Shown here: piece after piece, positions 1 through 53,194 of the stretch
How positions within the stretch are numbered: position 1 is the first letter of the stretch
Layout: each line of letters starts with the position of its first letter
Assembly: GCA_002401485.1 (NCBI GenBank)
Contig: NVTF01000003.1
Coordinates: 1-53,194, forward strand
Source of the DNA: Elusimicrobiota bacterium
Lineage (GTDB): Bacteria > Elusimicrobiota > Elusimicrobia > UBA1565
DNA: 53,194 nt
Direction: 5' to 3'
Notes under the pieces: generated by a model
The model's input: the letters and a program-made list of their open reading frames with translations, nothing else
Databases searched by the model: none
Told to the model about the DNA's origin: nothing
Position numbers and translations under genes: made by a program

Positions 1-547
1 AACCTGAAACAGTCTGAAAGTTGCCTGACAAGGTAACCAGTGGGCGCCGGCCGCCGAAAAAGTGTCGGCGCAGTCCAAACCCGATCGTGTTGCTCTGGCC
101 GTTGCCGAAAGTGCCTTCCGAGAGCTGGAAATTCTTAGGCGTCGTCATATTGGCGACCCGTATGCCCACATCAAAGCGTTTCGGCAATCCGAGGCGCATA
201 TGCAGGGTTAAATTGGGAAACAGCATTTTGTCAGGCAACGCTTTGCCCGGGTCTTTCTCGGCCAGCGCCGGGACCTGAATTTCCGGGAACGCCGATTTGT
301 CAAAAGGCAAATGCCCCACACCCAAACTGACATCCGGCTGCATGCGCCAAGGTCGCATTTCGGTAGGGGGGTCGAAGGTCGAGCCGGCGGAAAAACTCAG
401 TCCGGTAGCGACCTCACCGCTGAGCCAACCCATCATCCTGCCAAAGTCATCGGATATCAAAGCATTGCCTGCCTTAACGGAACTGGCAGCCCCAGCCCAA
501 CCCGCTGTGGCGAGCCAAAGGAGGACGGCGAGGGCCGTCCTTCTCAT
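1..547 (-). CDS. Secreted, probable outer-membrane protein (3' end cut by window)
   Basis: Only the first 182 codons are in the window; the frame is open to base 1. The product starts with a typical Sec signal peptide (basic MRR, hydrophobic core, small residues near GWAGA), so it is exported. The rest has alternating hydrophobic and polar residues with many Gly and aromatic residues (LTLHMRLGLPKRFDVGIRV, then HFFGGRRPLVTLSGNF), as in transmembrane beta strands of an outer-membrane barrel. I do not recognise a named family. The ATG lacks a clear Shine-Dalgarno, but it lies one base after the stop of a possible 54-codon ORF, which could supply ribosomes by reinitiation. Reality of the gene is likely; the barrel call is inference. 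Confidence 0.7.
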   Translation of the reverse strand, partial: MRRTALAVLLWLATAGWAGAASSVKAGNALISDDFGRMMGWLSGEVATGLSFSAGSTFDPPTEMRPWRMQPDVSLGVGHLPFDKSAFPEIQVPALAEKDPGKALPDKMLFPNLTLHMRLGLPKRFDVGIRVANMTTPKNFQLSEGTFGNGQSNTIGFGLRRHFFGGRRPLVTLSGNFQTVSG

Positions 548-548
548 A

Positions 549-713
549 TTAATGTTTAATGGGAACGTTTCTGCGGCTTTCGGTGGACCAACGAACCGTC
601 CGTCGTCCGGATTCGAAGCTGAGTTGCGTGTGCCGTTTAGATTCGTCGCGATCATCACATTCGGTTGAACCGAAACGATTGCTGAGCGCGCCCTTGTTTC
701 CGTGTTTTCTCAT
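549..713 (-). CDS. Possible small basic protein, 54 residues, upstream of the barrel gene
   Basis: An open frame runs from ATG (713-711) to TAA (551-549). The product starts MRKHGNKGALSNRFGSTE and is rich in Arg, Lys, His and Ser; no family is recognised. For the frame: its stop is one base before the next start, and a TACAAT hexamer (721-726) sits only seven bases upstream of its ATG, as on a leaderless message. Against it: no Shine-Dalgarno, a poor -35 (ATGAAG), strongly charged low-information composition and no sign of domains. It may simply be leader RNA of the following gene. Confidence 0.3.
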   Translation of the reverse strand: MRKHGNKGALSNRFGSTECDDRDESKRHTQLSFESGRRTVRWSTESRRNVPIKH

Positions 714-809
714 CTAATTCATTGTAACGCAGACCTTCCCCGGCTTCATGAGTCGAGAGGCCCAGCAGCATCTGACTATAGGGCCTATATTGTTAAGGGC
801 AATAAGAGC

Positions 810-839
810 ACCGCCTCTCCTAGGCATAGGAAAGGCGGT
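810..839 (-). terminator. Stem-loop downstream of the 883-1755 gene
   Basis: The arms ACCGCCT-TCCT and AGGA-AGGCGGT pair around a six-base loop, each arm broken by one unpaired base. It lies 44 bases past the stop of the upstream minus-strand gene. The minus-strand 3' flank (CTCTTATTG) is only moderately U-rich, so termination may be partial. Confidence 0.5.
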
Positions 840-882
840 GACGAACTCCAGAAATTCAGCCCAGAGAAGTTAGGCTGAATTT

Positions 883-1755
883 TTAAGGATTATCGTAGAT
901 CTCTAATTTTCCGTTTACTTGCTTAAGGCCCAGTCTTTTATCGTTGAGAACCTTAAAAACGGCGATTTTGTCGGAAGGCACCAGGGACTCAAGAACAAGG
1001 AAAACATGGATGTCACCCTCGGCGTCTGTCGTTATAATTGAAAACAAACGTTTTGTCGGATCGAGCTTAGGACCGTCTCCAACTCCATCGGTGTAGAAGA
1101 TCCGATAGTCCGTGCCGCCGATCTTGATCGCCAAACCCGCCGCTTGAATTTTATTAAGGAGGCTGCCAAGCCGAATGGCGCTCTCTTCATCACCGTTGGG
1201 ATCGTAAATATTAATCCGACTGCGCTTAGGCTTAAGCGGGTTGGCTTGAATTTCAACGGCGTGCTCCTTACCACCGATGGTCACCGACCCTTCCGCTTCG
1301 AGCAATCCAGCAATATTTAAAATCTGGGGTTTTGCATCACCTTCCACCCAGACACTCATGAAGGCATTCTGCTCGTTGTCAAAAACTCCGCTCACATAGA
1401 CCGTTTTTCCGTTAATCGTGGTTGTGTGCGTTTTCTTGAAATGTGTATTTAGATCGGTTTTCAGATCGAGCGTCGCCGTCGGACTGCCTGTAGCAGCCGA
1501 TCCGACCGATTGAGAGACATTTTTGATGTGGAACGGAACATCTTCCCCTTGAGCCACAGCCTGCACCATCATGGTGCCCTGGGAATCCAAATTGCCGAAC
1601 TGGGCTGTCCCAGCAGGTCCAACCAGGCGTCCTGCCGAAACATTGGCTCCGGGTATTAACGAAGTTGGAAGTTGTCCGAGTAACATCGGCTCGTTTGCCG
1701 ATACATTCGATGCGATAAGTGCGAGACTGAATACGAAACTGGCTAGGTGCTTCAT
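883..1755 (-). CDS. Secreted protein of unknown function, 290 residues
   Basis: The N-terminus is a clear signal peptide (MKHLASFVFSLALIASNVSA, cleavage expected before Asn21), so the product is periplasmic, outer-membrane or extracellular. The mature part has beta-rich stretches such as HTTTINGKTVYVSGVFDN and two short duplicated-looking patterns around INGKTVYVSG and IGGTDYRIFY. There is no cysteine pair, lipobox or catalytic motif I can name. It is monocistronic: its own promoter with an FNR-like site lies upstream (1849-1899) and stem-loops flank it on both sides. Start choice: GGGAGG lies three bases before the ATG, close but the only candidate, and the signal peptide begins exactly there. 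Confidence 0.8.
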   Translation of the reverse strand: MKHLASFVFSLALIASNVSANEPMLLGQLPTSLIPGANVSAGRLVGPAGTAQFGNLDSQGTMMVQAVAQGEDVPFHIKNVSQSVGSAATGSPTATLDLKTDLNTHFKKTHTTTINGKTVYVSGVFDNEQNAFMSVWVEGDAKPQILNIAGLLEAEGSVTIGGKEHAVEIQANPLKPKRSRINIYDPNGDEESAIRLGSLLNKIQAAGLAIKIGGTDYRIFYTDGVGDGPKLDPTKRLFSIITTDAEGDIHVFLVLESLVPSDKIAVFKVLNDKRLGLKQVNGKLEIYDNP

Positions 1756-1846
1756 GGTCCTCCCTGACCTTCCCTAATGCGGGACCACCTCCCAGGCGCT
1801 AGGTGTCAGAGTTTTAGACGTTAAGTCCCCCCTTGATTGGGGGTCC
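1756..1846 (-). promoter_or_regulatory. Structured 5' leader of the 883-1755 gene
   Basis: If transcription starts near 1842, the message has a leader of about 85 bases. A C5/G5 hairpin (1828-1832 with 1839-1843) lies at its very 5' end. A second possible stem (GGTCC 1786-1782 with GGACC 1760-1756) includes part of the GGAGG ribosome site just before the ATG. I looked for known riboswitch cores, including c-di-GMP classes, and recognised none. Confidence 0.35.
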
Positions 1847-1848
1847 CC

Positions 1849-1878
1849 ATTGTATCAACCCGGAAAGCAATTTTGCAA
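1849..1878 (-). promoter_or_regulatory. Promoter of the 883-1755 gene
   Basis: On the minus strand TTGCAA (1878-1873) is followed after 18 bases by TACAAT (1854-1849). The -10 matches the hexamer seen in the tad promoter at 18973-19001. The -35 matches the sigma-70 consensus at four of six positions. Confidence 0.5.
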
Positions 1879-1885
1879 GCATGAA

Positions 1886-1899
1886 TTGACCGTGATCAA
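1886..1899. promoter_or_regulatory. Candidate FNR/CRP-family operator
   Basis: TTGAC-CGTG-ATCAA is one mismatch from the FNR consensus TTGAT-N4-ATCAA. Its centre lies about 50 bases upstream of the predicted transcription start, just beyond the -35. This is not the classical -41.5 or -61.5 position, so activation is uncertain. Confidence 0.35.
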
Positions 1900-1920
1900 C
1901 TTCTCGACGGAAGGAGGGGT

Positions 1921-1950
1921 AAAAAAAAGCGCCCCGAAGGGCGCTTTTTC
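1921..1950. terminator. Strong bidirectional intrinsic terminator
   Basis: AGCGCCC (1928-1934) pairs with GGGCGCT (1939-1945) around a four-base loop. Runs of A on the left and T on the right extend the stem and give a U tract on either strand. It ends the minus-strand signalling operon 23 bases after the NarL-type gene. Confidence 0.9.
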
Positions 1951-1972
1951 CAGGTCCAATGCAGCGAAGGCC

Positions 1973-2650
1973 TTAGCTGCGTGAATCTTCAGGCGAGATC
2001 AGTCCGATCTCAATGCCTTTGACCACTGCTTCGGTCCGGTTGGAAACATCCAATTTCTGGAAAATACTGTTGAGGTGATTTTTGATCGTCTTGACGCTGC
2101 AGGTGAGACCCGCGGCGATATCTTTGTTGGCGAGACCGCGGCCCAACAGGGCAAGAACCTTAATTTCGGTCTTGGTCAGCGCCACCAAGGTCGCCTCGGC
2201 GGTCGAACTCGACATCTGGCGCAGGCCTTGGATGAGCTTGCCCATCACGGGCTGAGGGATCATCACGCCCTCGTTTGCGAAGGTTTTCAGCGCGTTGACG
2301 AGCTCAGAGGCAGGCAGCATCTTAGACAAATACCCATTGGCGCCCGCCTGAATCGACTCCATGACATGGGCCTCGTCTTCAAACGAGGAGAGCATCAAAA
2401 CATTGGTATCGGGACATTCTTGGCGAATCGTGCGCGTTGCACTCACGCCGTCCAAATGGGGCAGCTTAATGTCCATGAGAATCACATTCGGCTTGAGCTT
2501 CTTCGCCAGGCGAACCGCTTCATTCCCGTCAGCAGCCTCACCAATAACAGTGATTGTCTTCTCATTATCGAGAAGATCCTTAATGCCTTCGCGAAAAAGG
2601 GTCTGGTCGTCTGCGATTATAACGGTGAGTTTCTTTTTAGCCGGTGCCAT
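1973..2650 (-). CDS. NarL/FixJ-family response regulator
   Basis: A 225-residue two-domain regulator. The receiver covers about residues 8-125: acidic pair D14-D15, phosphoacceptor D60 in ILMDIKLP, and the conserved lysine in YLSKMLP. The C-terminal LuxR-type helix-turn-helix is about residues 160-215, with the typical pattern LTKTEIKVLALLGRGLANKD then SVKTIKNHLNSIFQKLDV. It should bind DNA as a phosphorylation-controlled dimer. It is the last gene of the signalling operon, 90 bp after the receiver-kinase gene and ending at the strong terminator. The start is supported by GGAGG nine bases before the ATG. The upstream spacer carries GTAC repeats that could be an operator. Target genes cannot be read from the sequence. 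Confidence 0.95.
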   Translation of the reverse strand: MAPAKKKLTVIIADDQTLFREGIKDLLDNEKTITVIGEAADGNEAVRLAKKLKPNVILMDIKLPHLDGVSATRTIRQECPDTNVLMLSSFEDEAHVMESIQAGANGYLSKMLPASELVNALKTFANEGVMIPQPVMGKLIQGLRQMSSSTAEATLVALTKTEIKVLALLGRGLANKDIAAGLTCSVKTIKNHLNSIFQKLDVSNRTEAVVKGIEIGLISPEDSRS

Positions 2651-2740
2651 CTAGCGATTCCTCCATGGAAACGTACAGCGTGATGCAGACGAGAATGTAC
2701 CAAAAATGTACTGCTGCTGTCTGCTAATTTAGGATCTTTA

Positions 2741-3880
2741 TTAAGCTTTTGCGCCCTGCTTTACCGGCTCGTGAGGGATGGTAAAATGAAAAGCGGCACC
2801 CTTGCCCAGACCCTGGGACTCAACCCAGATTTGTCCCCCATGACTATGCACGATTTCCTGGGAAATTGACAGACCGAGACCTAAACGGCCTTTTCGCGCG
2901 TCTTTCCCGCCGCTCTGGTGAAAACTTTCAAAAATCTTGTTCACTTCATCGGCCTCGATGCCCTCTCCGGTGTCTTTAACCGTGAACTGAATCATCCCGT
3001 CCTTATTCTGAGCGATCTGCACCTTCACACTCCCCTTTTTAGGCGTGTGGCGCAGCGCATTCTCCAAGAGATTTCCCAGAACCTGAGACAGCCGGCGTTT
3101 ATCCGCTTGAATGGGGGGCAACCCCTCAACCGGCTCAAAACTCAAGGCCACGCTTCGCTGATTCGCACGGATACTCACCGCTCCAACGGAATCATCGGCG
3201 ATTTTCGCGGGCGAGTGAGACTCCTTTTCAAGTCGGAATTTTCCCTGCTCAATCGAAGCCCAATCGACGAGGTCCTCAATAAGACGGGACAACTGCTGAA
3301 TGCCGTTGGAAATATACTGCGCGCGCTTCTTCTGATCCTCATCCGGGTTCAAGTTACCCATCAGCATCTCAAAGGAAACCTGAAGGGTCATCAGCGAGTT
3401 CGACAAGTCGTGAGAGGCCATCGAAAGAAATTTCGACTTCATGTTTGAGAGAAACAAAAGCTGCTCGTTTGCCTTCGTGAGATCACCGATCAGCCGGTTA
3501 TTCTCCTGCGACAAACGCATCTTCTCAACGGCTTTATGAATGACGCCCTTCAGTCGGTCAAAATCGACCGGTTTTACGAGAAAATCGTATACGGACTCTT
3601 GAATCGCTTTGAGCGCGGTATCGAGGGACGCGTGCGCGGTCAGCATGAGGATTTCACTTTCGGTGTTCACCTTGCGGATCTCGCGAATCACCTCGATGCC
3701 CGTTTTATCGGGAAGATTAAAATCCATCAAAATCACATCGAAGCGACCCGTCACAATGGCTTTCATCGCCTCGGCGCCCGAACCGGCCTCAACGACCTCA
3801 TACCCCTCGAGGTCTAGATTATCGTGCACACTCTCACGCAAGTTAGCATCATCATCAACGATAAGGATTCGAATGGCCAT
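2741..3880 (-). CDS. Receiver-histidine kinase hybrid (cytoplasmic)
   Basis: 379 residues with the receiver first and the kinase second, the reverse of common hybrid kinases. Receiver about 1-120: D9-D11, phosphoacceptor D53 in ILMDFNLP, K103 in FLVKPVD. A helical linker (122-145) leads to the HisKA box with H157 in ASHDLSNS. The ATPase domain follows: N-box NLLENALRHTP, G1 DTGEGI, G2 GLGLSIS. There is no membrane segment or sensor domain, so its input is probably phosphotransfer to D53 from another kinase. It starts 9 bp after the Cache kinase gene, which makes a relay between the two likely (inference). Its output could be the NarL regulator downstream. Confidence 0.93.
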   Translation of the reverse strand: MAIRILIVDDDANLRESVHDNLDLEGYEVVEAGSGAEAMKAIVTGRFDVILMDFNLPDKTGIEVIREIRKVNTESEILMLTAHASLDTALKAIQESVYDFLVKPVDFDRLKGVIHKAVEKMRLSQENNRLIGDLTKANEQLLFLSNMKSKFLSMASHDLSNSLMTLQVSFEMLMGNLNPDEDQKKRAQYISNGIQQLSRLIEDLVDWASIEQGKFRLEKESHSPAKIADDSVGAVSIRANQRSVALSFEPVEGLPPIQADKRRLSQVLGNLLENALRHTPKKGSVKVQIAQNKDGMIQFTVKDTGEGIEADEVNKIFESFHQSGGKDARKGRLGLGLSISQEIVHSHGGQIWVESQGLGKGAAFHFTIPHEPVKQGAKA

Positions 3881-3889
3881 CAGTGTTTC

Positions 3890-5914
3890 TTAGACTCCTT
3901 TCCCGCGACTGGGATCGATGAACCGCACCGCGGTTTGCGGAGGCCCCTCCGCCTGTCCCGGGGGCTGCGCTTGGGGAGGGGGCATCATCGGCTGCTGTTG
4001 AGCGATCGGCCCGGACGGAGCCGCGCCGCCGCTGGGCACGAGCGGCAGATACAACATAAATTTCGTTCCCTTGGCGGGACCCGTATCGACTTCAACCTTC
4101 CCGTTTATCCGGTTAATGGCTTTATGCACAACCGCCAACCCGAGTCCGGTGCCGCGCGCTTTTGTGGTGTAAAACGGCGTAAAAATCTTCTCAAGGACGT
4201 CCGGCGGTATGCCCGGTCCGGCATCGTGAATATCGAGCCGAACCCAATGTTGATCCACAATCTGGGTTGTAACCGTCGTTGTTCCCTTTTCAGGCATCAC
4301 CTCAACCCCGTTGCCGATAAGGTTGCGAACGGCTTGGCGCATTTCATCGGTATCGATCGTCACCACCGGGTCGCGGGGGTCAAAATGTTTGACCACCTGG
4401 ATATGCTTGGGGAAAGGATAAATCGATAGGACATCTTCCATGAAGAAATTCAGCTTCACGACTTCAGGCTTGAGATCGCGCTGACGCGAGTAGGTCAAAA
4501 TCTCATCGATAATGCCGTTGGCCTGTTTAACCTCGCTTTGAATGATGGAGCAGTGGCGCTCGACCTTCGGGTCCATGTCTCCAGCCTTCGTCAGCTTGGT
4601 CTTAATAAAGAAAATCGAGTTATTGATGACCGCGAGAGGATTTCGAATTTCATGGCCGACCACCGAGGCCATTTGGCCGATGGCTGCAAGACGCTCCTTC
4701 TTAATGAGCTCATCCTGCGCGGCCTTCAACTCCCGCGTGCGTGCTTCCACGCGGCGCTCCAGGTCGCGACCGTATTTCGTGAGTTCATCCTTCGCGTGCA
4801 GCAATTCCCCGGTTTTTTCCTTGAGGGAATCGCTCATTTGCAGGAAGGATTGCGCGAGGTCGCCGATTTCATCGTTGGTCATCGTGATCTCGGGCAGTTC
4901 CTCAAACTCGCCCATTTTCAGTTTTTCCCCGGCGACCTGCAGGGCGCGAATCGGCTGCGTGATATGGCCCGCCACGGCGAGGGATAAAAGCGGCGTGATG
5001 ATCAACACCCACAGGAAAACACGTGCAATCTGTTTTCGCATCTCAGTCGCCGCGAGATAAGCCGATTCGATGGGCTGCTGGACATAAACAACCCAGCCGA
5101 CTCCTTTCACCTCCGCATAAGCCCCCAGGACGCTCGAACCGTCATCCAATGCGATATTTCCGCCGCCCTTCTTCGCACTTTGCGTCATGATCACTTTTAG
5201 AATCTCATCGGGAAGGCCGGCCTTGCGGCTAAAAACCTTGTTCGGGTCGGAGTGAGCCACGAGAAAACTGTCGCGCACGTCGCCCGCAACAACAGCGGCT
5301 TCGGCGCGTCCCTTGTCTGGAAATTCTTGATGGAGCATCTGAGAAAGCCCGTTCAGACTCACCTTGCCCAGCAGCACCCCGCGTTTGACGGCTCTTGATT
5401 GCGCCATCGACACAATCGGAACCGCGATTGTCAGCGTCGGATACAGTCCCTGGAAGCGGCGCAAATCTCCAACGTATTCGCCCTTCTGTGAGGCGACCTG
5501 AAAAACGGTGTTATCGAAGAAATTCCGAAGCTCCGGCCGGGCGCCGAGGAAACGTCCTTTGCGAATCGTCTCGAGACCGTTTAAGTCGAAAACGGACAAC
5601 TCCAGAAACGCCGGATGCTGCTGCATCACGCGATTTAAATGCTGGTTTTGCCGAACCGGATCCATCGACGAAAATCCGTCGAGACGGGACGCGACATGAA
5701 GGACCGTTTTAAACGTTGTGATCAGGTTATGCGTGGTCTCAGCAAACCCGGTGGCAAGAGATTCCTGATTGCGGAGCGACTCTTCTTTAAGAACGTTTTG
5801 GGAAATGTTGACTAGATGCCAACCCACAACGCCCATCGGCGCCAGCGAGATGAGCAGGAACCAGAAGAGAAACTTATAAGCAAGCTTTCCGCGTCTTGGC
5901 TCCGAATACGGCAT
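3890..5914 (-). CDS. Membrane sensor histidine kinase, Cache-HAMP-HisKA-HATPase
   Basis: 674 residues. TM1 is about 13-33; the periplasmic region 34-295 looks like a double Cache sensor (ELSVFDLNGLETIRKG; GVGWVVYVQQPIESAYLAA). TM2 is about 297-318, a HAMP domain runs to about 370 and is followed by a coiled coil. HisKA carries H421 in VVGHEIRNPLAV. The ATPase domain has the N-box NLIGNGVEV, DAGPGIPPD, and GTGLGLAVVHKAI. The last 35 residues are Pro/Gln-rich, probably disordered and unusual for the family. AAGGA seven bases before the ATG supports the start. It lies in an operon with a single-domain receiver upstream and a receiver-kinase downstream. The ligand is unknown; Cache domains usually bind small organic molecules. 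Confidence 0.93.
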   Translation of the reverse strand: MPYSEPRRGKLAYKFLFWFLLISLAPMGVVGWHLVNISQNVLKEESLRNQESLATGFAETTHNLITTFKTVLHVASRLDGFSSMDPVRQNQHLNRVMQQHPAFLELSVFDLNGLETIRKGRFLGARPELRNFFDNTVFQVASQKGEYVGDLRRFQGLYPTLTIAVPIVSMAQSRAVKRGVLLGKVSLNGLSQMLHQEFPDKGRAEAAVVAGDVRDSFLVAHSDPNKVFSRKAGLPDEILKVIMTQSAKKGGGNIALDDGSSVLGAYAEVKGVGWVVYVQQPIESAYLAATEMRKQIARVFLWVLIITPLLSLAVAGHITQPIRALQVAGEKLKMGEFEELPEITMTNDEIGDLAQSFLQMSDSLKEKTGELLHAKDELTKYGRDLERRVEARTRELKAAQDELIKKERLAAIGQMASVVGHEIRNPLAVINNSIFFIKTKLTKAGDMDPKVERHCSIIQSEVKQANGIIDEILTYSRQRDLKPEVVKLNFFMEDVLSIYPFPKHIQVVKHFDPRDPVVTIDTDEMRQAVRNLIGNGVEVMPEKGTTTVTTQIVDQHWVRLDIHDAGPGIPPDVLEKIFTPFYTTKARGTGLGLAVVHKAINRINGKVEVDTGPAKGTKFMLYLPLVPSGGAAPSGPIAQQQPMMPPPQAQPPGQAEGPPQTAVRFIDPSRGKGV

Positions 5915-5924
5915 CGGCCATTCC

Positions 5925-6308
5925 TTAGCCGCGTCCCCGCATCAACAGCTGACGAATCCGGACCGACAGCTCCTGGAGGTCGAACGGCTTGGTTAAATAC
6001 TCGTCGGCACCGAGCTGAAAACCCTGGGTTTTCTCCTCGGCCGAAAGGAAGCGTCCCGTCATCATAATGAGAATCGCGTCCTTGAACCGTTTTCGCAGTT
6101 CCTGACAAATCTGGAAGCCGCTCGAATCGGGCAATTGAATGTCCATGATCACAACCTGCGGCTCGTTCTTGATCGCCGAATCAATACCGTCCTTGGCATT
6201 CCCCGCTTGAAGGCAGTTAAATCCCTCCAACTCGAGGACTTCCGCGAGACTTTCGCTCAAGTGAGCGTCGTCGTCAATGATAAGAAGCTTGGTCTCTTCC
6301 TCAGCCAT
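5925..6308 (-). CDS. Single-domain response regulator (CheY-like receiver)
   Basis: 127 residues that are receiver only: D12-D14 acidic cluster, phosphoacceptor D56 in VVIMDIQLP, the signalling Thr in MMTGRF, and the conserved lysine in EYLTKPFD. With no output domain it must act by protein contact or as a phosphate shuttle. It sits 10 bp before the Cache kinase and 8 bp after the OmpR-type regulator with a degenerate receiver. A relay kinase to receiver to hybrid is plausible but inferred. Confidence 0.93.
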   Translation of the reverse strand: MAEEETKLLIIDDDAHLSESLAEVLELEGFNCLQAGNAKDGIDSAIKNEPQVVIMDIQLPDSSGFQICQELRKRFKDAILIMMTGRFLSAEEKTQGFQLGADEYLTKPFDLQELSVRIRQLLMRGRG

Positions 6309-6316
6309 GAAATCTC

Positions 6317-7114
6317 CTAGCCTAGCGATCCGGGCGGAATGAGCTTATAACCCACACACGGCACGGTCGTAATAAACTTTGCAGCCTTCCCGAGCTTTTC
6401 GCGCAATCGGCGAACGTGAACGTCCACCGTACGCGGCGAGCCAAAATAATTGTAGCCCCAGACCCGCTCGATCAGGTACGGACGACTTAGAACCCGGTTC
6501 GGCGAACTCAGGAATACATACAGCAAATCGAGCTCCTTGGAGGTCAACGGGACATTTTTCCCACCCACCTTCAGCGTGTAGCTCGTAAGATTCAATTCAA
6601 TCGGCCCCATTTTCAACAATTCTTCTTGAGGCTGGGACATGGTCCGATGCAATACCGCACGAATCCGTGCGAGGCATTCCGCCGCATCCTGATCAAGCGT
6701 AAGGCACTCGTCCGCACCGGCCTGAAAAAATTGCAATCGCAGACTCGTCCGCGGAGAGGCGGACGGTTTCGGTTTTACCCGAGCACTCGTCATTCCCCAT
6801 CCGGCGGGTAAGCGTTTCACGCCGCCGATTTCCGCACCCATCGATGGCGGAGGAGGCTGATGGTCCAGCAGCGCCGCAATGGCGAGCTGGCGTGTCGGCC
6901 CACGGGACCGCAAATTTTTCACGACCTGAACCCCTTCCGCATCCACGAGGTTTTGGCCCACAATCAGCAAATCACAACCGCGCTGCCCAATCAGGCCCTG
7001 CAGCTCCTTGGAACGCTGCACGACGGTTGTTGTAATGCCATTTCGGGAAAGTGATTCAAGCAGAACCCCGGCACGATTGGGGTCGCGCATCGCACAAATT
7101 ACGTTAATTCTCAA
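6317..7114 (-). CDS. OmpR-type DNA-binding regulator with degenerate receiver
   Basis: 265 residues. The C-terminal winged helix (about 165-260) is standard OmpR/PhoB: LTSKELDLLYVFLSSPNRVL, then PRTVDVHVRRLREKLG and VGYKLIPPG. The N-terminal half follows a receiver outline but lacks the functional residues. The acidic pair is reduced to one Asp in CAMRDPN, the phosphoacceptor position is Gly in CDLLIVGQNL, and the lysine is missing in ECLTLDQD. About 40 residues rich in Pro and basic residues are inserted before the last receiver strand. It should therefore bind DNA without phosphorylation. The start is TTG, overlapping the upstream stop as TTGA (7111-7114), so translation is coupled to the membrane-protein gene. 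Confidence 0.9.
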   Translation of the reverse strand: MRINVICAMRDPNRAGVLLESLSRNGITTTVVQRSKELQGLIGQRGCDLLIVGQNLVDAEGVQVVKNLRSRGPTRQLAIAALLDHQPPPPSMGAEIGGVKRLPAGWGMTSARVKPKPSASPRTSLRLQFFQAGADECLTLDQDAAECLARIRAVLHRTMSQPQEELLKMGPIELNLTSYTLKVGGKNVPLTSKELDLLYVFLSSPNRVLSRPYLIERVWGYNYFGSPRTVDVHVRRLREKLGKAAKFITTVPCVGYKLIPPGSLG

Positions 7115-7551
7115 GCCGCTGGTTCCTCCACCGCCTCATCATCTTCCTCAATATCAAGATGGATCCCGCCGAGATTCACCGAATTGCCAAAGAAGTTGTA
7201 CAGAGCGGATACGAGAAGAACAAGCGCATCCATAAGAACCATGTACAGAAGCGCAAAGAAAAGAGTGGAAACAAGTTTCCAAAACAGCGGAGAGTCCGCC
7301 AGTTGAGGATTTGGCAGAATCACGAAGGTGATCAGTCCGCCGAAAAATCCGAGACTTCCCAGCACGCCCGAGACGGCCGGTTTCGTCGCAGCAAGCACGC
7401 CGCCTGCCATCGAGACGCCGCCAATGATGGAAAGGGCGATGTTATTTTTTGCGTAGCCCCCTAACGCCAGCAACATGCCGACAACCGCCGCCGCTATAAC
7501 GACGGGGTGGGCGATCCAGAAGGGGTCGATGCGACGAATTCGATAGCTCAT
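7111..7551 (-). CDS. Small integral membrane protein, first gene of the signalling operon
   Basis: 146 residues with about four hydrophobic segments: PVVIAAAVVGMLLALGGYA, NIALSIIGGVSMAGGVLAAT, VLGSLGFFGGLITFVIL, and STLFFALLYMVLMDALVLLV. A strongly acidic C-terminal tail (DIEEDDEAVEEPAA) follows, probably cytoplasmic. No family is recognised. It is first after the promoter at 7594-7622 and its stop overlaps the start of the OmpR-type regulator. Translational coupling and the acidic tail next to a phosphorylation-independent regulator make it a candidate membrane partner of that regulator; this is inference. GGGAG seven bases before the ATG supports the start. Confidence 0.85.
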   Translation of the reverse strand: MSYRIRRIDPFWIAHPVVIAAAVVGMLLALGGYAKNNIALSIIGGVSMAGGVLAATKPAVSGVLGSLGFFGGLITFVILPNPQLADSPLFWKLVSTLFFALLYMVLMDALVLLVSALYNFFGNSVNLGGIHLDIEEDDEAVEEPAA

Positions 7552-7593
7552 GAATGCTCTCCCGAGTACTGCTTTTCCTTAATGGGTCCTTAT

Positions 7594-7622
7594 TATGTAG
7601 CAAGAATAATGCTTTTTAGCAA
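7594..7622 (-). promoter_or_regulatory. Promoter of the signalling operon
   Basis: Minus strand TTGCTA (7622-7617), a 17-base spacer, then TACATA (7599-7594), 43 bases before the first ATG. It separates the signalling operon from the pilus locus upstream. No terminator is visible between 7623 and 7640, so read-through from the pilus genes is possible. Confidence 0.5.
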
Positions 7623-7640
7623 GGGTACAGGGTTTTCGGC

Positions 7641-8774
7641 TCAGACCATCGGGCCGGTAGCGCTTTTCTTGGGTTCAAAAAGGATAAGAGTCCGCCTAAG
7701 TTCGCCTTCTTCCTCAAGATGCACCGCTCGAACATGACATTGTTCTTGGCGAAAAAGCGTGTCGGTCTCCACAACCTGATTGGGACGATCCAACGCCACG
7801 CCGACGAGGCGAAGCACATCCTGCTGCTGGGAATCGATCACATCCAGCAGGTGAAGGCGTTGATTCGGGTCGGTCGGCTGATTCTGAATCGGGAAATTCG
7901 TGTACAGAACGGTGTTGTCTTCATCCACAACAATCGCCTTGTGATTTTTCGACACAATGGTCATGAGTATCGATTGCCACCAGCGCTGCTCAGCAACCCC
8001 GCGTTGTTTTTCCTTCACGAGCACATTCGCCCGTTCTGCTTTAATCTTCTGCACAAAAACACTGAACACATTGGCGAGTTCACCAATCTCATCCTTGCGG
8101 GCCGAGAATTTCAAATCGAGATTTCTAAAAGAAATAGCCTCAACGGCGTCCCGAAGCGTTTGCAGGGGACTGATCACAAAATGGTGCAGGAAGAAATAAA
8201 GAGGGATCCCCAATAAAAAGAGTACTCCCACCGCGCCCAAAACATATTTGTTCATCGCCTGAGCGATAATCTCGTCCACGCCTTTACGCGTGATCATCAT
8301 ATCGACGATGCCGACAACCTCCCCCCGTACGGCCAGGGGGATAGCAATCTCATAAAACGGCTGATCCGGGACCGCACGCACCTTCGGGGTTTTCGACATA
8401 TACGCCTGTTCAATCGCGTTCGTCGGGATATCCACATGTTTCTGGAATTCGTCAAACACCTTTCCGATCATTCCGGGGTCCTTGTACCACCGGACTTCCC
8501 CGTAGCGATTGAGATAAATTAAAGAGGCAACACGCTCGTCCTTCGAGAGCGCGTTTGAAATGATGTCGTATTCATCCATCGTGATCGACGATTGCCGCGA
8601 GGACAGTCCCTTGATGAGCTGGAAGGCGTGCACCTTCACGATATCGATCGACTGCTGCTTGAGTTTCTCATCGAAGGTCCACTTAAACAGGTTGTAATAG
8701 AAGATGCCGCCGAGGAACATGACATAGATCCCGATGCACAAATACCACATGAGCCATTTCACCGCGAGCTTCAT
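7641..8774 (-). CDS. Cache-HAMP-PAS membrane sensor without a kinase domain
   Basis: 377 residues from the ATG at 8774. This start is preferred over an upstream in-frame one because it lies four bases after the preceding stop and has AGGAG at good spacing. TM1 is about 7-28, followed by a periplasmic sensor of about 140 residues with Cache-like features (LIYLNRYGEVRWYKDP; FYEIAIPLAVRGEVVGIVDM). TM2 is about 172-195, then HAMP (ISPLQTLRDAVEAISFRN), a helical linker and a PAS-like domain (AIVVDEDNTVLYTNFP). No HisKA, HATPase, GGDEF or methyl-accepting domain follows. It is the last gene of the tad locus. It may pass a signal to a separate kinase, for example those of the next operon (inference). 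Confidence 0.85.
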   Translation of the reverse strand: MKLAVKWLMWYLCIGIYVMFLGGIFYYNLFKWTFDEKLKQQSIDIVKVHAFQLIKGLSSRQSSITMDEYDIISNALSKDERVASLIYLNRYGEVRWYKDPGMIGKVFDEFQKHVDIPTNAIEQAYMSKTPKVRAVPDQPFYEIAIPLAVRGEVVGIVDMMITRKGVDEIIAQAMNKYVLGAVGVLFLLGIPLYFFLHHFVISPLQTLRDAVEAISFRNLDLKFSARKDEIGELANVFSVFVQKIKAERANVLVKEKQRGVAEQRWWQSILMTIVSKNHKAIVVDEDNTVLYTNFPIQNQPTDPNQRLHLLDVIDSQQQDVLRLVGVALDRPNQVVETDTLFRQEQCHVRAVHLEEEGELRRTLILFEPKKSATGPMV

Positions 8775-8778
8775 GAGG

Positions 8779-9468
8779 TCACTCCTGTCCGTACTGCCGC
8801 GCGATGCGCAGCAGCCCTGTATGGCAGTCCATATTGGTGGGGTCATTCTTGCGGCACAGCGTCCACTCCTTGCGCGCCTTTTCCAGTTCCCCCTTCTGGT
8901 AGTAACGGATGCCCGCGTTCCAATGTCGGAAGGCTCTTTGGGAACGGGCCTCTTTGGGCCCCTTCGGGCGCGTCTTCGGGGCGGGTTTGGGCTGTTTGGG
9001 CAGCGCAAGCCGGCCTTCGACGCGATCAATGCCGGTTTGGCAATCCTGGTTCATCTTATCGTGTGCCTTGCAAAGCCGCCATTCGGCAAGGGCCTGCGGG
9101 TATAGTCCCTCTTGAAAAAACCGGATTCCGGCGTTCCAGTGTTTGACCGCCCGCTCCTGGGGACCCCGGGGGATTTTAGCCGCTGCGGCTTCCGCTCGTT
9201 TAATGTCAGCGGGATTCGGGGGCGGAGGCGCTTTGGCGCTGGTGTCAGGCTTGGTCCCTAAAAGTTTAAGCCCTGCACGACAGTCGGCATTTTCGGGATT
9301 GAGGCGCAGACATTTCGCCCAAGCCCTCTTAGCCAACCCCTCCTCACCCGCGAGCACAAGAGCAACACCCGCGTCCCATTGTTTGTAGGAAGCGCGGCGC
9401 TCGGCCCGTCCGGTCTCAGCGGAGACCGAGGAAGCGATGAGAAGCAAAGACGCTGTTAAAAATTTCAT
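8779..9468 (-). CDS. Secreted TPR-like protein with three cysteine-pair modules
   Basis: 229 residues from the ATG at 9468, where a signal peptide starts (MKFLTASLLLIASSVSAE). The ATG overlaps the previous stop as ATGA, so an upstream in-frame start is rejected. The mature protein holds three copies of a roughly 45-residue helical module beginning K/R-H/Q-W-N/D-A-G and ending C-(8-10)-DC-x-x-G (AEWRLCKAHDKMNQDCQTGI; KEWTLCRKNDPTNMDCHTGL). The two preceding genes end in one copy each. The module resembles a TPR hairpin with two added cysteines that could form a disulfide in the periplasm. Its place after tadC suggests a TadD-like assembly role, although TadD is usually a plain TPR lipoprotein. 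Confidence 0.85.
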   Translation of the reverse strand: MKFLTASLLLIASSVSAETGRAERRASYKQWDAGVALVLAGEEGLAKRAWAKCLRLNPENADCRAGLKLLGTKPDTSAKAPPPPNPADIKRAEAAAAKIPRGPQERAVKHWNAGIRFFQEGLYPQALAEWRLCKAHDKMNQDCQTGIDRVEGRLALPKQPKPAPKTRPKGPKEARSQRAFRHWNAGIRYYQKGELEKARKEWTLCRKNDPTNMDCHTGLLRIARQYGQE

Positions 9469-10013
9469 AAACCGTTTCCGTAGGTCCTGTCGATACGCGC
9501 AAGTCCCGTCTGACAATCCGCGTTCTTGGGATCCAACTGCTTGCACAAAAGCCACTCGTCGCGCGTCTTTGCGTAGTCGCCCTTTTGAAAATAAATAATA
9601 CCGGCGTTCCAATGCTTCACGGCTTGGCGCTTATCTGCCTCATCGGCACCGGACTGAACTCCCGGAGGAGCCACCGCTGACGGCGGGGTTCGCCCCGGAA
9701 TCGTATCCGTGCCTAATTTAGCCATCGACAACTTCATCACCGAATAAGCTCCCGCATCGGAAGGGTTCCTTTCTAAAACCTTCGCTGCTTCGACAAGAGC
9801 CTCAAAGTACTGCCCCTTCCCGTAAAGCATGCGCGCCTTTGTGGAGCTCAACGATTTTTCCTGCACAGGAGCCGCAAATCCATCCCCTGTCGCGTACGCC
9901 TCCTTCACCGTCGAAACCGACCGGTAACGACCCACGCAGTACCCGGCGGCGCCCGTCGCGACGGCGACGACCAACAGAATTAATTGTCCGCGTTTAGCCG
10001 CCGATAAGCGCAC
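9465..10013 (-). CDS. Membrane-anchored TPR-like protein with one cysteine-pair module
   Basis: 182 residues from a GTG at 10013, one base after the previous gene's stop; longer in-frame starts would overlap that gene by more than 200 bp. A TM anchor lies near the N-terminus (LILLVVAVATGAAGYCVGRY), then a TPR-like stretch (ARMLYGKGQYFEALVEAAKV), a Pro-rich linker and a C-terminal module KHWNAGIIYFQKGDYAKTRD...DCQTGLARIDRTYG. The module is nearly identical in sequence to the end of the preceding gene's product, which points to recent duplication. Stop and next start overlap as ATGA. It is likely a periplasmic scaffold of the pilus machine. Confidence 0.85.
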   Translation of the reverse strand: MRLSAAKRGQLILLVVAVATGAAGYCVGRYRSVSTVKEAYATGDGFAAPVQEKSLSSTKARMLYGKGQYFEALVEAAKVLERNPSDAGAYSVMKLSMAKLGTDTIPGRTPPSAVAPPGVQSGADEADKRQAVKHWNAGIIYFQKGDYAKTRDEWLLCKQLDPKNADCQTGLARIDRTYGNGL

Positions 10014-10014
10014 C

Positions 10015-11346
10015 TTATAGACCGCCGTAGGTGGAATCAAGCCGCTGCAAACCAGTCTGACAGTCGGCGTTGGTGGAGTCAAATTGTTTACACAACAGCC
10101 ACTCGTCACGCGACTTCGCATAATCGCCTTTCTGGAAATAGATGATGCCGGAATTCCAATGTTTAATCGCCCGGCGCTTATTCTCTTCGTTGGACGGTTC
10201 CGGGTCGGGGATATCTTCCGGGGGCTCGGCCTCAAGGGTACGCTCGGCCTCTTCAGCAGCGAGACGATCTTCCTCTTCCTTGCGAATACGCTCTTCCTCC
10301 GCCAAGCGGGCCTCCTCCTCCTTGCGCTCCCGTTCCCGCTCCGCGGCTATCTTCGCCTGACGTTTGGCTTCCGCCTCTTTGCGCATTTGATTGCGGGCGC
10401 GCGCGATCAAGACATTGGCGCGACGGGGATCGTAGCCGAACTCCACCGCCGTTCCCCACTGCTTGATCGCCGACGTATATTTGCGGCCGCGATAGAGCTT
10501 GCGGCCTTCGGCGACATGCTGCTTCGCGATTTCTAAACGGATTTCAGCGATCAACTTCTGCGCCTTTTCTTCCCCCGGTTCAATGCGAAGCACATCATCC
10601 AGGAGTTTAAGCGAGTCCTGCGTTTTACCCTGCCCGTAAAAATTAAGTGCTTGCTGGAGTTTCGAATTCGCCTCTTGGCGGCGAAGCTCCGCTTCCGCTT
10701 TTGAAATGACGCCCATGAGTCTCGGGTACCGAGGATTTAAGACTAGGGCGGCATACCACTGGTCGAGAGAATCGCGCAGGCGATGCTGCCGGTAGGCTTT
10801 TTGACCGCGACGGTAATGCTCATCCGCGAGTTCCCCGCGCACCTTCTTAAGCCAATAACGCGCCTTAAGATTGCCCGGGGCGAGCTTGGAGGCCTCTTCC
10901 CAACGCTGCGACGCTTCCACGAGGCGGCCCTGACGGTACAGACTTAAACCCTCATCAAAACGCCCTTCCACGAGTTTGCGTCCGGAAATCATGGGTTTGG
11001 AGGTGCCATTAAGCTCGACGGAAGCGCGATGCAAAATCGCCGCGTCTTGAAATCCCGGATCCATGCTGAGGATCTTCGCCGTTAATTCTCGCGACCCGTC
11101 AAAATCCCCGTCTTTGTAAAGGTCGTAGGCGTTTTCATACACGACGCGCAGCAATTTGTGCGTGAGCCGCGACTTCTCCAACTGGATCGTGTAGAGATAC
11201 TTGGTTTTTGAGTCCTTGTCCTTGAGCGGTCCCAACTGCGTCTTGGAATAGTCAAGAAAGAGGCTCTCCATAGACGGACGGCGCGCGTCCGCCGCATAAG
11301 CGGGGGCCGAGCAAACGATCGCAGCGAGTAGGGCAAAACGGATCAT
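10015..11346 (-). CDS. Secreted TPR protein of the pilus locus with C-terminal cysteine-pair module
   Basis: 443 residues with signal peptide MIRFALLAAIVCSAPAYAAD. Repeated TPR-like hairpins fill about 95-320 (EGLSLYRQGRLVEASQRWEE; RGQKAYRQHRLRDSLDQWYA; EGRKLYRGRKYTSAIKQWGT). A highly charged Lys/Arg/Glu helix follows at about 320-375. The C-terminal module begins KHWNSGIIYFQKGDYAKSRD and ends DCQTGLQRLDSTYG. The start ATG overlaps the tadC stop by one base (TAATG). TPR proteins after tadC usually help secretin or pilus assembly (TadD), so a similar role is likely. The long charged helix could span the periplasm. Confidence 0.88.
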   Translation of the reverse strand: MIRFALLAAIVCSAPAYAADARRPSMESLFLDYSKTQLGPLKDKDSKTKYLYTIQLEKSRLTHKLLRVVYENAYDLYKDGDFDGSRELTAKILSMDPGFQDAAILHRASVELNGTSKPMISGRKLVEGRFDEGLSLYRQGRLVEASQRWEEASKLAPGNLKARYWLKKVRGELADEHYRRGQKAYRQHRLRDSLDQWYAALVLNPRYPRLMGVISKAEAELRRQEANSKLQQALNFYGQGKTQDSLKLLDDVLRIEPGEEKAQKLIAEIRLEIAKQHVAEGRKLYRGRKYTSAIKQWGTAVEFGYDPRRANVLIARARNQMRKEAEAKRQAKIAAERERERKEEEARLAEEERIRKEEEDRLAAEEAERTLEAEPPEDIPDPEPSNEENKRRAIKHWNSGIIYFQKGDYAKSRDEWLLCKQFDSTNADCQTGLQRLDSTYGGL

Positions 11347-12236
11347 TAGAAACCCATGCCCCCGTCTTGGAAAATATTCTTCATCATCGGAGCCAGCATC
11401 AGGATAAAGACCGTCGGGAAAATAAAGAGGAAGATCGGAATCAGCATTTTGGTGGCGGCTTGCGCCGCCGCTTTTTCCGCCGCGTTCATACGGCGAAAAC
11501 GCATATCGGACGCAAAATTCCGAAGCAAATCAACGAGACTGGTTCCGAGTTCATCGGACTGCACGATCAGCCCGACAAAGGAACGTACATCCTGAAGCCC
11601 CGTGCGCATCGCAAGCCGGCGCAGCGCGTCACGGCGGGAATAACCTAACGAGATCTCCTGAATTGTCCGCCCCATCTCAACTTCAAGCTCGGACTTTACC
11701 CGCGCCGCTTCGATGATGCGTTCAAATGCCGCCATATAATCCAGACCCGATTCGATCGTGAGTGCGGCAAGATCAACGAAGGCGGGGAAATTGCGAATGA
11801 TGAGACGCTGGCGTTCTTGAATTTTGCTTTTGTTAATGAAATCAGGCAGGAAGAACCCGGCCGGGGCGAGGAACAAAGAAAACTTCCAGTCTTCGGTTAG
11901 CGCATACATAAACCCGAACAGCAATACCGCTCCGATCTCCTTGATGTGAAGAATATTGAGCGGCGTCGGTTTTTCGGGCTTGCCGAGCAGCATGTGGGTG
12001 AGTTCGATTTTGGGGCCGAACTTGCAGGTTTCAACGAGAAAAATATCGAGTCGTTCTATGAGACTGCCGCGCGGGTTTAAACTCTCCCAGGGCGAAATAT
12101 CCCCGGGGCCCTTCGGCGCAATGCGCGCCAACGAACTCGAGTCCTCTTCCGGCGGCTGGACGAGGCGGAGCACGAAGGTAAAAATAGCCATCGATCCCAG
12201 CATGCCGATGATGTAGAGAAATATCGGAGAGCTCAT
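11346..12236 (-). CDS. tadC: Tad pilus inner-membrane platform protein TadC
   Basis: 296 residues, normal TadC length. TM near the N-terminus (PIFLYIIGMLGSMAIFTFVL), a second membrane pair around 105-135, then the T2SSF/GspF-type domain (RNFPAFVDLAALTIESGLDY; LGTSLVDLLRNFASDMRFRR) and a C-terminal TM (LIPIFLFIFPTVFILMLAPM). With TadB it forms the inner-membrane platform that transmits ATPase motion to pilin polymerisation. It overlaps tadB by four bases (12233-12236) and the next TPR gene by one, so all three are coupled. Confidence 0.93.
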   Translation of the reverse strand: MSSPIFLYIIGMLGSMAIFTFVLRLVQPPEEDSSSLARIAPKGPGDISPWESLNPRGSLIERLDIFLVETCKFGPKIELTHMLLGKPEKPTPLNILHIKEIGAVLLFGFMYALTEDWKFSLFLAPAGFFLPDFINKSKIQERQRLIIRNFPAFVDLAALTIESGLDYMAAFERIIEAARVKSELEVEMGRTIQEISLGYSRRDALRRLAMRTGLQDVRSFVGLIVQSDELGTSLVDLLRNFASDMRFRRMNAAEKAAAQAATKMLIPIFLFIFPTVFILMLAPMMKNIFQDGGMGF

Positions 12237-13750
12237 ACCTGAATATCCGCGAGTTTTCTCACGATCCCCATTCCGATGGTCATCCAGATAACGCAGAACA
12301 AGAAGGTCAAGAGGCCCAGCGGCGAGAAGTAATAATCATTCATCACCTTGGGCTCAAACATCCACATCAAAGCCATCATCACCCACGGCATAAAACCGAC
12401 CACAAGCGCCTGGATGCGCTGCTGCGCCGTCAAGGATTGGGCTTTTTCTTCAAGTTTTCCCTCATCCCGTATGTTCTCAACGATACGGTCGAAAATTTTC
12501 GTGAGATTACCACCGACCGAACGCTGAATGATGACCGCCTTGATCATGTAGGACAACAGGCGAGACATCACGCGATCCTCCATGCCTTCCAATGATTTCT
12601 CAAACGACGTTCCCAGCTGGTAATTCTTGATCACCAGTCCGAATTCCTCGGAAATCGGCGGCACAAGGTCGCGCTGCACCATCTCAAATCCCTGAACAAT
12701 ATCCAGACCCGACTTCAGAGCGTTGGACAGCAAAATCATCGCGTCCATGAGTTGGGATTCGACCTGTTTTCCGCGACGGTAGCGAACCGCTTCCAGTACC
12801 CACTGGGGTAAATGCATGCCGACATAGGACCCAACGCCAACGAGAAAAATAAAGCCCCAAATATTCATCGTCAGCGCACCCATCAAAGCCCCAAATACAA
12901 TCGGCCCAAACACCATATACTGCACCTTCACCTTCATAAACTGTCGATTAAACTCATGCGCCCATACCCTCGAGGCCTCGAGGCGGGTGTCAATTTTCCC
13001 GGTAATCCATTTCGCGTTGAGCGCGCCCAAGCTCCACCCGGCAACAAACAACAAACCAACACCGATAATTTTCATGATCATCGGCGCGGCGCGATGGGTC
13101 TTATTCTCAGGGGACTCTCCAGGATCAAAACCGCGCGGGGCCTTATGCAGAACATGATACGACTGCTGCGTCAGCATGCCGATCGACATCACCGATTCCA
13201 CGTACAATTTTGGATCCTGGCTCGTTAACGCGTCGAGCACGGAATCCATTTCTTTGAGCATCAAATCAAAACTCGCGATCACCGAACGCCCACGCCCGCC
13301 GAGCGAATCCCCCAGCCGGGCACGATAGAGACGGTCCAGCGCCATCTGAAAACGTACACGACTGTCCTCGTAATCCTTGATCAGCGCGTAGGGCGGCGTC
13401 AGGCTTCCGTTAAATTCGGCGGGGAAGGTTTTACGCGTGTGCTCGAAGAACTCGTAGAGGACCGAGACCGGCGCCTGCCACAGTTGCGCTTCGTTCAGAA
13501 CCCCCTCTTCCGGGTCCTGCCAGACCGCGCGCTGCAGCATGCCGGGCAGTACTTCATCGACCCATTTCGGGGGAGTCAATGCCGGATCCCGGTCCGGCTT
13601 AAAATAGTGGTAGAAAAATTGCGCGCGCGCTTCGGCCCCCGTATTGGGATCAATGAGCGAATTGATTTGTTGGCGGCTAAATCCCTGGGCGGACGCATCG
13701 ATAGCGGCAAACCCGAAAAGCAGGACGATCGAAATGAGAATCTTCTTCAT
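12233..13750 (-). CDS. tadB: TadB platform protein with an extra N-terminal exported domain
   Basis: 505 residues, about 180-200 more than a usual TadB. The C-terminal 280 residues are a normal TadB: two TM helices (MVFGPIVFGALMGALTMNIW...), the T2SSF domain (LMDAMILLSNALKSGLDIVQ; RSVGGNLTKIFDRIVENIRD) and two final TM helices. Added in front are a signal peptide (MKKILISIVLLFGFAAIDASA) and about 200 mostly helical residues, then an extra TM (IIGVGLLFVAGWSLGAL). The extra domain should lie in the periplasm. It matches no family I know; it might contact the secretin, which here lacks its periplasmic domains. The start overlaps the ATPase stop as ATGA. Confidence 0.9.
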   Translation of the reverse strand: MKKILISIVLLFGFAAIDASAQGFSRQQINSLIDPNTGAEARAQFFYHYFKPDRDPALTPPKWVDEVLPGMLQRAVWQDPEEGVLNEAQLWQAPVSVLYEFFEHTRKTFPAEFNGSLTPPYALIKDYEDSRVRFQMALDRLYRARLGDSLGGRGRSVIASFDLMLKEMDSVLDALTSQDPKLYVESVMSIGMLTQQSYHVLHKAPRGFDPGESPENKTHRAAPMIMKIIGVGLLFVAGWSLGALNAKWITGKIDTRLEASRVWAHEFNRQFMKVKVQYMVFGPIVFGALMGALTMNIWGFIFLVGVGSYVGMHLPQWVLEAVRYRRGKQVESQLMDAMILLSNALKSGLDIVQGFEMVQRDLVPPISEEFGLVIKNYQLGTSFEKSLEGMEDRVMSRLLSYMIKAVIIQRSVGGNLTKIFDRIVENIRDEGKLEEKAQSLTAQQRIQALVVGFMPWVMMALMWMFEPKVMNDYYFSPLGLLTFLFCVIWMTIGMGIVRKLADIQV

Positions 13751-16203
13751 TTGCCCCCCCGCAGATAATGTTCGGCGCCTTCTTTCTTTTCGAACAACGT
13801 CAGGGGTACGTCGAGCCCGCCGAGTTTAAATTCCGCATAAAATTTAGGCGGCTTGCCGCAGGCCGTGAAAAATCCCTGCGACTTGCCTTCGGCATCAACG
13901 CCGGTCTGGCAGAAGCGAAATAAATCCTGCGTCAGGAGTGTGTTGCCGTCACGACCTGTAATCTCAGTCACATAGGTGACCCGGCGTTTACCGTCGGAGA
14001 AACGAGTCAACTGAACAATCAAATGCACCGCGGAGGCGATCATTTCACGCACCGCCCAAACCGGCAATTCCGAAGACGCCATCATGCACATGGCTTCCAA
14101 ACGGGTTAAGGCGTCGCGCGGGTTATTGGCATGGATGGTGGCGAGAGACCCTTCATGGCCGGTATTCATCGCCTGCAGCATATCCAACGCCTCACCGCCG
14201 CGGCACTCACCGACAACGATGCGATCCGGACGCATACGAAGACAGTTCTTAATCAAATCGCGAATTGTAATCTCACCCTTGCCTTCAACGTTGGGCGGCC
14301 GTGATTCCAGACGTACCCAGTGCGTCTGCATCAAGCGCAATTCGGCCGTGTCTTCCACCGTGATGATGCGTTCCCCCTCGGGGATATAGGTCGAAAGCAT
14401 GTTCAGGAAGGTCGTTTTACCGGTACCGGTACCACCCGAAATAATGACGGACTTTCGGATCTTCACGCAGTTGCCCATAAACTCAAGCAGTTCCTCGGTG
14501 AAGGCCCCAAACCCCAGCAATTTCTGAGGCGTAAACGGCGTCTTCGCAAAACGGCGAATCGTGATCGAGGGACCCGACACCGCCAGCGGGGGGATGATCG
14601 CATTCACACGGGAGCCGTCCTTCAAACGGGCATCCACAAGCGGCACCGATTCATCGATGCGCCGTCCCAACGGGGCGATAATACGCTTAATCACCTGGAT
14701 GATCTGCTCCTCATCACGAAAGCGCAGGGAGGTGAGCACGAGTTTCCCGTTTTCTTCAATAAAAACCTTGTCGGGAGCGTTGACCATAATTTCGTTAACG
14801 CTCTCATCGCGCATGAGCGCTTCCAACGGCCCGAGTCCCAAAATTTCATCAATGAGTTCATCCACGAACTTCGTGCGTTGATCACGCGTCAGCGGAAGAT
14901 TCGATTCTTTCTGCAGGAGATTGTTAATGATCTGGCCGACCTTGCCGCGCACCACAGGGTCATTTTTTGCGTCATCGGTGATGCGCACACGCTCCGTCTC
15001 CATCGCCGCGACGACGTTTTTATGCATCTTTCCCTTGAGCTCATCCCAAAACTCGGGCACGTCTTTGCGCAGTTCCCCGGACCTTGAGACCGATATTTCA
15101 CTTCCGCCGCTGCCGTTGCTCCCACCGGCAGAGCCGCCGACCCAGCCCGAACCCGCCTGCGATTGAATGTCGCGCGACGTTACCGCCGACGTCCAATCCT
15201 TCACAATCGGCTTAAGTTCCATGACCGCACCCAGCAAGGGACGCAGCGCCTTCACCCAATCGGAATGCGGCTGTTCCACAACAAGAATCCGGGCGGTATT
15301 GGCGAACTCAGGGAGCAGGTCTTCCCACGGCATGTAGGACAGAACACGCTTATTCATCGCCTCAAAAAACTTTTCAACCTCCTTGGGCGCCAAGGCCCCG
15401 GGGAGATTTCCCTCATTAATAACGATTTGGAAACGTTCGAGCGGGAAGTGCATCTCCTTGAGTTCGTCGAACATCTTATAGGTCGCTTCGAAATGGGCCC
15501 GCTGCGGCAAACAGGTCCAAAATACGAGATCCGCCAAGTCGAAGGCAAAAACCTGCATCGGGAAAAACGGGTCCACATCGATAAAGATATCGTAAGCACC
15601 GGAAAGGCTCTCAAGTATCGGAACCGCGATTTGGGGCGACACCTCGATGGCCTCGGTGCGTTTATTTCCCAGCGGCAAAATCCCGACGCCCCATTGCGAA
15701 ATCGGAACACGTCCTTTGAGAAGCTTCGACAGCACCGTCACATCCTTGCCGACGAATTGAGCCAGACTGGCGAGAGTCGGCGGCTGCAGGCCAAGCATAA
15801 ACGACAGCTCATTTCGGCAAAGTGGATCGAGGTGGACAATGATGACGTTGCGGCTTTGGGTGCCCGCCCACGCAAGGGCGAGGTTGAGCGCAATCGTGCT
15901 TTTACCGACCCCCTCCTTCGGCCCCGAAAAAACGATAACACGTCCCTTAGTGGGGACCACGGTTTGGGCGACCGGAACCGGCGCCTGCGACGTAATTTCC
16001 GCCGGCATCGTCTGCGGCGGAAGCACCGTGGGAGGCTGCGTGACGGGAGGAGGTGCGGCCGCCGGCGGCTGTGCCTCCGGGATTGGCGCGGGCGCTTGCG
16101 CGGGCATCGGAGTTGGAGCTCCGGGCGTAGGGAGTCCCATCGGGCCTCCCGGCGAGAGGCCCGGCGGTACAAAAATTCCGGGGGGCTTATTTTCGTCTGC
16201 CAT
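13747..16203 (-). CDS. TadZ-TadA fusion: ParA-like localisation ATPase joined to the pilus secretion ATPase
   Basis: One uninterrupted frame of 818 codons from the ATG at 16203. Residues 1-85 are a Pro/Ala-rich tail. About 88-340 is a ParA/MinD-type ATPase like TadZ/CpaE, with a deviant Walker A SGPKEGVGKSTIAL and the TadZ-like IDVDPFFPM. A Gly/Ser linker (about 350-372) joins it to a complete TadA/CpaF ATPase with Walker A GGTGTGKTTF, an Asp box (ITVEDTAELRLMQ), Walker B (DRIVVGECRGGEALDM) and a His box (GHEGSLATIHANNP). TadZ and TadA are normally separate neighbouring genes, so the fusion replaces both. AGGAG lies directly before an alternative TTG at 16218 and 15 bases before this ATG; neither spacing is ideal. 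Confidence 0.93.
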   Translation of the reverse strand: MADENKPPGIFVPPGLSPGGPMGLPTPGAPTPMPAQAPAPIPEAQPPAAAPPPVTQPPTVLPPQTMPAEITSQAPVPVAQTVVPTKGRVIVFSGPKEGVGKSTIALNLALAWAGTQSRNVIIVHLDPLCRNELSFMLGLQPPTLASLAQFVGKDVTVLSKLLKGRVPISQWGVGILPLGNKRTEAIEVSPQIAVPILESLSGAYDIFIDVDPFFPMQVFAFDLADLVFWTCLPQRAHFEATYKMFDELKEMHFPLERFQIVINEGNLPGALAPKEVEKFFEAMNKRVLSYMPWEDLLPEFANTARILVVEQPHSDWVKALRPLLGAVMELKPIVKDWTSAVTSRDIQSQAGSGWVGGSAGGSNGSGGSEISVSRSGELRKDVPEFWDELKGKMHKNVVAAMETERVRITDDAKNDPVVRGKVGQIINNLLQKESNLPLTRDQRTKFVDELIDEILGLGPLEALMRDESVNEIMVNAPDKVFIEENGKLVLTSLRFRDEEQIIQVIKRIIAPLGRRIDESVPLVDARLKDGSRVNAIIPPLAVSGPSITIRRFAKTPFTPQKLLGFGAFTEELLEFMGNCVKIRKSVIISGGTGTGKTTFLNMLSTYIPEGERIITVEDTAELRLMQTHWVRLESRPPNVEGKGEITIRDLIKNCLRMRPDRIVVGECRGGEALDMLQAMNTGHEGSLATIHANNPRDALTRLEAMCMMASSELPVWAVREMIASAVHLIVQLTRFSDGKRRVTYVTEITGRDGNTLLTQDLFRFCQTGVDAEGKSQGFFTACGKPPKFYAEFKLGGLDVPLTLFEKKEGAEHYLRGGK

Positions 16204-16226
16204 CGTCTCGGCGTCCAACTCCTAAA

Positions 16227-17024
16227 TTACTGCACTACTTCCAACGTCACAAAAAGGAACAACGACTGCTGCTCTTCGGTGACACTGGTGGTTGTAAACA
16301 ACCCACCAATGATCGGGAGCCTTCCTAAGAACGGGATCCGGGTTTTAGCGACGTTTTTCCGACTCGACTTCAATCCGCCGATTACAATCGTTTCACCGCT
16401 CTTAATCTCGATTTCCGTCTGTATCTGGCGCGTGACAATCGAGGGAACGGTTGTGTTCCCAACAGTCACGGGCCGGGAAAAATCAGGGTTGGACACTTCG
16501 AGCTGCAGCTGAGCGTCGATATAGTCCTTCTTATTTGGGTTCATCACCGGCAAAATATTCAAAATCACACCAAATTTCTTAAATTCAACCCCAACGCCCT
16601 GATTGTTGGTGACCGGATACGGCTGATCACCGCCGACAACAAAGTTAGCCTGGGTCTGATTCTTCGTAATAATCTTAGGATTCGACAACAATTGAGCCTT
16701 TCCCTCCGTTTCGAGCATCTTGAGTGATGTCTGCAACTGAGTCAAACGCTCAAAATCTCCGATCTTGATCAGCCCCGGAATCGGACTCTTTTCCGCGAAA
16801 TTAATGCCGGTCGTAAAGGGAGCCCAACTAAAACCAATATCCTTTGATACCGAGCCGCTGATCTCAACGACATCGGCGCTAACTGCAATCATCACCTCAC
16901 TCTGATCAAACTCTTCTTCCTCGTCATCCTCTTGCGCCCATACGGCGATTGGAAATACGAGCAGCACGGCCGCCAGTGCGACCCGGAGCCAATCCGCATA
17001 ATAATCTCGATGTTGCCGTCTCAT
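16227..17024 (-). CDS. Short secretin-core protein of the Tad system (RcpA/CpaC-like)
   Basis: About 265 residues with a signal peptide (ADWLRVALAAVLLVFPIAVWA) and a short acidic stretch (EDDEEEEFD). The secretin core follows: VSADVVEISGSVSKDIGFSW, then TLQ-type AQLLSNPKIITKNQTQANF, the gate-like VGVEFKKFGVILNILPV, and the secretin signature SGETIVIGGLKSS...RIPFLGRLPIIGGLF. It multimerises in the outer membrane as the pilus exit pore. CpaC/RcpA proteins usually have about 420-550 residues with N-terminal N0 and BON-like domains; both are absent. The gene is not broken: it has its own signal peptide and intact frame. The start is uncertain (GTG at 17045 or 17036, ATG at 17024); none has a good ribosome site. 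Confidence 0.88.
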   Translation of the reverse strand: MRRQHRDYYADWLRVALAAVLLVFPIAVWAQEDDEEEEFDQSEVMIAVSADVVEISGSVSKDIGFSWAPFTTGINFAEKSPIPGLIKIGDFERLTQLQTSLKMLETEGKAQLLSNPKIITKNQTQANFVVGGDQPYPVTNNQGVGVEFKKFGVILNILPVMNPNKKDYIDAQLQLEVSNPDFSRPVTVGNTTVPSIVTRQIQTEIEIKSGETIVIGGLKSSRKNVAKTRIPFLGRLPIIGGLFTTTSVTEEQQSLFLFVTLEVVQ

Positions 17025-17069
17025 GTTGTCATTCACAATGTGCACGCCTAAAAAACGTCGGTTATTAAA

Positions 17070-17825
17070 CTATCTGAACAGCTTTCGGAAGCTCGCCATT
17101 TGCATCGGATGCATCTCGATGTCGCCGAGTCCCCGTAAAATCGTGGTGATCTCACCCTGCTTCATCGCCAATGCAAGGTACTGCGCCTCATTGGGGTTGA
17201 GTGCGACGCTCATAATGCCGGATTCCGCAAATGCGGAGGCCTGCCTATCCTTCTTCTGTGTTTCCCCAAACTGCATCGCCGTCATGCCTTGACCCAAATT
17301 TCCGCCAATGCCAAGCACCAGCACGTTTTGCAAAATGGTTGCCGTCACCTTCTCCTTCCGGTTATCCGCCATAAGAGCATCGAAGGTCACAAGCACGTCG
17401 ATGCGATCCCCGGGCTTAATCAACTTCATCAAATCGCTTTTCACCGGAATCACCGCTCCACGATACCCCGGAGGGATTTTGACGCTGAGCCCTGAGGTAG
17501 GCGACAAGGAGGTCAACGCGGACTGCGTAATCTGATTGCCCTTAGGAATACGAATGCGGGTCACGAGGTTCGCAATTTGTTTGATGTCTGAGGGAACCTT
17601 AATTTCAAAGGCGTCCTGGGACATGAACTTGCGCGGGACCGCCTTCGTCGCGACGAGATCTTCTTTCAGCAGCGTCCGCTCCGGTAAATCAACCCGGGAG
17701 ACGAGCACCGTTGCGCTCTCGTACGATTTTGAAAGCTGCTTCTCCTTACTCGTCAGCACCATCAGGTACACAACGGCGGCGCCGACAGCCAAAACTAGGG
17801 GAATCATGACTCCTTTTTTTTCCAT
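17070..17825 (-). CDS. cpaB: Flp pilus assembly protein CpaB/RcpC
   Basis: 251 residues. N-terminal membrane anchor (MIPLVLAVGAAVVYLMVLTS), then a SAF domain (VLVSRVDLPERTLLKEDLVA...VTRIRIPKGNQITQSAL) and the RcpC-type beta region (IPPGYRGAVIPVKSDLMKLI, PGDRIDVLVTFD). The C-terminal part (ALNPNEAQYLALAMKQGEIT) is typical of the family. CpaB proteins sit in the periplasm beside the secretin and may bind peptidoglycan. Start: AAGGAG five bases before the ATG. It lies between tadE and the secretin gene. Confidence 0.94.
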   Translation of the reverse strand: MEKKGVMIPLVLAVGAAVVYLMVLTSKEKQLSKSYESATVLVSRVDLPERTLLKEDLVATKAVPRKFMSQDAFEIKVPSDIKQIANLVTRIRIPKGNQITQSALTSLSPTSGLSVKIPPGYRGAVIPVKSDLMKLIKPGDRIDVLVTFDALMADNRKEKVTATILQNVLVLGIGGNLGQGMTAMQFGETQKKDRQASAFAESGIMSVALNPNEAQYLALAMKQGEITTILRGLGDIEMHPMQMASFRKLFR

Positions 17826-17857
17826 GGTGTCTCCTTAACGCCCCTCTCCCGTTAAAA

Positions 17858-18334
17858 TCATTTGAACAACGGCCTCTCGATGGGCATCCGCACCTGAGCC
17901 ACCAGAAGTCGTTCTCTCCGCCCCGCCGTATTGGCGAGGATGAGTCCGGTCATAGGAAAAATCATCGGCACGCGCTGCGTCATGGTTACCTTCAAATCGA
18001 AATGCGGGCAGCCTTCCTGAGGGTCTGGCAGCGTCGATTCCTGCACGGCTGCCACGGACGCGTTGCGAAGAATAGCCTGACCGATTGTTCTCATTTTCCC
18101 CGCCCGGATAACGGGCGGCGGGCAGCCCGGCGCAGCGATCGCGACGGCCGTCAAAGATCCGATCCTCGCAACCTCGTAGGCTGCGTGCTGCAGCAGGATT
18201 GTTCGAAACGCGAGGTGTCCCACTTCCATGATCGTAAACACGATGAGCAGAAAAATCGGCAGCATAAGCAGCACCTCGATCAGAACCTGTCCCCGATCGG
18301 ATGCCCTCTTCGCCGCTTTTCTCCACTTTTTCAT
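17858..18334 (-). CDS. tadE: TadE-like pseudopilin
   Basis: 158 residues. A short basic leader ends RASDRG, followed by QVLIEVLLMLPIFLLIVFTI, so prepilin peptidase should cleave after Gly with Glu at +5. The hydrophobic helix and the TadE pattern MEVGHLAFRTILLQHAAYEV are diagnostic. One Cys in the PGCPPP loop and a second in EGCPHF could form a disulfide. Minor pseudopilins of this type prime or regulate Flp pilus assembly. The start is preceded by GGGGGAG at about 12 bases, rather far. A strong GC hairpin separates it from the pilin gene. Confidence 0.9.
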   Translation of the reverse strand: MKKWRKAAKRASDRGQVLIEVLLMLPIFLLIVFTIMEVGHLAFRTILLQHAAYEVARIGSLTAVAIAAPGCPPPVIRAGKMRTIGQAILRNASVAAVQESTLPDPQEGCPHFDLKVTMTQRVPMIFPMTGLILANTAGRRERLLVAQVRMPIERPLFK

Positions 18335-18356
18335 GTTTCATATTTCTCCCCCGCGT

Positions 18357-18383
18357 CCCCGCCCCCAACAACAGGGGGCGGGG
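18357..18383. other. GC-rich stem-loop between flp-type pilin gene and tadE
   Basis: A perfect 10-base stem (CCCCGCCCCC with GGGGGCGGGG) and seven-base loop lies 16 bases past the pilin stop. No U tract follows on the minus strand, so it is more likely a 3' stabiliser or partial attenuator that raises pilin mRNA relative to the assembly genes than a full terminator. Confidence 0.6.
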
Positions 18384-18398
18384 ATTCGGAGATCGACC

Positions 18399-18620
18399 TC
18401 AGCCGGAGCCGACAGTCTGAGCCGCCCCGGAGATCATTCCCATGATCTGGTTGAAAATACCACTGATCTGCGGCTTAAACATCTTTCCGATGACCAGAAC
18501 AACGCCGACGATAACCGCCAACATCATAAGGTATTCGACCGTATTTTGTCCGCGCTTGTCGCGAGCCAATTCCCTAAGAATCTCGGCCTCTTCACGCAGC
18601 CTTGCAACGATGTTAGACAT
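18399..18620 (-). CDS. Flp/Fap-type prepilin (major pilin candidate)
   Basis: 73 residues from the ATG at 18620, which has GGAGG six bases upstream; an earlier in-frame start is less supported. A charged leader ends DKRG, then QNTVEYLMMLAVIVGVVLVI, exactly the Flp class signature G-x4-E-Y with Glu at +5 and Tyr at +6. The mature protein is one hydrophobic helix with a short Gly/Ser tail. It should be cleaved by a TadV-type peptidase (not in the window) and polymerise into the fibre. Likely the major subunit because of its strong ribosome site and the downstream hairpin. Confidence 0.9.
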   Translation of the reverse strand: MSNIVARLREEAEILRELARDKRGQNTVEYLMMLAVIVGVVLVIGKMFKPQISGIFNQIMGMISGAAQTVGSG

Positions 18621-18651
18621 GTGTTTCCTCCTCAGAATAGTTCCCACCCTT

Positions 18652-18756
18652 TAGTACTGCTACTTTGTCATTCGTCCCAGCACAGCGCCGCATCCGCGTC
18701 GCTAGCACTGCTCCTTTGTCATTCGTCGCAGCACCGCGTCGCTCCCGCGACGCTAG
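18652..18756. repeat. Two imperfect 51-bp direct repeats between the prepilin genes
   Basis: Two copies with a 51-base period share the block TTTGTCATTCGTC and flanking GC-rich segments rich in GCGTCG and GCTAG. The second copy runs into the stop codon of the first prepilin. The spacing is close to five helical turns. No coding frame with a ribosome site crosses the repeats. Confidence 0.7.
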
Positions 18757-18950
18757 TAATACGCCGTCAAAATGGCCTGTCCCGCCTTTGCGAAATAGGT
18801 TCTCAGCGAAGATTGCAGCACCTTGTACAGCCCGGTGAACAGCGCGAGCAGCATCAAGGTCATCATGAGGTACTCGATCAGGACCTGGCCGCGTTGCGCC
18901 AATCGCCTGACTCGAAAACCCAAATTTCGTGTTTTTATCGGGAACCGCAC
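18753..18950 (-). CDS. Second Flp-type prepilin, first gene of the tad operon
   Basis: 65 residues from a GTG at 18950. A basic leader ending LAQRG precedes QVLIEYLMMTLMLLALFTGL, again G-x4-E-Y, then a short tail. The start is decided by the promoter at 18973-19001: an in-frame ATG at 19022 lies upstream of the predicted transcription start. GAGGGG precedes the GTG. The helix differs from the 18399-18620 pilin, so this could be a minor or alternative subunit. It is separated from the other prepilin by the 51-bp repeats. Confidence 0.8.
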   Translation of the reverse strand: MRFPIKTRNLGFRVRRLAQRGQVLIEYLMMTLMLLALFTGLYKVLQSSLRTYFAKAGQAILTAYY

Positions 18951-18972
18951 CTTTTTTTTCCCCTCTTTCTGA

Positions 18973-19001
18973 ATTGTAACAGGAGACCCTGGGAGCGTCA
19001 A
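18973..19001 (-). promoter_or_regulatory. Promoter of the tad pilus operon
   Basis: Minus strand TTGACG (19001-18996), a 17-base spacer and TACAAT (18978-18973). Transcription should start near 18966, giving a leader of about 15 bases that holds GAGGGG before the GTG at 18950. One of the best sigma-70-like promoters in the window. Confidence 0.7.
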
Positions 19002-19052
19002 GGACGCCAATGTTTCGTACATAAATCTTTATTTTTCCTTTACTTTCCATAA

Positions 19053-20036
19053 TTAGAACTTCATTTTCAGCGATAACATATCCGCCGTACCCAGAGAACC
19101 CAGCGAAACCAAGGCATAATCGAAGGCAATCCCGTACCCAAATGCCTGAGCCGTAAACAGTCCGACACCAAACGAAAGCTTAGGGGAGCCGACCAGAGGG
19201 TATAATCCGCTCCGATCATCCTCAAGAACCCGGCCAAGATCATCGGTGCTATGAAACCCCACCCGCAAATACACCTGACCCACTTGCAAAAGGTCCTCGG
19301 GCAGCATAAATTCCGCGCCAAGTCCGAGTCGCGCGGAAGAGTCTGACGCGTTGGACAATTCCATGGAAATGGTCAGCAATTCAAAGAGACGCACCGACGC
19401 GCCGCCGCGGGTGACCGACGCTACCCGAGAGTTTCCTGACCCGAAATTCTGCGTTGCAAATCCAAATGTGACATAGGAGTTGGGCTTTAACAAGGCCCCG
19501 AAATCCCCGACAATCGTGTCGTGGATCGTCCCATCATTGTCTTCATGAATCGCCTTGAGACTCGCTCCGAAGAAGAGTTTTTCATACCAGAAGGAACGCG
19601 CCGCGCTCAGCGTGAAAAATCCGTTCTGGACACGAGCCTCGGTTCCGTTTAAGGGGACTCCATTGCCATCGCGCACTTCAAATCCATCGATCGTGATGTA
19701 GCCCAGATTGGCGCCGAAAACGGTGCGGCCCAACGGATGAGCGTACGCCATGAAGACGGGAGAGTCGATCTCCTGGATATAGCGCAAATAAGAATACGCG
19801 AATTCCCTCTGCTGCGTCAGAGCGAGTCCGGCGGGATTCCAGGTCATCGCTTCCGATCCCTCGGCGAGGGCGACATAGGCACGCCCCATCGCCAGCGCGC
19901 GCGGGCTCCCTATGCCGATTTTCATGAATGAGGCGCCGCTCGTTCCTGCCGCAGCGTCCTGAGCATGCACGGCCGGTGCCGCCGCCGCGGCGGCGGCGAA
20001 GAACGTGAGGCTCAAAAGAACGCGTTTGCTCATCAT
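19053..20036 (-). CDS. PorV/PorQ-family outer-membrane barrel protein
   Basis: 327 residues with a signal peptide (Ala-rich core ending AVHAQ). The mature N-terminus has the PorV/UPF0164 pattern: GASFMKIGIGSPRALAMGRA, then EAMTWNPAGLA. The rest is barrel-like, ending in LSLKMKF with a terminal Phe as in many outer-membrane barrels. PorV proteins act in type IX secretion, carrying or attaching cargo at the surface. The gene overlaps the upstream 1122-residue FlgD-repeat protein by four bases (ATGA), and that protein has a T9SS-like C-terminus. The pair may be cargo and carrier; whether a full type IX machine exists is not visible here. Confidence 0.85.
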   Translation of the reverse strand: MMSKRVLLSLTFFAAAAAAAPAVHAQDAAAGTSGASFMKIGIGSPRALAMGRAYVALAEGSEAMTWNPAGLALTQQREFAYSYLRYIQEIDSPVFMAYAHPLGRTVFGANLGYITIDGFEVRDGNGVPLNGTEARVQNGFFTLSAARSFWYEKLFFGASLKAIHEDNDGTIHDTIVGDFGALLKPNSYVTFGFATQNFGSGNSRVASVTRGGASVRLFELLTISMELSNASDSSARLGLGAEFMLPEDLLQVGQVYLRVGFHSTDDLGRVLEDDRSGLYPLVGSPKLSFGVGLFTAQAFGYGIAFDYALVSLGSLGTADMLSLKMKF

Positions 20037-23000
20037 GGTATCAGCAGCTTCTTCACAACCTGGAATAATCCCTTCGATCCTCTATTGGTTTCTTGACGTA
20101 CGACGAAGAAATAAACACCGTGAGCCACCGGACGCCCTTGCTGATTCGTTTTATCCCAGAGAAAATTAATGAAGCTGTCCTCGGCCTGGGTCCCAAATTC
20201 TTTAGTCAGAATCAAATCCCCCGCAAGATTAAAAATCTTCAGCGACACGGTCGCCTGCAGCGGGGAATAGATGCGGAAGGTTGCATTGGCACCGCGAATC
20301 GGGTTGGGGAATACAAAGGTATTGTTGACGAAATCCGCCTGAGGGTTTTGAGAGCCTCCCCGGACTACCGGGATTTCGGCGATTATGAGGTCTTCGGCAA
20401 GAGCCGCCCCGGGAGCGATATCTCCGGTGATCGCATTGATCGCGGCGATATCGGTCGATCCGACAATCTTAAAGATGTAGTTGCCGTCGGGGACGATCGC
20501 CAAGGTCTCGTCCGTTCCGTCCCAAACCTCGGTTGTTTCGGTACGCGCGGGACGCACCCCTATAATTCGCTTAATGAGCGATTGTGATTCCGGCGGCGTC
20601 GGGTTTCCATTATTGTCAAAGGTCGTTCCCGGCCTGAATATTTTCACCGCAACCCGCATGGTCTCCGAGACCTGATAGGCGATCAGCGCCGTTCCGAAAT
20701 CAGCGCGAAGCGGACTGACCGCGACGTCATAAATACGAAGCGGATCCACCGAAATCGTCTGTTGGGCCGTCGATCCCGAGGACAACACCGACGCCAAATC
20801 GTCGGCCACGGCGCGAACCGTATAGAATCCGGGTTCCACAAAATTCCCACCGTCATCACGCGCGTCCCAGAATTCCCTGTTCAAAATTCCCGAGTCGCGC
20901 ACCTGCCCCAAAATCAAGGTCCGCACCGTCACGGGCGAAGAATTGGTTGTTAGGATTGAAATTGTCACTGAGGATTGACGCGTCAGGGAATAATCGACTT
21001 CATACGGCGGCAGCGAAATGGTTTGACTGGAGTTAAACAACGTCGGGAAGGTCGGGGTGATGCTGAAAACCGGGAAAACAATTGACCCGCGGGCGACTGT
21101 CAAAGCCCCGGTCACCTGATCAGTGGCAAAAAAACGAGGCGTGGTGGTGGACTCCGCGACCAAGGTGTAAATATAGGTGCCGTCGGGAATAAACAGGCCG
21201 TTAGAATCGCGCCCATCCCAAAATTCCGTAATTCTCAGCCGGCCCGGGCGCATGCCTTTAATCGATATAAGGGGCGCTACAGAATTACCCGAGTTTACGA
21301 TTTGCCCGCACGCGCCCCCGGGGTCCAGGACTCCGCACGGAGGCCACGTAGAGGAGGAGCCTTGAATCGTCGTCCCCGGCGGATAGATATTCCAAACGAT
21401 GTTCATCGGCTGAGAAAGCTGATAACTGATGGTCACGACATCGGTAGCGCCCGTTAACAATGGAGAACCCGATACATCCGTAATGCGAAATAAATCGACC
21501 GGGAAAAGTGCGGTCGTTGTTGATATTTTCGCAGGAAAAAACGGATCAGACGCGGTTAGCTGGATCAAATAGGTTCCAGAAGAAACAAATCCACCGGTAT
21601 CATCGGTGGGTATCAGCCACCGTTCCCGGTTTAAGAAATTTCCCGGGCGGACCTGATTATTGATCAGTGTTTTGATGAGATTTTCGCCGGTACTGTTGAA
21701 AATCTTGAGCGAAACAAACGCCTCGCGCGACAACGAGTAGCTGAATGTAAAGGGATCCAATCCAGCAACCGGGGGCGAGGACCCGATGACGGTAGATGCC
21801 GGACCGACTTGCGAAATCGTCACAAGCCCGCGATTGATCGAGAGAAATCCGCTGCGTGCGTTGGTCGACCAGACGCGTCTGTCGGACGCGACCCCGTTAA
21901 AGGGAACGCCGTTTTGTGAAGGCAAGGACGCATAAAGAACAAATACGTAGTTGCCGTCGTCCATAATCTTTCCGTTCGAATCCCGGCCGTCCCAAAAACT
22001 GATTACGGGTTTTCGGAAGTCCTGTTGTTCCTCAAGATGGCGCACCAACGGCTGGGTCGGGCCGAAATTCTTATGCACCCCTTGATTGGCAGCAGGAGGC
22101 AAATCCGGAATAATGGTCGGGTCATTGACATTATTCAAGCCATTGGTAAACGCGGTTCCGGGAGGGTAAATATCGATAAAGACTGTCGCGGGTTCGGTTA
22201 GCAAATAACTCAGGACGGCAAGAGACGTCGATTGCTCCGTCAACGGCTGCACGCGAATATCGGTAATTTGAAGTGTATCGAGCGCAATCTGCCGCGTCGT
22301 TGCCACGCTCAGATCCGCTCCGAATTCATCGAGCGAAAATGACTGCAGCGTGGCAAGATAGACGCCGGGAGGACCGAGATCCCCGTTTTCGAAACGCCCA
22401 TTCCAGGAATCCCCGTTTTGCAGCGTGCCGGAAGGAATGCCCTCACCCACGCGCGGCAACCCGTTGACGACGTGGCGAATAAAGGCTCCATCGCCCTGCA
22501 CGACGGAGAGGAACATCGTCGCGTCTTTCGCCAATCGATAGGTGATGTTGTAGGGCTCCGCCGCGACACCCGTAAGCGCCCCAACCACCGTCGGAGAGGT
22601 TCGCACCACATGCACATCCGTCACATCGACGATGATTGGCTTTTCATCAACAACGGCATTATTCTCGTCCTTCGTGAACCCGCCCGGATAGGCACGGGTT
22701 TGTGTAATATTGATGTTGCCGCTCGCGCCGGTCTGATTGGTCGCAACCGTTGCGCGAAACCCAAACTGCCCGTTTGATTTACCGAATTCCCCCTGAATAT
22801 TGATGGACCCGTCCCACAGGATGCACATCGGGACGCAGGCCGTGCCGGCGCCCGGACAATCGTTTGCCGAATCCGTGCCCGCGGCTATGAAACCCGGGTT
22901 ATCAACGAAAAATGTTCGAAGCGGTGGAGTTGATTCCGGCGCGAGAGGGTTTGACCCGGGAGCGAATTTGAAAATTTCGAATGATACGAAGTCGAGCGCG

Positions 23001-23401
23001 AAGGCGGAATTGCCGGACTGGGTGTTGGCCCAACCGACCTTCGCGCACAGGACAAGGCGATTATTGCAGAAATTATTATTGATCGTGCCGCTGGGCAATG
23101 GAGTCACCGGACAAGCCGGATCCACTGTCTGAGCGAATTCGATATGGGGGTTGTTGGATAGGTTGCCCGCGCTCGGAAGCAGCGGCCGGTTGATCCCATT
23201 GCCGGTACACGTCAGACGCGAAGTGCCGGCGGGCACCGCGCAAAGCGCCGGATCATTAACCCACAGCCCGTCGATAAATACCTGCTGCGCAAACGGAGTC
23301 GTGACCGCGAATAAAAGCACCGCAACAACAGCAAAGGGTTGCGCGGCGCCAATTAGCGCACGCACAATACCAGCTTTAGAGCGGCTCTGTAGTCGAATCA
23401 T
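20033..23401 (-). CDS. Large secreted protein with about seven FlgD-like Ig repeats
   Basis: 1122 residues with a signal peptide (AVVAVLLFAVTTPFAQ). After a Cys-containing N-terminal region come about seven copies of a FlgD-like Ig signature W-D/N-G-x-D-x-x-G-x(4)-G-x-Y. Examples are FWDGRDSNGKIMDDGNYVF, FWDGRDSNGLFIPDGTYIYT, FWDARDDGGNFVEPGFYTV and VWDGTDETLAIVPDGNYIF. The final copy (LWDKTNQQGRPVAHGVYFFV ending KKLLIP) closely resembles the C-terminal type A signal of type IX cargo. It is probably a surface or extracellular structural protein, perhaps an adhesin. It is coupled to the PorV-like gene and directly precedes the pilus locus. Confidence 0.85.
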   Translation of the reverse strand: MIRLQSRSKAGIVRALIGAAQPFAVVAVLLFAVTTPFAQQVFIDGLWVNDPALCAVPAGTSRLTCTGNGINRPLLPSAGNLSNNPHIEFAQTVDPACPVTPLPSGTINNNFCNNRLVLCAKVGWANTQSGNSAFALDFVSFEIFKFAPGSNPLAPESTPPLRTFFVDNPGFIAAGTDSANDCPGAGTACVPMCILWDGSINIQGEFGKSNGQFGFRATVATNQTGASGNINITQTRAYPGGFTKDENNAVVDEKPIIVDVTDVHVVRTSPTVVGALTGVAAEPYNITYRLAKDATMFLSVVQGDGAFIRHVVNGLPRVGEGIPSGTLQNGDSWNGRFENGDLGPPGVYLATLQSFSLDEFGADLSVATTRQIALDTLQITDIRVQPLTEQSTSLAVLSYLLTEPATVFIDIYPPGTAFTNGLNNVNDPTIIPDLPPAANQGVHKNFGPTQPLVRHLEEQQDFRKPVISFWDGRDSNGKIMDDGNYVFVLYASLPSQNGVPFNGVASDRRVWSTNARSGFLSINRGLVTISQVGPASTVIGSSPPVAGLDPFTFSYSLSREAFVSLKIFNSTGENLIKTLINNQVRPGNFLNRERWLIPTDDTGGFVSSGTYLIQLTASDPFFPAKISTTTALFPVDLFRITDVSGSPLLTGATDVVTISYQLSQPMNIVWNIYPPGTTIQGSSSTWPPCGVLDPGGACGQIVNSGNSVAPLISIKGMRPGRLRITEFWDGRDSNGLFIPDGTYIYTLVAESTTTPRFFATDQVTGALTVARGSIVFPVFSITPTFPTLFNSSQTISLPPYEVDYSLTRQSSVTISILTTNSSPVTVRTLILGQVRDSGILNREFWDARDDGGNFVEPGFYTVRAVADDLASVLSSGSTAQQTISVDPLRIYDVAVSPLRADFGTALIAYQVSETMRVAVKIFRPGTTFDNNGNPTPPESQSLIKRIIGVRPARTETTEVWDGTDETLAIVPDGNYIFKIVGSTDIAAINAITGDIAPGAALAEDLIIAEIPVVRGGSQNPQADFVNNTFVFPNPIRGANATFRIYSPLQATVSLKIFNLAGDLILTKEFGTQAEDSFINFLWDKTNQQGRPVAHGVYFFVVRQETNRGSKGLFQVVKKLLIP

Positions 23402-23446
23402 TCAGTTGTGAAGCACTCCGCTTCCTACATCTTAGTGTACGGTCAG

Positions 23447-23476
23447 TTTACAGTTCTTCGGTTTCACTTTTGTTAA
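23447..23476 (-). promoter_or_regulatory. Candidate promoter of the FlgD-repeat/PorV pair
   Basis: Minus strand TTAACA (23476-23471), 18-base spacer, TGTAAA (23452-23447), 46 bases before the ATG at 23401. Matches are five and four of six. The 119-bp spacer 23402-23520 holds nothing else recognisable. Confidence 0.4.
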
Positions 23477-23520
23477 CCGGAATTAAAGAAAGTATTGCGT
23501 GGATCGGTGCATAATGCCAG

Positions 23521-25422
23521 TCAAATCCTTAACCGCCTTAAATTCCGGCGCGCGTTGCCCTGACGGGGATTCCAATCAATCGCCCGGCTGTACAGCACAA
23601 TCGCTCCCTCCCGGTCCCCGGCGACCTCCCGCAATTTGCCCAAATTATTGAGAATATCGGCGCCGAGGGTTGCACGCGCACGGCGATGAAGCCGCGCCAG
23701 CGCTTCCCTATAAGCCTTCTCCGCCTCGCGCGGCTGCCCCGCAGATTCGTGAACCCAAGCCTTCAAAAAATAGGCCTGAGCCCGGTCGGAATAGGCCGCC
23801 ACGGCCGCTGCTGCCGATTCCAAGGCGGGCCCAATACGATTCAAGCGGACCAATACAAAAATTTCCATTTGGCGGGCGTTTGCGCAGCCCGGAGCAGCTG
23901 CCAGGGTTCGCCCGAGTTCAAGCAGCAGCCGGTTGGAGCCCTCTCGCGTCGCAACAATCGGCTGAATGTACTGATGATTCGAACGGCCGGGCTGAAGAAG
24001 AACATACCCATGCCGGGCGAGTACACTCTCATTGCTCTTATTCAATTTAAGATAGACCATGGCCTCATCGTCCCAATACGCCAAACGCCAGGCCGGAGAA
24101 ACATCCAAGACCCGCGCCGTATACGCTCCCGATGAGCGACGTCTCACAATCGCATAGTCGAAATTCCAACGCTCATCCAGAACCTGCCACCGATTGGGCT
24201 GGAACCACTGCAGCACATCCCGAAGAAATTCCGGACCGTATTCCAAACTGCGTCCATCCGCAAAAACCTTTCTTTCCGGGGACGCGCGATAAATCAACGC
24301 CCCGCCCGCCTCATATTCGTTAAAACCCCTCCCCCTGATTTTTTCACGATCGAGAAAGGCCAAGGGCCCGCGGAAGGGAACCTCCATCCGGGGAATCCCA
24401 ATCAAACCCCTATGCGGATATACGGCTTCGGTGTGTACCCAAAACCCGATCCCTGCGGCAACGGCAAGACCGGGAAGCAGTACAAAATCTTTCCATGCCT
24501 TTCGTTTTTCCAACCACGGACCCAATACGTCAACCAATGCGGGCACAGCCGCCAGCAGCAGAAAAGGAATATTTCGCTGCATGCCCATCGCACCCAGCGC
24601 TGAAAACCCCAGCCAAACAGCGGTGTGGCGACGACGCTTCCAAAGCACGGGCAAGGAAAAGACCGATGCGGCAAAAAAAACACCTGCAATCCCGAACAAC
24701 TCCGACGTCGGACGACGCCACTCGTACAGAAGATCCTTAGCGGGAAATGTCAGGGTTCCCCAAAACTGCTGCAGGACTCCCCAACCACTCGGATGCACAA
24801 CAACGGCGGCGACACTGGCGCACAGCAACGGCCCCCACGAACGCCAATGGGATTTGCTCGCAACCAACGCTGCCCCAAGCAGGGCCGGACCGAGAAAGGC
24901 GGCTCCACCGTGCAGGTTGCTCCAAAGAACAATCGAAGCCGGAAAAATCCAATCCCGTCGCGACGCCGGGCGAGAAAAATCCCGGTCCCACAATAAAAAC
25001 AACCCTGCCCCGAAAAAAACGAGATCAAAAATAAACGGTCTTTCCACGAAGAAACCGCGTGCACCAAAGGCCGCTGCAATCGCGAGCGCTGCGGCCAATG
25101 CGGGTTGTCGGCGTCCTGTCAAGAAAACGAGAACAAAGGCCGCCGCACACAGGACTCCTTTAAAGGCGACCAGCAAGGGGGCTCCCCCAATACTAAAAAC
25201 CGACCAGAAGAGAACCTGGGAAAGCCATTCGAAAGCGACCCATGATCCGCTATTGAGAACAAAAGAAAAGGGATCGACTCGCGGGAATCCCGACTCAACA
25301 ATGAACCGTCCCGTCCGCAGATGCCAAAACGTGTCCGCATCTGTAGGAGAGAACCAGGACAGGAGAACCGCAACCGCAGCGACAAGCGACCCGTAGGCGA
25401 TGAGACGCCGAGAGGAGGACAC
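23521..25422 (-). CDS. Polytopic membrane protein with C-terminal TPRs, GT-C-like
   Basis: 633 residues from a GTG. The first 330 residues hold about eight to ten hydrophobic helices. The first loop has the pattern DADTFWHLRTGRFIVESGFP then DPFSF, a signature of a family of large membrane proteins resembling GT-C glycosyltransferases and PMT-type enzymes. A soluble region follows (about 335-480), then two or three TPR hairpins (AQAYFLKAWVHESAGQPREA; LNNLGKLREVAGDREGAIVL). Function unproven; sugar transfer to surface proteins or lipids is a reasonable guess. It starts 11 bp after the coiled-coil/propeller gene and ends the cluster. Confidence 0.75.
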   Translation of the reverse strand: MSSSRRLIAYGSLVAAVAVLLSWFSPTDADTFWHLRTGRFIVESGFPRVDPFSFVLNSGSWVAFEWLSQVLFWSVFSIGGAPLLVAFKGVLCAAAFVLVFLTGRRQPALAAALAIAAAFGARGFFVERPFIFDLVFFGAGLFLLWDRDFSRPASRRDWIFPASIVLWSNLHGGAAFLGPALLGAALVASKSHWRSWGPLLCASVAAVVVHPSGWGVLQQFWGTLTFPAKDLLYEWRRPTSELFGIAGVFFAASVFSLPVLWKRRRHTAVWLGFSALGAMGMQRNIPFLLLAAVPALVDVLGPWLEKRKAWKDFVLLPGLAVAAGIGFWVHTEAVYPHRGLIGIPRMEVPFRGPLAFLDREKIRGRGFNEYEAGGALIYRASPERKVFADGRSLEYGPEFLRDVLQWFQPNRWQVLDERWNFDYAIVRRRSSGAYTARVLDVSPAWRLAYWDDEAMVYLKLNKSNESVLARHGYVLLQPGRSNHQYIQPIVATREGSNRLLLELGRTLAAAPGCANARQMEIFVLVRLNRIGPALESAAAAVAAYSDRAQAYFLKAWVHESAGQPREAEKAYREALARLHRRARATLGADILNNLGKLREVAGDREGAIVLYSRAIDWNPRQGNARRNLRRLRI

Positions 25423-25433
25423 GCCTTAACTTA

Positions 25434-27260
25434 CTATTTCCGAACCAGGAATTTCTTAAAGGTGGGCAGCCCCGTTGAAGGCACGGATAAGCCCCATAAC
25501 TCAAGCTGCTGCTTGCCTTCATCACCCAGGCGTTCGGTGAGATAAATAGCCTGGAGCGGAACCTCAAACTTGGTTTCATGAATCAACTCAAGGACGCGCC
25601 CCTTGCGTTCAAATACCGCGATCCTCGGGGTTTTCGCATCGACGATCCACAACTCTTCGCGGTGCCACGCGATCGCGCTTGGGGCGATATCGCCTGGAAT
25701 CTGATACGGCTCGGTTTCCGCCTCGGGGCCCTCGCCAAGATGGCGATACATCTGCCGGGTGGCGGCGTCATAGGACCATAAATTACGGCCGTCTGAGGTT
25801 AATGCGGTCGGGGCGGGACCGGGAGTCGGCCAACTTTCTTCCACCGTCTCCGGGGATGCGAGCGGATGACGGAAAATACGGCTTTGTCCGGTATCGAGCG
25901 AATACAACTTCTCTCCCCAGACGACGATCCCGGCGGGATGGTACGGCGGCTTCGCTTTTACATGGAGCGTACGCATGGCGACGCTCGGATCCGACGGGTC
26001 TACGGACATCAGTTTTCCGTCCCATTGCGAAATCCATGCCAGGTCCCCATCGTAGGCGATGCTGGTCGCGTTGTTAGCTTCAATCGTATGCGACGCGGCC
26101 AAGGTGAGCTCGAAGCGATGCAGATGTTTGTAGATCGGAAACGAAACGGCGATTAAAACGGCGGCGACGCCCGCTACGATAACCGGGCGCCAGTCTCGAA
26201 TCCTTAAATCGAAGGTCTTCGCGGGCAGGGCGGTCAGTTCCGCGATCTTTTTGGCGCCCGCCGCCGCCTGGCGCATCACGGTATTCATTTTCTCGGCTGC
26301 GTCGGCCGAACGGCGCATAACATCCGACATCGCGCCCGCATGTTTCGTTTCCCGCTCTTCCAACTTCTCCATATTCTGGTGGAAGTCCTCGCGCTGCGAC
26401 TGAACGCGCTCTTCCCAACTGCGGAATTGCTGCTTCTGATTCTCCCACGTCGAACGTTCGCGGTCCCAAAGCTCCTGCCACTGCGTGCGTTCTTCCTGCC
26501 ACAAATTCTGAAGCTCGACGACATGTTCTTCCACTTCCTTAACACGTGAGACAGCCTTATCCCGATCCTTGGCCGCCTCATCGCGGTCTTGCCGCTCCTG
26601 GATCAACTCGGCGAGCGTCTTCTCGATGGCGTTTTTAGCCTCGGCGAGCTCCGCCCGGGACTTGCCGGCATCCCCTTCATTCTTTGCGGAAGCCTGCTGG
26701 AGCCGCTCGGCGCGGACTTCCATCTCCTTGAGCTCCAGCAAATACTGCTGCTCCCGTTCATTCCAGTGATGCTCGGTCTCCCGCCAGCGTGTTGTCTCCG
26801 AGGCAAGCTGCCGCCGCATATTCTCGGCAATCGCCCGCAGCACGCCCTGCTCCTCTTGGTGCCGCTGCGCCTGGGATTCCAGCCCTTTGCGCGAGGAATC
26901 AAGCTCCGCCGATACATTTAATATTTCCTGATAAACCGCTTCTTCCTGCCGCTGCGCATTCGCTCGCATGCGCGCCGTTTCCTGCTCACTCTCCTCCGCC
27001 CTCGTTTTGAGTTCGCGCACGGAACGTTCTTTCAACTCAATGAGCTGCTTGAGACGCATCACCTCGGCGCGGTGTTGGCGCTTCACAAAAGACATGGCTT
27101 CCATGGACGCCTCACGCGTGATCGATGGCGCGTCCGTAAATGTGAAATCCGACGACGCCACAGACGGCGGCGCGGGCGGCAAACTATCGGGGCCGCTCGT
27201 CACACGCTGCCAGAGCATGTCTAGCTCGCGTTGAATTTGGTCTGGTGTCTTCTCTTCCAT
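25434..27260 (-). CDS. Membrane protein with long coiled coil and C-terminal beta-propeller-like domain
   Basis: 608 residues. A short N-terminal segment (PDQIQRELDMLWQRV) leads to a coiled coil at about 60-340, very rich in Glu, Gln, Arg and Trp (WREERT-like repeats such as LWQEERTQWQELWDRERSTW). One TM follows near 365-382 (PVIVAGVAAVLIAVSFPIY), then about 220 residues with repeated blades (DLAWISQWDGKLMSVDPSDP; EKLYSLDTGQSRIF; RNLWSYDAATRQMYRH; EELWIVDAKTPRIAVF) typical of NHL/SMP-30-like propellers. The coiled coil would be cytoplasmic and the propeller periplasmic. No family is recognised as a whole. A stem-loop lies 11 bases upstream of the ATG. Confidence 0.8.
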   Translation of the reverse strand: MEEKTPDQIQRELDMLWQRVTSGPDSLPPAPPSVASSDFTFTDAPSITREASMEAMSFVKRQHRAEVMRLKQLIELKERSVRELKTRAEESEQETARMRANAQRQEEAVYQEILNVSAELDSSRKGLESQAQRHQEEQGVLRAIAENMRRQLASETTRWRETEHHWNEREQQYLLELKEMEVRAERLQQASAKNEGDAGKSRAELAEAKNAIEKTLAELIQERQDRDEAAKDRDKAVSRVKEVEEHVVELQNLWQEERTQWQELWDRERSTWENQKQQFRSWEERVQSQREDFHQNMEKLEERETKHAGAMSDVMRRSADAAEKMNTVMRQAAAGAKKIAELTALPAKTFDLRIRDWRPVIVAGVAAVLIAVSFPIYKHLHRFELTLAASHTIEANNATSIAYDGDLAWISQWDGKLMSVDPSDPSVAMRTLHVKAKPPYHPAGIVVWGEKLYSLDTGQSRIFRHPLASPETVEESWPTPGPAPTALTSDGRNLWSYDAATRQMYRHLGEGPEAETEPYQIPGDIAPSAIAWHREELWIVDAKTPRIAVFERKGRVLELIHETKFEVPLQAIYLTERLGDEGKQQLELWGLSVPSTGLPTFKKFLVRK

Positions 27261-27270
27261 AGAACACCGC

Positions 27271-27293
27271 CCGGAGGGCTTGGGACCCTCCGG
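27271..27293. other. Stem-loop in the leader of the coiled-coil/propeller gene
   Basis: CCGGAGGG (27271-27278) pairs with CCCTCCGG (27286-27293) around a seven-base loop. No U tract follows on the minus strand, so it is not a standard terminator. On the minus strand the descending arm contains no usable ribosome site for the ATG at 27260. A TACAAT hexamer (27306-27311) lies just upstream without a good -35. Confidence 0.5.
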
Positions 27294-27344
27294 CCGGCTA
27301 AGATCATTGTAACGGGAGAATCGCCCGAAGCTATAACGGAATTG

Positions 27345-27926
27345 TTAACGCTCTTTGCGAATTTCGACCAATGCACTCTCAGCCAATTGGGTCCACCCAT
27401 CCTTATTTGGAACCCGCTGCATATAGGCTTCTAAATGTTCTTCCGCGGCATCCAGATCCCCCAGCCGGTATTGGGACATGCCCGCATGATACATGGCCAT
27501 ATAGTTATAGGGCTGGTATTTAATGACGATAATCATCATCGGCAGGGTGGATTGATCCTCCCCGGCGTCCGCCGCGGGATGAAAGACATCAAATAGGATA
27601 TTTGCGGCCGTATCCTGCCCACGTGAGGTGAGCCTCCCTAATAGGGTGTCTGCAGCTTCTAATTTGCCGGCCAACGCGTAACAGGCCGCGGTAAATCCAA
27701 CGCCTTCATCACCCGGGGGCGGCGGGGTTTTCTTAAGCGCCTCGGCATATTTCTCCGGGAGGCAATCCGGCTTAAGCCGGTTAAACCACTTGTTTTCAGA
27801 ACTGACCGGGCGCGTGGCATGGTAGACAGCGCCGGCGTTTCGCGCGCGCACGGAGATAAGTTCCTTGCGGAATATGACTAAAACCGCGAGGACGGTGAGG
27901 AGGAAGGGTAGGAAGATTCGTTTCAT
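27345..27926 (-). CDS. Membrane-anchored small TPR-like protein
   Basis: 193 residues from the ATG at 27926, where the product begins MKRIFLPFLLTVLAVLVIFR, a signal anchor. A GTG four codons earlier lies inside the 32-bp repeat and is less likely. The periplasmic part has TPR-like helices (FTAACYALAGKLEAADTLLG; MYHAGMSQYRLGDLDAAEEH). Function unknown. It stands between an outer-membrane barrel with coiled-coil tail and the coiled-coil/propeller protein, so a role in an envelope-spanning assembly is plausible. Confidence 0.75.
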   Translation of the reverse strand: MKRIFLPFLLTVLAVLVIFRKELISVRARNAGAVYHATRPVSSENKWFNRLKPDCLPEKYAEALKKTPPPPGDEGVGFTAACYALAGKLEAADTLLGRLTSRGQDTAANILFDVFHPAADAGEDQSTLPMMIIVIKYQPYNYMAMYHAGMSQYRLGDLDAAEEHLEAYMQRVPNKDGWTQLAESALVEIRKER

Positions 27927-27928
27927 GA

Positions 27929-27960
27929 TGCCAGGCACCGCGTGCGTTTGTTGCGTTTAG
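27929..27960. repeat. 32-bp dispersed repeat, copy 1
   Basis: Identical over 32 bases to 46555-46586 in the same orientation. It begins TGCCAGGCACC (part of an interrupted palindrome) and continues with CGCGTGCGTTTGTTGCG. It fills the spacer between two minus-strand genes and contains the stop codon of the barrel gene. The form recalls REP-type elements. Confidence 0.85.
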
Positions 27961-29342
27961 CGGCGGTTGAGGCGTTGGAGTTCACGATTCGCTCGGCCAA
28001 GGTCGACACCGGTGCCTTTGTAACTGCGCAGGATTTTTTTGAGGAAATCGATGAGGACGACCTCGGCGACGCCCTGCAGCTTTAAGTCGGAGAACGTCTT
28101 CCAATCCTCATTAAACAGGGCTTGTTTATTCGCCAGGCGCATGCGTTCCTGGTCGCGGCGCAATTTCTCGAGCCGCGCCTGGGCGCCGCGCCGCCGCTCC
28201 TCCAGCTCTTTGAGACGCAAAGCACGCGCGGCATCAGCGGCGATTCTCTGAGCCTCACCGGCTTCCGCCTCACGATCCGCGACTTCGATGCGCAAATCAG
28301 AAATTTCCTCACGCATCATGCGAAGTTCCTCAGCCAGCTTCCACTGTTTCACCTCAGCCGCTTCGAGCGCACGGGATAGATCACGCCGGTAAGACAGTTC
28401 CGAACTCAGCAATCGTTCATATTCCTCTTCGGGATCCCACTGCCCGAAGCGATAGGAAATGCTAAACGCATGGCTCCACCGCGACCCGTGCGACAAGGGA
28501 ACGCGAACGGCATAATCAACTCGTGCGCCAAGGGTGCTCCATCCCAAGCCCGCGCTGTACGAGCGCGACAATCCTCCTAGGATAATACCGTTGCGAACGG
28601 TAATCAAACCCTGCTTGGCCGTCGCCCAGGCGTATTCCATCCCCCCCGAGAGACCCCCGGAACCAAAACGACCGCCGGAGCCCTCCCGTTTGGTCAAATC
28701 AGCGACGACCGTGAAGCGCCGCACCTTTCGCGCGTACCCTAATTTCGCGATAAACGGCGCGCGGTCATCGAAGTCAGCGACACTCGTCAACGGGCGAGTG
28801 AGATTAAGCATTGAAAAACCAATTGTCTGATCTTCACCCCAGCGAAAAATCGTCCCAATATCTACCGTCGCTTTCGAAGAACGCGCGCCGATTTTTCGAC
28901 TGCTGCGCGAAATCGCCTTCAGAGAAATCCCGACATCAAGAATGCCCGCTCCAATTTCACGCCAGGAGCGCGTTGCATATGTCAGACCCAGCATCCGGTC
29001 GAGAGCGACCGGCTCGTTAATGTCCTGGGTCCAAGAAACGCCCAACGCGCCTTTAGCCGTGTCTCCATCGATTGGGATCGCAGCCCCAAGGGCCATGCCG
29101 CTTATATCCACCGGGCCGACCGGGGCGTGAAAGAGGCGGCGGATTCCCATCTCAAAGAGGGGGCGACGCACATCGCCCAAGGACGCCGGGTTCAGGATGA
29201 GCCCGGAAAGCCCGCCGGGTTCGGCCATACCGGATCCCGCCATCGCCATGCCGCGCGCGTTAATCGCAAAATCTTCGTTTGAAGCCCGGACCGCGGGCGC
29301 CAAGGCCACGATGAGTGCGAGCACCGAAACAACAATCTTCAA
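27957..29342 (-). CDS. Outer-membrane barrel protein (PorV-like start) with C-terminal coiled coil
   Basis: 461 residues from a TTG at 29342 that overlaps the previous stop as TTGA and has AAAGGAGG just upstream; an earlier in-frame start is rejected because it lacks a signal peptide. Signal peptide (LKIVVSVLALIVALAPAVRA), then NARGMAMAGSGMAEPGGLSG and LILNPASLGD, the PorV/UPF0164 pattern. A barrel follows to about residue 330, then about 100 residues of charged coiled coil (AEELRMMREEISDLRIEVAD; RRGAQARLEKLRRDQERM) and a short tail. The coiled coil could reach from the outer membrane into the periplasm. The stop lies in the 32-bp repeat. Confidence 0.82.
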   Translation of the reverse strand: MKIVVSVLALIVALAPAVRASNEDFAINARGMAMAGSGMAEPGGLSGLILNPASLGDVRRPLFEMGIRRLFHAPVGPVDISGMALGAAIPIDGDTAKGALGVSWTQDINEPVALDRMLGLTYATRSWREIGAGILDVGISLKAISRSSRKIGARSSKATVDIGTIFRWGEDQTIGFSMLNLTRPLTSVADFDDRAPFIAKLGYARKVRRFTVVADLTKREGSGGRFGSGGLSGGMEYAWATAKQGLITVRNGIILGGLSRSYSAGLGWSTLGARVDYAVRVPLSHGSRWSHAFSISYRFGQWDPEEEYERLLSSELSYRRDLSRALEAAEVKQWKLAEELRMMREEISDLRIEVADREAEAGEAQRIAADAARALRLKELEERRRGAQARLEKLRRDQERMRLANKQALFNEDWKTFSDLKLQGVAEVVLIDFLKKILRSYKGTGVDLGRANRELQRLNRR

Positions 29343-30853
29343 GAAGCCTCCTTTCGGCCCGGACCGGAACGACCCCCGATCGCAGCACCATAAGCCGCAA
29401 CCGCGTCGCGACCCTTGGATTTTACCCAATAGAGCGCTTCATCGGCACGCGCAATCAACTCTTTTGCCGTTCGCCCGTCTTCAGGATAAGAGGCAATGCC
29501 GATCGACGCCGACATCCGTACCTCCCCCTCCCGGGCAAACGGGACCGGGATGCGGATCTCCCGGATGTCGTTGAGCAGACGATCCATGATCATCGCCGCA
29601 TCCTCGGCGTTGGTCTGCGGAAGAAGAATTAGTACCTCATCTCCCCCGAACCGGGCCGGGAAATCGATTTTACGCAATCGGTTATTGATGACCACGCCAA
29701 GGAGTTTCAAAGCCTCATCACCGATCTGATGACCGAAGGAGTCATTAATGCCTTTAAAAAAATCGATATCGATCATGGCGACCGATAACGGTTCGCGGCT
29801 GCGTTCGACACGGTAAAGCTCTTCTTGAAAACGTTGATTGAAATACCGCCGCACCGGAAGTCCCGTCAAACTATCATAGAGAGAAAGAGCCTGAACTTCC
29901 TCAAAGAGACGGCCATTGTCGACTGCCAGCGCAATCTGCCCCGCAAACGAACGCAGCAATCCAATATCTTCGCCCTGGATCGCTTCTTGGGAAATGAGAT
30001 TATCAACCACCAGCAGGCCTATTTTCTGTCCCTGCACCGCGAGGGGAACATGAACCACGCGCTCCTCGTAATGCTTCATCATCGCATCCGGCGCTTCACC
30101 CCGCAGGATTCGCGCGAATCGGTGATTCTCATCACCCAGAGGGACCATCTCTTCACGCAAAGCACGTGCGGTGCCGCGCACATCAACACTCAACTCACCG
30201 CGCAAATTCTTTTGCTCGCGGTCGACAAGATAGAGACGTGCCCGGTCCAAATCGAAATGGTGAACGATACCTTGCAGAATCAGTTTAAGTCCGTCCTCGA
30301 CCCGCAGCGAAGACGCGAAAACAGCCGCGAGATCCGTCAACGCCTCAAGCCGCTTCAACTGGCGCTGGCGCGCCTGGCCGACCCGGGCCCGGTAAAGATT
30401 CTGCGCAAGCTCAGCGGACAGCAGGCGCGCGAATTCCCGCTCAGCCGCAGAAAAGGGTTTCCGACTGCCGACACGCTCAAATCGAAGCGCGCCCAGCGCC
30501 GCTTCATCGCCTCCCGATGTCCAACGCAGCGGAACATACAAGAGGGCATGCGGTGAAGAATAACTTTGGAGTTTCTTGCGGCCATGCACCAACTTCCACA
30601 ACCCGCTCTCCTCCGTCAGATGAATTTCCTCAACCATCTCCAACAGCAAACCCGAATGAAGCGTCACCTGCAAAGATAACTCACGACGTCGCGGAGTGAG
30701 CAGGAACACGCCGATCCTGTCCGCCTTGACGCGCTCCCCGATTAATCTCAAACCGCGCGCGAGCATTTCATCTTCGCCCGCAATATCGTGATTGAGCTCT
30801 TTATGAAAATCGTAGAGCGATTCACGAATCCGGGAACTCGTCTTTTGACTCAT
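29339..30853 (-). CDS. GAF-GAF-GGDEF diguanylate cyclase-like protein
   Basis: 504 residues. First GAF about 30-155 (RADRIGVFLLTPRRRELSLQ), second GAF about 180-325 (FDLDRARLYLVDREQKNLRG; VPLAVQGQKIGLLVVDN). The GGDEF domain is about 335-490: YDSLTGLPVRRYFNQRF, SVAMIDIDFFKGINDSFGH, then RKIDFPARFGGDEVLILLP. The signature reads GGDEV rather than GGDEF, while the inhibitory RxxD site is kept (RKID). GG(D/E)E is intact, so c-di-GMP synthesis is possible though not certain. No TM or signal peptide: cytoplasmic. It overlaps the solute-binding-fold gene upstream by four bases and the barrel gene downstream by four, both coupled. Confidence 0.92.
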   Translation of the reverse strand: MSQKTSSRIRESLYDFHKELNHDIAGEDEMLARGLRLIGERVKADRIGVFLLTPRRRELSLQVTLHSGLLLEMVEEIHLTEESGLWKLVHGRKKLQSYSSPHALLYVPLRWTSGGDEAALGALRFERVGSRKPFSAAEREFARLLSAELAQNLYRARVGQARQRQLKRLEALTDLAAVFASSLRVEDGLKLILQGIVHHFDLDRARLYLVDREQKNLRGELSVDVRGTARALREEMVPLGDENHRFARILRGEAPDAMMKHYEERVVHVPLAVQGQKIGLLVVDNLISQEAIQGEDIGLLRSFAGQIALAVDNGRLFEEVQALSLYDSLTGLPVRRYFNQRFQEELYRVERSREPLSVAMIDIDFFKGINDSFGHQIGDEALKLLGVVINNRLRKIDFPARFGGDEVLILLPQTNAEDAAMIMDRLLNDIREIRIPVPFAREGEVRMSASIGIASYPEDGRTAKELIARADEALYWVKSKGRDAVAAYGAAIGGRSGPGRKEAS

Positions 30854-32088
30854 TTGCAGCTCAAACTCAAAATAGTGTCGATTTCTGCGCCAGCGTGGAT
30901 TAATTCCTCGCGCATTAGACGTTCATCCAGACGGTCCGCCACAACCTCTTGCACGAGATGGTCCATACTACGGTCGAATACTTTCTCCAAGGCCCCAAGC
31001 GAATTCAGCGGTGGAAACATGCGCGCACGCTCGAGGCCGCTCATAAAAGCCCGCTCAATGGACGGGTACGCCCGCAGGGCCTCCCGAGCACTGCGCACCG
31101 AGGTCGGCAAAGCGCCGATTGCAGCGGCATACGCAGCGCTGGAATCGCCAAGCGCGAGTTCCCGCACCAATGAATATGCCTCACGCTGATGCTCGGAATC
31201 GGCGAGGATCGCCAGATTTTGAGAAGTCAGCAACGTTCGACCGCCGCCATTGGGATAAGGAACCGCGCCAAGCTCCCGATGTGTTTTCTCCGCGCTGCGG
31301 CGAGCGGCCCCGCGTTTGGGAAGCGCTCTTGGAAGCCGCCCTGAAATCTGGAGTGCGCAGCTGCCGTCAAACAAATCCCGCGGAGCAAGACCGCTGGGCC
31401 CCTTGAGCGGCATCCATCCATTGCGCACGAGGTCGAAATAATCCGCAACACCGCGCAGAGACGCTTCCCGCTGCAGCAGCGAACGGGTGCCGTCAGACGA
31501 AAAGAAATCTCCTCCCCGACCCCACAGACACGGAGCGACATCCCGCATCGAAACGGATTCCCGTGGATTGGGATTGGCCATCGGATGCGTCCGGCCGGTT
31601 GTGGACTTCCAGCGCTCGGCGAGTCGGCGGCAGGCCGTTTTAAGTCCGTCCCAATCCTTTAAGTCTACAGCCGGATCGATCCCCGCGCGCAGGAGCGCGT
31701 CACGGCGGTAATACAAAACGCGCAGACCGATCCACCACGGAAGTGAATAAACCAGGCGTCCATCACCGCCGCGGCAATGATCCCGCAAGGCCGCCGGCCA
31801 CCGGCCTAGGTCCAAGGCGGGGTCGAGTGAACCAAGATCCTGAAGTACACCGAGTCGGGCAAGCGTCGCCGTCCAATGGGAAGGAATCTGAACGATATCC
31901 GGACGAGGTTCCTGGCGGGGATTCTTAAGAATTCTAAACAGATGCCGCCACATCGACTCTTCTGTTCGAACCCAAATTCCCAGCCGTCCGCCCGGCTGCT
32001 CACGTCGAAACCTATACAAATGATCCCGCATCGTCGGAACAGTGGCGTACCCGTTGTTAGGAAGAACCCAAATCTGAAGTTCGCGCAT
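30850..32088 (-). CDS. Solute-binding-protein fold without signal peptide (SBP family 1-like)
   Basis: 412 residues from the ATG at 32088, which overlaps the tsaD stop as TAATG. The sequence begins directly at the first strand of an ABC-type sugar-binding protein (ELQIWVLPNNG). It follows the family order: RPDIVQIPSHWTATLARLGV, then LVYSLPWWIGLRVLYYRRDAL, then ALQISGRLPRAL, GGRTLLTSQNLAILADS and a C-terminal helical part (AALPTS-like GALPTSVRSAREAL). There is no signal peptide or lipobox, and no ABC permease or ATPase is nearby, so it is probably cytoplasmic. It is translationally coupled to a GAF-GGDEF gene and may be a ligand-binding partner of that enzyme (inference). Confidence 0.85.
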   Translation of the reverse strand: MRELQIWVLPNNGYATVPTMRDHLYRFRREQPGGRLGIWVRTEESMWRHLFRILKNPRQEPRPDIVQIPSHWTATLARLGVLQDLGSLDPALDLGRWPAALRDHCRGGDGRLVYSLPWWIGLRVLYYRRDALLRAGIDPAVDLKDWDGLKTACRRLAERWKSTTGRTHPMANPNPRESVSMRDVAPCLWGRGGDFFSSDGTRSLLQREASLRGVADYFDLVRNGWMPLKGPSGLAPRDLFDGSCALQISGRLPRALPKRGAARRSAEKTHRELGAVPYPNGGGRTLLTSQNLAILADSEHQREAYSLVRELALGDSSAAYAAAIGALPTSVRSAREALRAYPSIERAFMSGLERARMFPPLNSLGALEKVFDRSMDHLVQEVVADRLDERLMREELIHAGAEIDTILSLSCK

Positions 32089-33158
32089 TACGCCCATGTT
32101 CGCACGAGCAGCGCCGGATCGACAGCCCGTGTTCGCTTGAATTTTCCCGCCGCAATTCGAAGTCCCCCGGCGTAGGCGATCATTGCGGCATTGTCAGTGC
32201 AGAGAGCTAATGGAGGAAAAAAAGCCTTCAACCCTTCTTGCCCCGCGCGTGCTTTCAACTTCGCGCGCAGACGCGAATTCGCCGCAACCCCGCCTCCCAG
32301 AACGATGCTGCGCACACGTAAACGGTGAGCGGCGGCTATCGTTTTCTCAATCAAGGTATCAACAACCGCCTCCTGAAACGAGGCGCATACATCAGCCGTA
32401 AAACGCTTTGGCGGTTTTTTAAGTACCGGATCCCCCGGACGCACCCTTCCTGTCCCGAGGTATCCCGCATCCCGCACGTGATACAACACCGCCGTCTTCA
32501 AACCGGAAAAAGAAAAATCCCAAGACCCTGGAAGCAGGGCGCGCGGGAAGGCAATCGCCTCGGCGTTGCCGCTGCGCGCGAGAGCATCCACAACGGGCCC
32601 CCCCGGATACCCCAGACGCAGCAATTTTGCGACCTTATCAAAGACTTCTCCCGCCGCGTCATCACGCGTCCGACCCAACACGCGGTAAAGCCCCGGTCCC
32701 CGCACCGAAATTAACTCCGTATGCCCACCCGAAACAACAAGCGCCAGAAACGGCGATTTCACCGATGCCTCAAGATCCATGGCCAACGCGTGAGCCTCAA
32801 GATGGTTGACGCCTACCAGCGGAAGTCCGCTGGCGCGGGCAAGCGCCTCGGCCGCGACTTTTCCAACCAACAACGCTCCTGCCAATCCCGGACCCCGAGT
32901 GAATGCAATGGCATCCACCCAGGACTGAAGCGGTTTATCCGCAGCGCGAGCCCCGAACGCGATGACCAAGGCTTCACGAACAACGGGCCCGATCCGTTCA
33001 CAGTGGGCCCTGCTGGCTAACTCCGGAACAACTCCCGAATACGGTTTATGCAGGTCGATCTGAGACGAGATGACATTAGACAAGACCTTTCGGCCGCGAA
33101 CCACAGCGGCAGAAGTCTCATCACATGAAGTCTCTATGCCCAGAAGGACGGGAGACAC
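32088..33158 (-). CDS. tsaD: tRNA N6-adenosine threonylcarbamoyltransferase TsaD
   Basis: 356 residues, near the usual 340. Starts GTG; LLGIETSCDETSAAVV is the family N-terminus. The metal-binding HxxxH appears in VNHLEAHALAM, followed by ALVVSGGHTELI and YDKVA-type FDKVAKLLRLGYPGG. The C-terminal VLGGGVAANSRLRAKL and CTDNAAMIAYAG complete it. With TsaB, TsaC and TsaE (none in the window) it makes t6A at position 37 of ANN-decoding tRNAs. It lies six bases after ctpA and overlaps the next gene by one base. Confidence 0.97.
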   Translation of the reverse strand: MSPVLLGIETSCDETSAAVVRGRKVLSNVISSQIDLHKPYSGVVPELASRAHCERIGPVVREALVIAFGARAADKPLQSWVDAIAFTRGPGLAGALLVGKVAAEALARASGLPLVGVNHLEAHALAMDLEASVKSPFLALVVSGGHTELISVRGPGLYRVLGRTRDDAAGEVFDKVAKLLRLGYPGGPVVDALARSGNAEAIAFPRALLPGSWDFSFSGLKTAVLYHVRDAGYLGTGRVRPGDPVLKKPPKRFTADVCASFQEAVVDTLIEKTIAAAHRLRVRSIVLGGGVAANSRLRAKLKARAGQEGLKAFFPPLALCTDNAAMIAYAGGLRIAAGKFKRTRAVDPALLVRTWA

Positions 33159-33164
33159 GTACGT

Positions 33165-34469
33165 TTAGCCGTCGCTGACGGTCAGACTGCTGAGCACTTC
33201 GCGTGCCTTGAGAAGTTCGAGCGCACGGTCGAGAACGGTATCCCTAATCTGTTTTTCTTTATCCACCGCGGATTCGCCACCCTTCCCCTTTTCGAAGATC
33301 ATTTCGCCTTGAGCCTGTAATTTAACCTCGGCTTCACGCGTCACAGTCACCGCGAAGTCGGGAGAAATGCCTCCCGTCTTCTCTTTCTCATTGCGTTGAA
33401 TGCCCCGCCCCGCCGGCGTGTAGTACTTTGCCACGGTTAAGCGAAGACCCGATCCATCCGAGAGAGGAATCACAGACTGAACACTTGCTTTCCCGAAAGA
33501 ACGTGAGCCGACGATCACCGCACGCTTATGGTCCTGCAGGGCGCCTGCAACGATCTCACTTCCGGATGCCGATCCGCCGTTAATCAGTACAACCATCGGC
33601 AGGTAGGAATACGGAGAGCGTGATCCTGCGCGGAAATCCTGACGATTCTCTTTCGCGCGTCCTTGCGTATAAACGATTAATCGATTGTCCCCCAAAAAGA
33701 AAGAGGCGACATCAACGGCGGCCGTCAACAACCCTCCTGGATTATTGCGCAGGTCCAGCACCAGTGACGTGGAGCCGGCCTTCTTGAGCTCCCCCAATGC
33801 AGTGACCGTATCATCGGCCGTGTGAGCGCTGAACTCAAGAATTTTGACGTATCCCGTTTTGTTTTCAAGCATGCGGGATTGAACGCTCTCAATTTTAATG
33901 ATCTCGCGCGTGATCGTAATTTCATGAGTCGACCAATCATGTTCCTCCACGTCCGGGGTATTATCGCGAGCCACGGTAATTTTAATCTTGGTCCCCGGCT
34001 TACCGCGAAGCTTGGTCACCGCCTCGGTCAGGGTAATCCCCTTCGTACTATCCTCTTCAATCTTAATGATGCGGTCCTGGGGCAACACCCCGGCCTTGTA
34101 CGCCGGTGTACCGGGTATCGGCGTGATTACGGTTAACCATTGCTCCCGCATCCCGATTCGGATTCCGAGCCCGCCGAACTGCCCTTCCGTTTCAGTTTTG
34201 ATTTCTTTATGAACCTTCGGCTCCATGAACTGCGAGAACGGATCCAGGGTTCCCACCATGCCCCTAGCGGCTCCGCGCACGAGGTCTGTACTGTCGATCT
34301 CTTCGACGTAGTTTTCCTTGATATAGTCAAGAACATCAACAAGAACCTTGAGCTGCTCATAGGTATTATCCGCAGCGGCATACGCGCGCGGAAGCAACCA
34401 TACACCTAATGCCGCCAAACAAACCGCTACTGTGATCGTCTTAAATTTTTCTCGCAACGCCGCTTTCAT
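33165..34469 (-). CDS. C-terminal processing peptidase, S41 family (CtpA-like)
   Basis: 434 residues. N-terminal signal or anchor (TVAVCLAALGVWLLPRAYAA), a helical segment (YIKENYVEEIDSTDLVRGAA), PDZ domain about 95-175 (GLGIRIGMREQWLTVITPIP), then the S41 core. Catalytic residues are visible: Ser in INGGSASGSEIVAGAL and Lys in GSRSFGKASVQ. It is a periplasmic serine protease that trims or degrades proteins, often controlling cell-wall hydrolases. GGGAG six bases before the ATG supports the start. It follows the FtsX-EnvC fusion by 18 bp, matching the widespread order ftsE-ftsX-envC-ctpA. Confidence 0.95.
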   Translation of the reverse strand: MKAALREKFKTITVAVCLAALGVWLLPRAYAAADNTYEQLKVLVDVLDYIKENYVEEIDSTDLVRGAARGMVGTLDPFSQFMEPKVHKEIKTETEGQFGGLGIRIGMREQWLTVITPIPGTPAYKAGVLPQDRIIKIEEDSTKGITLTEAVTKLRGKPGTKIKITVARDNTPDVEEHDWSTHEITITREIIKIESVQSRMLENKTGYVKILEFSAHTADDTVTALGELKKAGSTSLVLDLRNNPGGLLTAAVDVASFFLGDNRLIVYTQGRAKENRQDFRAGSRSPYSYLPMVVLINGGSASGSEIVAGALQDHKRAVIVGSRSFGKASVQSVIPLSDGSGLRLTVAKYYTPAGRGIQRNEKEKTGGISPDFAVTVTREAEVKLQAQGEMIFEKGKGGESAVDKEKQIRDTVLDRALELLKAREVLSSLTVSDG

Positions 34470-34487
34470 GATGGTCTCCCTACTTTC

Positions 34488-36443
34488 TTAACGTTTACTC
34501 ATGCTGGTGCTTCTCAAATATAGGGAAGGGTCGAACGCCTTCCCGCCCTGACGAAATTCAAGGTACAAGCGGCCGCGTTTACCGTCAACAGACGCGAGGA
34601 CCGTTCGTGTACTGACGCGATCCCCTTTTTTCCGGCGCAACCCGGATAGATGGCCGTAAATACTATAGAAACCGCGCCCATGGTTCACGATAATGACATT
34701 GCCATAGGAGCGGAAAGGACCTGCAAAAATGACATCGCCAACACTGACGGGGCGAACTTCCGCCCCCTTACGAGCCGCAATATCGATACCGTTATGTATC
34801 GTCCAGGTTTTCAGCTCGGGAACCCGCCGTTTCCCGAATTTTTCCACAACCGGTCCCAAAACAGGCGCCGGTAAAGACCCTTTCGAAAGCCATGGCGTCG
34901 TTGATTGGATTTTGCCTTTTTTCGCGGAGCGTTTCGTTAAATCCCGGATCAGACTCGCAAGTTGGCGCGCAGACGACTCCAACGACTTGAGAAGCTTCTC
35001 AGCCCGCGAAGCGCTCTTGGAAACCGTCTCGACCGCTTTCTTGCTTCGCTTGAGTTTGCTGTCCTCTTTCTGCAGACGCTGGATTTCGCGGCTCGCTTTT
35101 TTCTGAATCGAATCGACCCGCAGCACCGCCTTCTGGCGAGCCCCGATGGAATCGGCATCGATCATCCGCAACTGCGTCAGATAGAGAACCTTTTCCCGGA
35201 TCGCGCCCCGACGCAATGCTTCTTCCCAGAGAGCGCCGCTATCGTAGAACGTATCGGCGCCCTCCGATATGCGGCGATACCCTTCAACCTCTTCTCCGAT
35301 CAATCTGCGGCTTTCATTGCGGGCGATCGAAAGCGATTCCAACTTTGAATCCAGCAAAACGCGTTCGTTATCGAACTCCCGAAAGCTCTCTTTGAGCTCT
35401 TCGACACGCGACGCCGTGGTTCGACGCTGCCGCTTCAAGAGTTTAAGGTGTTCCTGCGCCTTGTTCTTTTCCCGCCGAATCGCACTCACGGTTTTTTTCT
35501 GATTTTCCAGTTTTATGGTCACGTTTTTCAGTTCGCGCCGTTTCGAGCGCACCGATGCAGCCTCAAGTCCAGACGCCGGCAAAAGCAAGGACGCTGCCGC
35601 CAAAACCGCCACATTCTGACGCCGCTCGCGACCCGAAAACGGATTCCAACGTGCGCCCTTGATTTCGGGTAATGACGCCGCAACCCCGCCAAGCGCCGCA
35701 CCCACCAGCAACCCGCACCGGGCGATCCAAGATACCGCCCCCATAATCAGACCCTCCGAAGCCGGACCCGCAAGCGCCGCGGCGGCGGCGGCACCGATCA
35801 GCGCTCCCGACGCTGAGACACCGCCTCCAATCAAAAGTTCCCGTCTAATTTCTTTAGTGAAGGTTCGGCCCGATCGCAAGAATCCCAGGAAACACCATGC
35901 GATCCATAACGCGATCGTTGCGACCGCGAGTGAAATCACGATATTTGCAAACCGTTCATAAAACCGCATTTGCATGAGAGCACGAACCTGATAAGGCTTA
36001 AAAACAACTTCTTCGACTTCTTCAAAATCCCGAACACGCTCAGCCCAAACAGGCAAGGACCCGATCGCCGCGTCCTTCAATTCAACTTCGAATGCCCCCG
36101 GGAGTGGGTTTTCACCCATGAGGGCGACCGAACGAAACACGGTAGGGTCGCGTGCTTCGATGCGCGCCAACGCGTCTTCGGGAGAAACATACACCGCTCG
36201 CTCAGTTCCCGTGAGCGCGGAAATTTTTTTCCCTACCTCAACCGCCCGGTCATCATTAATCGATCCTTCAAGAAAAACAATTATTTTTAAATCCAAGAAA
36301 AGCGATCGCTCCGCCTCAGCCGCATGGGCGCGAAAAAAGAGCAGGCTCTCAGCAAACAGTCCCCCAACAAGGCCTACCACCAAAAGCGAAATTGGCCAGC
36401 GAAATGAGTTATTTTTCATCGTTATCGAATTACCATCAAACAA
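34488..36443 (-). CDS. FtsX-EnvC fusion: division permease joined to amidase activator
   Basis: One open frame of 651 residues. Residues 1-265 are FtsX: TM1 17-38, periplasmic domain 45-160 with the FtsX hallmark ENPLPGAFEVEL (111-122), and TM2-TM4 at about 165-189, 203-226 and 231-258. Residues 277-296 (NVAVLAAASLLLPASGLEAA) look like a signal peptide inside the protein. Then comes EnvC: a long coiled coil (300-510) and a LytM domain (about 525-645). H550 and D554 are kept (HNGID), but the final HxH is replaced in GRLYLEFRQ, as in EnvC, so it should activate amidases rather than cut peptidoglycan. ftsE is not adjacent. The start is a TTG with GGAGG six bases upstream; an in-frame ATG at 36419 lacks a ribosome site. 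Confidence 0.88.
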   Translation of the reverse strand: MFDGNSITMKNNSFRWPISLLVVGLVGGLFAESLLFFRAHAAEAERSLFLDLKIIVFLEGSINDDRAVEVGKKISALTGTERAVYVSPEDALARIEARDPTVFRSVALMGENPLPGAFEVELKDAAIGSLPVWAERVRDFEEVEEVVFKPYQVRALMQMRFYERFANIVISLAVATIALWIAWCFLGFLRSGRTFTKEIRRELLIGGGVSASGALIGAAAAAALAGPASEGLIMGAVSWIARCGLLVGAALGGVAASLPEIKGARWNPFSGRERRQNVAVLAAASLLLPASGLEAASVRSKRRELKNVTIKLENQKKTVSAIRREKNKAQEHLKLLKRQRRTTASRVEELKESFREFDNERVLLDSKLESLSIARNESRRLIGEEVEGYRRISEGADTFYDSGALWEEALRRGAIREKVLYLTQLRMIDADSIGARQKAVLRVDSIQKKASREIQRLQKEDSKLKRSKKAVETVSKSASRAEKLLKSLESSARQLASLIRDLTKRSAKKGKIQSTTPWLSKGSLPAPVLGPVVEKFGKRRVPELKTWTIHNGIDIAARKGAEVRPVSVGDVIFAGPFRSYGNVIIVNHGRGFYSIYGHLSGLRRKKGDRVSTRTVLASVDGKRGRLYLEFRQGGKAFDPSLYLRSTSMSKR

Positions 36444-36468
36444 AAAGGACCTCCGTAGTCTGGAGGTC
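36442..36468 (-). terminator. Stem-loop with U tract overlapping the ribosome site of ftsX-envC
   Basis: GACCTCC (36448-36454) pairs with GGAGGTC (36462-36468) around a seven-base loop, and five U follow on the minus strand. It has the form of an intrinsic terminator for the gene at 36574-37872. However, it lies downstream of the 36482-36510 promoter and its descending arm holds the GGAGG used by the TTG start. It may act as an attenuator or ribosome-site lock. Confidence 0.6.
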
Positions 36469-36481
36469 GGCGCACATAGAC

Positions 36482-36510
36482 AAAATAGCCGCCAAATAGG
36501 CAGTTGTCAA
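36482..36510 (-). promoter_or_regulatory. Strong promoter of the ftsX-envC/ctpA/tsaD operon
   Basis: Minus strand TTGACA (36510-36505), perfect 17-base spacer, TATTTT (36487-36482). The -35 is a full consensus match. Transcription would start near 36475, only about seven bases before the stem-loop at 36448-36468. Confidence 0.75.
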
Positions 36511-36573
36511 TACCGTCTACCTTAATTAAGTCATTACGTGGGGATGAGGTTTGTTCTTACAGGGGACCCAAAC

Positions 36574-37872
36574 CTAACGAAACGCGGACATTCGACGCCT
36601 TTTACGCCGCTTCCGAGACGCTAATTGCAGCAGCAGCCACGCCCCAATCAGCATGACGGGGAGATAGGTCGGGTTGTCATTAATAAAAAAAGAGGCTAAT
36701 TTCGCATTCGGAGACCGCTGAGGCTTCTTCGCACGCCGGACCATAGGCATTTTCTTCGGGGCAGGCATCACCTTTACGACCGAAGGGTCCGCCATCACAA
36801 GCGAGAGACTCTCAACTGAAACACTCCCTGAGATCACAACCGCCAACTTATCCGTGCCTGGGATTTTCTGATAGGCGAGCGCCTTCTTAAATCGAAACCC
36901 CGTCCTCCGACCCAGACGCCGCAGCGTTGTCCGTACGATTTCATTAGGCGAGACTTCCGATGGGATGCGAACACCGATCAGGATCTCGGTTTCAGCCGGA
37001 ACTCCGAATTCGGCAGGCGGCTTATTGCTTCGATGCGTCTGCACACGGAGTACCTTATCCGAACGCAGCAGCAACGCGGATTGGCCGGCGGGAACAAAAC
37101 CGCGAATACTAACACGTGTTTTTTTCTCGCCGTAATATTCAGCAGCCGCACTCGGGTCCCGCTTAAATGCGCTGGCAGGAAGTGTACGTAGAACGGCCCA
37201 TGCATCTCCGGGAGAATTCTCTAAATCCAATTCAAGGATGACGGCACGCATGCCTTTGGGAGTGAAGGTCCGTGGTTTCATTTCGGGAGCGGCCACCGCA
37301 CCATCAGCGCCGATTCCAGCGCCTAAAATTTTGTTCTCATAATCGATTCGACCCAAGGTCCGAGCCTGTGAAACAGAGACAGAATCGATCTGATGCGCCG
37401 GCAGCATCATCGGCTGACTCAGTCCGGACCAAAGAGAATACGCTCTCGCATTGAGGGCCGCAGGGGCATCCCGCAAATCCTCGGCCTCTTCCACTTCGAT
37501 CTCCGCTCGGGGGGTAATGCGCCGGATTCCGGGCCACACCTTCGCGGGTCTCTTCGCGTCGCGCTCGGGAAGCGGCCACGGGGCATGCGCCGCCTGACCC
37601 GCACGAACAGTCTCTGGAAACTTATCCCACTGCTCGTTGCGCCGTGAGGCGGTAGAACCCCGCTCATAAACAGGATTAACAGCCGGCTCTATGGAATCGG
37701 TCGGGTTCTCACCTTGCTGGCGAGCCCAACTCTCCTGATGGTCGGAGACTTCAGGTGAAATTTCATAGGGTTGGTTCGGATTTTCACCGAAAAAACTGGC
37801 TTGAAAATCAGCGGCGGCCGCGGGAATGCCAAAACCCAGGAATGCGGCAGCCATCAAAGGTCCCATTTTCAT
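36574..37872 (-). CDS. Secreted protein of unknown function with C-terminal membrane anchor
   Basis: About 432 residues from the ATG at 37872. Signal peptide (MAAAFLGFGIPAAAADF), then a long polar, Pro/Glu-rich, probably disordered region (about 25-150). A folded part follows (about 175-370) with patterns such as MRAVILELDLENSPGDAWAV and RVSIRGFVPAGQSALLLRSD. The end is a tail anchor: YLPVMLIGAWLLLQLAS followed by RKRRKRRR. The C-terminal hydrophobic plus basic cluster recalls sorting signals, but no conserved cleavage motif precedes it. No family is recognised. It is alone between glgA and the ftsX-envC promoter. TACAAT at 37881-37886 with TTGATT 19 bases upstream would place transcription right at the ATG. 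Confidence 0.72.
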   Translation of the reverse strand: MKMGPLMAAAFLGFGIPAAAADFQASFFGENPNQPYEISPEVSDHQESWARQQGENPTDSIEPAVNPVYERGSTASRRNEQWDKFPETVRAGQAAHAPWPLPERDAKRPAKVWPGIRRITPRAEIEVEEAEDLRDAPAALNARAYSLWSGLSQPMMLPAHQIDSVSVSQARTLGRIDYENKILGAGIGADGAVAAPEMKPRTFTPKGMRAVILELDLENSPGDAWAVLRTLPASAFKRDPSAAAEYYGEKKTRVSIRGFVPAGQSALLLRSDKVLRVQTHRSNKPPAEFGVPAETEILIGVRIPSEVSPNEIVRTTLRRLGRRTGFRFKKALAYQKIPGTDKLAVVISGSVSVESLSLVMADPSVVKVMPAPKKMPMVRRAKKPQRSPNAKLASFFINDNPTYLPVMLIGAWLLLQLASRKRRKRRRMSAFR

Positions 37873-37928
37873 ATAGGCCCATTGTACCACACCATGGAAC
37901 GGCTAAATCAACCAATTTTCAGGTATTT

Positions 37929-39338
37929 TCACCTGTTTATTGCAGTGTTATAGAGGGCTTCGTAGAGTTTGGCCGACCTCTTCCACGAAAAATCAACACC
38001 CATCGCATCACGGATTCGCGCCTGCCATGCCGATTTCTTCTCAAATGCCCTCCGGGCCGCCCCAATCACACCCGCCACGGACCGGCGCTCGGCACGAGCT
38101 GCTAGAAAACCGTGAGGACGAACGGTATCCGCCAAACCGCCGGTCGCAACCCCGATGGGAAGTGTTCCATAACGCATTGCAATCATTTGCCCGAGACCGC
38201 AAGGTTCAAATCGCGACGGCATCACAAAGGCGTCAGCCCCCGCGTAGACCTGATGTGCGAATGATTCGTCGAACGTTTCGTGCAGGTGCACGCGGTCAGG
38301 ATACCGGTCCCGAAACTTCCTATAGGGGGACAGAAGCGCCACATCCCCCTTGCCCAGCAAGACAAATTGATCGCCCTTCGCGACGCGCTTCTCCAGAGCA
38401 TCTAAAACCAAATCCAAACCCTTTTGCTGGCTGACGCGCGTGACCGAGGCGAATAAACAGGCTGAGGCGTTTGCCTCCAAGCCGGTCTCTCGCTGGAGTG
38501 CCGCCTTGCAGGCCGCTTTGCCTTCCACGAAATCAGACCTTCCATATCGGCGGACAAGATGTTCGTCCGTCTGCGGATTCCAGGTATCGACATCGATGCC
38601 ATTCAAGATGCCGGACAAATTCCCCTTCCGCGCGATCAGAACACCGTCCAGTCCGCATCCAAAATTAGTGGTGGTAATCTCGCGGGCGTAGGTAGGGCTT
38701 ACGGTATTAATCCGGTCGGCCCAAACCAGACCGGACTTTAAAAAACTCAACTGGTCATAAAACTCCGCGCCCTCCGCGGTAAATACCGACCACGGCAGAC
38801 CGAAACGGGACACCCTGTCTTTTGGAAAATTTCCTTGGAATGCAAGATTGTGCACGGTTTGAACCACCGCGGCATTACCAATCACAGGGTCCTCTGCGTA
38901 CAGCGTTTTTAGAACCAAGGGAAGAAGTCCTGTTTGCCAGTCGTGGACATGAAACACATCCACCGAATCAAAAAGAACGCGCGCGCCTTCAAGCACGCTG
39001 CGCGCAAAAAAACCAAATCGATCATCGTTGTCCGGATGCTCCCCTTCCTCATCACCGTACAAGCCGACCCGATCGAAGTACTGAGGACAATCGATGAAGA
39101 CCGTATCCCCTGACCGGAGGAGACGCGCGGAAACGGATTGCTTCCCGATCGGGACGGAAATCATGCCGACCGCCTCACCGTCTGGAAAACGCTCGCGGAC
39201 TTCACGGTAATATGGAAGGAAAAGAGTGACGGCAACCCCGCGCTCGCCCAACGCCTGAGGAAGAGATCCTGCGACATCCGCAAGCCCACCTGTTTTGCAA
39301 AACGGAACGGCTTCGCTGGCGGCAAACACGACCCTCAT
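37929..39338 (-). CDS. glgA: Glycogen synthase GlgA (ADP-glucose type, GT5)
   Basis: 469 residues, normal length. N-terminus MRVVFAASEAVPFCKTGGLA contains the KTGGL ADP-glucose-binding motif. The GT-B second half includes ATRVSQQKGLDLVLDALEKR-like sequence and the conserved MPSRFEPCGLGQMIAMRYGT with the catalytic Glu. It elongates alpha-1,4-glucan from ADP-glucose in the cytoplasm. glgC, glgB and glgP are not in the window. The ATG overlaps the stop of the preceding small membrane gene as ATGA, so it ends the trpS-scpA-scpB transcript. Confidence 0.96.
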   Translation of the reverse strand: MRVVFAASEAVPFCKTGGLADVAGSLPQALGERGVAVTLFLPYYREVRERFPDGEAVGMISVPIGKQSVSARLLRSGDTVFIDCPQYFDRVGLYGDEEGEHPDNDDRFGFFARSVLEGARVLFDSVDVFHVHDWQTGLLPLVLKTLYAEDPVIGNAAVVQTVHNLAFQGNFPKDRVSRFGLPWSVFTAEGAEFYDQLSFLKSGLVWADRINTVSPTYAREITTTNFGCGLDGVLIARKGNLSGILNGIDVDTWNPQTDEHLVRRYGRSDFVEGKAACKAALQRETGLEANASACLFASVTRVSQQKGLDLVLDALEKRVAKGDQFVLLGKGDVALLSPYRKFRDRYPDRVHLHETFDESFAHQVYAGADAFVMPSRFEPCGLGQMIAMRYGTLPIGVATGGLADTVRPHGFLAARAERRSVAGVIGAARRAFEKKSAWQARIRDAMGVDFSWKRSAKLYEALYNTAINR

Positions 39339-39565
39339 TCAAGAGTCCGGGGGACACTCCCGTCGCGGCGTACATCGCTGGGGAGGTTCATGTTGAGGGC
39401 CTCTGTCGAAATAGCGACCGACGCCGGCGCGGGTTTGGAGACTTCTTTAGCGGCCGTATTTTCTGTTGCGTTTAAACGGGCCTCCCGACGCATCAGTCCG
39501 AGTGTATACCCACCGATTGTGCTGGCAAGAAAAACGACGACTCCTAGTAATCGGCCCCTGCGCAT
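39335..39565 (-). CDS. Small single-span membrane protein
   Basis: 76 residues. Basic start (MRRGRLL), one TM (GVVVFLASTIGGYTLGLM), then a polar tail that should lie in the periplasm. No family is recognised. It starts six bases after the scpB stop and its own stop overlaps the glgA start, so it is translated with glgA. The tight packing supports that the gene is real. Confidence 0.65.
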   Translation of the reverse strand: MRRGRLLGVVVFLASTIGGYTLGLMRREARLNATENTAAKEVSKPAPASVAISTEALNMNLPSDVRRDGSVPRTLE

Positions 39566-39571
39566 TGCGCC

Positions 39572-40306
39572 TTAGGCGTCCTGCGACGACTCGTCTTTGG
39601 AGGTTTCTTTGCTTGAGGGCTCCTCACTCGAGGGTTCCGCTTGGGCGGCCTCTTCTTCGAGCTTATCTTCCAGTTCGGGGGAAATTTGATCCGGCAGGTC
39701 CGCCTCATCTACCAGAGAATCCGCGCCAGGGTCGCGCCCCTTGGTTTTGGTTTCATCGACTTCAGGGATCGCAAAATCCTCAAACGGTGGAAGATCATCG
39801 ACATTCCGCAGCCCAAAATGTCTCAAGAATTCAGTCGAGGTTCCGTACAGAAGCGGGCGGCCGACGGAATCTTTTCTTCCCGCAACTTTGACGAGTGCTT
39901 TTTCCAGCAAGGTTTCCAATGCGGCAATTACCTCAACACCGCGAATCGCTTCAATCTCAGCTCGAGTGATCGGCTGCTTGTAGGAAATGATCGCAAGGGT
40001 TTCAAGCGCGGCGGTCGAAAGACGCATGGTCATCTTGTCTTTATAAAGGTTGCGCACATAGCCTGCGAATTTGCTCCGCGTCGCCATCTGAAAGCCGTCA
40101 GCGACTTCGAGTACCTGAAGCGCCGAGCCGCGCGTGGTGTACTCCTGCTGAATTTCAGAGACCACCTCTTCAACAGACTCCTTATCCTTCACACCTACCG
40201 CCTGGGAGATTTTCTGGATACTGATCGGCGCATCGGTGATAAACAACAAGGTCTCGATTGCGTTCCTCAGCTCGAGCGCTTTTTCTTTGTCGAGTGTTTT
40301 AGACAT
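39572..40306 (-). CDS. scpB: Condensin subunit ScpB with acidic tail
   Basis: 244 residues from the ATG at 40306, which has GAGGGG upstream and overlaps the scpA stop by eight bases. Two winged-helix domains: ALELRNAIETLLFITDAPIS and MRLSTAALETLAIISYKQPI, then TRAEIEAIRGVEV and GRPLLYGTSTEFLRHFGLRN, all typical. About 60 C-terminal residues are acidic and Ser-rich, longer than usual and probably disordered. ScpB binds ScpA and with SMC (not in the window) forms the chromosome-condensing complex. Confidence 0.95.
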   Translation of the reverse strand: MSKTLDKEKALELRNAIETLLFITDAPISIQKISQAVGVKDKESVEEVVSEIQQEYTTRGSALQVLEVADGFQMATRSKFAGYVRNLYKDKMTMRLSTAALETLAIISYKQPITRAEIEAIRGVEVIAALETLLEKALVKVAGRKDSVGRPLLYGTSTEFLRHFGLRNVDDLPPFEDFAIPEVDETKTKGRDPGADSLVDEADLPDQISPELEDKLEEEAAQAEPSSEEPSSKETSKDESSQDA

Positions 40307-41537
40307 CGTGATTCCCCTCATCCTCGGATTCACCCGGCGCCGCCCCAGGCTCATCGATGAAATTCATTTTTTCCGGTTCTTCTTCCTGGGCCGTCTCAAG
40401 CGTCGCCCCTCCCTCTACATCAGTCCAAGCCTTAAGCGTGTTATCGACCGGGGCAGGCTCGTCGCTTGAGGTCGGAGGTTCAAAGAAGGTCGCTTCAACG
40501 TCGGCTTTCTCAGCAGCCTCCGCTTCCAATTTCGCGGCTTCTTCAGCGGCGATGCGTTCCGACGCACGTTCGACCGGAGCCCGATCGGGAGGCAGTTCAA
40601 ATTCATCCGGCTGTTTAGGTTGTTTGGCGATGATTTCATCCCGCTTCGCACGCTCCGCCAGATACTCGCGAGCGGCGGCTATGGCGCTTTCATCCAACTC
40701 GCCGACCAGAGGTTCAGTCTTGCGAGGTCGCTTCCACGGCGGAGCACCTTTCGCGGTCTCCACCGGCGCAGGGTCCTCAGCAGGTTCTTGCGGGGTGTCG
40801 GAAGCCCAAACGGGAAACAACTCCTCCTCCTTGGCCTCCTTGGTGTAAATCATGATCGCGGCGTAGGGTGTATCCTGGCGGGCGAATACCCGCTGAGTCT
40901 TAATCAACTCCAACAACGCCATGAAGCAGGTGACGATCGCACGGCGACGCGTTTCACCCGCAAACACATCGATGAGCCGAATATAGGACTTCGCTTTGAG
41001 CATGTTAAGAATCTTGTCGATCTTGTCTTCAATCGGATACGCTTCGCCTTCAACGATGCGGCCGTCCTCCTCCGCTCGATCGAGCACTTCCCGCAGGGTT
41101 GCCAACAAATCAAAGATTTGGATATTGAGCGCCTTATCGCGCTCTTCAAATTGCGGTGCCCCCCGGTAGAAAACATTTTGAAATTCTTCCGACCGCCTTT
41201 TCAGGAAATTCGCGACCTCTTTAAACTTCTGATATTCAACAAGCTTAGCGACCAGTTCACTGCGCGGATCGGGGCCCACCTCCTCCTCGGGCATTTCGGC
41301 CGAGGGAAGCAGACTCTTCGCCTTGATCTGCAGCAGCGTCGACGCCATCACTAGAAACTCGCCGACGACCTCAAGATTCAGTTCCTGCATGAGGTCGAGG
41401 TACTCAATGTACTCCTTGGTGATCTTAGAGATCTCGATATTCAAAATATCGAGATCATTCTTCTTGATCAGGAAAAGAAGAAGATCGAGGGGGCCTTCAA
41501 AAATCTCAAGATTGACGCGGTAGTTTTTCGTAGTCAT
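40299..41537 (-). CDS. scpA: Condensin kleisin ScpA with long acidic C-terminal extension
   Basis: 412 residues; usual ScpA has about 240-280. The kleisin part is about 1-245: YRVNLEIFEGPLDLLLFLIK, LVMASTLLQIKAKSLLP, and the C-terminal winged helix CFMALLELIKTQRVFARQ. The remaining 165 residues are rich in Glu, Ala and Pro with short helical charged stretches (AAREYLAERAKRDEIIAKQP). This tail is not part of the SMC-kleisin fold and has no family I know. It overlaps trpS by one base and scpB by eight. It links SMC heads and ScpB. Confidence 0.95.
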   Translation of the reverse strand: MTTKNYRVNLEIFEGPLDLLLFLIKKNDLDILNIEISKITKEYIEYLDLMQELNLEVVGEFLVMASTLLQIKAKSLLPSAEMPEEEVGPDPRSELVAKLVEYQKFKEVANFLKRRSEEFQNVFYRGAPQFEERDKALNIQIFDLLATLREVLDRAEEDGRIVEGEAYPIEDKIDKILNMLKAKSYIRLIDVFAGETRRRAIVTCFMALLELIKTQRVFARQDTPYAAIMIYTKEAKEEELFPVWASDTPQEPAEDPAPVETAKGAPPWKRPRKTEPLVGELDESAIAAAREYLAERAKRDEIIAKQPKQPDEFELPPDRAPVERASERIAAEEAAKLEAEAAEKADVEATFFEPPTSSDEPAPVDNTLKAWTDVEGGATLETAQEEEPEKMNFIDEPGAAPGESEDEGNHDV

Positions 41538-42628
41538 CAGCGTAAATTCATCGCCTTGCGTACGCGCTCCATCGTCGCCTCGGCCGAATCACGCGCCTTC
41601 GCGCTTCCGGCCTCAAGAATCTCTTCAACCAGTCCGGGCTTGTCGTATTTCGCCCGCTTCTCGCGAAACTCCGCGAACGGACCGTCCATCGATCCAAGCA
41701 GGTCTTTCTTGCACTGGAAACATCCGATTTGTCCCGCCTTGCATTCGACCTCACGGCGATCGGCAAAATCGCTGTACAGCTTGTGCATCGCAAAAACGAC
41801 GCAGCCCTCGGGATGTCCGGGGTCGTCCTTGCGAATTTTCATTGGATCGGTATACATATCCATAACTTTCGGTGACAGCGAATCCACCGTTTCAAAAAGG
41901 TCGATCCCGTTTCCGTATGATTTCGACATCTTGCGGGAATCGATGCCCGGGACCTTGCGGTTTTGGGTGACGATCGGTTTGGGCTCCACAAGAACATCCC
42001 CATAAACACCGTTAAAGCGACGCACAATCTCGCGAGAAATTTCGAGGTGCGGCAATTGGTCCTGCCCAACGGGGACCAGCCCCGCGCCATACACCGCGAT
42101 GTCTGCGGTTTGCATGACGGGATAACTCAAAAACCCGGACGTTCTCAATTCCAGCCGGTTTTTCTTCGGATCGGGCTTGATGGCTTCCAGGGGAGCCTGG
42201 GCCACTTTTTGGCGGATCTCTTTGGAGATTACACCCGCGCCTTCAAGCGCTTTGGAAAGCTTGGTCTTTCCAAGCTCCTGCAGCTGTTCCTTGTATGTGG
42301 GATTGTTCTCAAGCCACGAAATCGGCGTGATCATGCCCAGCAGCAGGGTCAACTCAGCGTTTTGCGGGACAAACGACTGGCGGAAAAATACGCACTTTTC
42401 AGGATCCAGACCGGCGGTGAGCCAGTCCAGAACCATATCGCGCACATCCTCGTTTAGACGGGCCGTATTCTCATACCCGGTTGTGAGCATGTGCCAATCC
42501 GCGACACCAAAAAAACACTCATACTCGTCCTGAAGCTCAATCCATTTTTCGAGAGCCCCGTAGTAATTCCCCAAATGCAGGCGTCCCGTAGGACGCATAC
42601 CCGACATCACAATTCCTTTCTTAGCCAT
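41537..42628 (-). CDS. trpS: Tryptophanyl-tRNA synthetase
   Basis: 363 residues, class I. The HIGH-type motif is HLGN (18-21) in GRLHLGNYYGALEKW, and KMSKS appears as SRKMSKSYGNGIDLF. A cysteine cluster CKAGQIGCFQCKKDL near the C-terminal third is common in TrpS and could bind a metal. It charges tRNA-Trp. The gene starts three bases after the M50 protease stop and its TGA overlaps the scpA ATG. Confidence 0.97.
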   Translation of the reverse strand: MAKKGIVMSGMRPTGRLHLGNYYGALEKWIELQDEYECFFGVADWHMLTTGYENTARLNEDVRDMVLDWLTAGLDPEKCVFFRQSFVPQNAELTLLLGMITPISWLENNPTYKEQLQELGKTKLSKALEGAGVISKEIRQKVAQAPLEAIKPDPKKNRLELRTSGFLSYPVMQTADIAVYGAGLVPVGQDQLPHLEISREIVRRFNGVYGDVLVEPKPIVTQNRKVPGIDSRKMSKSYGNGIDLFETVDSLSPKVMDMYTDPMKIRKDDPGHPEGCVVFAMHKLYSDFADRREVECKAGQIGCFQCKKDLLGSMDGPFAEFREKRAKYDKPGLVEEILEAGSAKARDSAEATMERVRKAMNLR

Positions 42629-42631
42629 GCG

Positions 42632-43267
42632 TCATCCCAGTAGACCTATCCAGCCCCAAATGTCGAGCGTGACCCGAATTGCGGGCATCACAATCGCGCC
42701 GAGCATTCCCGTTACCAGCATCACGAGGATGATAAATCCTCCGTAGGGAATATGTCGATTGTAGAGCTTCGCAAGAGGTTGTGCCAACACCCCGCCCAAG
42801 ACCTTGCTTCCATCGAGCGGGTGGACCGGCAGGAGGTTAAAAAACGCCAAAAACAAATTAAGCGTAGCCGTAAATAAAATGACTTCAAGCCACAAACCGC
42901 GCGTCTCGACCCCTACGCCCGGGATCACTGACACAACCTTAAACAGGATCGCGGCACCAAAAGCGAGAACGACATTTGCGAGAGGTCCAACAAGCGCAAC
43001 ACGGATCGCATCGCGGCGGGGATCTTTCATCTGCTTGGAATTAATCGGCACAGGTTTCGCCCATCCAAACATAGGGTTGCCCGTCAAGACGCACAGCATC
43101 GGCATGAAGATGGTTCCAAAAGGATCAACATGCGCGGCCGGGTCCAGTGTGAGGCGTCCGGCACGTTCCGCCGTATCGTCTCCACAGACAGAGGCAACCC
43201 AGCCATGGCAAAATTCATGCACCACAACGGAGAACATTAGCACGGGCAACTGGAAAAGCCACTCCAC
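42632..43267 (-). CDS. M50-family site-2 protease homologue (rhomboid-size, no PDZ)
   Basis: 211 residues with four or five TM helices. Zinc motif HEFCH at 17-21 (HExxH) and the second ligand motif in NLLPVHPLDGSKVL. No PDZ or CBS domain, so it belongs to the small M50 group often beside trpS and scpA. It cleaves membrane proteins inside the bilayer; the substrate is unknown. It follows the HEAT-like gene by 40 bp, which contain nothing notable. Confidence 0.93.
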   Translation of the reverse strand: MEWLFQLPVLMFSVVVHEFCHGWVASVCGDDTAERAGRLTLDPAAHVDPFGTIFMPMLCVLTGNPMFGWAKPVPINSKQMKDPRRDAIRVALVGPLANVVLAFGAAILFKVVSVIPGVGVETRGLWLEVILFTATLNLFLAFFNLLPVHPLDGSKVLGGVLAQPLAKLYNRHIPYGGFIILVMLVTGMLGAIVMPAIRVTLDIWGWIGLLG

Positions 43268-43307
43268 GACGGAGATTGTACCTATTTCCGTCGGGAGTGG
43301 GATAGTG

Positions 43308-43688
43308 TTATTGCGGCAGGGGATTGCCGTCGTCGAATAACGCCGCCGTCAGCAATTCCCACTTTTTAGGCATCGAGAGAGCGGAAAATTCCATGTCCGG
43401 CAGCACTTCCCACGCCGCCATTAGAACCGCGACCGACTCGCAGGGATCCTCCCAAACAGCCTTCACCAAGGAAATATCTTCGCGCCTGCACGTCACGCCC
43501 AGAGTGCGAACTGCGGTTTCCCGGATTCGCGAATCTTCCTCCTGAAGTAAGGCCCTGATCGCCAAATGCCGGCCCCGCCGGTCTCCATATCCTCCCAACT
43601 CTTCGGCGATCTGCAATTTCAGAAAGAGGCTCTCGGCCTTCTCGTATTTCGCTTGAAGCAATTCCAACGAGTGCTCGTTTTTTTTCAT
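43308..43688 (-). CDS. Small HEAT-repeat-like protein
   Basis: 126 residues, all helical. The pattern GRHLAIRALLQEEDSRIRET followed by AVRTLGVTCRREDISLVKAV and AVLMAAWEVLPD resembles two or three HEAT repeats as found in protein-interaction scaffolds. No signal peptide. Its ATG overlaps the DUF2339 stop as ATGA, so both are translated together. Function unknown. Confidence 0.75.
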   Translation of the reverse strand: MKKNEHSLELLQAKYEKAESLFLKLQIAEELGGYGDRRGRHLAIRALLQEEDSRIRETAVRTLGVTCRREDISLVKAVWEDPCESVAVLMAAWEVLPDMEFSALSMPKKWELLTAALFDDGNPLPQ

Positions 43689-46507
43689 GAGAGAGACTCC
43701 TCCAAGTCCGGCGAGAAACGCTGATAGAGAAACGAAGCCGCGATCAAAACCGCGGACAGCCCAATCAGCGACGCGACCCGATACAGCTGCTCCAATAGCC
43801 AGATGTCATGCAGAAATAACTTGCCAATTGTGACCGAAAGCAGCAACACACTTCCTAAACGCGCCCCACGACTATTGCGGAACAAGCCGATCACCAGAAG
43901 GGTGATGCCAAAGGCGCCCCAACCCAAAGAATAACTCAGGTCCATAGCGAGATTTCCTCCCGCGAAAAACAGGATCGTTGCTCCGGTACTAAAGAAGTCC
44001 GCAATCTCGATGTTGAGAAGCAGGAAGGCGAGAATGGTTCCACCCGCTTCAAGCGCGGCGGTCACAGGACAACCGGCCCACTCTTCCTCCTTAGGACTCC
44101 ACAGCCGCGCCGCCGCGAAGAAACTCGCGATGACGGCGCCATAAACCCCGAGGAACCAATTAAAAACGGGGAGACCGGCCCTGGAGTGATAAAAGAACAC
44201 TGCGGGGTTGGCCGCGAGACGTACAAACGCGACCGCCAGCAGCCCGCCGGCCCACAATTTGAGTCCTTCATGGGGAAGCTTCCGATACAACACCAGCAGT
44301 GCGGCACCCTCAAACGCCCACGCAAGCGTGATCCACTCCTTATCGAACTGCAGCGGAACAATCAAACTCACAAAAAACAGGGTGACCCCGCCAAACCATG
44401 CGATCCGTGTTTTATGAGTCGGATCCGTGAGTTCATCCTCACCCACAATCTGATAACACGCAGCCGCGTACAGGACCGCAAATAATGCGGGGAGAACTCC
44501 GATGAGTGAATTGCCGAGGCTTGCCGAAACGGCGGCATGAATCGGGAGAAACATCGCGGGACCCGACAGAGCCGCGACCGTCCACACAGGGGAGCGTTCC
44601 TTAGGAACTTCAGGATCCAGAAAGGGAATGGTCGCCACCGAGCCGAACAAAATCCCAAACCATGGGAGCACCTGCGCATAGTCGGTCATCGATCGCGCGG
44701 GCGCACCCCACGCCGTGCATACGATCCAAATCCCCCCCAGCAGTCCCCACGCCGCGTCATCATTGCCGAGACGTCGGATCAGAAACACGTTCATCGCGAC
44801 AACCAAGGAGGTGAACAGAAACGGCAAATGTATCGCGCCGGGAACACGGACAACCGCGATTGCAATGAGCACAAACGGTGTCAAACTCGACAACGCCGCC
44901 AGCGACGCTGCGCCCGACGCTGGCTTCTCGCCCTGCAGACGTGTGCCCAAGGCGAAGAATCCGGCGGAAAATACACCCAGCACCACGTAAAACTCGCCGA
45001 TCGGCAGCACATCAACACTCATCCCTAAAAGGCCCATGGACCCAAGTAAGACAAAGGTACAGAGACGCGTCATTCCAAGCGTCACCGCCGCAGTGATCGC
45101 GGCCGCATCAATTAAGAGCACCGCAAACCACAGGCCGGTTGCGTCGCCAAAACCCCGCAGCACGGGAACGCCGATGAGCGCCAACATCACGACCGGCAGA
45201 TACCCTGAAAACTCAAACGGTTTCGCGTCCGGCTCCATCTGCTCCAGAATCCACGGGAACGCGGCATGCAGCAGCGCAAAGACACTTGAGAAAACCAGCC
45301 CTGCCGTCAGGGTGGCCTCGTTCATCGAATCTCCCATCCAAAGCCCAAGAAGAATTGCCGTAAGGACTCCCGCTGTCCCGTGATATACCCGGAAACCTTC
45401 TTTGCGCAGCGCCAAGGCCGCAACCAAGACGCCGCAAAACATGAGCAGCGAGAAAATAATCCACGGATGCCCAGGAGCCGTCTGGACAAATAGCGCTAGA
45501 GCCGCAAACGGGAAGGCGACAAACGGCATCGCCCCCGCGGCCGAATCAAGATCATCCTCCTCGACGCCCCGCAGCACGGATATTTCCCGGGCCGCGACAA
45601 ACAACAAAGGAAAAAACGCAAAGATGCCCGCCGCGAGCAGCGTATTGCCGTCGTTAAAATACCGCAGCATCCAACTCCATTGCGTAAGCGCGGTACCCGC
45701 AGCCGCCATCACCGCGAGAAACCCCCACCGCTTGCGAATCACCGTCGCGAAAATTCCAAGGTTGAGCACGGCGATGTAGCTAAACAACAAGAATGCGTGA
45801 TCATTTCCCATCGAGAGCAGCGGCGGGGTAAGAAACCCCGAGACCAAGGCGATGACGGCGATATATCGCGAATTCATTCGCTCCGACAAAAGAAATGCCG
45901 CCAATGTCGTCGCAGCCATCAACACGGCGGCGACGCCCATCGTCACGAAGCCGAACTTCGCGTGGGCGGCGAAGATGTCCGCATAGAGAATGCCGATCCC
46001 CGCGGCGCATAACGTATGGGCGGTGACGAGAATCGCTTTCTCGCCCCCCCACTCCAAACGTAGGCCGGCAATGATCGCCGCGATGCCCACACCCGCACCC
46101 ATCGTGATTCGCATAAGCGGGGTGATGAGATCATGCTCAATCGAATACTTCACAAAGAAAGCCGCACCCAAAAAGAGCGCAAATCCTCCGACCCAGGAAA
46201 AGACCTGGCCGGCAGTAAAATCCTCCCAAGAAAGAGGCCACTCGAAAGCAGGCTCCACATTCGGAATGTCCTTTTTCGAAGCAGGTTCCGGCTTGGGAGC
46301 CGCGAGAGCCGGTTTGGCCTTCATCGGTAGACCCTTTTTGGGAGCCGCCGGAGGCACCTGAGGGGACGAAGCAGGCTGGGCTGGCTTGTCGCCTCTTAAT
46401 TCCCGAATAGCGTCCGCATGCTGATCGAGCCGCTTCAGCGCCTGCCGAGACCAAAAAAACGAGGCAGATGCTGCAAAAAACGTCCAGATGTAGAGTAGAG
46501 AGTCCAT
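43685..46507 (-). CDS. DUF2339 large polytopic membrane protein
   Basis: 940 residues. An N-terminal anchor (LLYIWTFFAASASFFWS) and Pro/Ala-rich cytoplasmic linker are followed by the DUF2339 start: PLSWEDFTAGQVFSWVGGFA, then LFLGAAFFVKYSIEHDLITP. About 25 hydrophobic helices follow. The family is conserved but biochemically uncharacterised. AGAGG six bases before the ATG supports the start. Its promoter region (46508-46716) carries copy 2 of the 32-bp repeat near where a -35 would be, with a TATAAA further down; IS481 lies just upstream. Confidence 0.9.
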   Translation of the reverse strand: MDSLLYIWTFFAASASFFWSRQALKRLDQHADAIRELRGDKPAQPASSPQVPPAAPKKGLPMKAKPALAAPKPEPASKKDIPNVEPAFEWPLSWEDFTAGQVFSWVGGFALFLGAAFFVKYSIEHDLITPLMRITMGAGVGIAAIIAGLRLEWGGEKAILVTAHTLCAAGIGILYADIFAAHAKFGFVTMGVAAVLMAATTLAAFLLSERMNSRYIAVIALVSGFLTPPLLSMGNDHAFLLFSYIAVLNLGIFATVIRKRWGFLAVMAAAGTALTQWSWMLRYFNDGNTLLAAGIFAFFPLLFVAAREISVLRGVEEDDLDSAAGAMPFVAFPFAALALFVQTAPGHPWIIFSLLMFCGVLVAALALRKEGFRVYHGTAGVLTAILLGLWMGDSMNEATLTAGLVFSSVFALLHAAFPWILEQMEPDAKPFEFSGYLPVVMLALIGVPVLRGFGDATGLWFAVLLIDAAAITAAVTLGMTRLCTFVLLGSMGLLGMSVDVLPIGEFYVVLGVFSAGFFALGTRLQGEKPASGAASLAALSSLTPFVLIAIAVVRVPGAIHLPFLFTSLVVAMNVFLIRRLGNDDAAWGLLGGIWIVCTAWGAPARSMTDYAQVLPWFGILFGSVATIPFLDPEVPKERSPVWTVAALSGPAMFLPIHAAVSASLGNSLIGVLPALFAVLYAAACYQIVGEDELTDPTHKTRIAWFGGVTLFFVSLIVPLQFDKEWITLAWAFEGAALLVLYRKLPHEGLKLWAGGLLAVAFVRLAANPAVFFYHSRAGLPVFNWFLGVYGAVIASFFAAARLWSPKEEEWAGCPVTAALEAGGTILAFLLLNIEIADFFSTGATILFFAGGNLAMDLSYSLGWGAFGITLLVIGLFRNSRGARLGSVLLLSVTIGKLFLHDIWLLEQLYRVASLIGLSAVLIAASFLYQRFSPDLEESLS

Positions 46508-46716
46508 AATTTACCTCTACCCAGGGAGGAGCAATTTATATGCCAGTGGAGAGGTGCCAGGCACCGCGTGCGTTTGTTGCGTTTAGATCGTGGGCAATGA
46601 AGGAATTGAAAACTTATGCGCAACGGTCCTTGGAGAAATAGGCTCTCCGATCTTAAAAAGTTCTTATTTTTCCTACCCCGAACTAGCCCCGGGGCTAATG
46701 CCGGTCACTCTAAAGG
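46508..46716. other. Intergenic spacer between DUF2339 gene and IS481
   Basis: Contains copy 2 of the 32-bp repeat, a TATAAA on the minus strand about 38 bases before the DUF2339 ATG without a matching -35, and a short GC palindrome (AGCCCCGGGGCT) near 46685-46696. No ORF with a ribosome site was seen. Confidence 0.6.
46555..46586. repeat. 32-bp dispersed repeat, copy 2
   Basis: Identical to 27929-27960. Here the palindrome is complete (GGTGCCAGGCACC, from 46553), while in copy 1 one outer base differs. Located 48 bases upstream of the DUF2339 start. Confidence 0.85.
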
Positions 46717-46768
46717 TGGTACAAACCGGGTACATAGGTAACAGAGTAGACCGGGCACATAGGTAACA
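46717..46768 (+). repeat. Left terminal inverted repeat of IS481
   Basis: Two units, ACCGGGTACATAGGTAACAG and ACCGGGCACATAGGTAACAG, separated by five bases. The inner 23 bases match the right end exactly in inverted orientation. The outer edge (TGGTACAA against TGTGCAA) needs a one-base gap, so the exact boundary may be off by a few bases. Confidence 0.8.
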
Positions 46769-46797
46769 GCTAAGGCTAAAGCAAGGAGGACTCGCTT

Positions 46798-47982
46798 ATG
46801 CCCTGGAAGGAGACTTGTGTGATGAATGAAAAACGTAAATTTATATTGGATTGGCTATGTGGGGATTGGACTATGCTTGCTCTTTGTGAGCATTTTGGAA
46901 TAAGCAGAAAGACGGGTTATAAAATCCTAGGTCGTTTTAAAGTAGAAGGCTTGTTGGGTTTGGAAGCACGCTCAAAAGCACCTGTGAGGCATCCAAACGA
47001 AACCGCGGAGGAAATTCAATTGGCAGTGTTGGCGCAGCGTCGCAAGCATCCGTATTGGGGTCCCCGAAAACTTCGGCGTCGCTTGCAGGATTTGTATCCG
47101 AAAGTCGCGTGGCCTGCGGCGAGCACGATAGGGACTCTTCTGAAACATAAAGGACTGTCGCGTCCCCGTCGCCGTTCACGACGGGTATCGATTTATTCGG
47201 GACCGTTTGACCTTGGTTTAGAACCCAACGATGTTTGGGGTGCCGATTTTAAAGGCTGGTTCCGTACGGGCGACGGTTTGCGAATCGATCCTTTTACCGT
47301 GAGCGACCTTGCGAGCCGCTATTTACTGTTATGCAGGGCTGTAAAAAGGCCCGACGGGGAAAACGTGCAGGACCATTTGACGGGGTTGTTTCGTGAGTTC
47401 GGTCTTCCGCAGGCATTACGCACTGACAATGGTTCCCCGTTTGCATCATTAGGTGCCGGGGGTCTATCGAAATTATCAATCTGGCTAATCAAGTTAGGAA
47501 TTCGACCGGAACGGATTCGTCCGGGACACCCTGAAGAAAATGGGATTCACGAGCGTATGCATAAGACGCTTAAGCAAGAAACGGCGAATCCACCTAAAGC
47601 TAACGAATCGTCTCAGCAACGTGCCTTTGACCGTTTTGTTGCGGAATACAACGATGAACGCCCGCACGAAGGGTTGGAGATGAAAACCCCGACACAGATC
47701 TATCGGACCTCGGAGCGTGATTTTCCATCTCGTTTACGGGAGCTGGAGTATCGATCCCCAATGAGCGTACGCAGAGTGTCTTCAAATGGAACGTTTAAAT
47801 GGCGACGGAAATGCGTTTTCATTGGCAACGCCTTAGTTGGAGAAACGATCGGAATTATGGAGGAAGAATCAGGGACCTGCCGAGCTTATTTTGGGCAGAT
47901 TTACCTTGGGGAATTTGATCAAAATGAGGCAGGAAGTACGTCTGTCACGGGGAGCAGGGTGTTACCTATGTGCCCGGTCTAA
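46798..47982 (+). CDS. IS481-family transposase (DDE integrase core)
   Basis: 394 residues. N-terminus MPWKETCVMNEKRKFILDWL and ALCEHFGISRKTGYKILGRF form the helix-turn-helix typical of IS481. The rve integrase core has the DDE triad: Asp in VWGADFKGWF, Asp in ALRTDNGSPFASL, Glu in PEENGIHERMHKTLK. A C-terminal region with CVFIGNALVGETIGI ends the protein. Frame intact, so it may be active. AAGGAGG eight bases before the ATG supports the start. The stop lies inside the right inverted repeat. Confidence 0.95.
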   Translation: MPWKETCVMNEKRKFILDWLCGDWTMLALCEHFGISRKTGYKILGRFKVEGLLGLEARSKAPVRHPNETAEEIQLAVLAQRRKHPYWGPRKLRRRLQDLYPKVAWPAASTIGTLLKHKGLSRPRRRSRRVSIYSGPFDLGLEPNDVWGADFKGWFRTGDGLRIDPFTVSDLASRYLLLCRAVKRPDGENVQDHLTGLFREFGLPQALRTDNGSPFASLGAGGLSKLSIWLIKLGIRPERIRPGHPEENGIHERMHKTLKQETANPPKANESSQQRAFDRFVAEYNDERPHEGLEMKTPTQIYRTSERDFPSRLRELEYRSPMSVRRVSSNGTFKWRRKCVFIGNALVGETIGIMEEESGTCRAYFGQIYLGEFDQNEAGSTSVTGSRVLPMCPV

Positions 47983-48009
47983 AGTGTCACCTATGTCCCG
48001 GGTTGCACA
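47960..48009 (+). repeat. Right terminal inverted repeat of IS481
   Basis: Read on the minus strand it holds CCCGGGACATAGGTGACAC and ACCGGGCACATAGGTAACAC separated by five bases, mirroring the left end. The outer end reads TGTGCAA, fitting the TGT ends usual in this family. Confidence 0.8.
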
Positions 48010-48020
48010 GCGGAAAATTC

Positions 48021-48704
48021 TTAAACTCGCTGATCATCAGCCGCGATCAACGGCTCAATAAACCGAAACGCCCCGCCCCGCACAACCGGACCACGCGCCG
48101 GACACAAAATATCGACGTCGATTTTGGCGAGGGCCTCGACAGACTTTCTTAAATAAGGAACATCGAAAGCCCCGACTCCAACCGCGAGAGCTTTTCCTTC
48201 ATTGGAAAACATATCCCCGCAAATTAAAATCTGCTTCACCGGATCATAAAACGAAAGCGACCCCGCAGTCGGGCCCGGCGTGTGCAGAACCTGCCAATGG
48301 GGAAAGCCGGTCGGCGGAATACCGGGTTCGGCCGGCATCACGGACTCAACGGGCGAAAACGGAAACGCTTTTTTCCGTTTTCGCTTTTTAAAAAACCCGC
48401 CTATCTCAGACATCGGCTTAGCCCCGGTCAGAAATGGAATTTCCCGCGGATGGGCAAACACTCGGACGGGACGTTTGCCGATAAGAACCGATAATCCTCC
48501 CGCACTCTCAGGATCGGCGTGCGTCAACACGACGCGTCCAACGTCATTCCAATCCCAACCATTGTCCATCATTTCAAACAAGAGGGCATCGACGGAAGGG
48601 GCATCCCCTGTGTCCACCAGGGTCAGGTCCTTGGTGCCCACAACAATAAATACATTGGTTGTCGACGCCTCCAACTGAAACAGATTCTCGGCAATGCGCT
48701 TCAT
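48021..48704 (-). CDS. Metallo-beta-lactamase-fold protein lacking metal ligands
   Basis: 227 residues with the MBL order: LVDTGDAPSVDALLFEMMDN, VGRVVLTHADPESAGGLSVL, HTPGPTAGSLSFYDPVKQIL, ICGDMFSNEG. The ligands are largely lost: HxHxDH reads HADPES, the TPGHT histidine is Pro (TPGPT), and the C-terminal GHG is ARG. Only the first His and the Asp of GDMF remain. It is probably a non-catalytic member or one with a changed site. Its ATG overlaps the cyclophilin stop by one base. The stop lies 12 bases from IS481; the C-terminus appears complete. Confidence 0.85.
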   Translation of the reverse strand: MKRIAENLFQLEASTTNVFIVVGTKDLTLVDTGDAPSVDALLFEMMDNGWDWNDVGRVVLTHADPESAGGLSVLIGKRPVRVFAHPREIPFLTGAKPMSEIGGFFKKRKRKKAFPFSPVESVMPAEPGIPPTGFPHWQVLHTPGPTAGSLSFYDPVKQILICGDMFSNEGKALAVGVGAFDVPYLRKSVEALAKIDVDILCPARGPVVRGGAFRFIEPLIAADDQRV

Positions 48705-49327
48705 TAGCGCTCTTCGATTTGAACTGATTTAAGAATCTGATCCTGAAAGGGACGATCACGACCGTTGCGGCTCACTGCGGAAATCGCCAAGACGGTTTCC
48801 ATTCCGCGAACGACCTCCCCGAAAATGGTGTGCCGCCTATCCAACCACTGCGTGCGCGCCACCGTAATAAAAAACTGGCTCCCATTAGTATTCGGACCGG
48901 AATTTGCCATCGCAAGAATTCCCGGCTTGGAAAAGGAACGCCCCGTTTGGAATTCATCCTTGAAGGTATAACCGGGACCACCGGCCCCGGTACCAGTCGG
49001 GTCTCCGCCCTGGATCATAAAACCCTCAAGCACACGATGAAAGAGTGTTCCTTCGTAGAGAGACCGCTTCGTACGCTTCTTGGTACTGGAGTCGGTCCAC
49101 TCCTTCTCGCCTCGCGCGAGAGAGACGAAGTTCTCGACAGCCAAGGGGGCCTCATCAGGAAATAGCCGTGCTTCAATCGTCCCTTGGCTTGTTTCAAGAA
49201 TCGCGTACAGCCCCGCTTTATCCTCACCGCTCATTCCCGGCAAGCTGCGCGTTTCAGGAATTTTTTTATCCGCAGAGGAACAGGCGCAAGCTGCAGCCGC
49301 AACCATGAAGAGGACAGCCCGCCTCAT
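48704..49327 (-). CDS. Cyclophilin-type peptidyl-prolyl isomerase, probable lipoprotein
   Basis: 207 residues from the ATG at 49327 (overlaps nnrE stop as ATGA). Signal sequence MRRAVLFMVAAAACACSS contains a lipobox-like AAAC/ACAC, so a periplasmic lipoprotein is likely. Cyclophilin core: LFPDEAPLAVENFVSLARGE, then GTLFHRVLEGFMIQGGDPTG, GPGYTFKDEF, LAMANSGPNTNGSQFFIT and HTIFGEVVRGMETV. The key Arg (FHRV), Phe and Gln residues are present, so it should be active in folding exported proteins. Confidence 0.94.
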   Translation of the reverse strand: MRRAVLFMVAAAACACSSADKKIPETRSLPGMSGEDKAGLYAILETSQGTIEARLFPDEAPLAVENFVSLARGEKEWTDSSTKKRTKRSLYEGTLFHRVLEGFMIQGGDPTGTGAGGPGYTFKDEFQTGRSFSKPGILAMANSGPNTNGSQFFITVARTQWLDRRHTIFGEVVRGMETVLAISAVSRNGRDRPFQDQILKSVQIEER

Positions 49328-50046
49328 GCACACATCCGGTTAATGAGATCCTTCGGAAAACCAAGTTCGACAACACGAAGATCACCGACATTTTTCAGCG
49401 CGTGCGGCGCCAAGAGACCGCGTTTAGGTAGCCCGAGGACGAAGGTACGGTCGGCCGTGATAAAAACTCCGCTATGGTGTCCCGTTTCACCGTTGATTCC
49501 TGAGGGAATATCGACCGCGATCACCGGTTTTCCAGCCTTCATCATCCGCTGAATCATACGATGCACAAACCCGGCGGGTTTCCCGCTCGCGCCGGTTCCC
49601 AGCAGTGCATCAATAATCACCACCGAGGACCGCAAGCGCACATCCAGCTCGATCAGTTCTTCGGAAACTTCGTGAACGGACACTCCCGACGCATTCGCTT
49701 TGATTAGATTGTCGTCAACTTCCTTGCCGTATTTTGTCTGACGCTTGGGGGGCATGATGAAAACGATCACCTCAGCTCCTTTCGTCTTAAGATGGCGGGC
49801 TGCGATAAGCCCGTCACCGCCGTTTTTGCCGCGACCGCAGCAAACCGTCACCAACGATCCCTCAATCTTCTCTCCCCTCTCAGCCAAAAATTCGACGACG
49901 CCCTCAGCAACCCCACGACCGGCAATCTCCATAAGATCGAGAGCGGAAATGCCGTACTCATCAATGGCTTTTTTGTCGATCTCCGCCATCAACCGCGGGG
50001 TTACCACGGGATAACCGTCGTATTCATCCGGGATCGGAGCCTTCAC
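49324..50046 (-). CDS. nnrE: NAD(P)H-hydrate epimerase (YjeF N-terminal domain only)
   Basis: 240 residues from a GTG at 50046, overlapping the upstream stop as GTGA; a longer in-frame start would run through the Yip1-like gene. Family motifs: MAEIDKKAIDEYGISALDLM, VCCGRGKNGGDGLIAARHL, LGTGASGKPAG, AVDIPSGINGETG. It converts R to S NADHX/NADPHX for repair. The dehydratase half (NnrD) found in many bacterial fusions is absent and not in the window. Confidence 0.93.
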   Translation of the reverse strand: MKAPIPDEYDGYPVVTPRLMAEIDKKAIDEYGISALDLMEIAGRGVAEGVVEFLAERGEKIEGSLVTVCCGRGKNGGDGLIAARHLKTKGAEVIVFIMPPKRQTKYGKEVDDNLIKANASGVSVHEVSEELIELDVRLRSSVVIIDALLGTGASGKPAGFVHRMIQRMMKAGKPVIAVDIPSGINGETGHHSGVFITADRTFVLGLPKRGLLAPHALKNVGDLRVVELGFPKDLINRMCA

Positions 50047-50633
50047 GCAGCCGCCCGGGAGACAGCGGCGATCACCATCCAAAACATCCCCCCCAGCCCA
50101 AGGACCAGAGCTGCGGCAATCGTCCCATATGGGGCCGCGAGGGACACCGCCGCCTGCAGACGGGAAAACCGGTAATTTAATCGGATCGTACGAACCTTCA
50201 CCAGAAAAACAATGAATCCTATCGAACCCATTGCGATAATGGACGGCCACATGCTGTCTGGAAAAACCGCAAGGGTGATAAGCGTCACGGGCAAAGCCAA
50301 CGACCACGCCAACTCGCTATAGCCGAGCATGACAAAAAGCGGCGTCACACGGCCTTCACCGCCCATGCCATCGGCAAAAAGATGGACAAGAGCCGCCATC
50401 AAAAAACCACTGGCCACATTCCAGACGCAGTACATCAACAGCGCTATCCAGGAGGAGCCGAATGCATTCACACCGCTCAACGATTGTGCGAGAAAGAACG
50501 TTGCCGCCGCTGCAATGTACGCGGCAACGCCAAACGCCACCGGGGGGCGTTCAGACGCGGCCCTGGCCGCACGCTCAGGATGTTCAAGGAAGTCGTAAAA
50601 CAACTCCACACCGTTGGCGGCTCGAACGTTCAT
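50043..50633 (-). CDS. Yip1-family-like membrane protein
   Basis: 196 residues from the ATG at 50633, four bases after the sppA stop. The soluble start FYDFLEHPERAARAASERPP is followed by about five TM helices (FGVAAYIAAAATFFLAQSL; GYSELAWSLALPVTLITLAV; ALVLGLGGMFWMVIAAV). The layout and the LFVMLGYSELAW pattern resemble bacterial Yip1-like proteins. Function unknown. Its stop overlaps the nnrE start. Confidence 0.75.
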   Translation of the reverse strand: MNVRAANGVELFYDFLEHPERAARAASERPPVAFGVAAYIAAAATFFLAQSLSGVNAFGSSWIALLMYCVWNVASGFLMAALVHLFADGMGGEGRVTPLFVMLGYSELAWSLALPVTLITLAVFPDSMWPSIIAMGSIGFIVFLVKVRTIRLNYRFSRLQAAVSLAAPYGTIAAALVLGLGGMFWMVIAAVSRAAA

Positions 50634-50637
50634 CGAT

Positions 50638-51711
50638 TCAATGGCTCCAGCGGTATTCAAGACCCGCGTAGCCAAAAATGCCGATTTCCCGAAGAATTGA
50701 CAAGCGCGGCTCAAGCACAACACTGAGACGCATCTCGAGCATATCCATCAAACTCGAAATCGACTCCGATTCAGGGTACAACTCCGGCTCGCCGTCGATC
50801 CCCGCGAGCTTTCCCGCCAACGCAATCGCATCATGAAAGTCGCCGACCTGATCAATGAGTTTAAACCCCAGTGCCTGCTCTCCCGTGAAAATACGTCCAT
50901 CCGCGTGCGGGCGCACCTCGTCCTTGGAGAGTCCGCGGCCATCCGCCACGGCGGTCAAGAATTGTCCGTAGGCATTATCAATCAGTCCCTGCAAAAGTCT
51001 ACGCTCCTCGGCCGTCATGGGACGGGACATGGAGCCGATATCCTTCATTTTTCCTGATTTTATCGCGCCCATGGTCACGCCGACTTTTTTGAGGAGGCCC
51101 TCAACATTTGTCCTGGAAAAAATCACTCCAATAGACCCGACCAATGTTCCCGGGTGCGCCACGATCTTGTCGCATGCCGCAGCAAGATAATACCCGCCGG
51201 AAGCGGCAACGTCGCCCAACTGCGCAACAAAGGGTTTGCCGGTCTCGCGTCTAATCCGCTGAATCGTGCTGTAAATGTCCTGGACAGAACCGACACTTCC
51301 CCCGGGAGAATTAATCGCCAGCACGATCCCCTTCACCTCGGATTTTTTTGCAAGTTTCTCAATGCGTCTGCGCCAATTGGACGCGCCCCTTCCCCATCGC
51401 CGTCCATCGCCGGCATAAATCGCCCCGGAAATATTGACGACGGCAATGTATTGTTTGTCCTTGGTACTGGACAAAATCGAATGGGAAATCTTTTGAACCG
51501 CCGATTTTCCCTCCTTAGTCGCAGAGTCCGCATCCACACCGGCGCTCCGAGAACGCCACAGCAAAGATCCCGACGCGAATAAAGAAACCGCATACAATCC
51601 CACAAGCATGCGGACGGCCAACCGACGCCGCTTAGGCTTATCGGGAGGGGTAACCTCAGGAACGTCTTCGCTGGGTTCGGGTTGAGGCTCAGGGGTCCAT
51701 TCTTCGTTCAT
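50638..51711 (-). CDS. sppA: Signal peptide peptidase SppA, single-domain (S49)
   Basis: 357 residues. Cytoplasmic Pro/Glu-rich start, one TM (LAVRMLVGLYAVSLFASGSL), then S49 protease core: IVLAINSPGGSVGSVQDIYS, catalytic Ser in GDVAASGGYYLAAACD, catalytic Lys in AIKSGKMKDIGSM. Half the length of the E. coli enzyme, as in Bacillus-type SppA, so an oligomer forms the active sites. It degrades released signal peptides at the membrane. The ATG overlaps the GGDEF gene stop as ATGA. An extra C-terminal part (MDMLEMRLSVVLEPRLSIL) has no clear role. Confidence 0.95.
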   Translation of the reverse strand: MNEEWTPEPQPEPSEDVPEVTPPDKPKRRRLAVRMLVGLYAVSLFASGSLLWRSRSAGVDADSATKEGKSAVQKISHSILSSTKDKQYIAVVNISGAIYAGDGRRWGRGASNWRRRIEKLAKKSEVKGIVLAINSPGGSVGSVQDIYSTIQRIRRETGKPFVAQLGDVAASGGYYLAAACDKIVAHPGTLVGSIGVIFSRTNVEGLLKKVGVTMGAIKSGKMKDIGSMSRPMTAEERRLLQGLIDNAYGQFLTAVADGRGLSKDEVRPHADGRIFTGEQALGFKLIDQVGDFHDAIALAGKLAGIDGEPELYPESESISSLMDMLEMRLSVVLEPRLSILREIGIFGYAGLEYRWSH

Positions 51712-53012
51712 AATACCTTCCGCTTATCCACAATATCTACGACGCGATTGCGCCCGGTCTCTTTGGCGTGATACAACGCCTGATCCGCCCGCTGAACGAT
51801 CAAATTCGCCGTCAAACCATCACGGGGAAAATGAGCGATCCCAATCGAAATTGTCACCTTCACCTGCTTCATCGCGAGCTCAAAGGTTTCCGCCTCGATC
51901 GCACTTCTGACTGCTTCCGCCTTCCTCAAAACTCCTTCCGGCTCCGCCCGTGGTAGAAGGATCGCAAATTCTTCTCCTCCATAACGCGCAACAAAGTCAG
52001 TTTCATACACGCTTTCCCGCAAAATTTCACCGACCCGCTGCAGTACCGTGTCGCCAAAAGGATGTCCGTAACTATCATTCAAATTCTTGAACTTGTCGAT
52101 GTCAAGGATCATGACGCAAAAAGTGGTCTTAAACGTCTGCGCGCGCACGACCTCTTCTGCTATCTTCTCGTCGAAAATACCCCGGCGATACACTCCCGTC
52201 AAGCCGTCAATCTGAGATCCTTTTTCGACCTCCTGGAACAGCCGGATACGCTGGAACGCAAAAGAAATTTCATCTACAAAGGATTGCGCCTTCACCAGCA
52301 TTTTTTCGGGATCGCGTCCGTGAGGAATCCGGGCGTAAAAATAACCCATGAGCTTTTTACTCTCAAAGATCGGCACCGCGACTGCGGGAATATTCCCATC
52401 CACAAGATGGGGGACGGTCACATCAACCGCCCGCTCCTGCAAATGACGCTTCACCGTCTCCCAAGAACTGCCCAAACCGTTTCTAACACCCCGACGCACG
52501 AGGGGCCGCAGGTCCTCATCCTCAGACTCACCAACGATGTAAACCGAAAAATTCTCGATCCGAAGGTACTGCTCGACCGCCAGTTCGAGCCTTGGGCGGA
52601 TATCCTCCCATGTCATCGCTTCCGAGAGAGCCTTGACCATCCCGTACAGGGCAAGAACCTCGCGCTGCTCAATCTCAATATCCTTACTCCGCAGTTTGGT
52701 GGCTTTCAGGTTATCGAACACAATCGCACGCCGGGCTTCACGTTTTTTCTGCTGTTCGCTTAAAACCGCATAGTCCGCCGCGTCGCGGTCGACCATAAAA
52801 CGAATATAGATCGACGCAACGACGAATGCGATCCCGGCGACGAACCACGCGATCGGCGCATCAACACCCGTAAGGAGCACACCACCCAACCACGCGCCCC
52901 CCGCCGCAATAGGAGAGACCGTGGCGGCCCATTTCCGTGTGGGCCATGAATACCAAAGTCCCACCGCAGGGGCGAGACCTGCGACTAAAAACAACACCGA
53001 GAACGCAGCCAT
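51708..53012 (-). CDS. Membrane GAF-GGDEF diguanylate cyclase
   Basis: 434 residues. Two or three TM helices at the N-terminus (about 1-70), a helical linker, GAF domain about 125-265 (YLRIENFSVYIVGESEDEDL; VPIFESKKLMGYFYARIPHG). GGDEF domain about 270-430: IDGLTGVYRRGIFDEK, MILDIDKFKNLNDSYGH, ARYGGEEFAILLPRAEPEG. The active motif GGEEF is intact; the inhibitory site reads YETD instead of RxxD, so product inhibition is probably lost. Should make c-di-GMP. Starts with a one-base overlap (TGATG) to another GGDEF gene. Confidence 0.94.
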   Translation of the reverse strand: MAAFSVLFLVAGLAPAVGLWYSWPTRKWAATVSPIAAGGAWLGGVLLTGVDAPIAWFVAGIAFVVASIYIRFMVDRDAADYAVLSEQQKKREARRAIVFDNLKATKLRSKDIEIEQREVLALYGMVKALSEAMTWEDIRPRLELAVEQYLRIENFSVYIVGESEDEDLRPLVRRGVRNGLGSSWETVKRHLQERAVDVTVPHLVDGNIPAVAVPIFESKKLMGYFYARIPHGRDPEKMLVKAQSFVDEISFAFQRIRLFQEVEKGSQIDGLTGVYRRGIFDEKIAEEVVRAQTFKTTFCVMILDIDKFKNLNDSYGHPFGDTVLQRVGEILRESVYETDFVARYGGEEFAILLPRAEPEGVLRKAEAVRSAIEAETFELAMKQVKVTISIGIAHFPRDGLTANLIVQRADQALYHAKETGRNRVVDIVDKRKVL

Positions 53013-53194
53013 CAGCCGGTCACCTGATTTCGTCCGCTGTGTTTTGAGTTATACATTCGCTCATCAGCCGAACGAACAAGCTGGGTCAGCGACGTCGCGT
53101 CTTTAGGGAACGAAGACACACCAAAACTCATAGTCACCGACGTTCGCCGTCCCTGAAACACGAACGACTCAGCGGCAACCGCCGCCCGGATACG
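53012..53194 (-). CDS. GGDEF-domain protein, C-terminal 60 residues only (window edge)
   Basis: The frame enters from base 53194 and ends TGA at 53012. The fragment TSVTMSFGVSSFPKD followed by LVRSADERMYNSKHSGRNQV is the end of a GGDEF domain (SIGIA-type strand, then ADxALYxAKxxGRN helix). Its signature motif and any sensor domain lie outside the window, so activity cannot be judged. It is related to but distinct from its neighbour. Confidence 0.88.
   Translation of the reverse strand, partial: RIRAAVAAESFVFQGRRTSVTMSFGVSSFPKDATSLTQLVRSADERMYNSKHSGRNQVTG

What the first reader, a model, noticed from the sequence alone, without database searches (positions are those of the whole stretch)
34488..36443. 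FtsX and EnvC fused into one polypeptide with an internal signal peptide
One frame carries a full four-helix FtsX including the ENPLPGAFEVEL hallmark, then a signal-peptide-like segment (277-296, ending near SGLEAA), then an EnvC coiled coil and degenerate LytM domain. FtsX normally recruits a separate EnvC through its periplasmic loop, driven by FtsE. Here the activator is covalently attached, or released by signal peptidase as from a polyprotein, and ftsE is not adjacent. The gene order with ctpA downstream matches the classical ftsE-ftsX-envC-ctpA cluster, so this looks like a true joining of neighbours.
Basis: partly seen in the sequence, partly recalled or inferred. Interest (0 to 1): 0.75.

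Follow-up and report, generated by a model that had tools for sequence, protein, structure and literature searches.

The report
Fused FtsX-EnvC protein without FtsE
In one bacterial family, two cell-division proteins that are normally separate, a membrane anchor (FtsX) and a cell-wall-cutting switch (EnvC), are made as one chain, and the ATP motor that normally drives them (FtsE) was not found anywhere in 199 sampled genomes of the same phylum.

Summary
Window 34488-36443 (-) is one open frame joining an FtsX-type periplasmic domain with four membrane helices, a signal-peptide-like segment, and an EnvC-type coiled coil plus degenerate LytM domain. It is not an assembly error. The same joined frame occurs, without internal stops, in 7 of the 8 held genomes of the family (four genera, down to about 31% identity); the eighth is cut by a contig end but reads through the junction. 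Other families of the order, class and phylum keep ftsX and envC as separate neighbours, so this is a family-level gene fusion. The reading needs two changes. First, the FtsX part is not a canonical FtsEX permease: it lacks the permease domain (PF02687), the TM2-TM3 coupling segment that grips FtsE is shortened or lost, and no FtsE was found in 199 genomes across the phylum. FtsE is missing, not merely non-adjacent, and this predates the fusion. Second, the internal signal peptide keeps its A-x-A signal-peptidase site (the -1 Ala is present in all eight), so release of EnvC from a polyprotein is somewhat likelier than a permanent tether. Signal peptidase I and an AmiC-like amidase are encoded. 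Cleavage and activity need experiments.

The parts
34488..36443 (-). Fused ftsX::envC gene (TTG 36443, 651 aa; or ATG 36419, 643 aa = P0001)
   Evidence: same frame in six other genomes of the family
36336..36386 (-). TM1 core (residues 12-28 of P0001), starting almost at the N-terminus, so no long cytoplasmic N-terminal part
   Evidence: hydropathy
36006..36287 (-). FtsX periplasmic domain, PF18075 (residues 45-138), with ENPLPGAFEVEL
   Evidence: fold match 6tpi_B
35676..35942 (-). TM2-TM4 (cores 160-176, 201-217, 232-248); short TM2-TM3 link, no separate coupling helix in the model
   Evidence: no PF02687 match
35559..35630 (-). Internal signal-peptide-like segment RERRQNVAVLAAASLLLPASGLEA (264-287); predicted signal peptidase I cut after Ala287
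   Evidence: sequence; Ala at this column in all family members; orthologous to the N-terminal signal peptides of separate EnvC proteins
34977..35507 (-). EnvC-like coiled coil (residues 305-481)
   Evidence: AF2 helices 305-387 and 394-481; PDB profile match to EnvC chains
34527..34799 (-). LytM / M23 domain (541-631), degenerate: the HxH zinc motif is replaced (RLYLEF)
36482..36510 (-). Promoter-like TTGACA-N17-TATTTT in front of the fused gene, also present in the other genome of the genus
36448..36468 (-). Leader hairpin GACCTCC-N7-GGAGGTC followed by a T run; its 3' arm contains the ribosome-binding GGAGG of the TTG start
   Evidence: stem-like counterpart in G001
33165..34469 (-). ctpA (S41 C-terminal processing protease), next gene downstream
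36574..37890 (-). Conserved neighbour of unknown family (438 aa; N-terminal signal and C-terminal hydrophobic segment by eye)
   Evidence: no Pfam/NCBIfam match; syntenic through the order, weaker in other families of the class

Best explanation
The gene is a genuine, family-specific fusion of neighbouring ftsX and envC. It encodes a precursor that inserts N-in with four membrane helices and a periplasmic FtsX domain. It then re-enters the translocon at an internal signal peptide, which places the EnvC coiled coil and LytM domain in the periplasm. Signal peptidase I probably cuts after Ala287, giving equal amounts of an FtsX-like anchor and free EnvC, which can rejoin through the FtsX periplasmic domain. 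The LytM domain is a non-catalytic activator of an autoinhibited AmiC-like amidase. FtsE was not detected in this phylum and the FtsX part lacks the coupling segment, so the anchor works without ATP-driven opening: it positions EnvC at the septum rather than actively switching it. Shown: the fusion, its conservation, the domain make-up, no detectable FtsE, missing PF02687 and shortened coupling segment, retained A-x-A. Inferred: cleavage, septal localisation, amidase activation, ATP independence.
For: Fusion: seven full-length fused frames in four genera, none with a stop; separate adjacent genes elsewhere with the same synteny. FtsE-less: 0 of 199 phylum genomes reach E 1e-70 while 98 of 199 have FtsX_ECD; the same FtsE search rings in 7 of 14 controls. 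Two representative candidate ATPases (own genome, G004) match MacB and LolD models above FtsE, whereas E. coli FtsE scores 311.7 bits on FtsE. Nearly all candidates inspected sit beside MacB/LolC-type permeases; in the single-contig genome G090 only one MacB and one LolD reach E 1e-45. Coupling: E. coli FtsX matches PF02687, members here do not reach its cut-off; TM2-TM3 core spacing is 55 and 52 residues in two canonical proteins, median 35.5 here. Cleavage: A-x-A retained, -1 Ala invariant; signal peptidase I encoded. Target: AMIN + Amidase_3 protein with an insert of about 40 residues, best NCBIfam match AmiC. LytM HxH motif lost in all aligned sequences.
Against: No cleavage was measured. 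A home-made site matrix did not single out the junction, and one TM2 column among 140 control columns is as Ala-rich as the cleavage column. The window's own site has Leu at -3, which is weaker than in its relatives. The FtsE model is not perfectly sensitive: Bacteroides has FtsX_ECD but no FtsE above the strict threshold, so a very divergent FtsE could be missed. The own genome is only 78% complete. One FtsX (G022) has no shortened TM2-TM3 spacing (56).
Confidence: 0.6

Rival explanations
1. Permanent tether: the signal-like segment is an uncut fifth membrane helix, so EnvC stays covalently attached to FtsX and each anchor carries its own activator.
For: One polypeptide by sequence; hydropathy gives a fifth segment in all seven full-length proteins; with no FtsE to drive opening, a fixed link would be functionally cheap.
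Against: The -1 Ala is the only invariant residue between 220 and 296 and -3 is Ala or Gly in all but the window's protein, at the position where separate EnvC proteins end their signal peptides. The hydrophobic core is short with Gly/Pro near its end, as in cleaved signals. AF2 gives no confident helix there, which is inconclusive.
Confidence: 0.3
2. Ordinary FtsEX: a diverged or shared ATPase (for example the LolD or MacB ATPase) energises this FtsX, so only gene order and fusion are unusual.
For: FtsX_ECD, EnvC, FtsA and a regulated amidase are all present; the own genome is 78% complete; the FtsE model misses at least one control that has FtsX. The window's EIRRELLIGG vaguely recalls the pneumococcal coupling peptide ISREIQIMRLVGA (PMC7468199).
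Against: No FtsE in 199 genomes; the FtsE-like ATPases in the single-contig genome are accounted for by their own permeases; PF02687 not met; the coupling-like residues are not shared by other family members.
Confidence: 0.12
3. Artefact: a sequencing or assembly indel joined two separate genes.
For: Draft assembly in 191 contigs; single window.
Against: Same fused frame in six further genomes of the family, four genera in all.
Confidence: 0.01
4. The LytM domain is an active endopeptidase rather than an activator.
For: The window's protein keeps HxxxD (542/546) and the YGH histidine (590).
Against: The HxH zinc motif is Y-L or Y-F here and in the relatives aligned (H-L in one separate EnvC, G056); D and the other H are lost in most; closest folds include the EnvC LytM domain bound to AmiB.
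Confidence: 0.04

Closest known systems
FtsEX-EnvC-AmiA/B amidase activation system (E. coli, V. cholerae, P. aeruginosa)
   Same: FtsX periplasmic domain, EnvC coiled coil and degenerate LytM domain, an AmiC-like amidase with an insert encoded in the genome
   Different: FtsX and EnvC in one frame; no FtsE found; no PF02687; shortened coupling segment
FtsX-like proteins next to EnvC in the rest of this phylum (separate genes)
   Same: Same FtsX type without PF02687 or FtsE, same gene order
   Different: Two separate genes, EnvC with its own N-terminal signal peptide
Bacterial polyproteins cut at an internal signal peptide (from memory: fbcH cytochrome b/c1 of Bradyrhizobium; not found in the paper library)
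   Same: Membrane protein followed by an internal signal peptide and an exported partner in one gene
   Different: Respiratory complex, not cell division; processing here is predicted only
FtsEX-independent control of RipA in Corynebacteriales (PMC9897464, title and abstract only)
   Same: Septal hydrolase control without FtsEX
   Different: Different proteins; no FtsX-EnvC fusion

Membership tests
FtsX (permease of FtsEX) | FtsX extracellular domain PF18075 above cut-off | tested here: met
   47.9 vs 23.5 bits; fold match 6tpi_B
FtsX (permease of FtsEX) | Four membrane helices, ECD between TM1 and TM2 | tested here: met
   hydropathy; AF2 helices
FtsX (permease of FtsEX) | FtsX-like permease C-terminal domain PF02687 | tested here: not met
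   no match in P0001 or G001; E. coli FtsX 53.3 bits
FtsX (permease of FtsEX) | Coupling helix between TM2 and TM3 | tested here: not met
   spacing 41 vs 55 (E. coli); TM2 142-182 and TM3 189-220 joined by a short turn in the model; a weak EIRRELLIGG resemblance remains in the window's protein only
FtsEX | FtsE ATPase partner | tested here: not met
   0 of 57 relatives over cut-off; 0 of 199 in phylum; candidates MacB/LolD-like
EnvC | Coiled coil followed by LytM domain with lost zinc ligands | tested here: met
EnvC | NCBIfam EnvC model above its curated cut-off | tested here: not met
   55.9 vs 270 bits; I take that cut-off to be set for close relatives of the E. coli protein, so I call this EnvC-type, not a certified EnvC equivalog
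EnvC | Activates an autoinhibited amidase | not testable with these tools
   a candidate amidase with insert exists
Signal-peptidase-processed polyprotein | Internal signal peptide with -3/-1 site | tested here: met
   small-x-Ala (AxA, GxA) in seven of eight, L-x-A in the window's protein
Signal-peptidase-processed polyprotein | Cleavage in the cell | not testable with these tools
   needs Western blot or N-terminal sequencing

The most novel reading that the evidence does not exclude
A whole phylum runs the FtsX-EnvC amidase switch without FtsE, as an ATP-independent anchor, and one family has gone further by encoding anchor and activator as a polyprotein of fixed 1:1 ratio that signal peptidase splits.
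Probability: 0.45. Interest if true: 0.8.

Novelty: new variant of a known kind. Interest (0 to 1): 0.62.

Why it matters
FtsEX is described as an ATP-driven switch that opens EnvC so that septal amidases act. A lineage that keeps the FtsX periplasmic domain and EnvC but has no detectable FtsE, and an FtsX without the FtsE-coupling segment, would show that localisation alone can suffice. That makes the question 'what is ATP hydrolysis for in FtsEX?' testable by comparison. The fused form fixes a 1:1 ratio and offers a natural single-chain construct for structural work.

Tried and rejected
A signal-peptidase site matrix trained on 24 separate EnvC proteins was too Ala-biased to separate the junction from membrane helices; not used. 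AF2 with only the seven fused sequences gave low confidence (mean pLDDT 65.8) and no helix at 241-293; not used to decide tether versus cleavage. The genome-contig scan returned only distant Clostridia M23 matches, so no named organism was obtained. A second FtsX in G009 (contig C257, with an intact coupling motif RDEISAMELAGAS) was considered as a counter-example but looks foreign to the clade (it aligns only over the periplasmic domain), so probably contamination; used only as a canonical comparison. Literature searches found no FtsX-EnvC fusion paper and none on FtsX without FtsE in this phylum; most subscription journals are not in that library.

Full report
What is there. The - strand frame at 34488-36443 is one uninterrupted ORF. 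Translated from ATG 36419 it is 643 residues (P0001); a TTG at 36443 preceded by GGAGG would add eight residues and is the better-supported start. Pfam gives FtsX_ECD (PF18075) at 45-138 and Peptidase_M23 at 541-631. Profile searches against PDB sequences and a fold search with an AF2 model (mean pLDDT 82.4, pTM 0.48, so relative domain placement is not reliable) both find EnvC and FtsX chains of the solved FtsEX-EnvC complexes.

The fusion is real and belongs to one family. Searching the 8 genomes held for the family gave full-length, stop-free fused frames in seven (G000-G004, G006, G007; about 31-54% identity to the window's protein). In G005 the two halves lie at contig ends; the envC frame continues upstream through the signal segment into FtsX-tail sequence, and the ftsX fragment has one TAG where G002 has Tyr. 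In the other families of the order and class, ftsX and envC are separate, mostly overlapping or abutting ORFs in the same neighbourhood, scpA-scpB-glgA-(~550 aa)-up438-ftsX-envC-ctpA-tsaD. In the more distant members of the phylum whose loci were read, envC lies beside ftsX as a separate frame in all but one (L124, where no envC was seen in the short flank).

The FtsX part has lost its ATPase connection. E. coli FtsX matches both PF18075 and PF02687; the window's protein, its congener and representatives of other families match PF18075 only, with one sub-threshold PF02687 hit in a distant family. NCBIfam FtsX models align only through TM2. The TM2-to-TM3 core spacing is 55 residues in E. coli and 52 in another canonical FtsX; here it is 24-46, median 35.5, in 30 of 31 sequences (G022 gives 56; for G004 I took the later of two candidate TM3 peaks) and 23 in a distant family. 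The coupling helix between TM2 and TM3 is the main FtsE contact (PMC11139282; PMC7468199). The model shows TM2 and TM3 joined by a short turn.

FtsE was not found. None of 57 relatives nor of 199 genomes spread over the phylum has a TIGR02673 match over the cut-off, while 98 of the 199 have FtsX_ECD. The control set rings for FtsE in 7 of 14 genomes, but Bacteroides has FtsX_ECD without passing, so sensitivity is good rather than perfect. Two representative top candidates match MacB and LolD models better than FtsE; E. coli FtsE does the opposite. Most candidates inspected are followed or preceded by MacB-, LolC- or other FtsX-like permeases; the remainder are lower-scoring or of another ABC type. 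In the one-contig genome G090 only two ATPases reach E 1e-45 and both have such partners. FtsA and signal peptidase I are present.

The EnvC part is a degenerate LytM activator. In all sequences aligned the HxH zinc motif is altered, to Y-L or Y-F in all but one; the window's protein is unusual in keeping HxxxD and the YGH histidine. Every one of 38 relatives has Amidase_3 proteins; the own-genome one on contig C18 is an AMIN-Amidase_3 protein with about 40 extra residues inside the domain, as expected for an inhibitory insert, best NCBIfam match AmiC. That the insert is inhibitory is an inference from the E. coli amidases.

Tether or polyprotein. Topology (four helices, then a positive stretch RERR, then a short hydrophobic core ending in A-x-A) puts EnvC in the periplasm either way. 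The -1 Ala is the only invariant residue between positions 220 and 296 in the seven fused proteins; -3 is Ala or Gly in six and Leu in the window's protein. G005 has ARA at the same place. Among 140 control columns in TM1-4, one is equally Ala-rich, so the pattern is supportive, not conclusive; its location was fixed beforehand by the cleavage sites of separate EnvC proteins, which strengthens it. I put processing at about two to one over a permanent tether.

Taxonomy. From genome sizes and family structure I think the phylum is Elusimicrobiota, but that is recollection and was not tested.

Regulation seen on the way. The fused gene has its own promoter-like site and a leader hairpin that contains the GGAGG; both have counterparts in the other genome of the genus.

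Noticed in passing
36448-36510 (-): Promoter-like TTGACA-N17-TATTTT followed by a terminator-like hairpin whose 3' arm contains the ribosome-binding GGAGG of the TTG start; similar promoter and stem in congener G001. Possible attenuation or translational control.
   Followed up: partly
36574-37890 (-): Conserved 438-aa protein of no known Pfam or NCBIfam family, just upstream of ftsX in most order members read and weakly recognisable in other families of the class; candidate partner of the FtsX-EnvC module.
   Followed up: partly
L106 (G009 contig C257): A second FtsX with an intact FtsE-coupling motif in one genome, probably a contaminant contig.
   Followed up: partly
20033-23401 (-): 1122-aa protein with a C-terminal FlgD_ig / CHU_C-type domain.
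   Followed up: no
46798-47982 (+): IS481-type transposase.
   Followed up: no
12233-13750 (-): Type II secretion / pilus assembly protein F domain.
   Followed up: no
L044, L045, L053, L055, L058, L061: Family members carry HlyD-ABC-MacB permease export modules, which supply the best FtsE-like ATPase hits.
   Followed up: no
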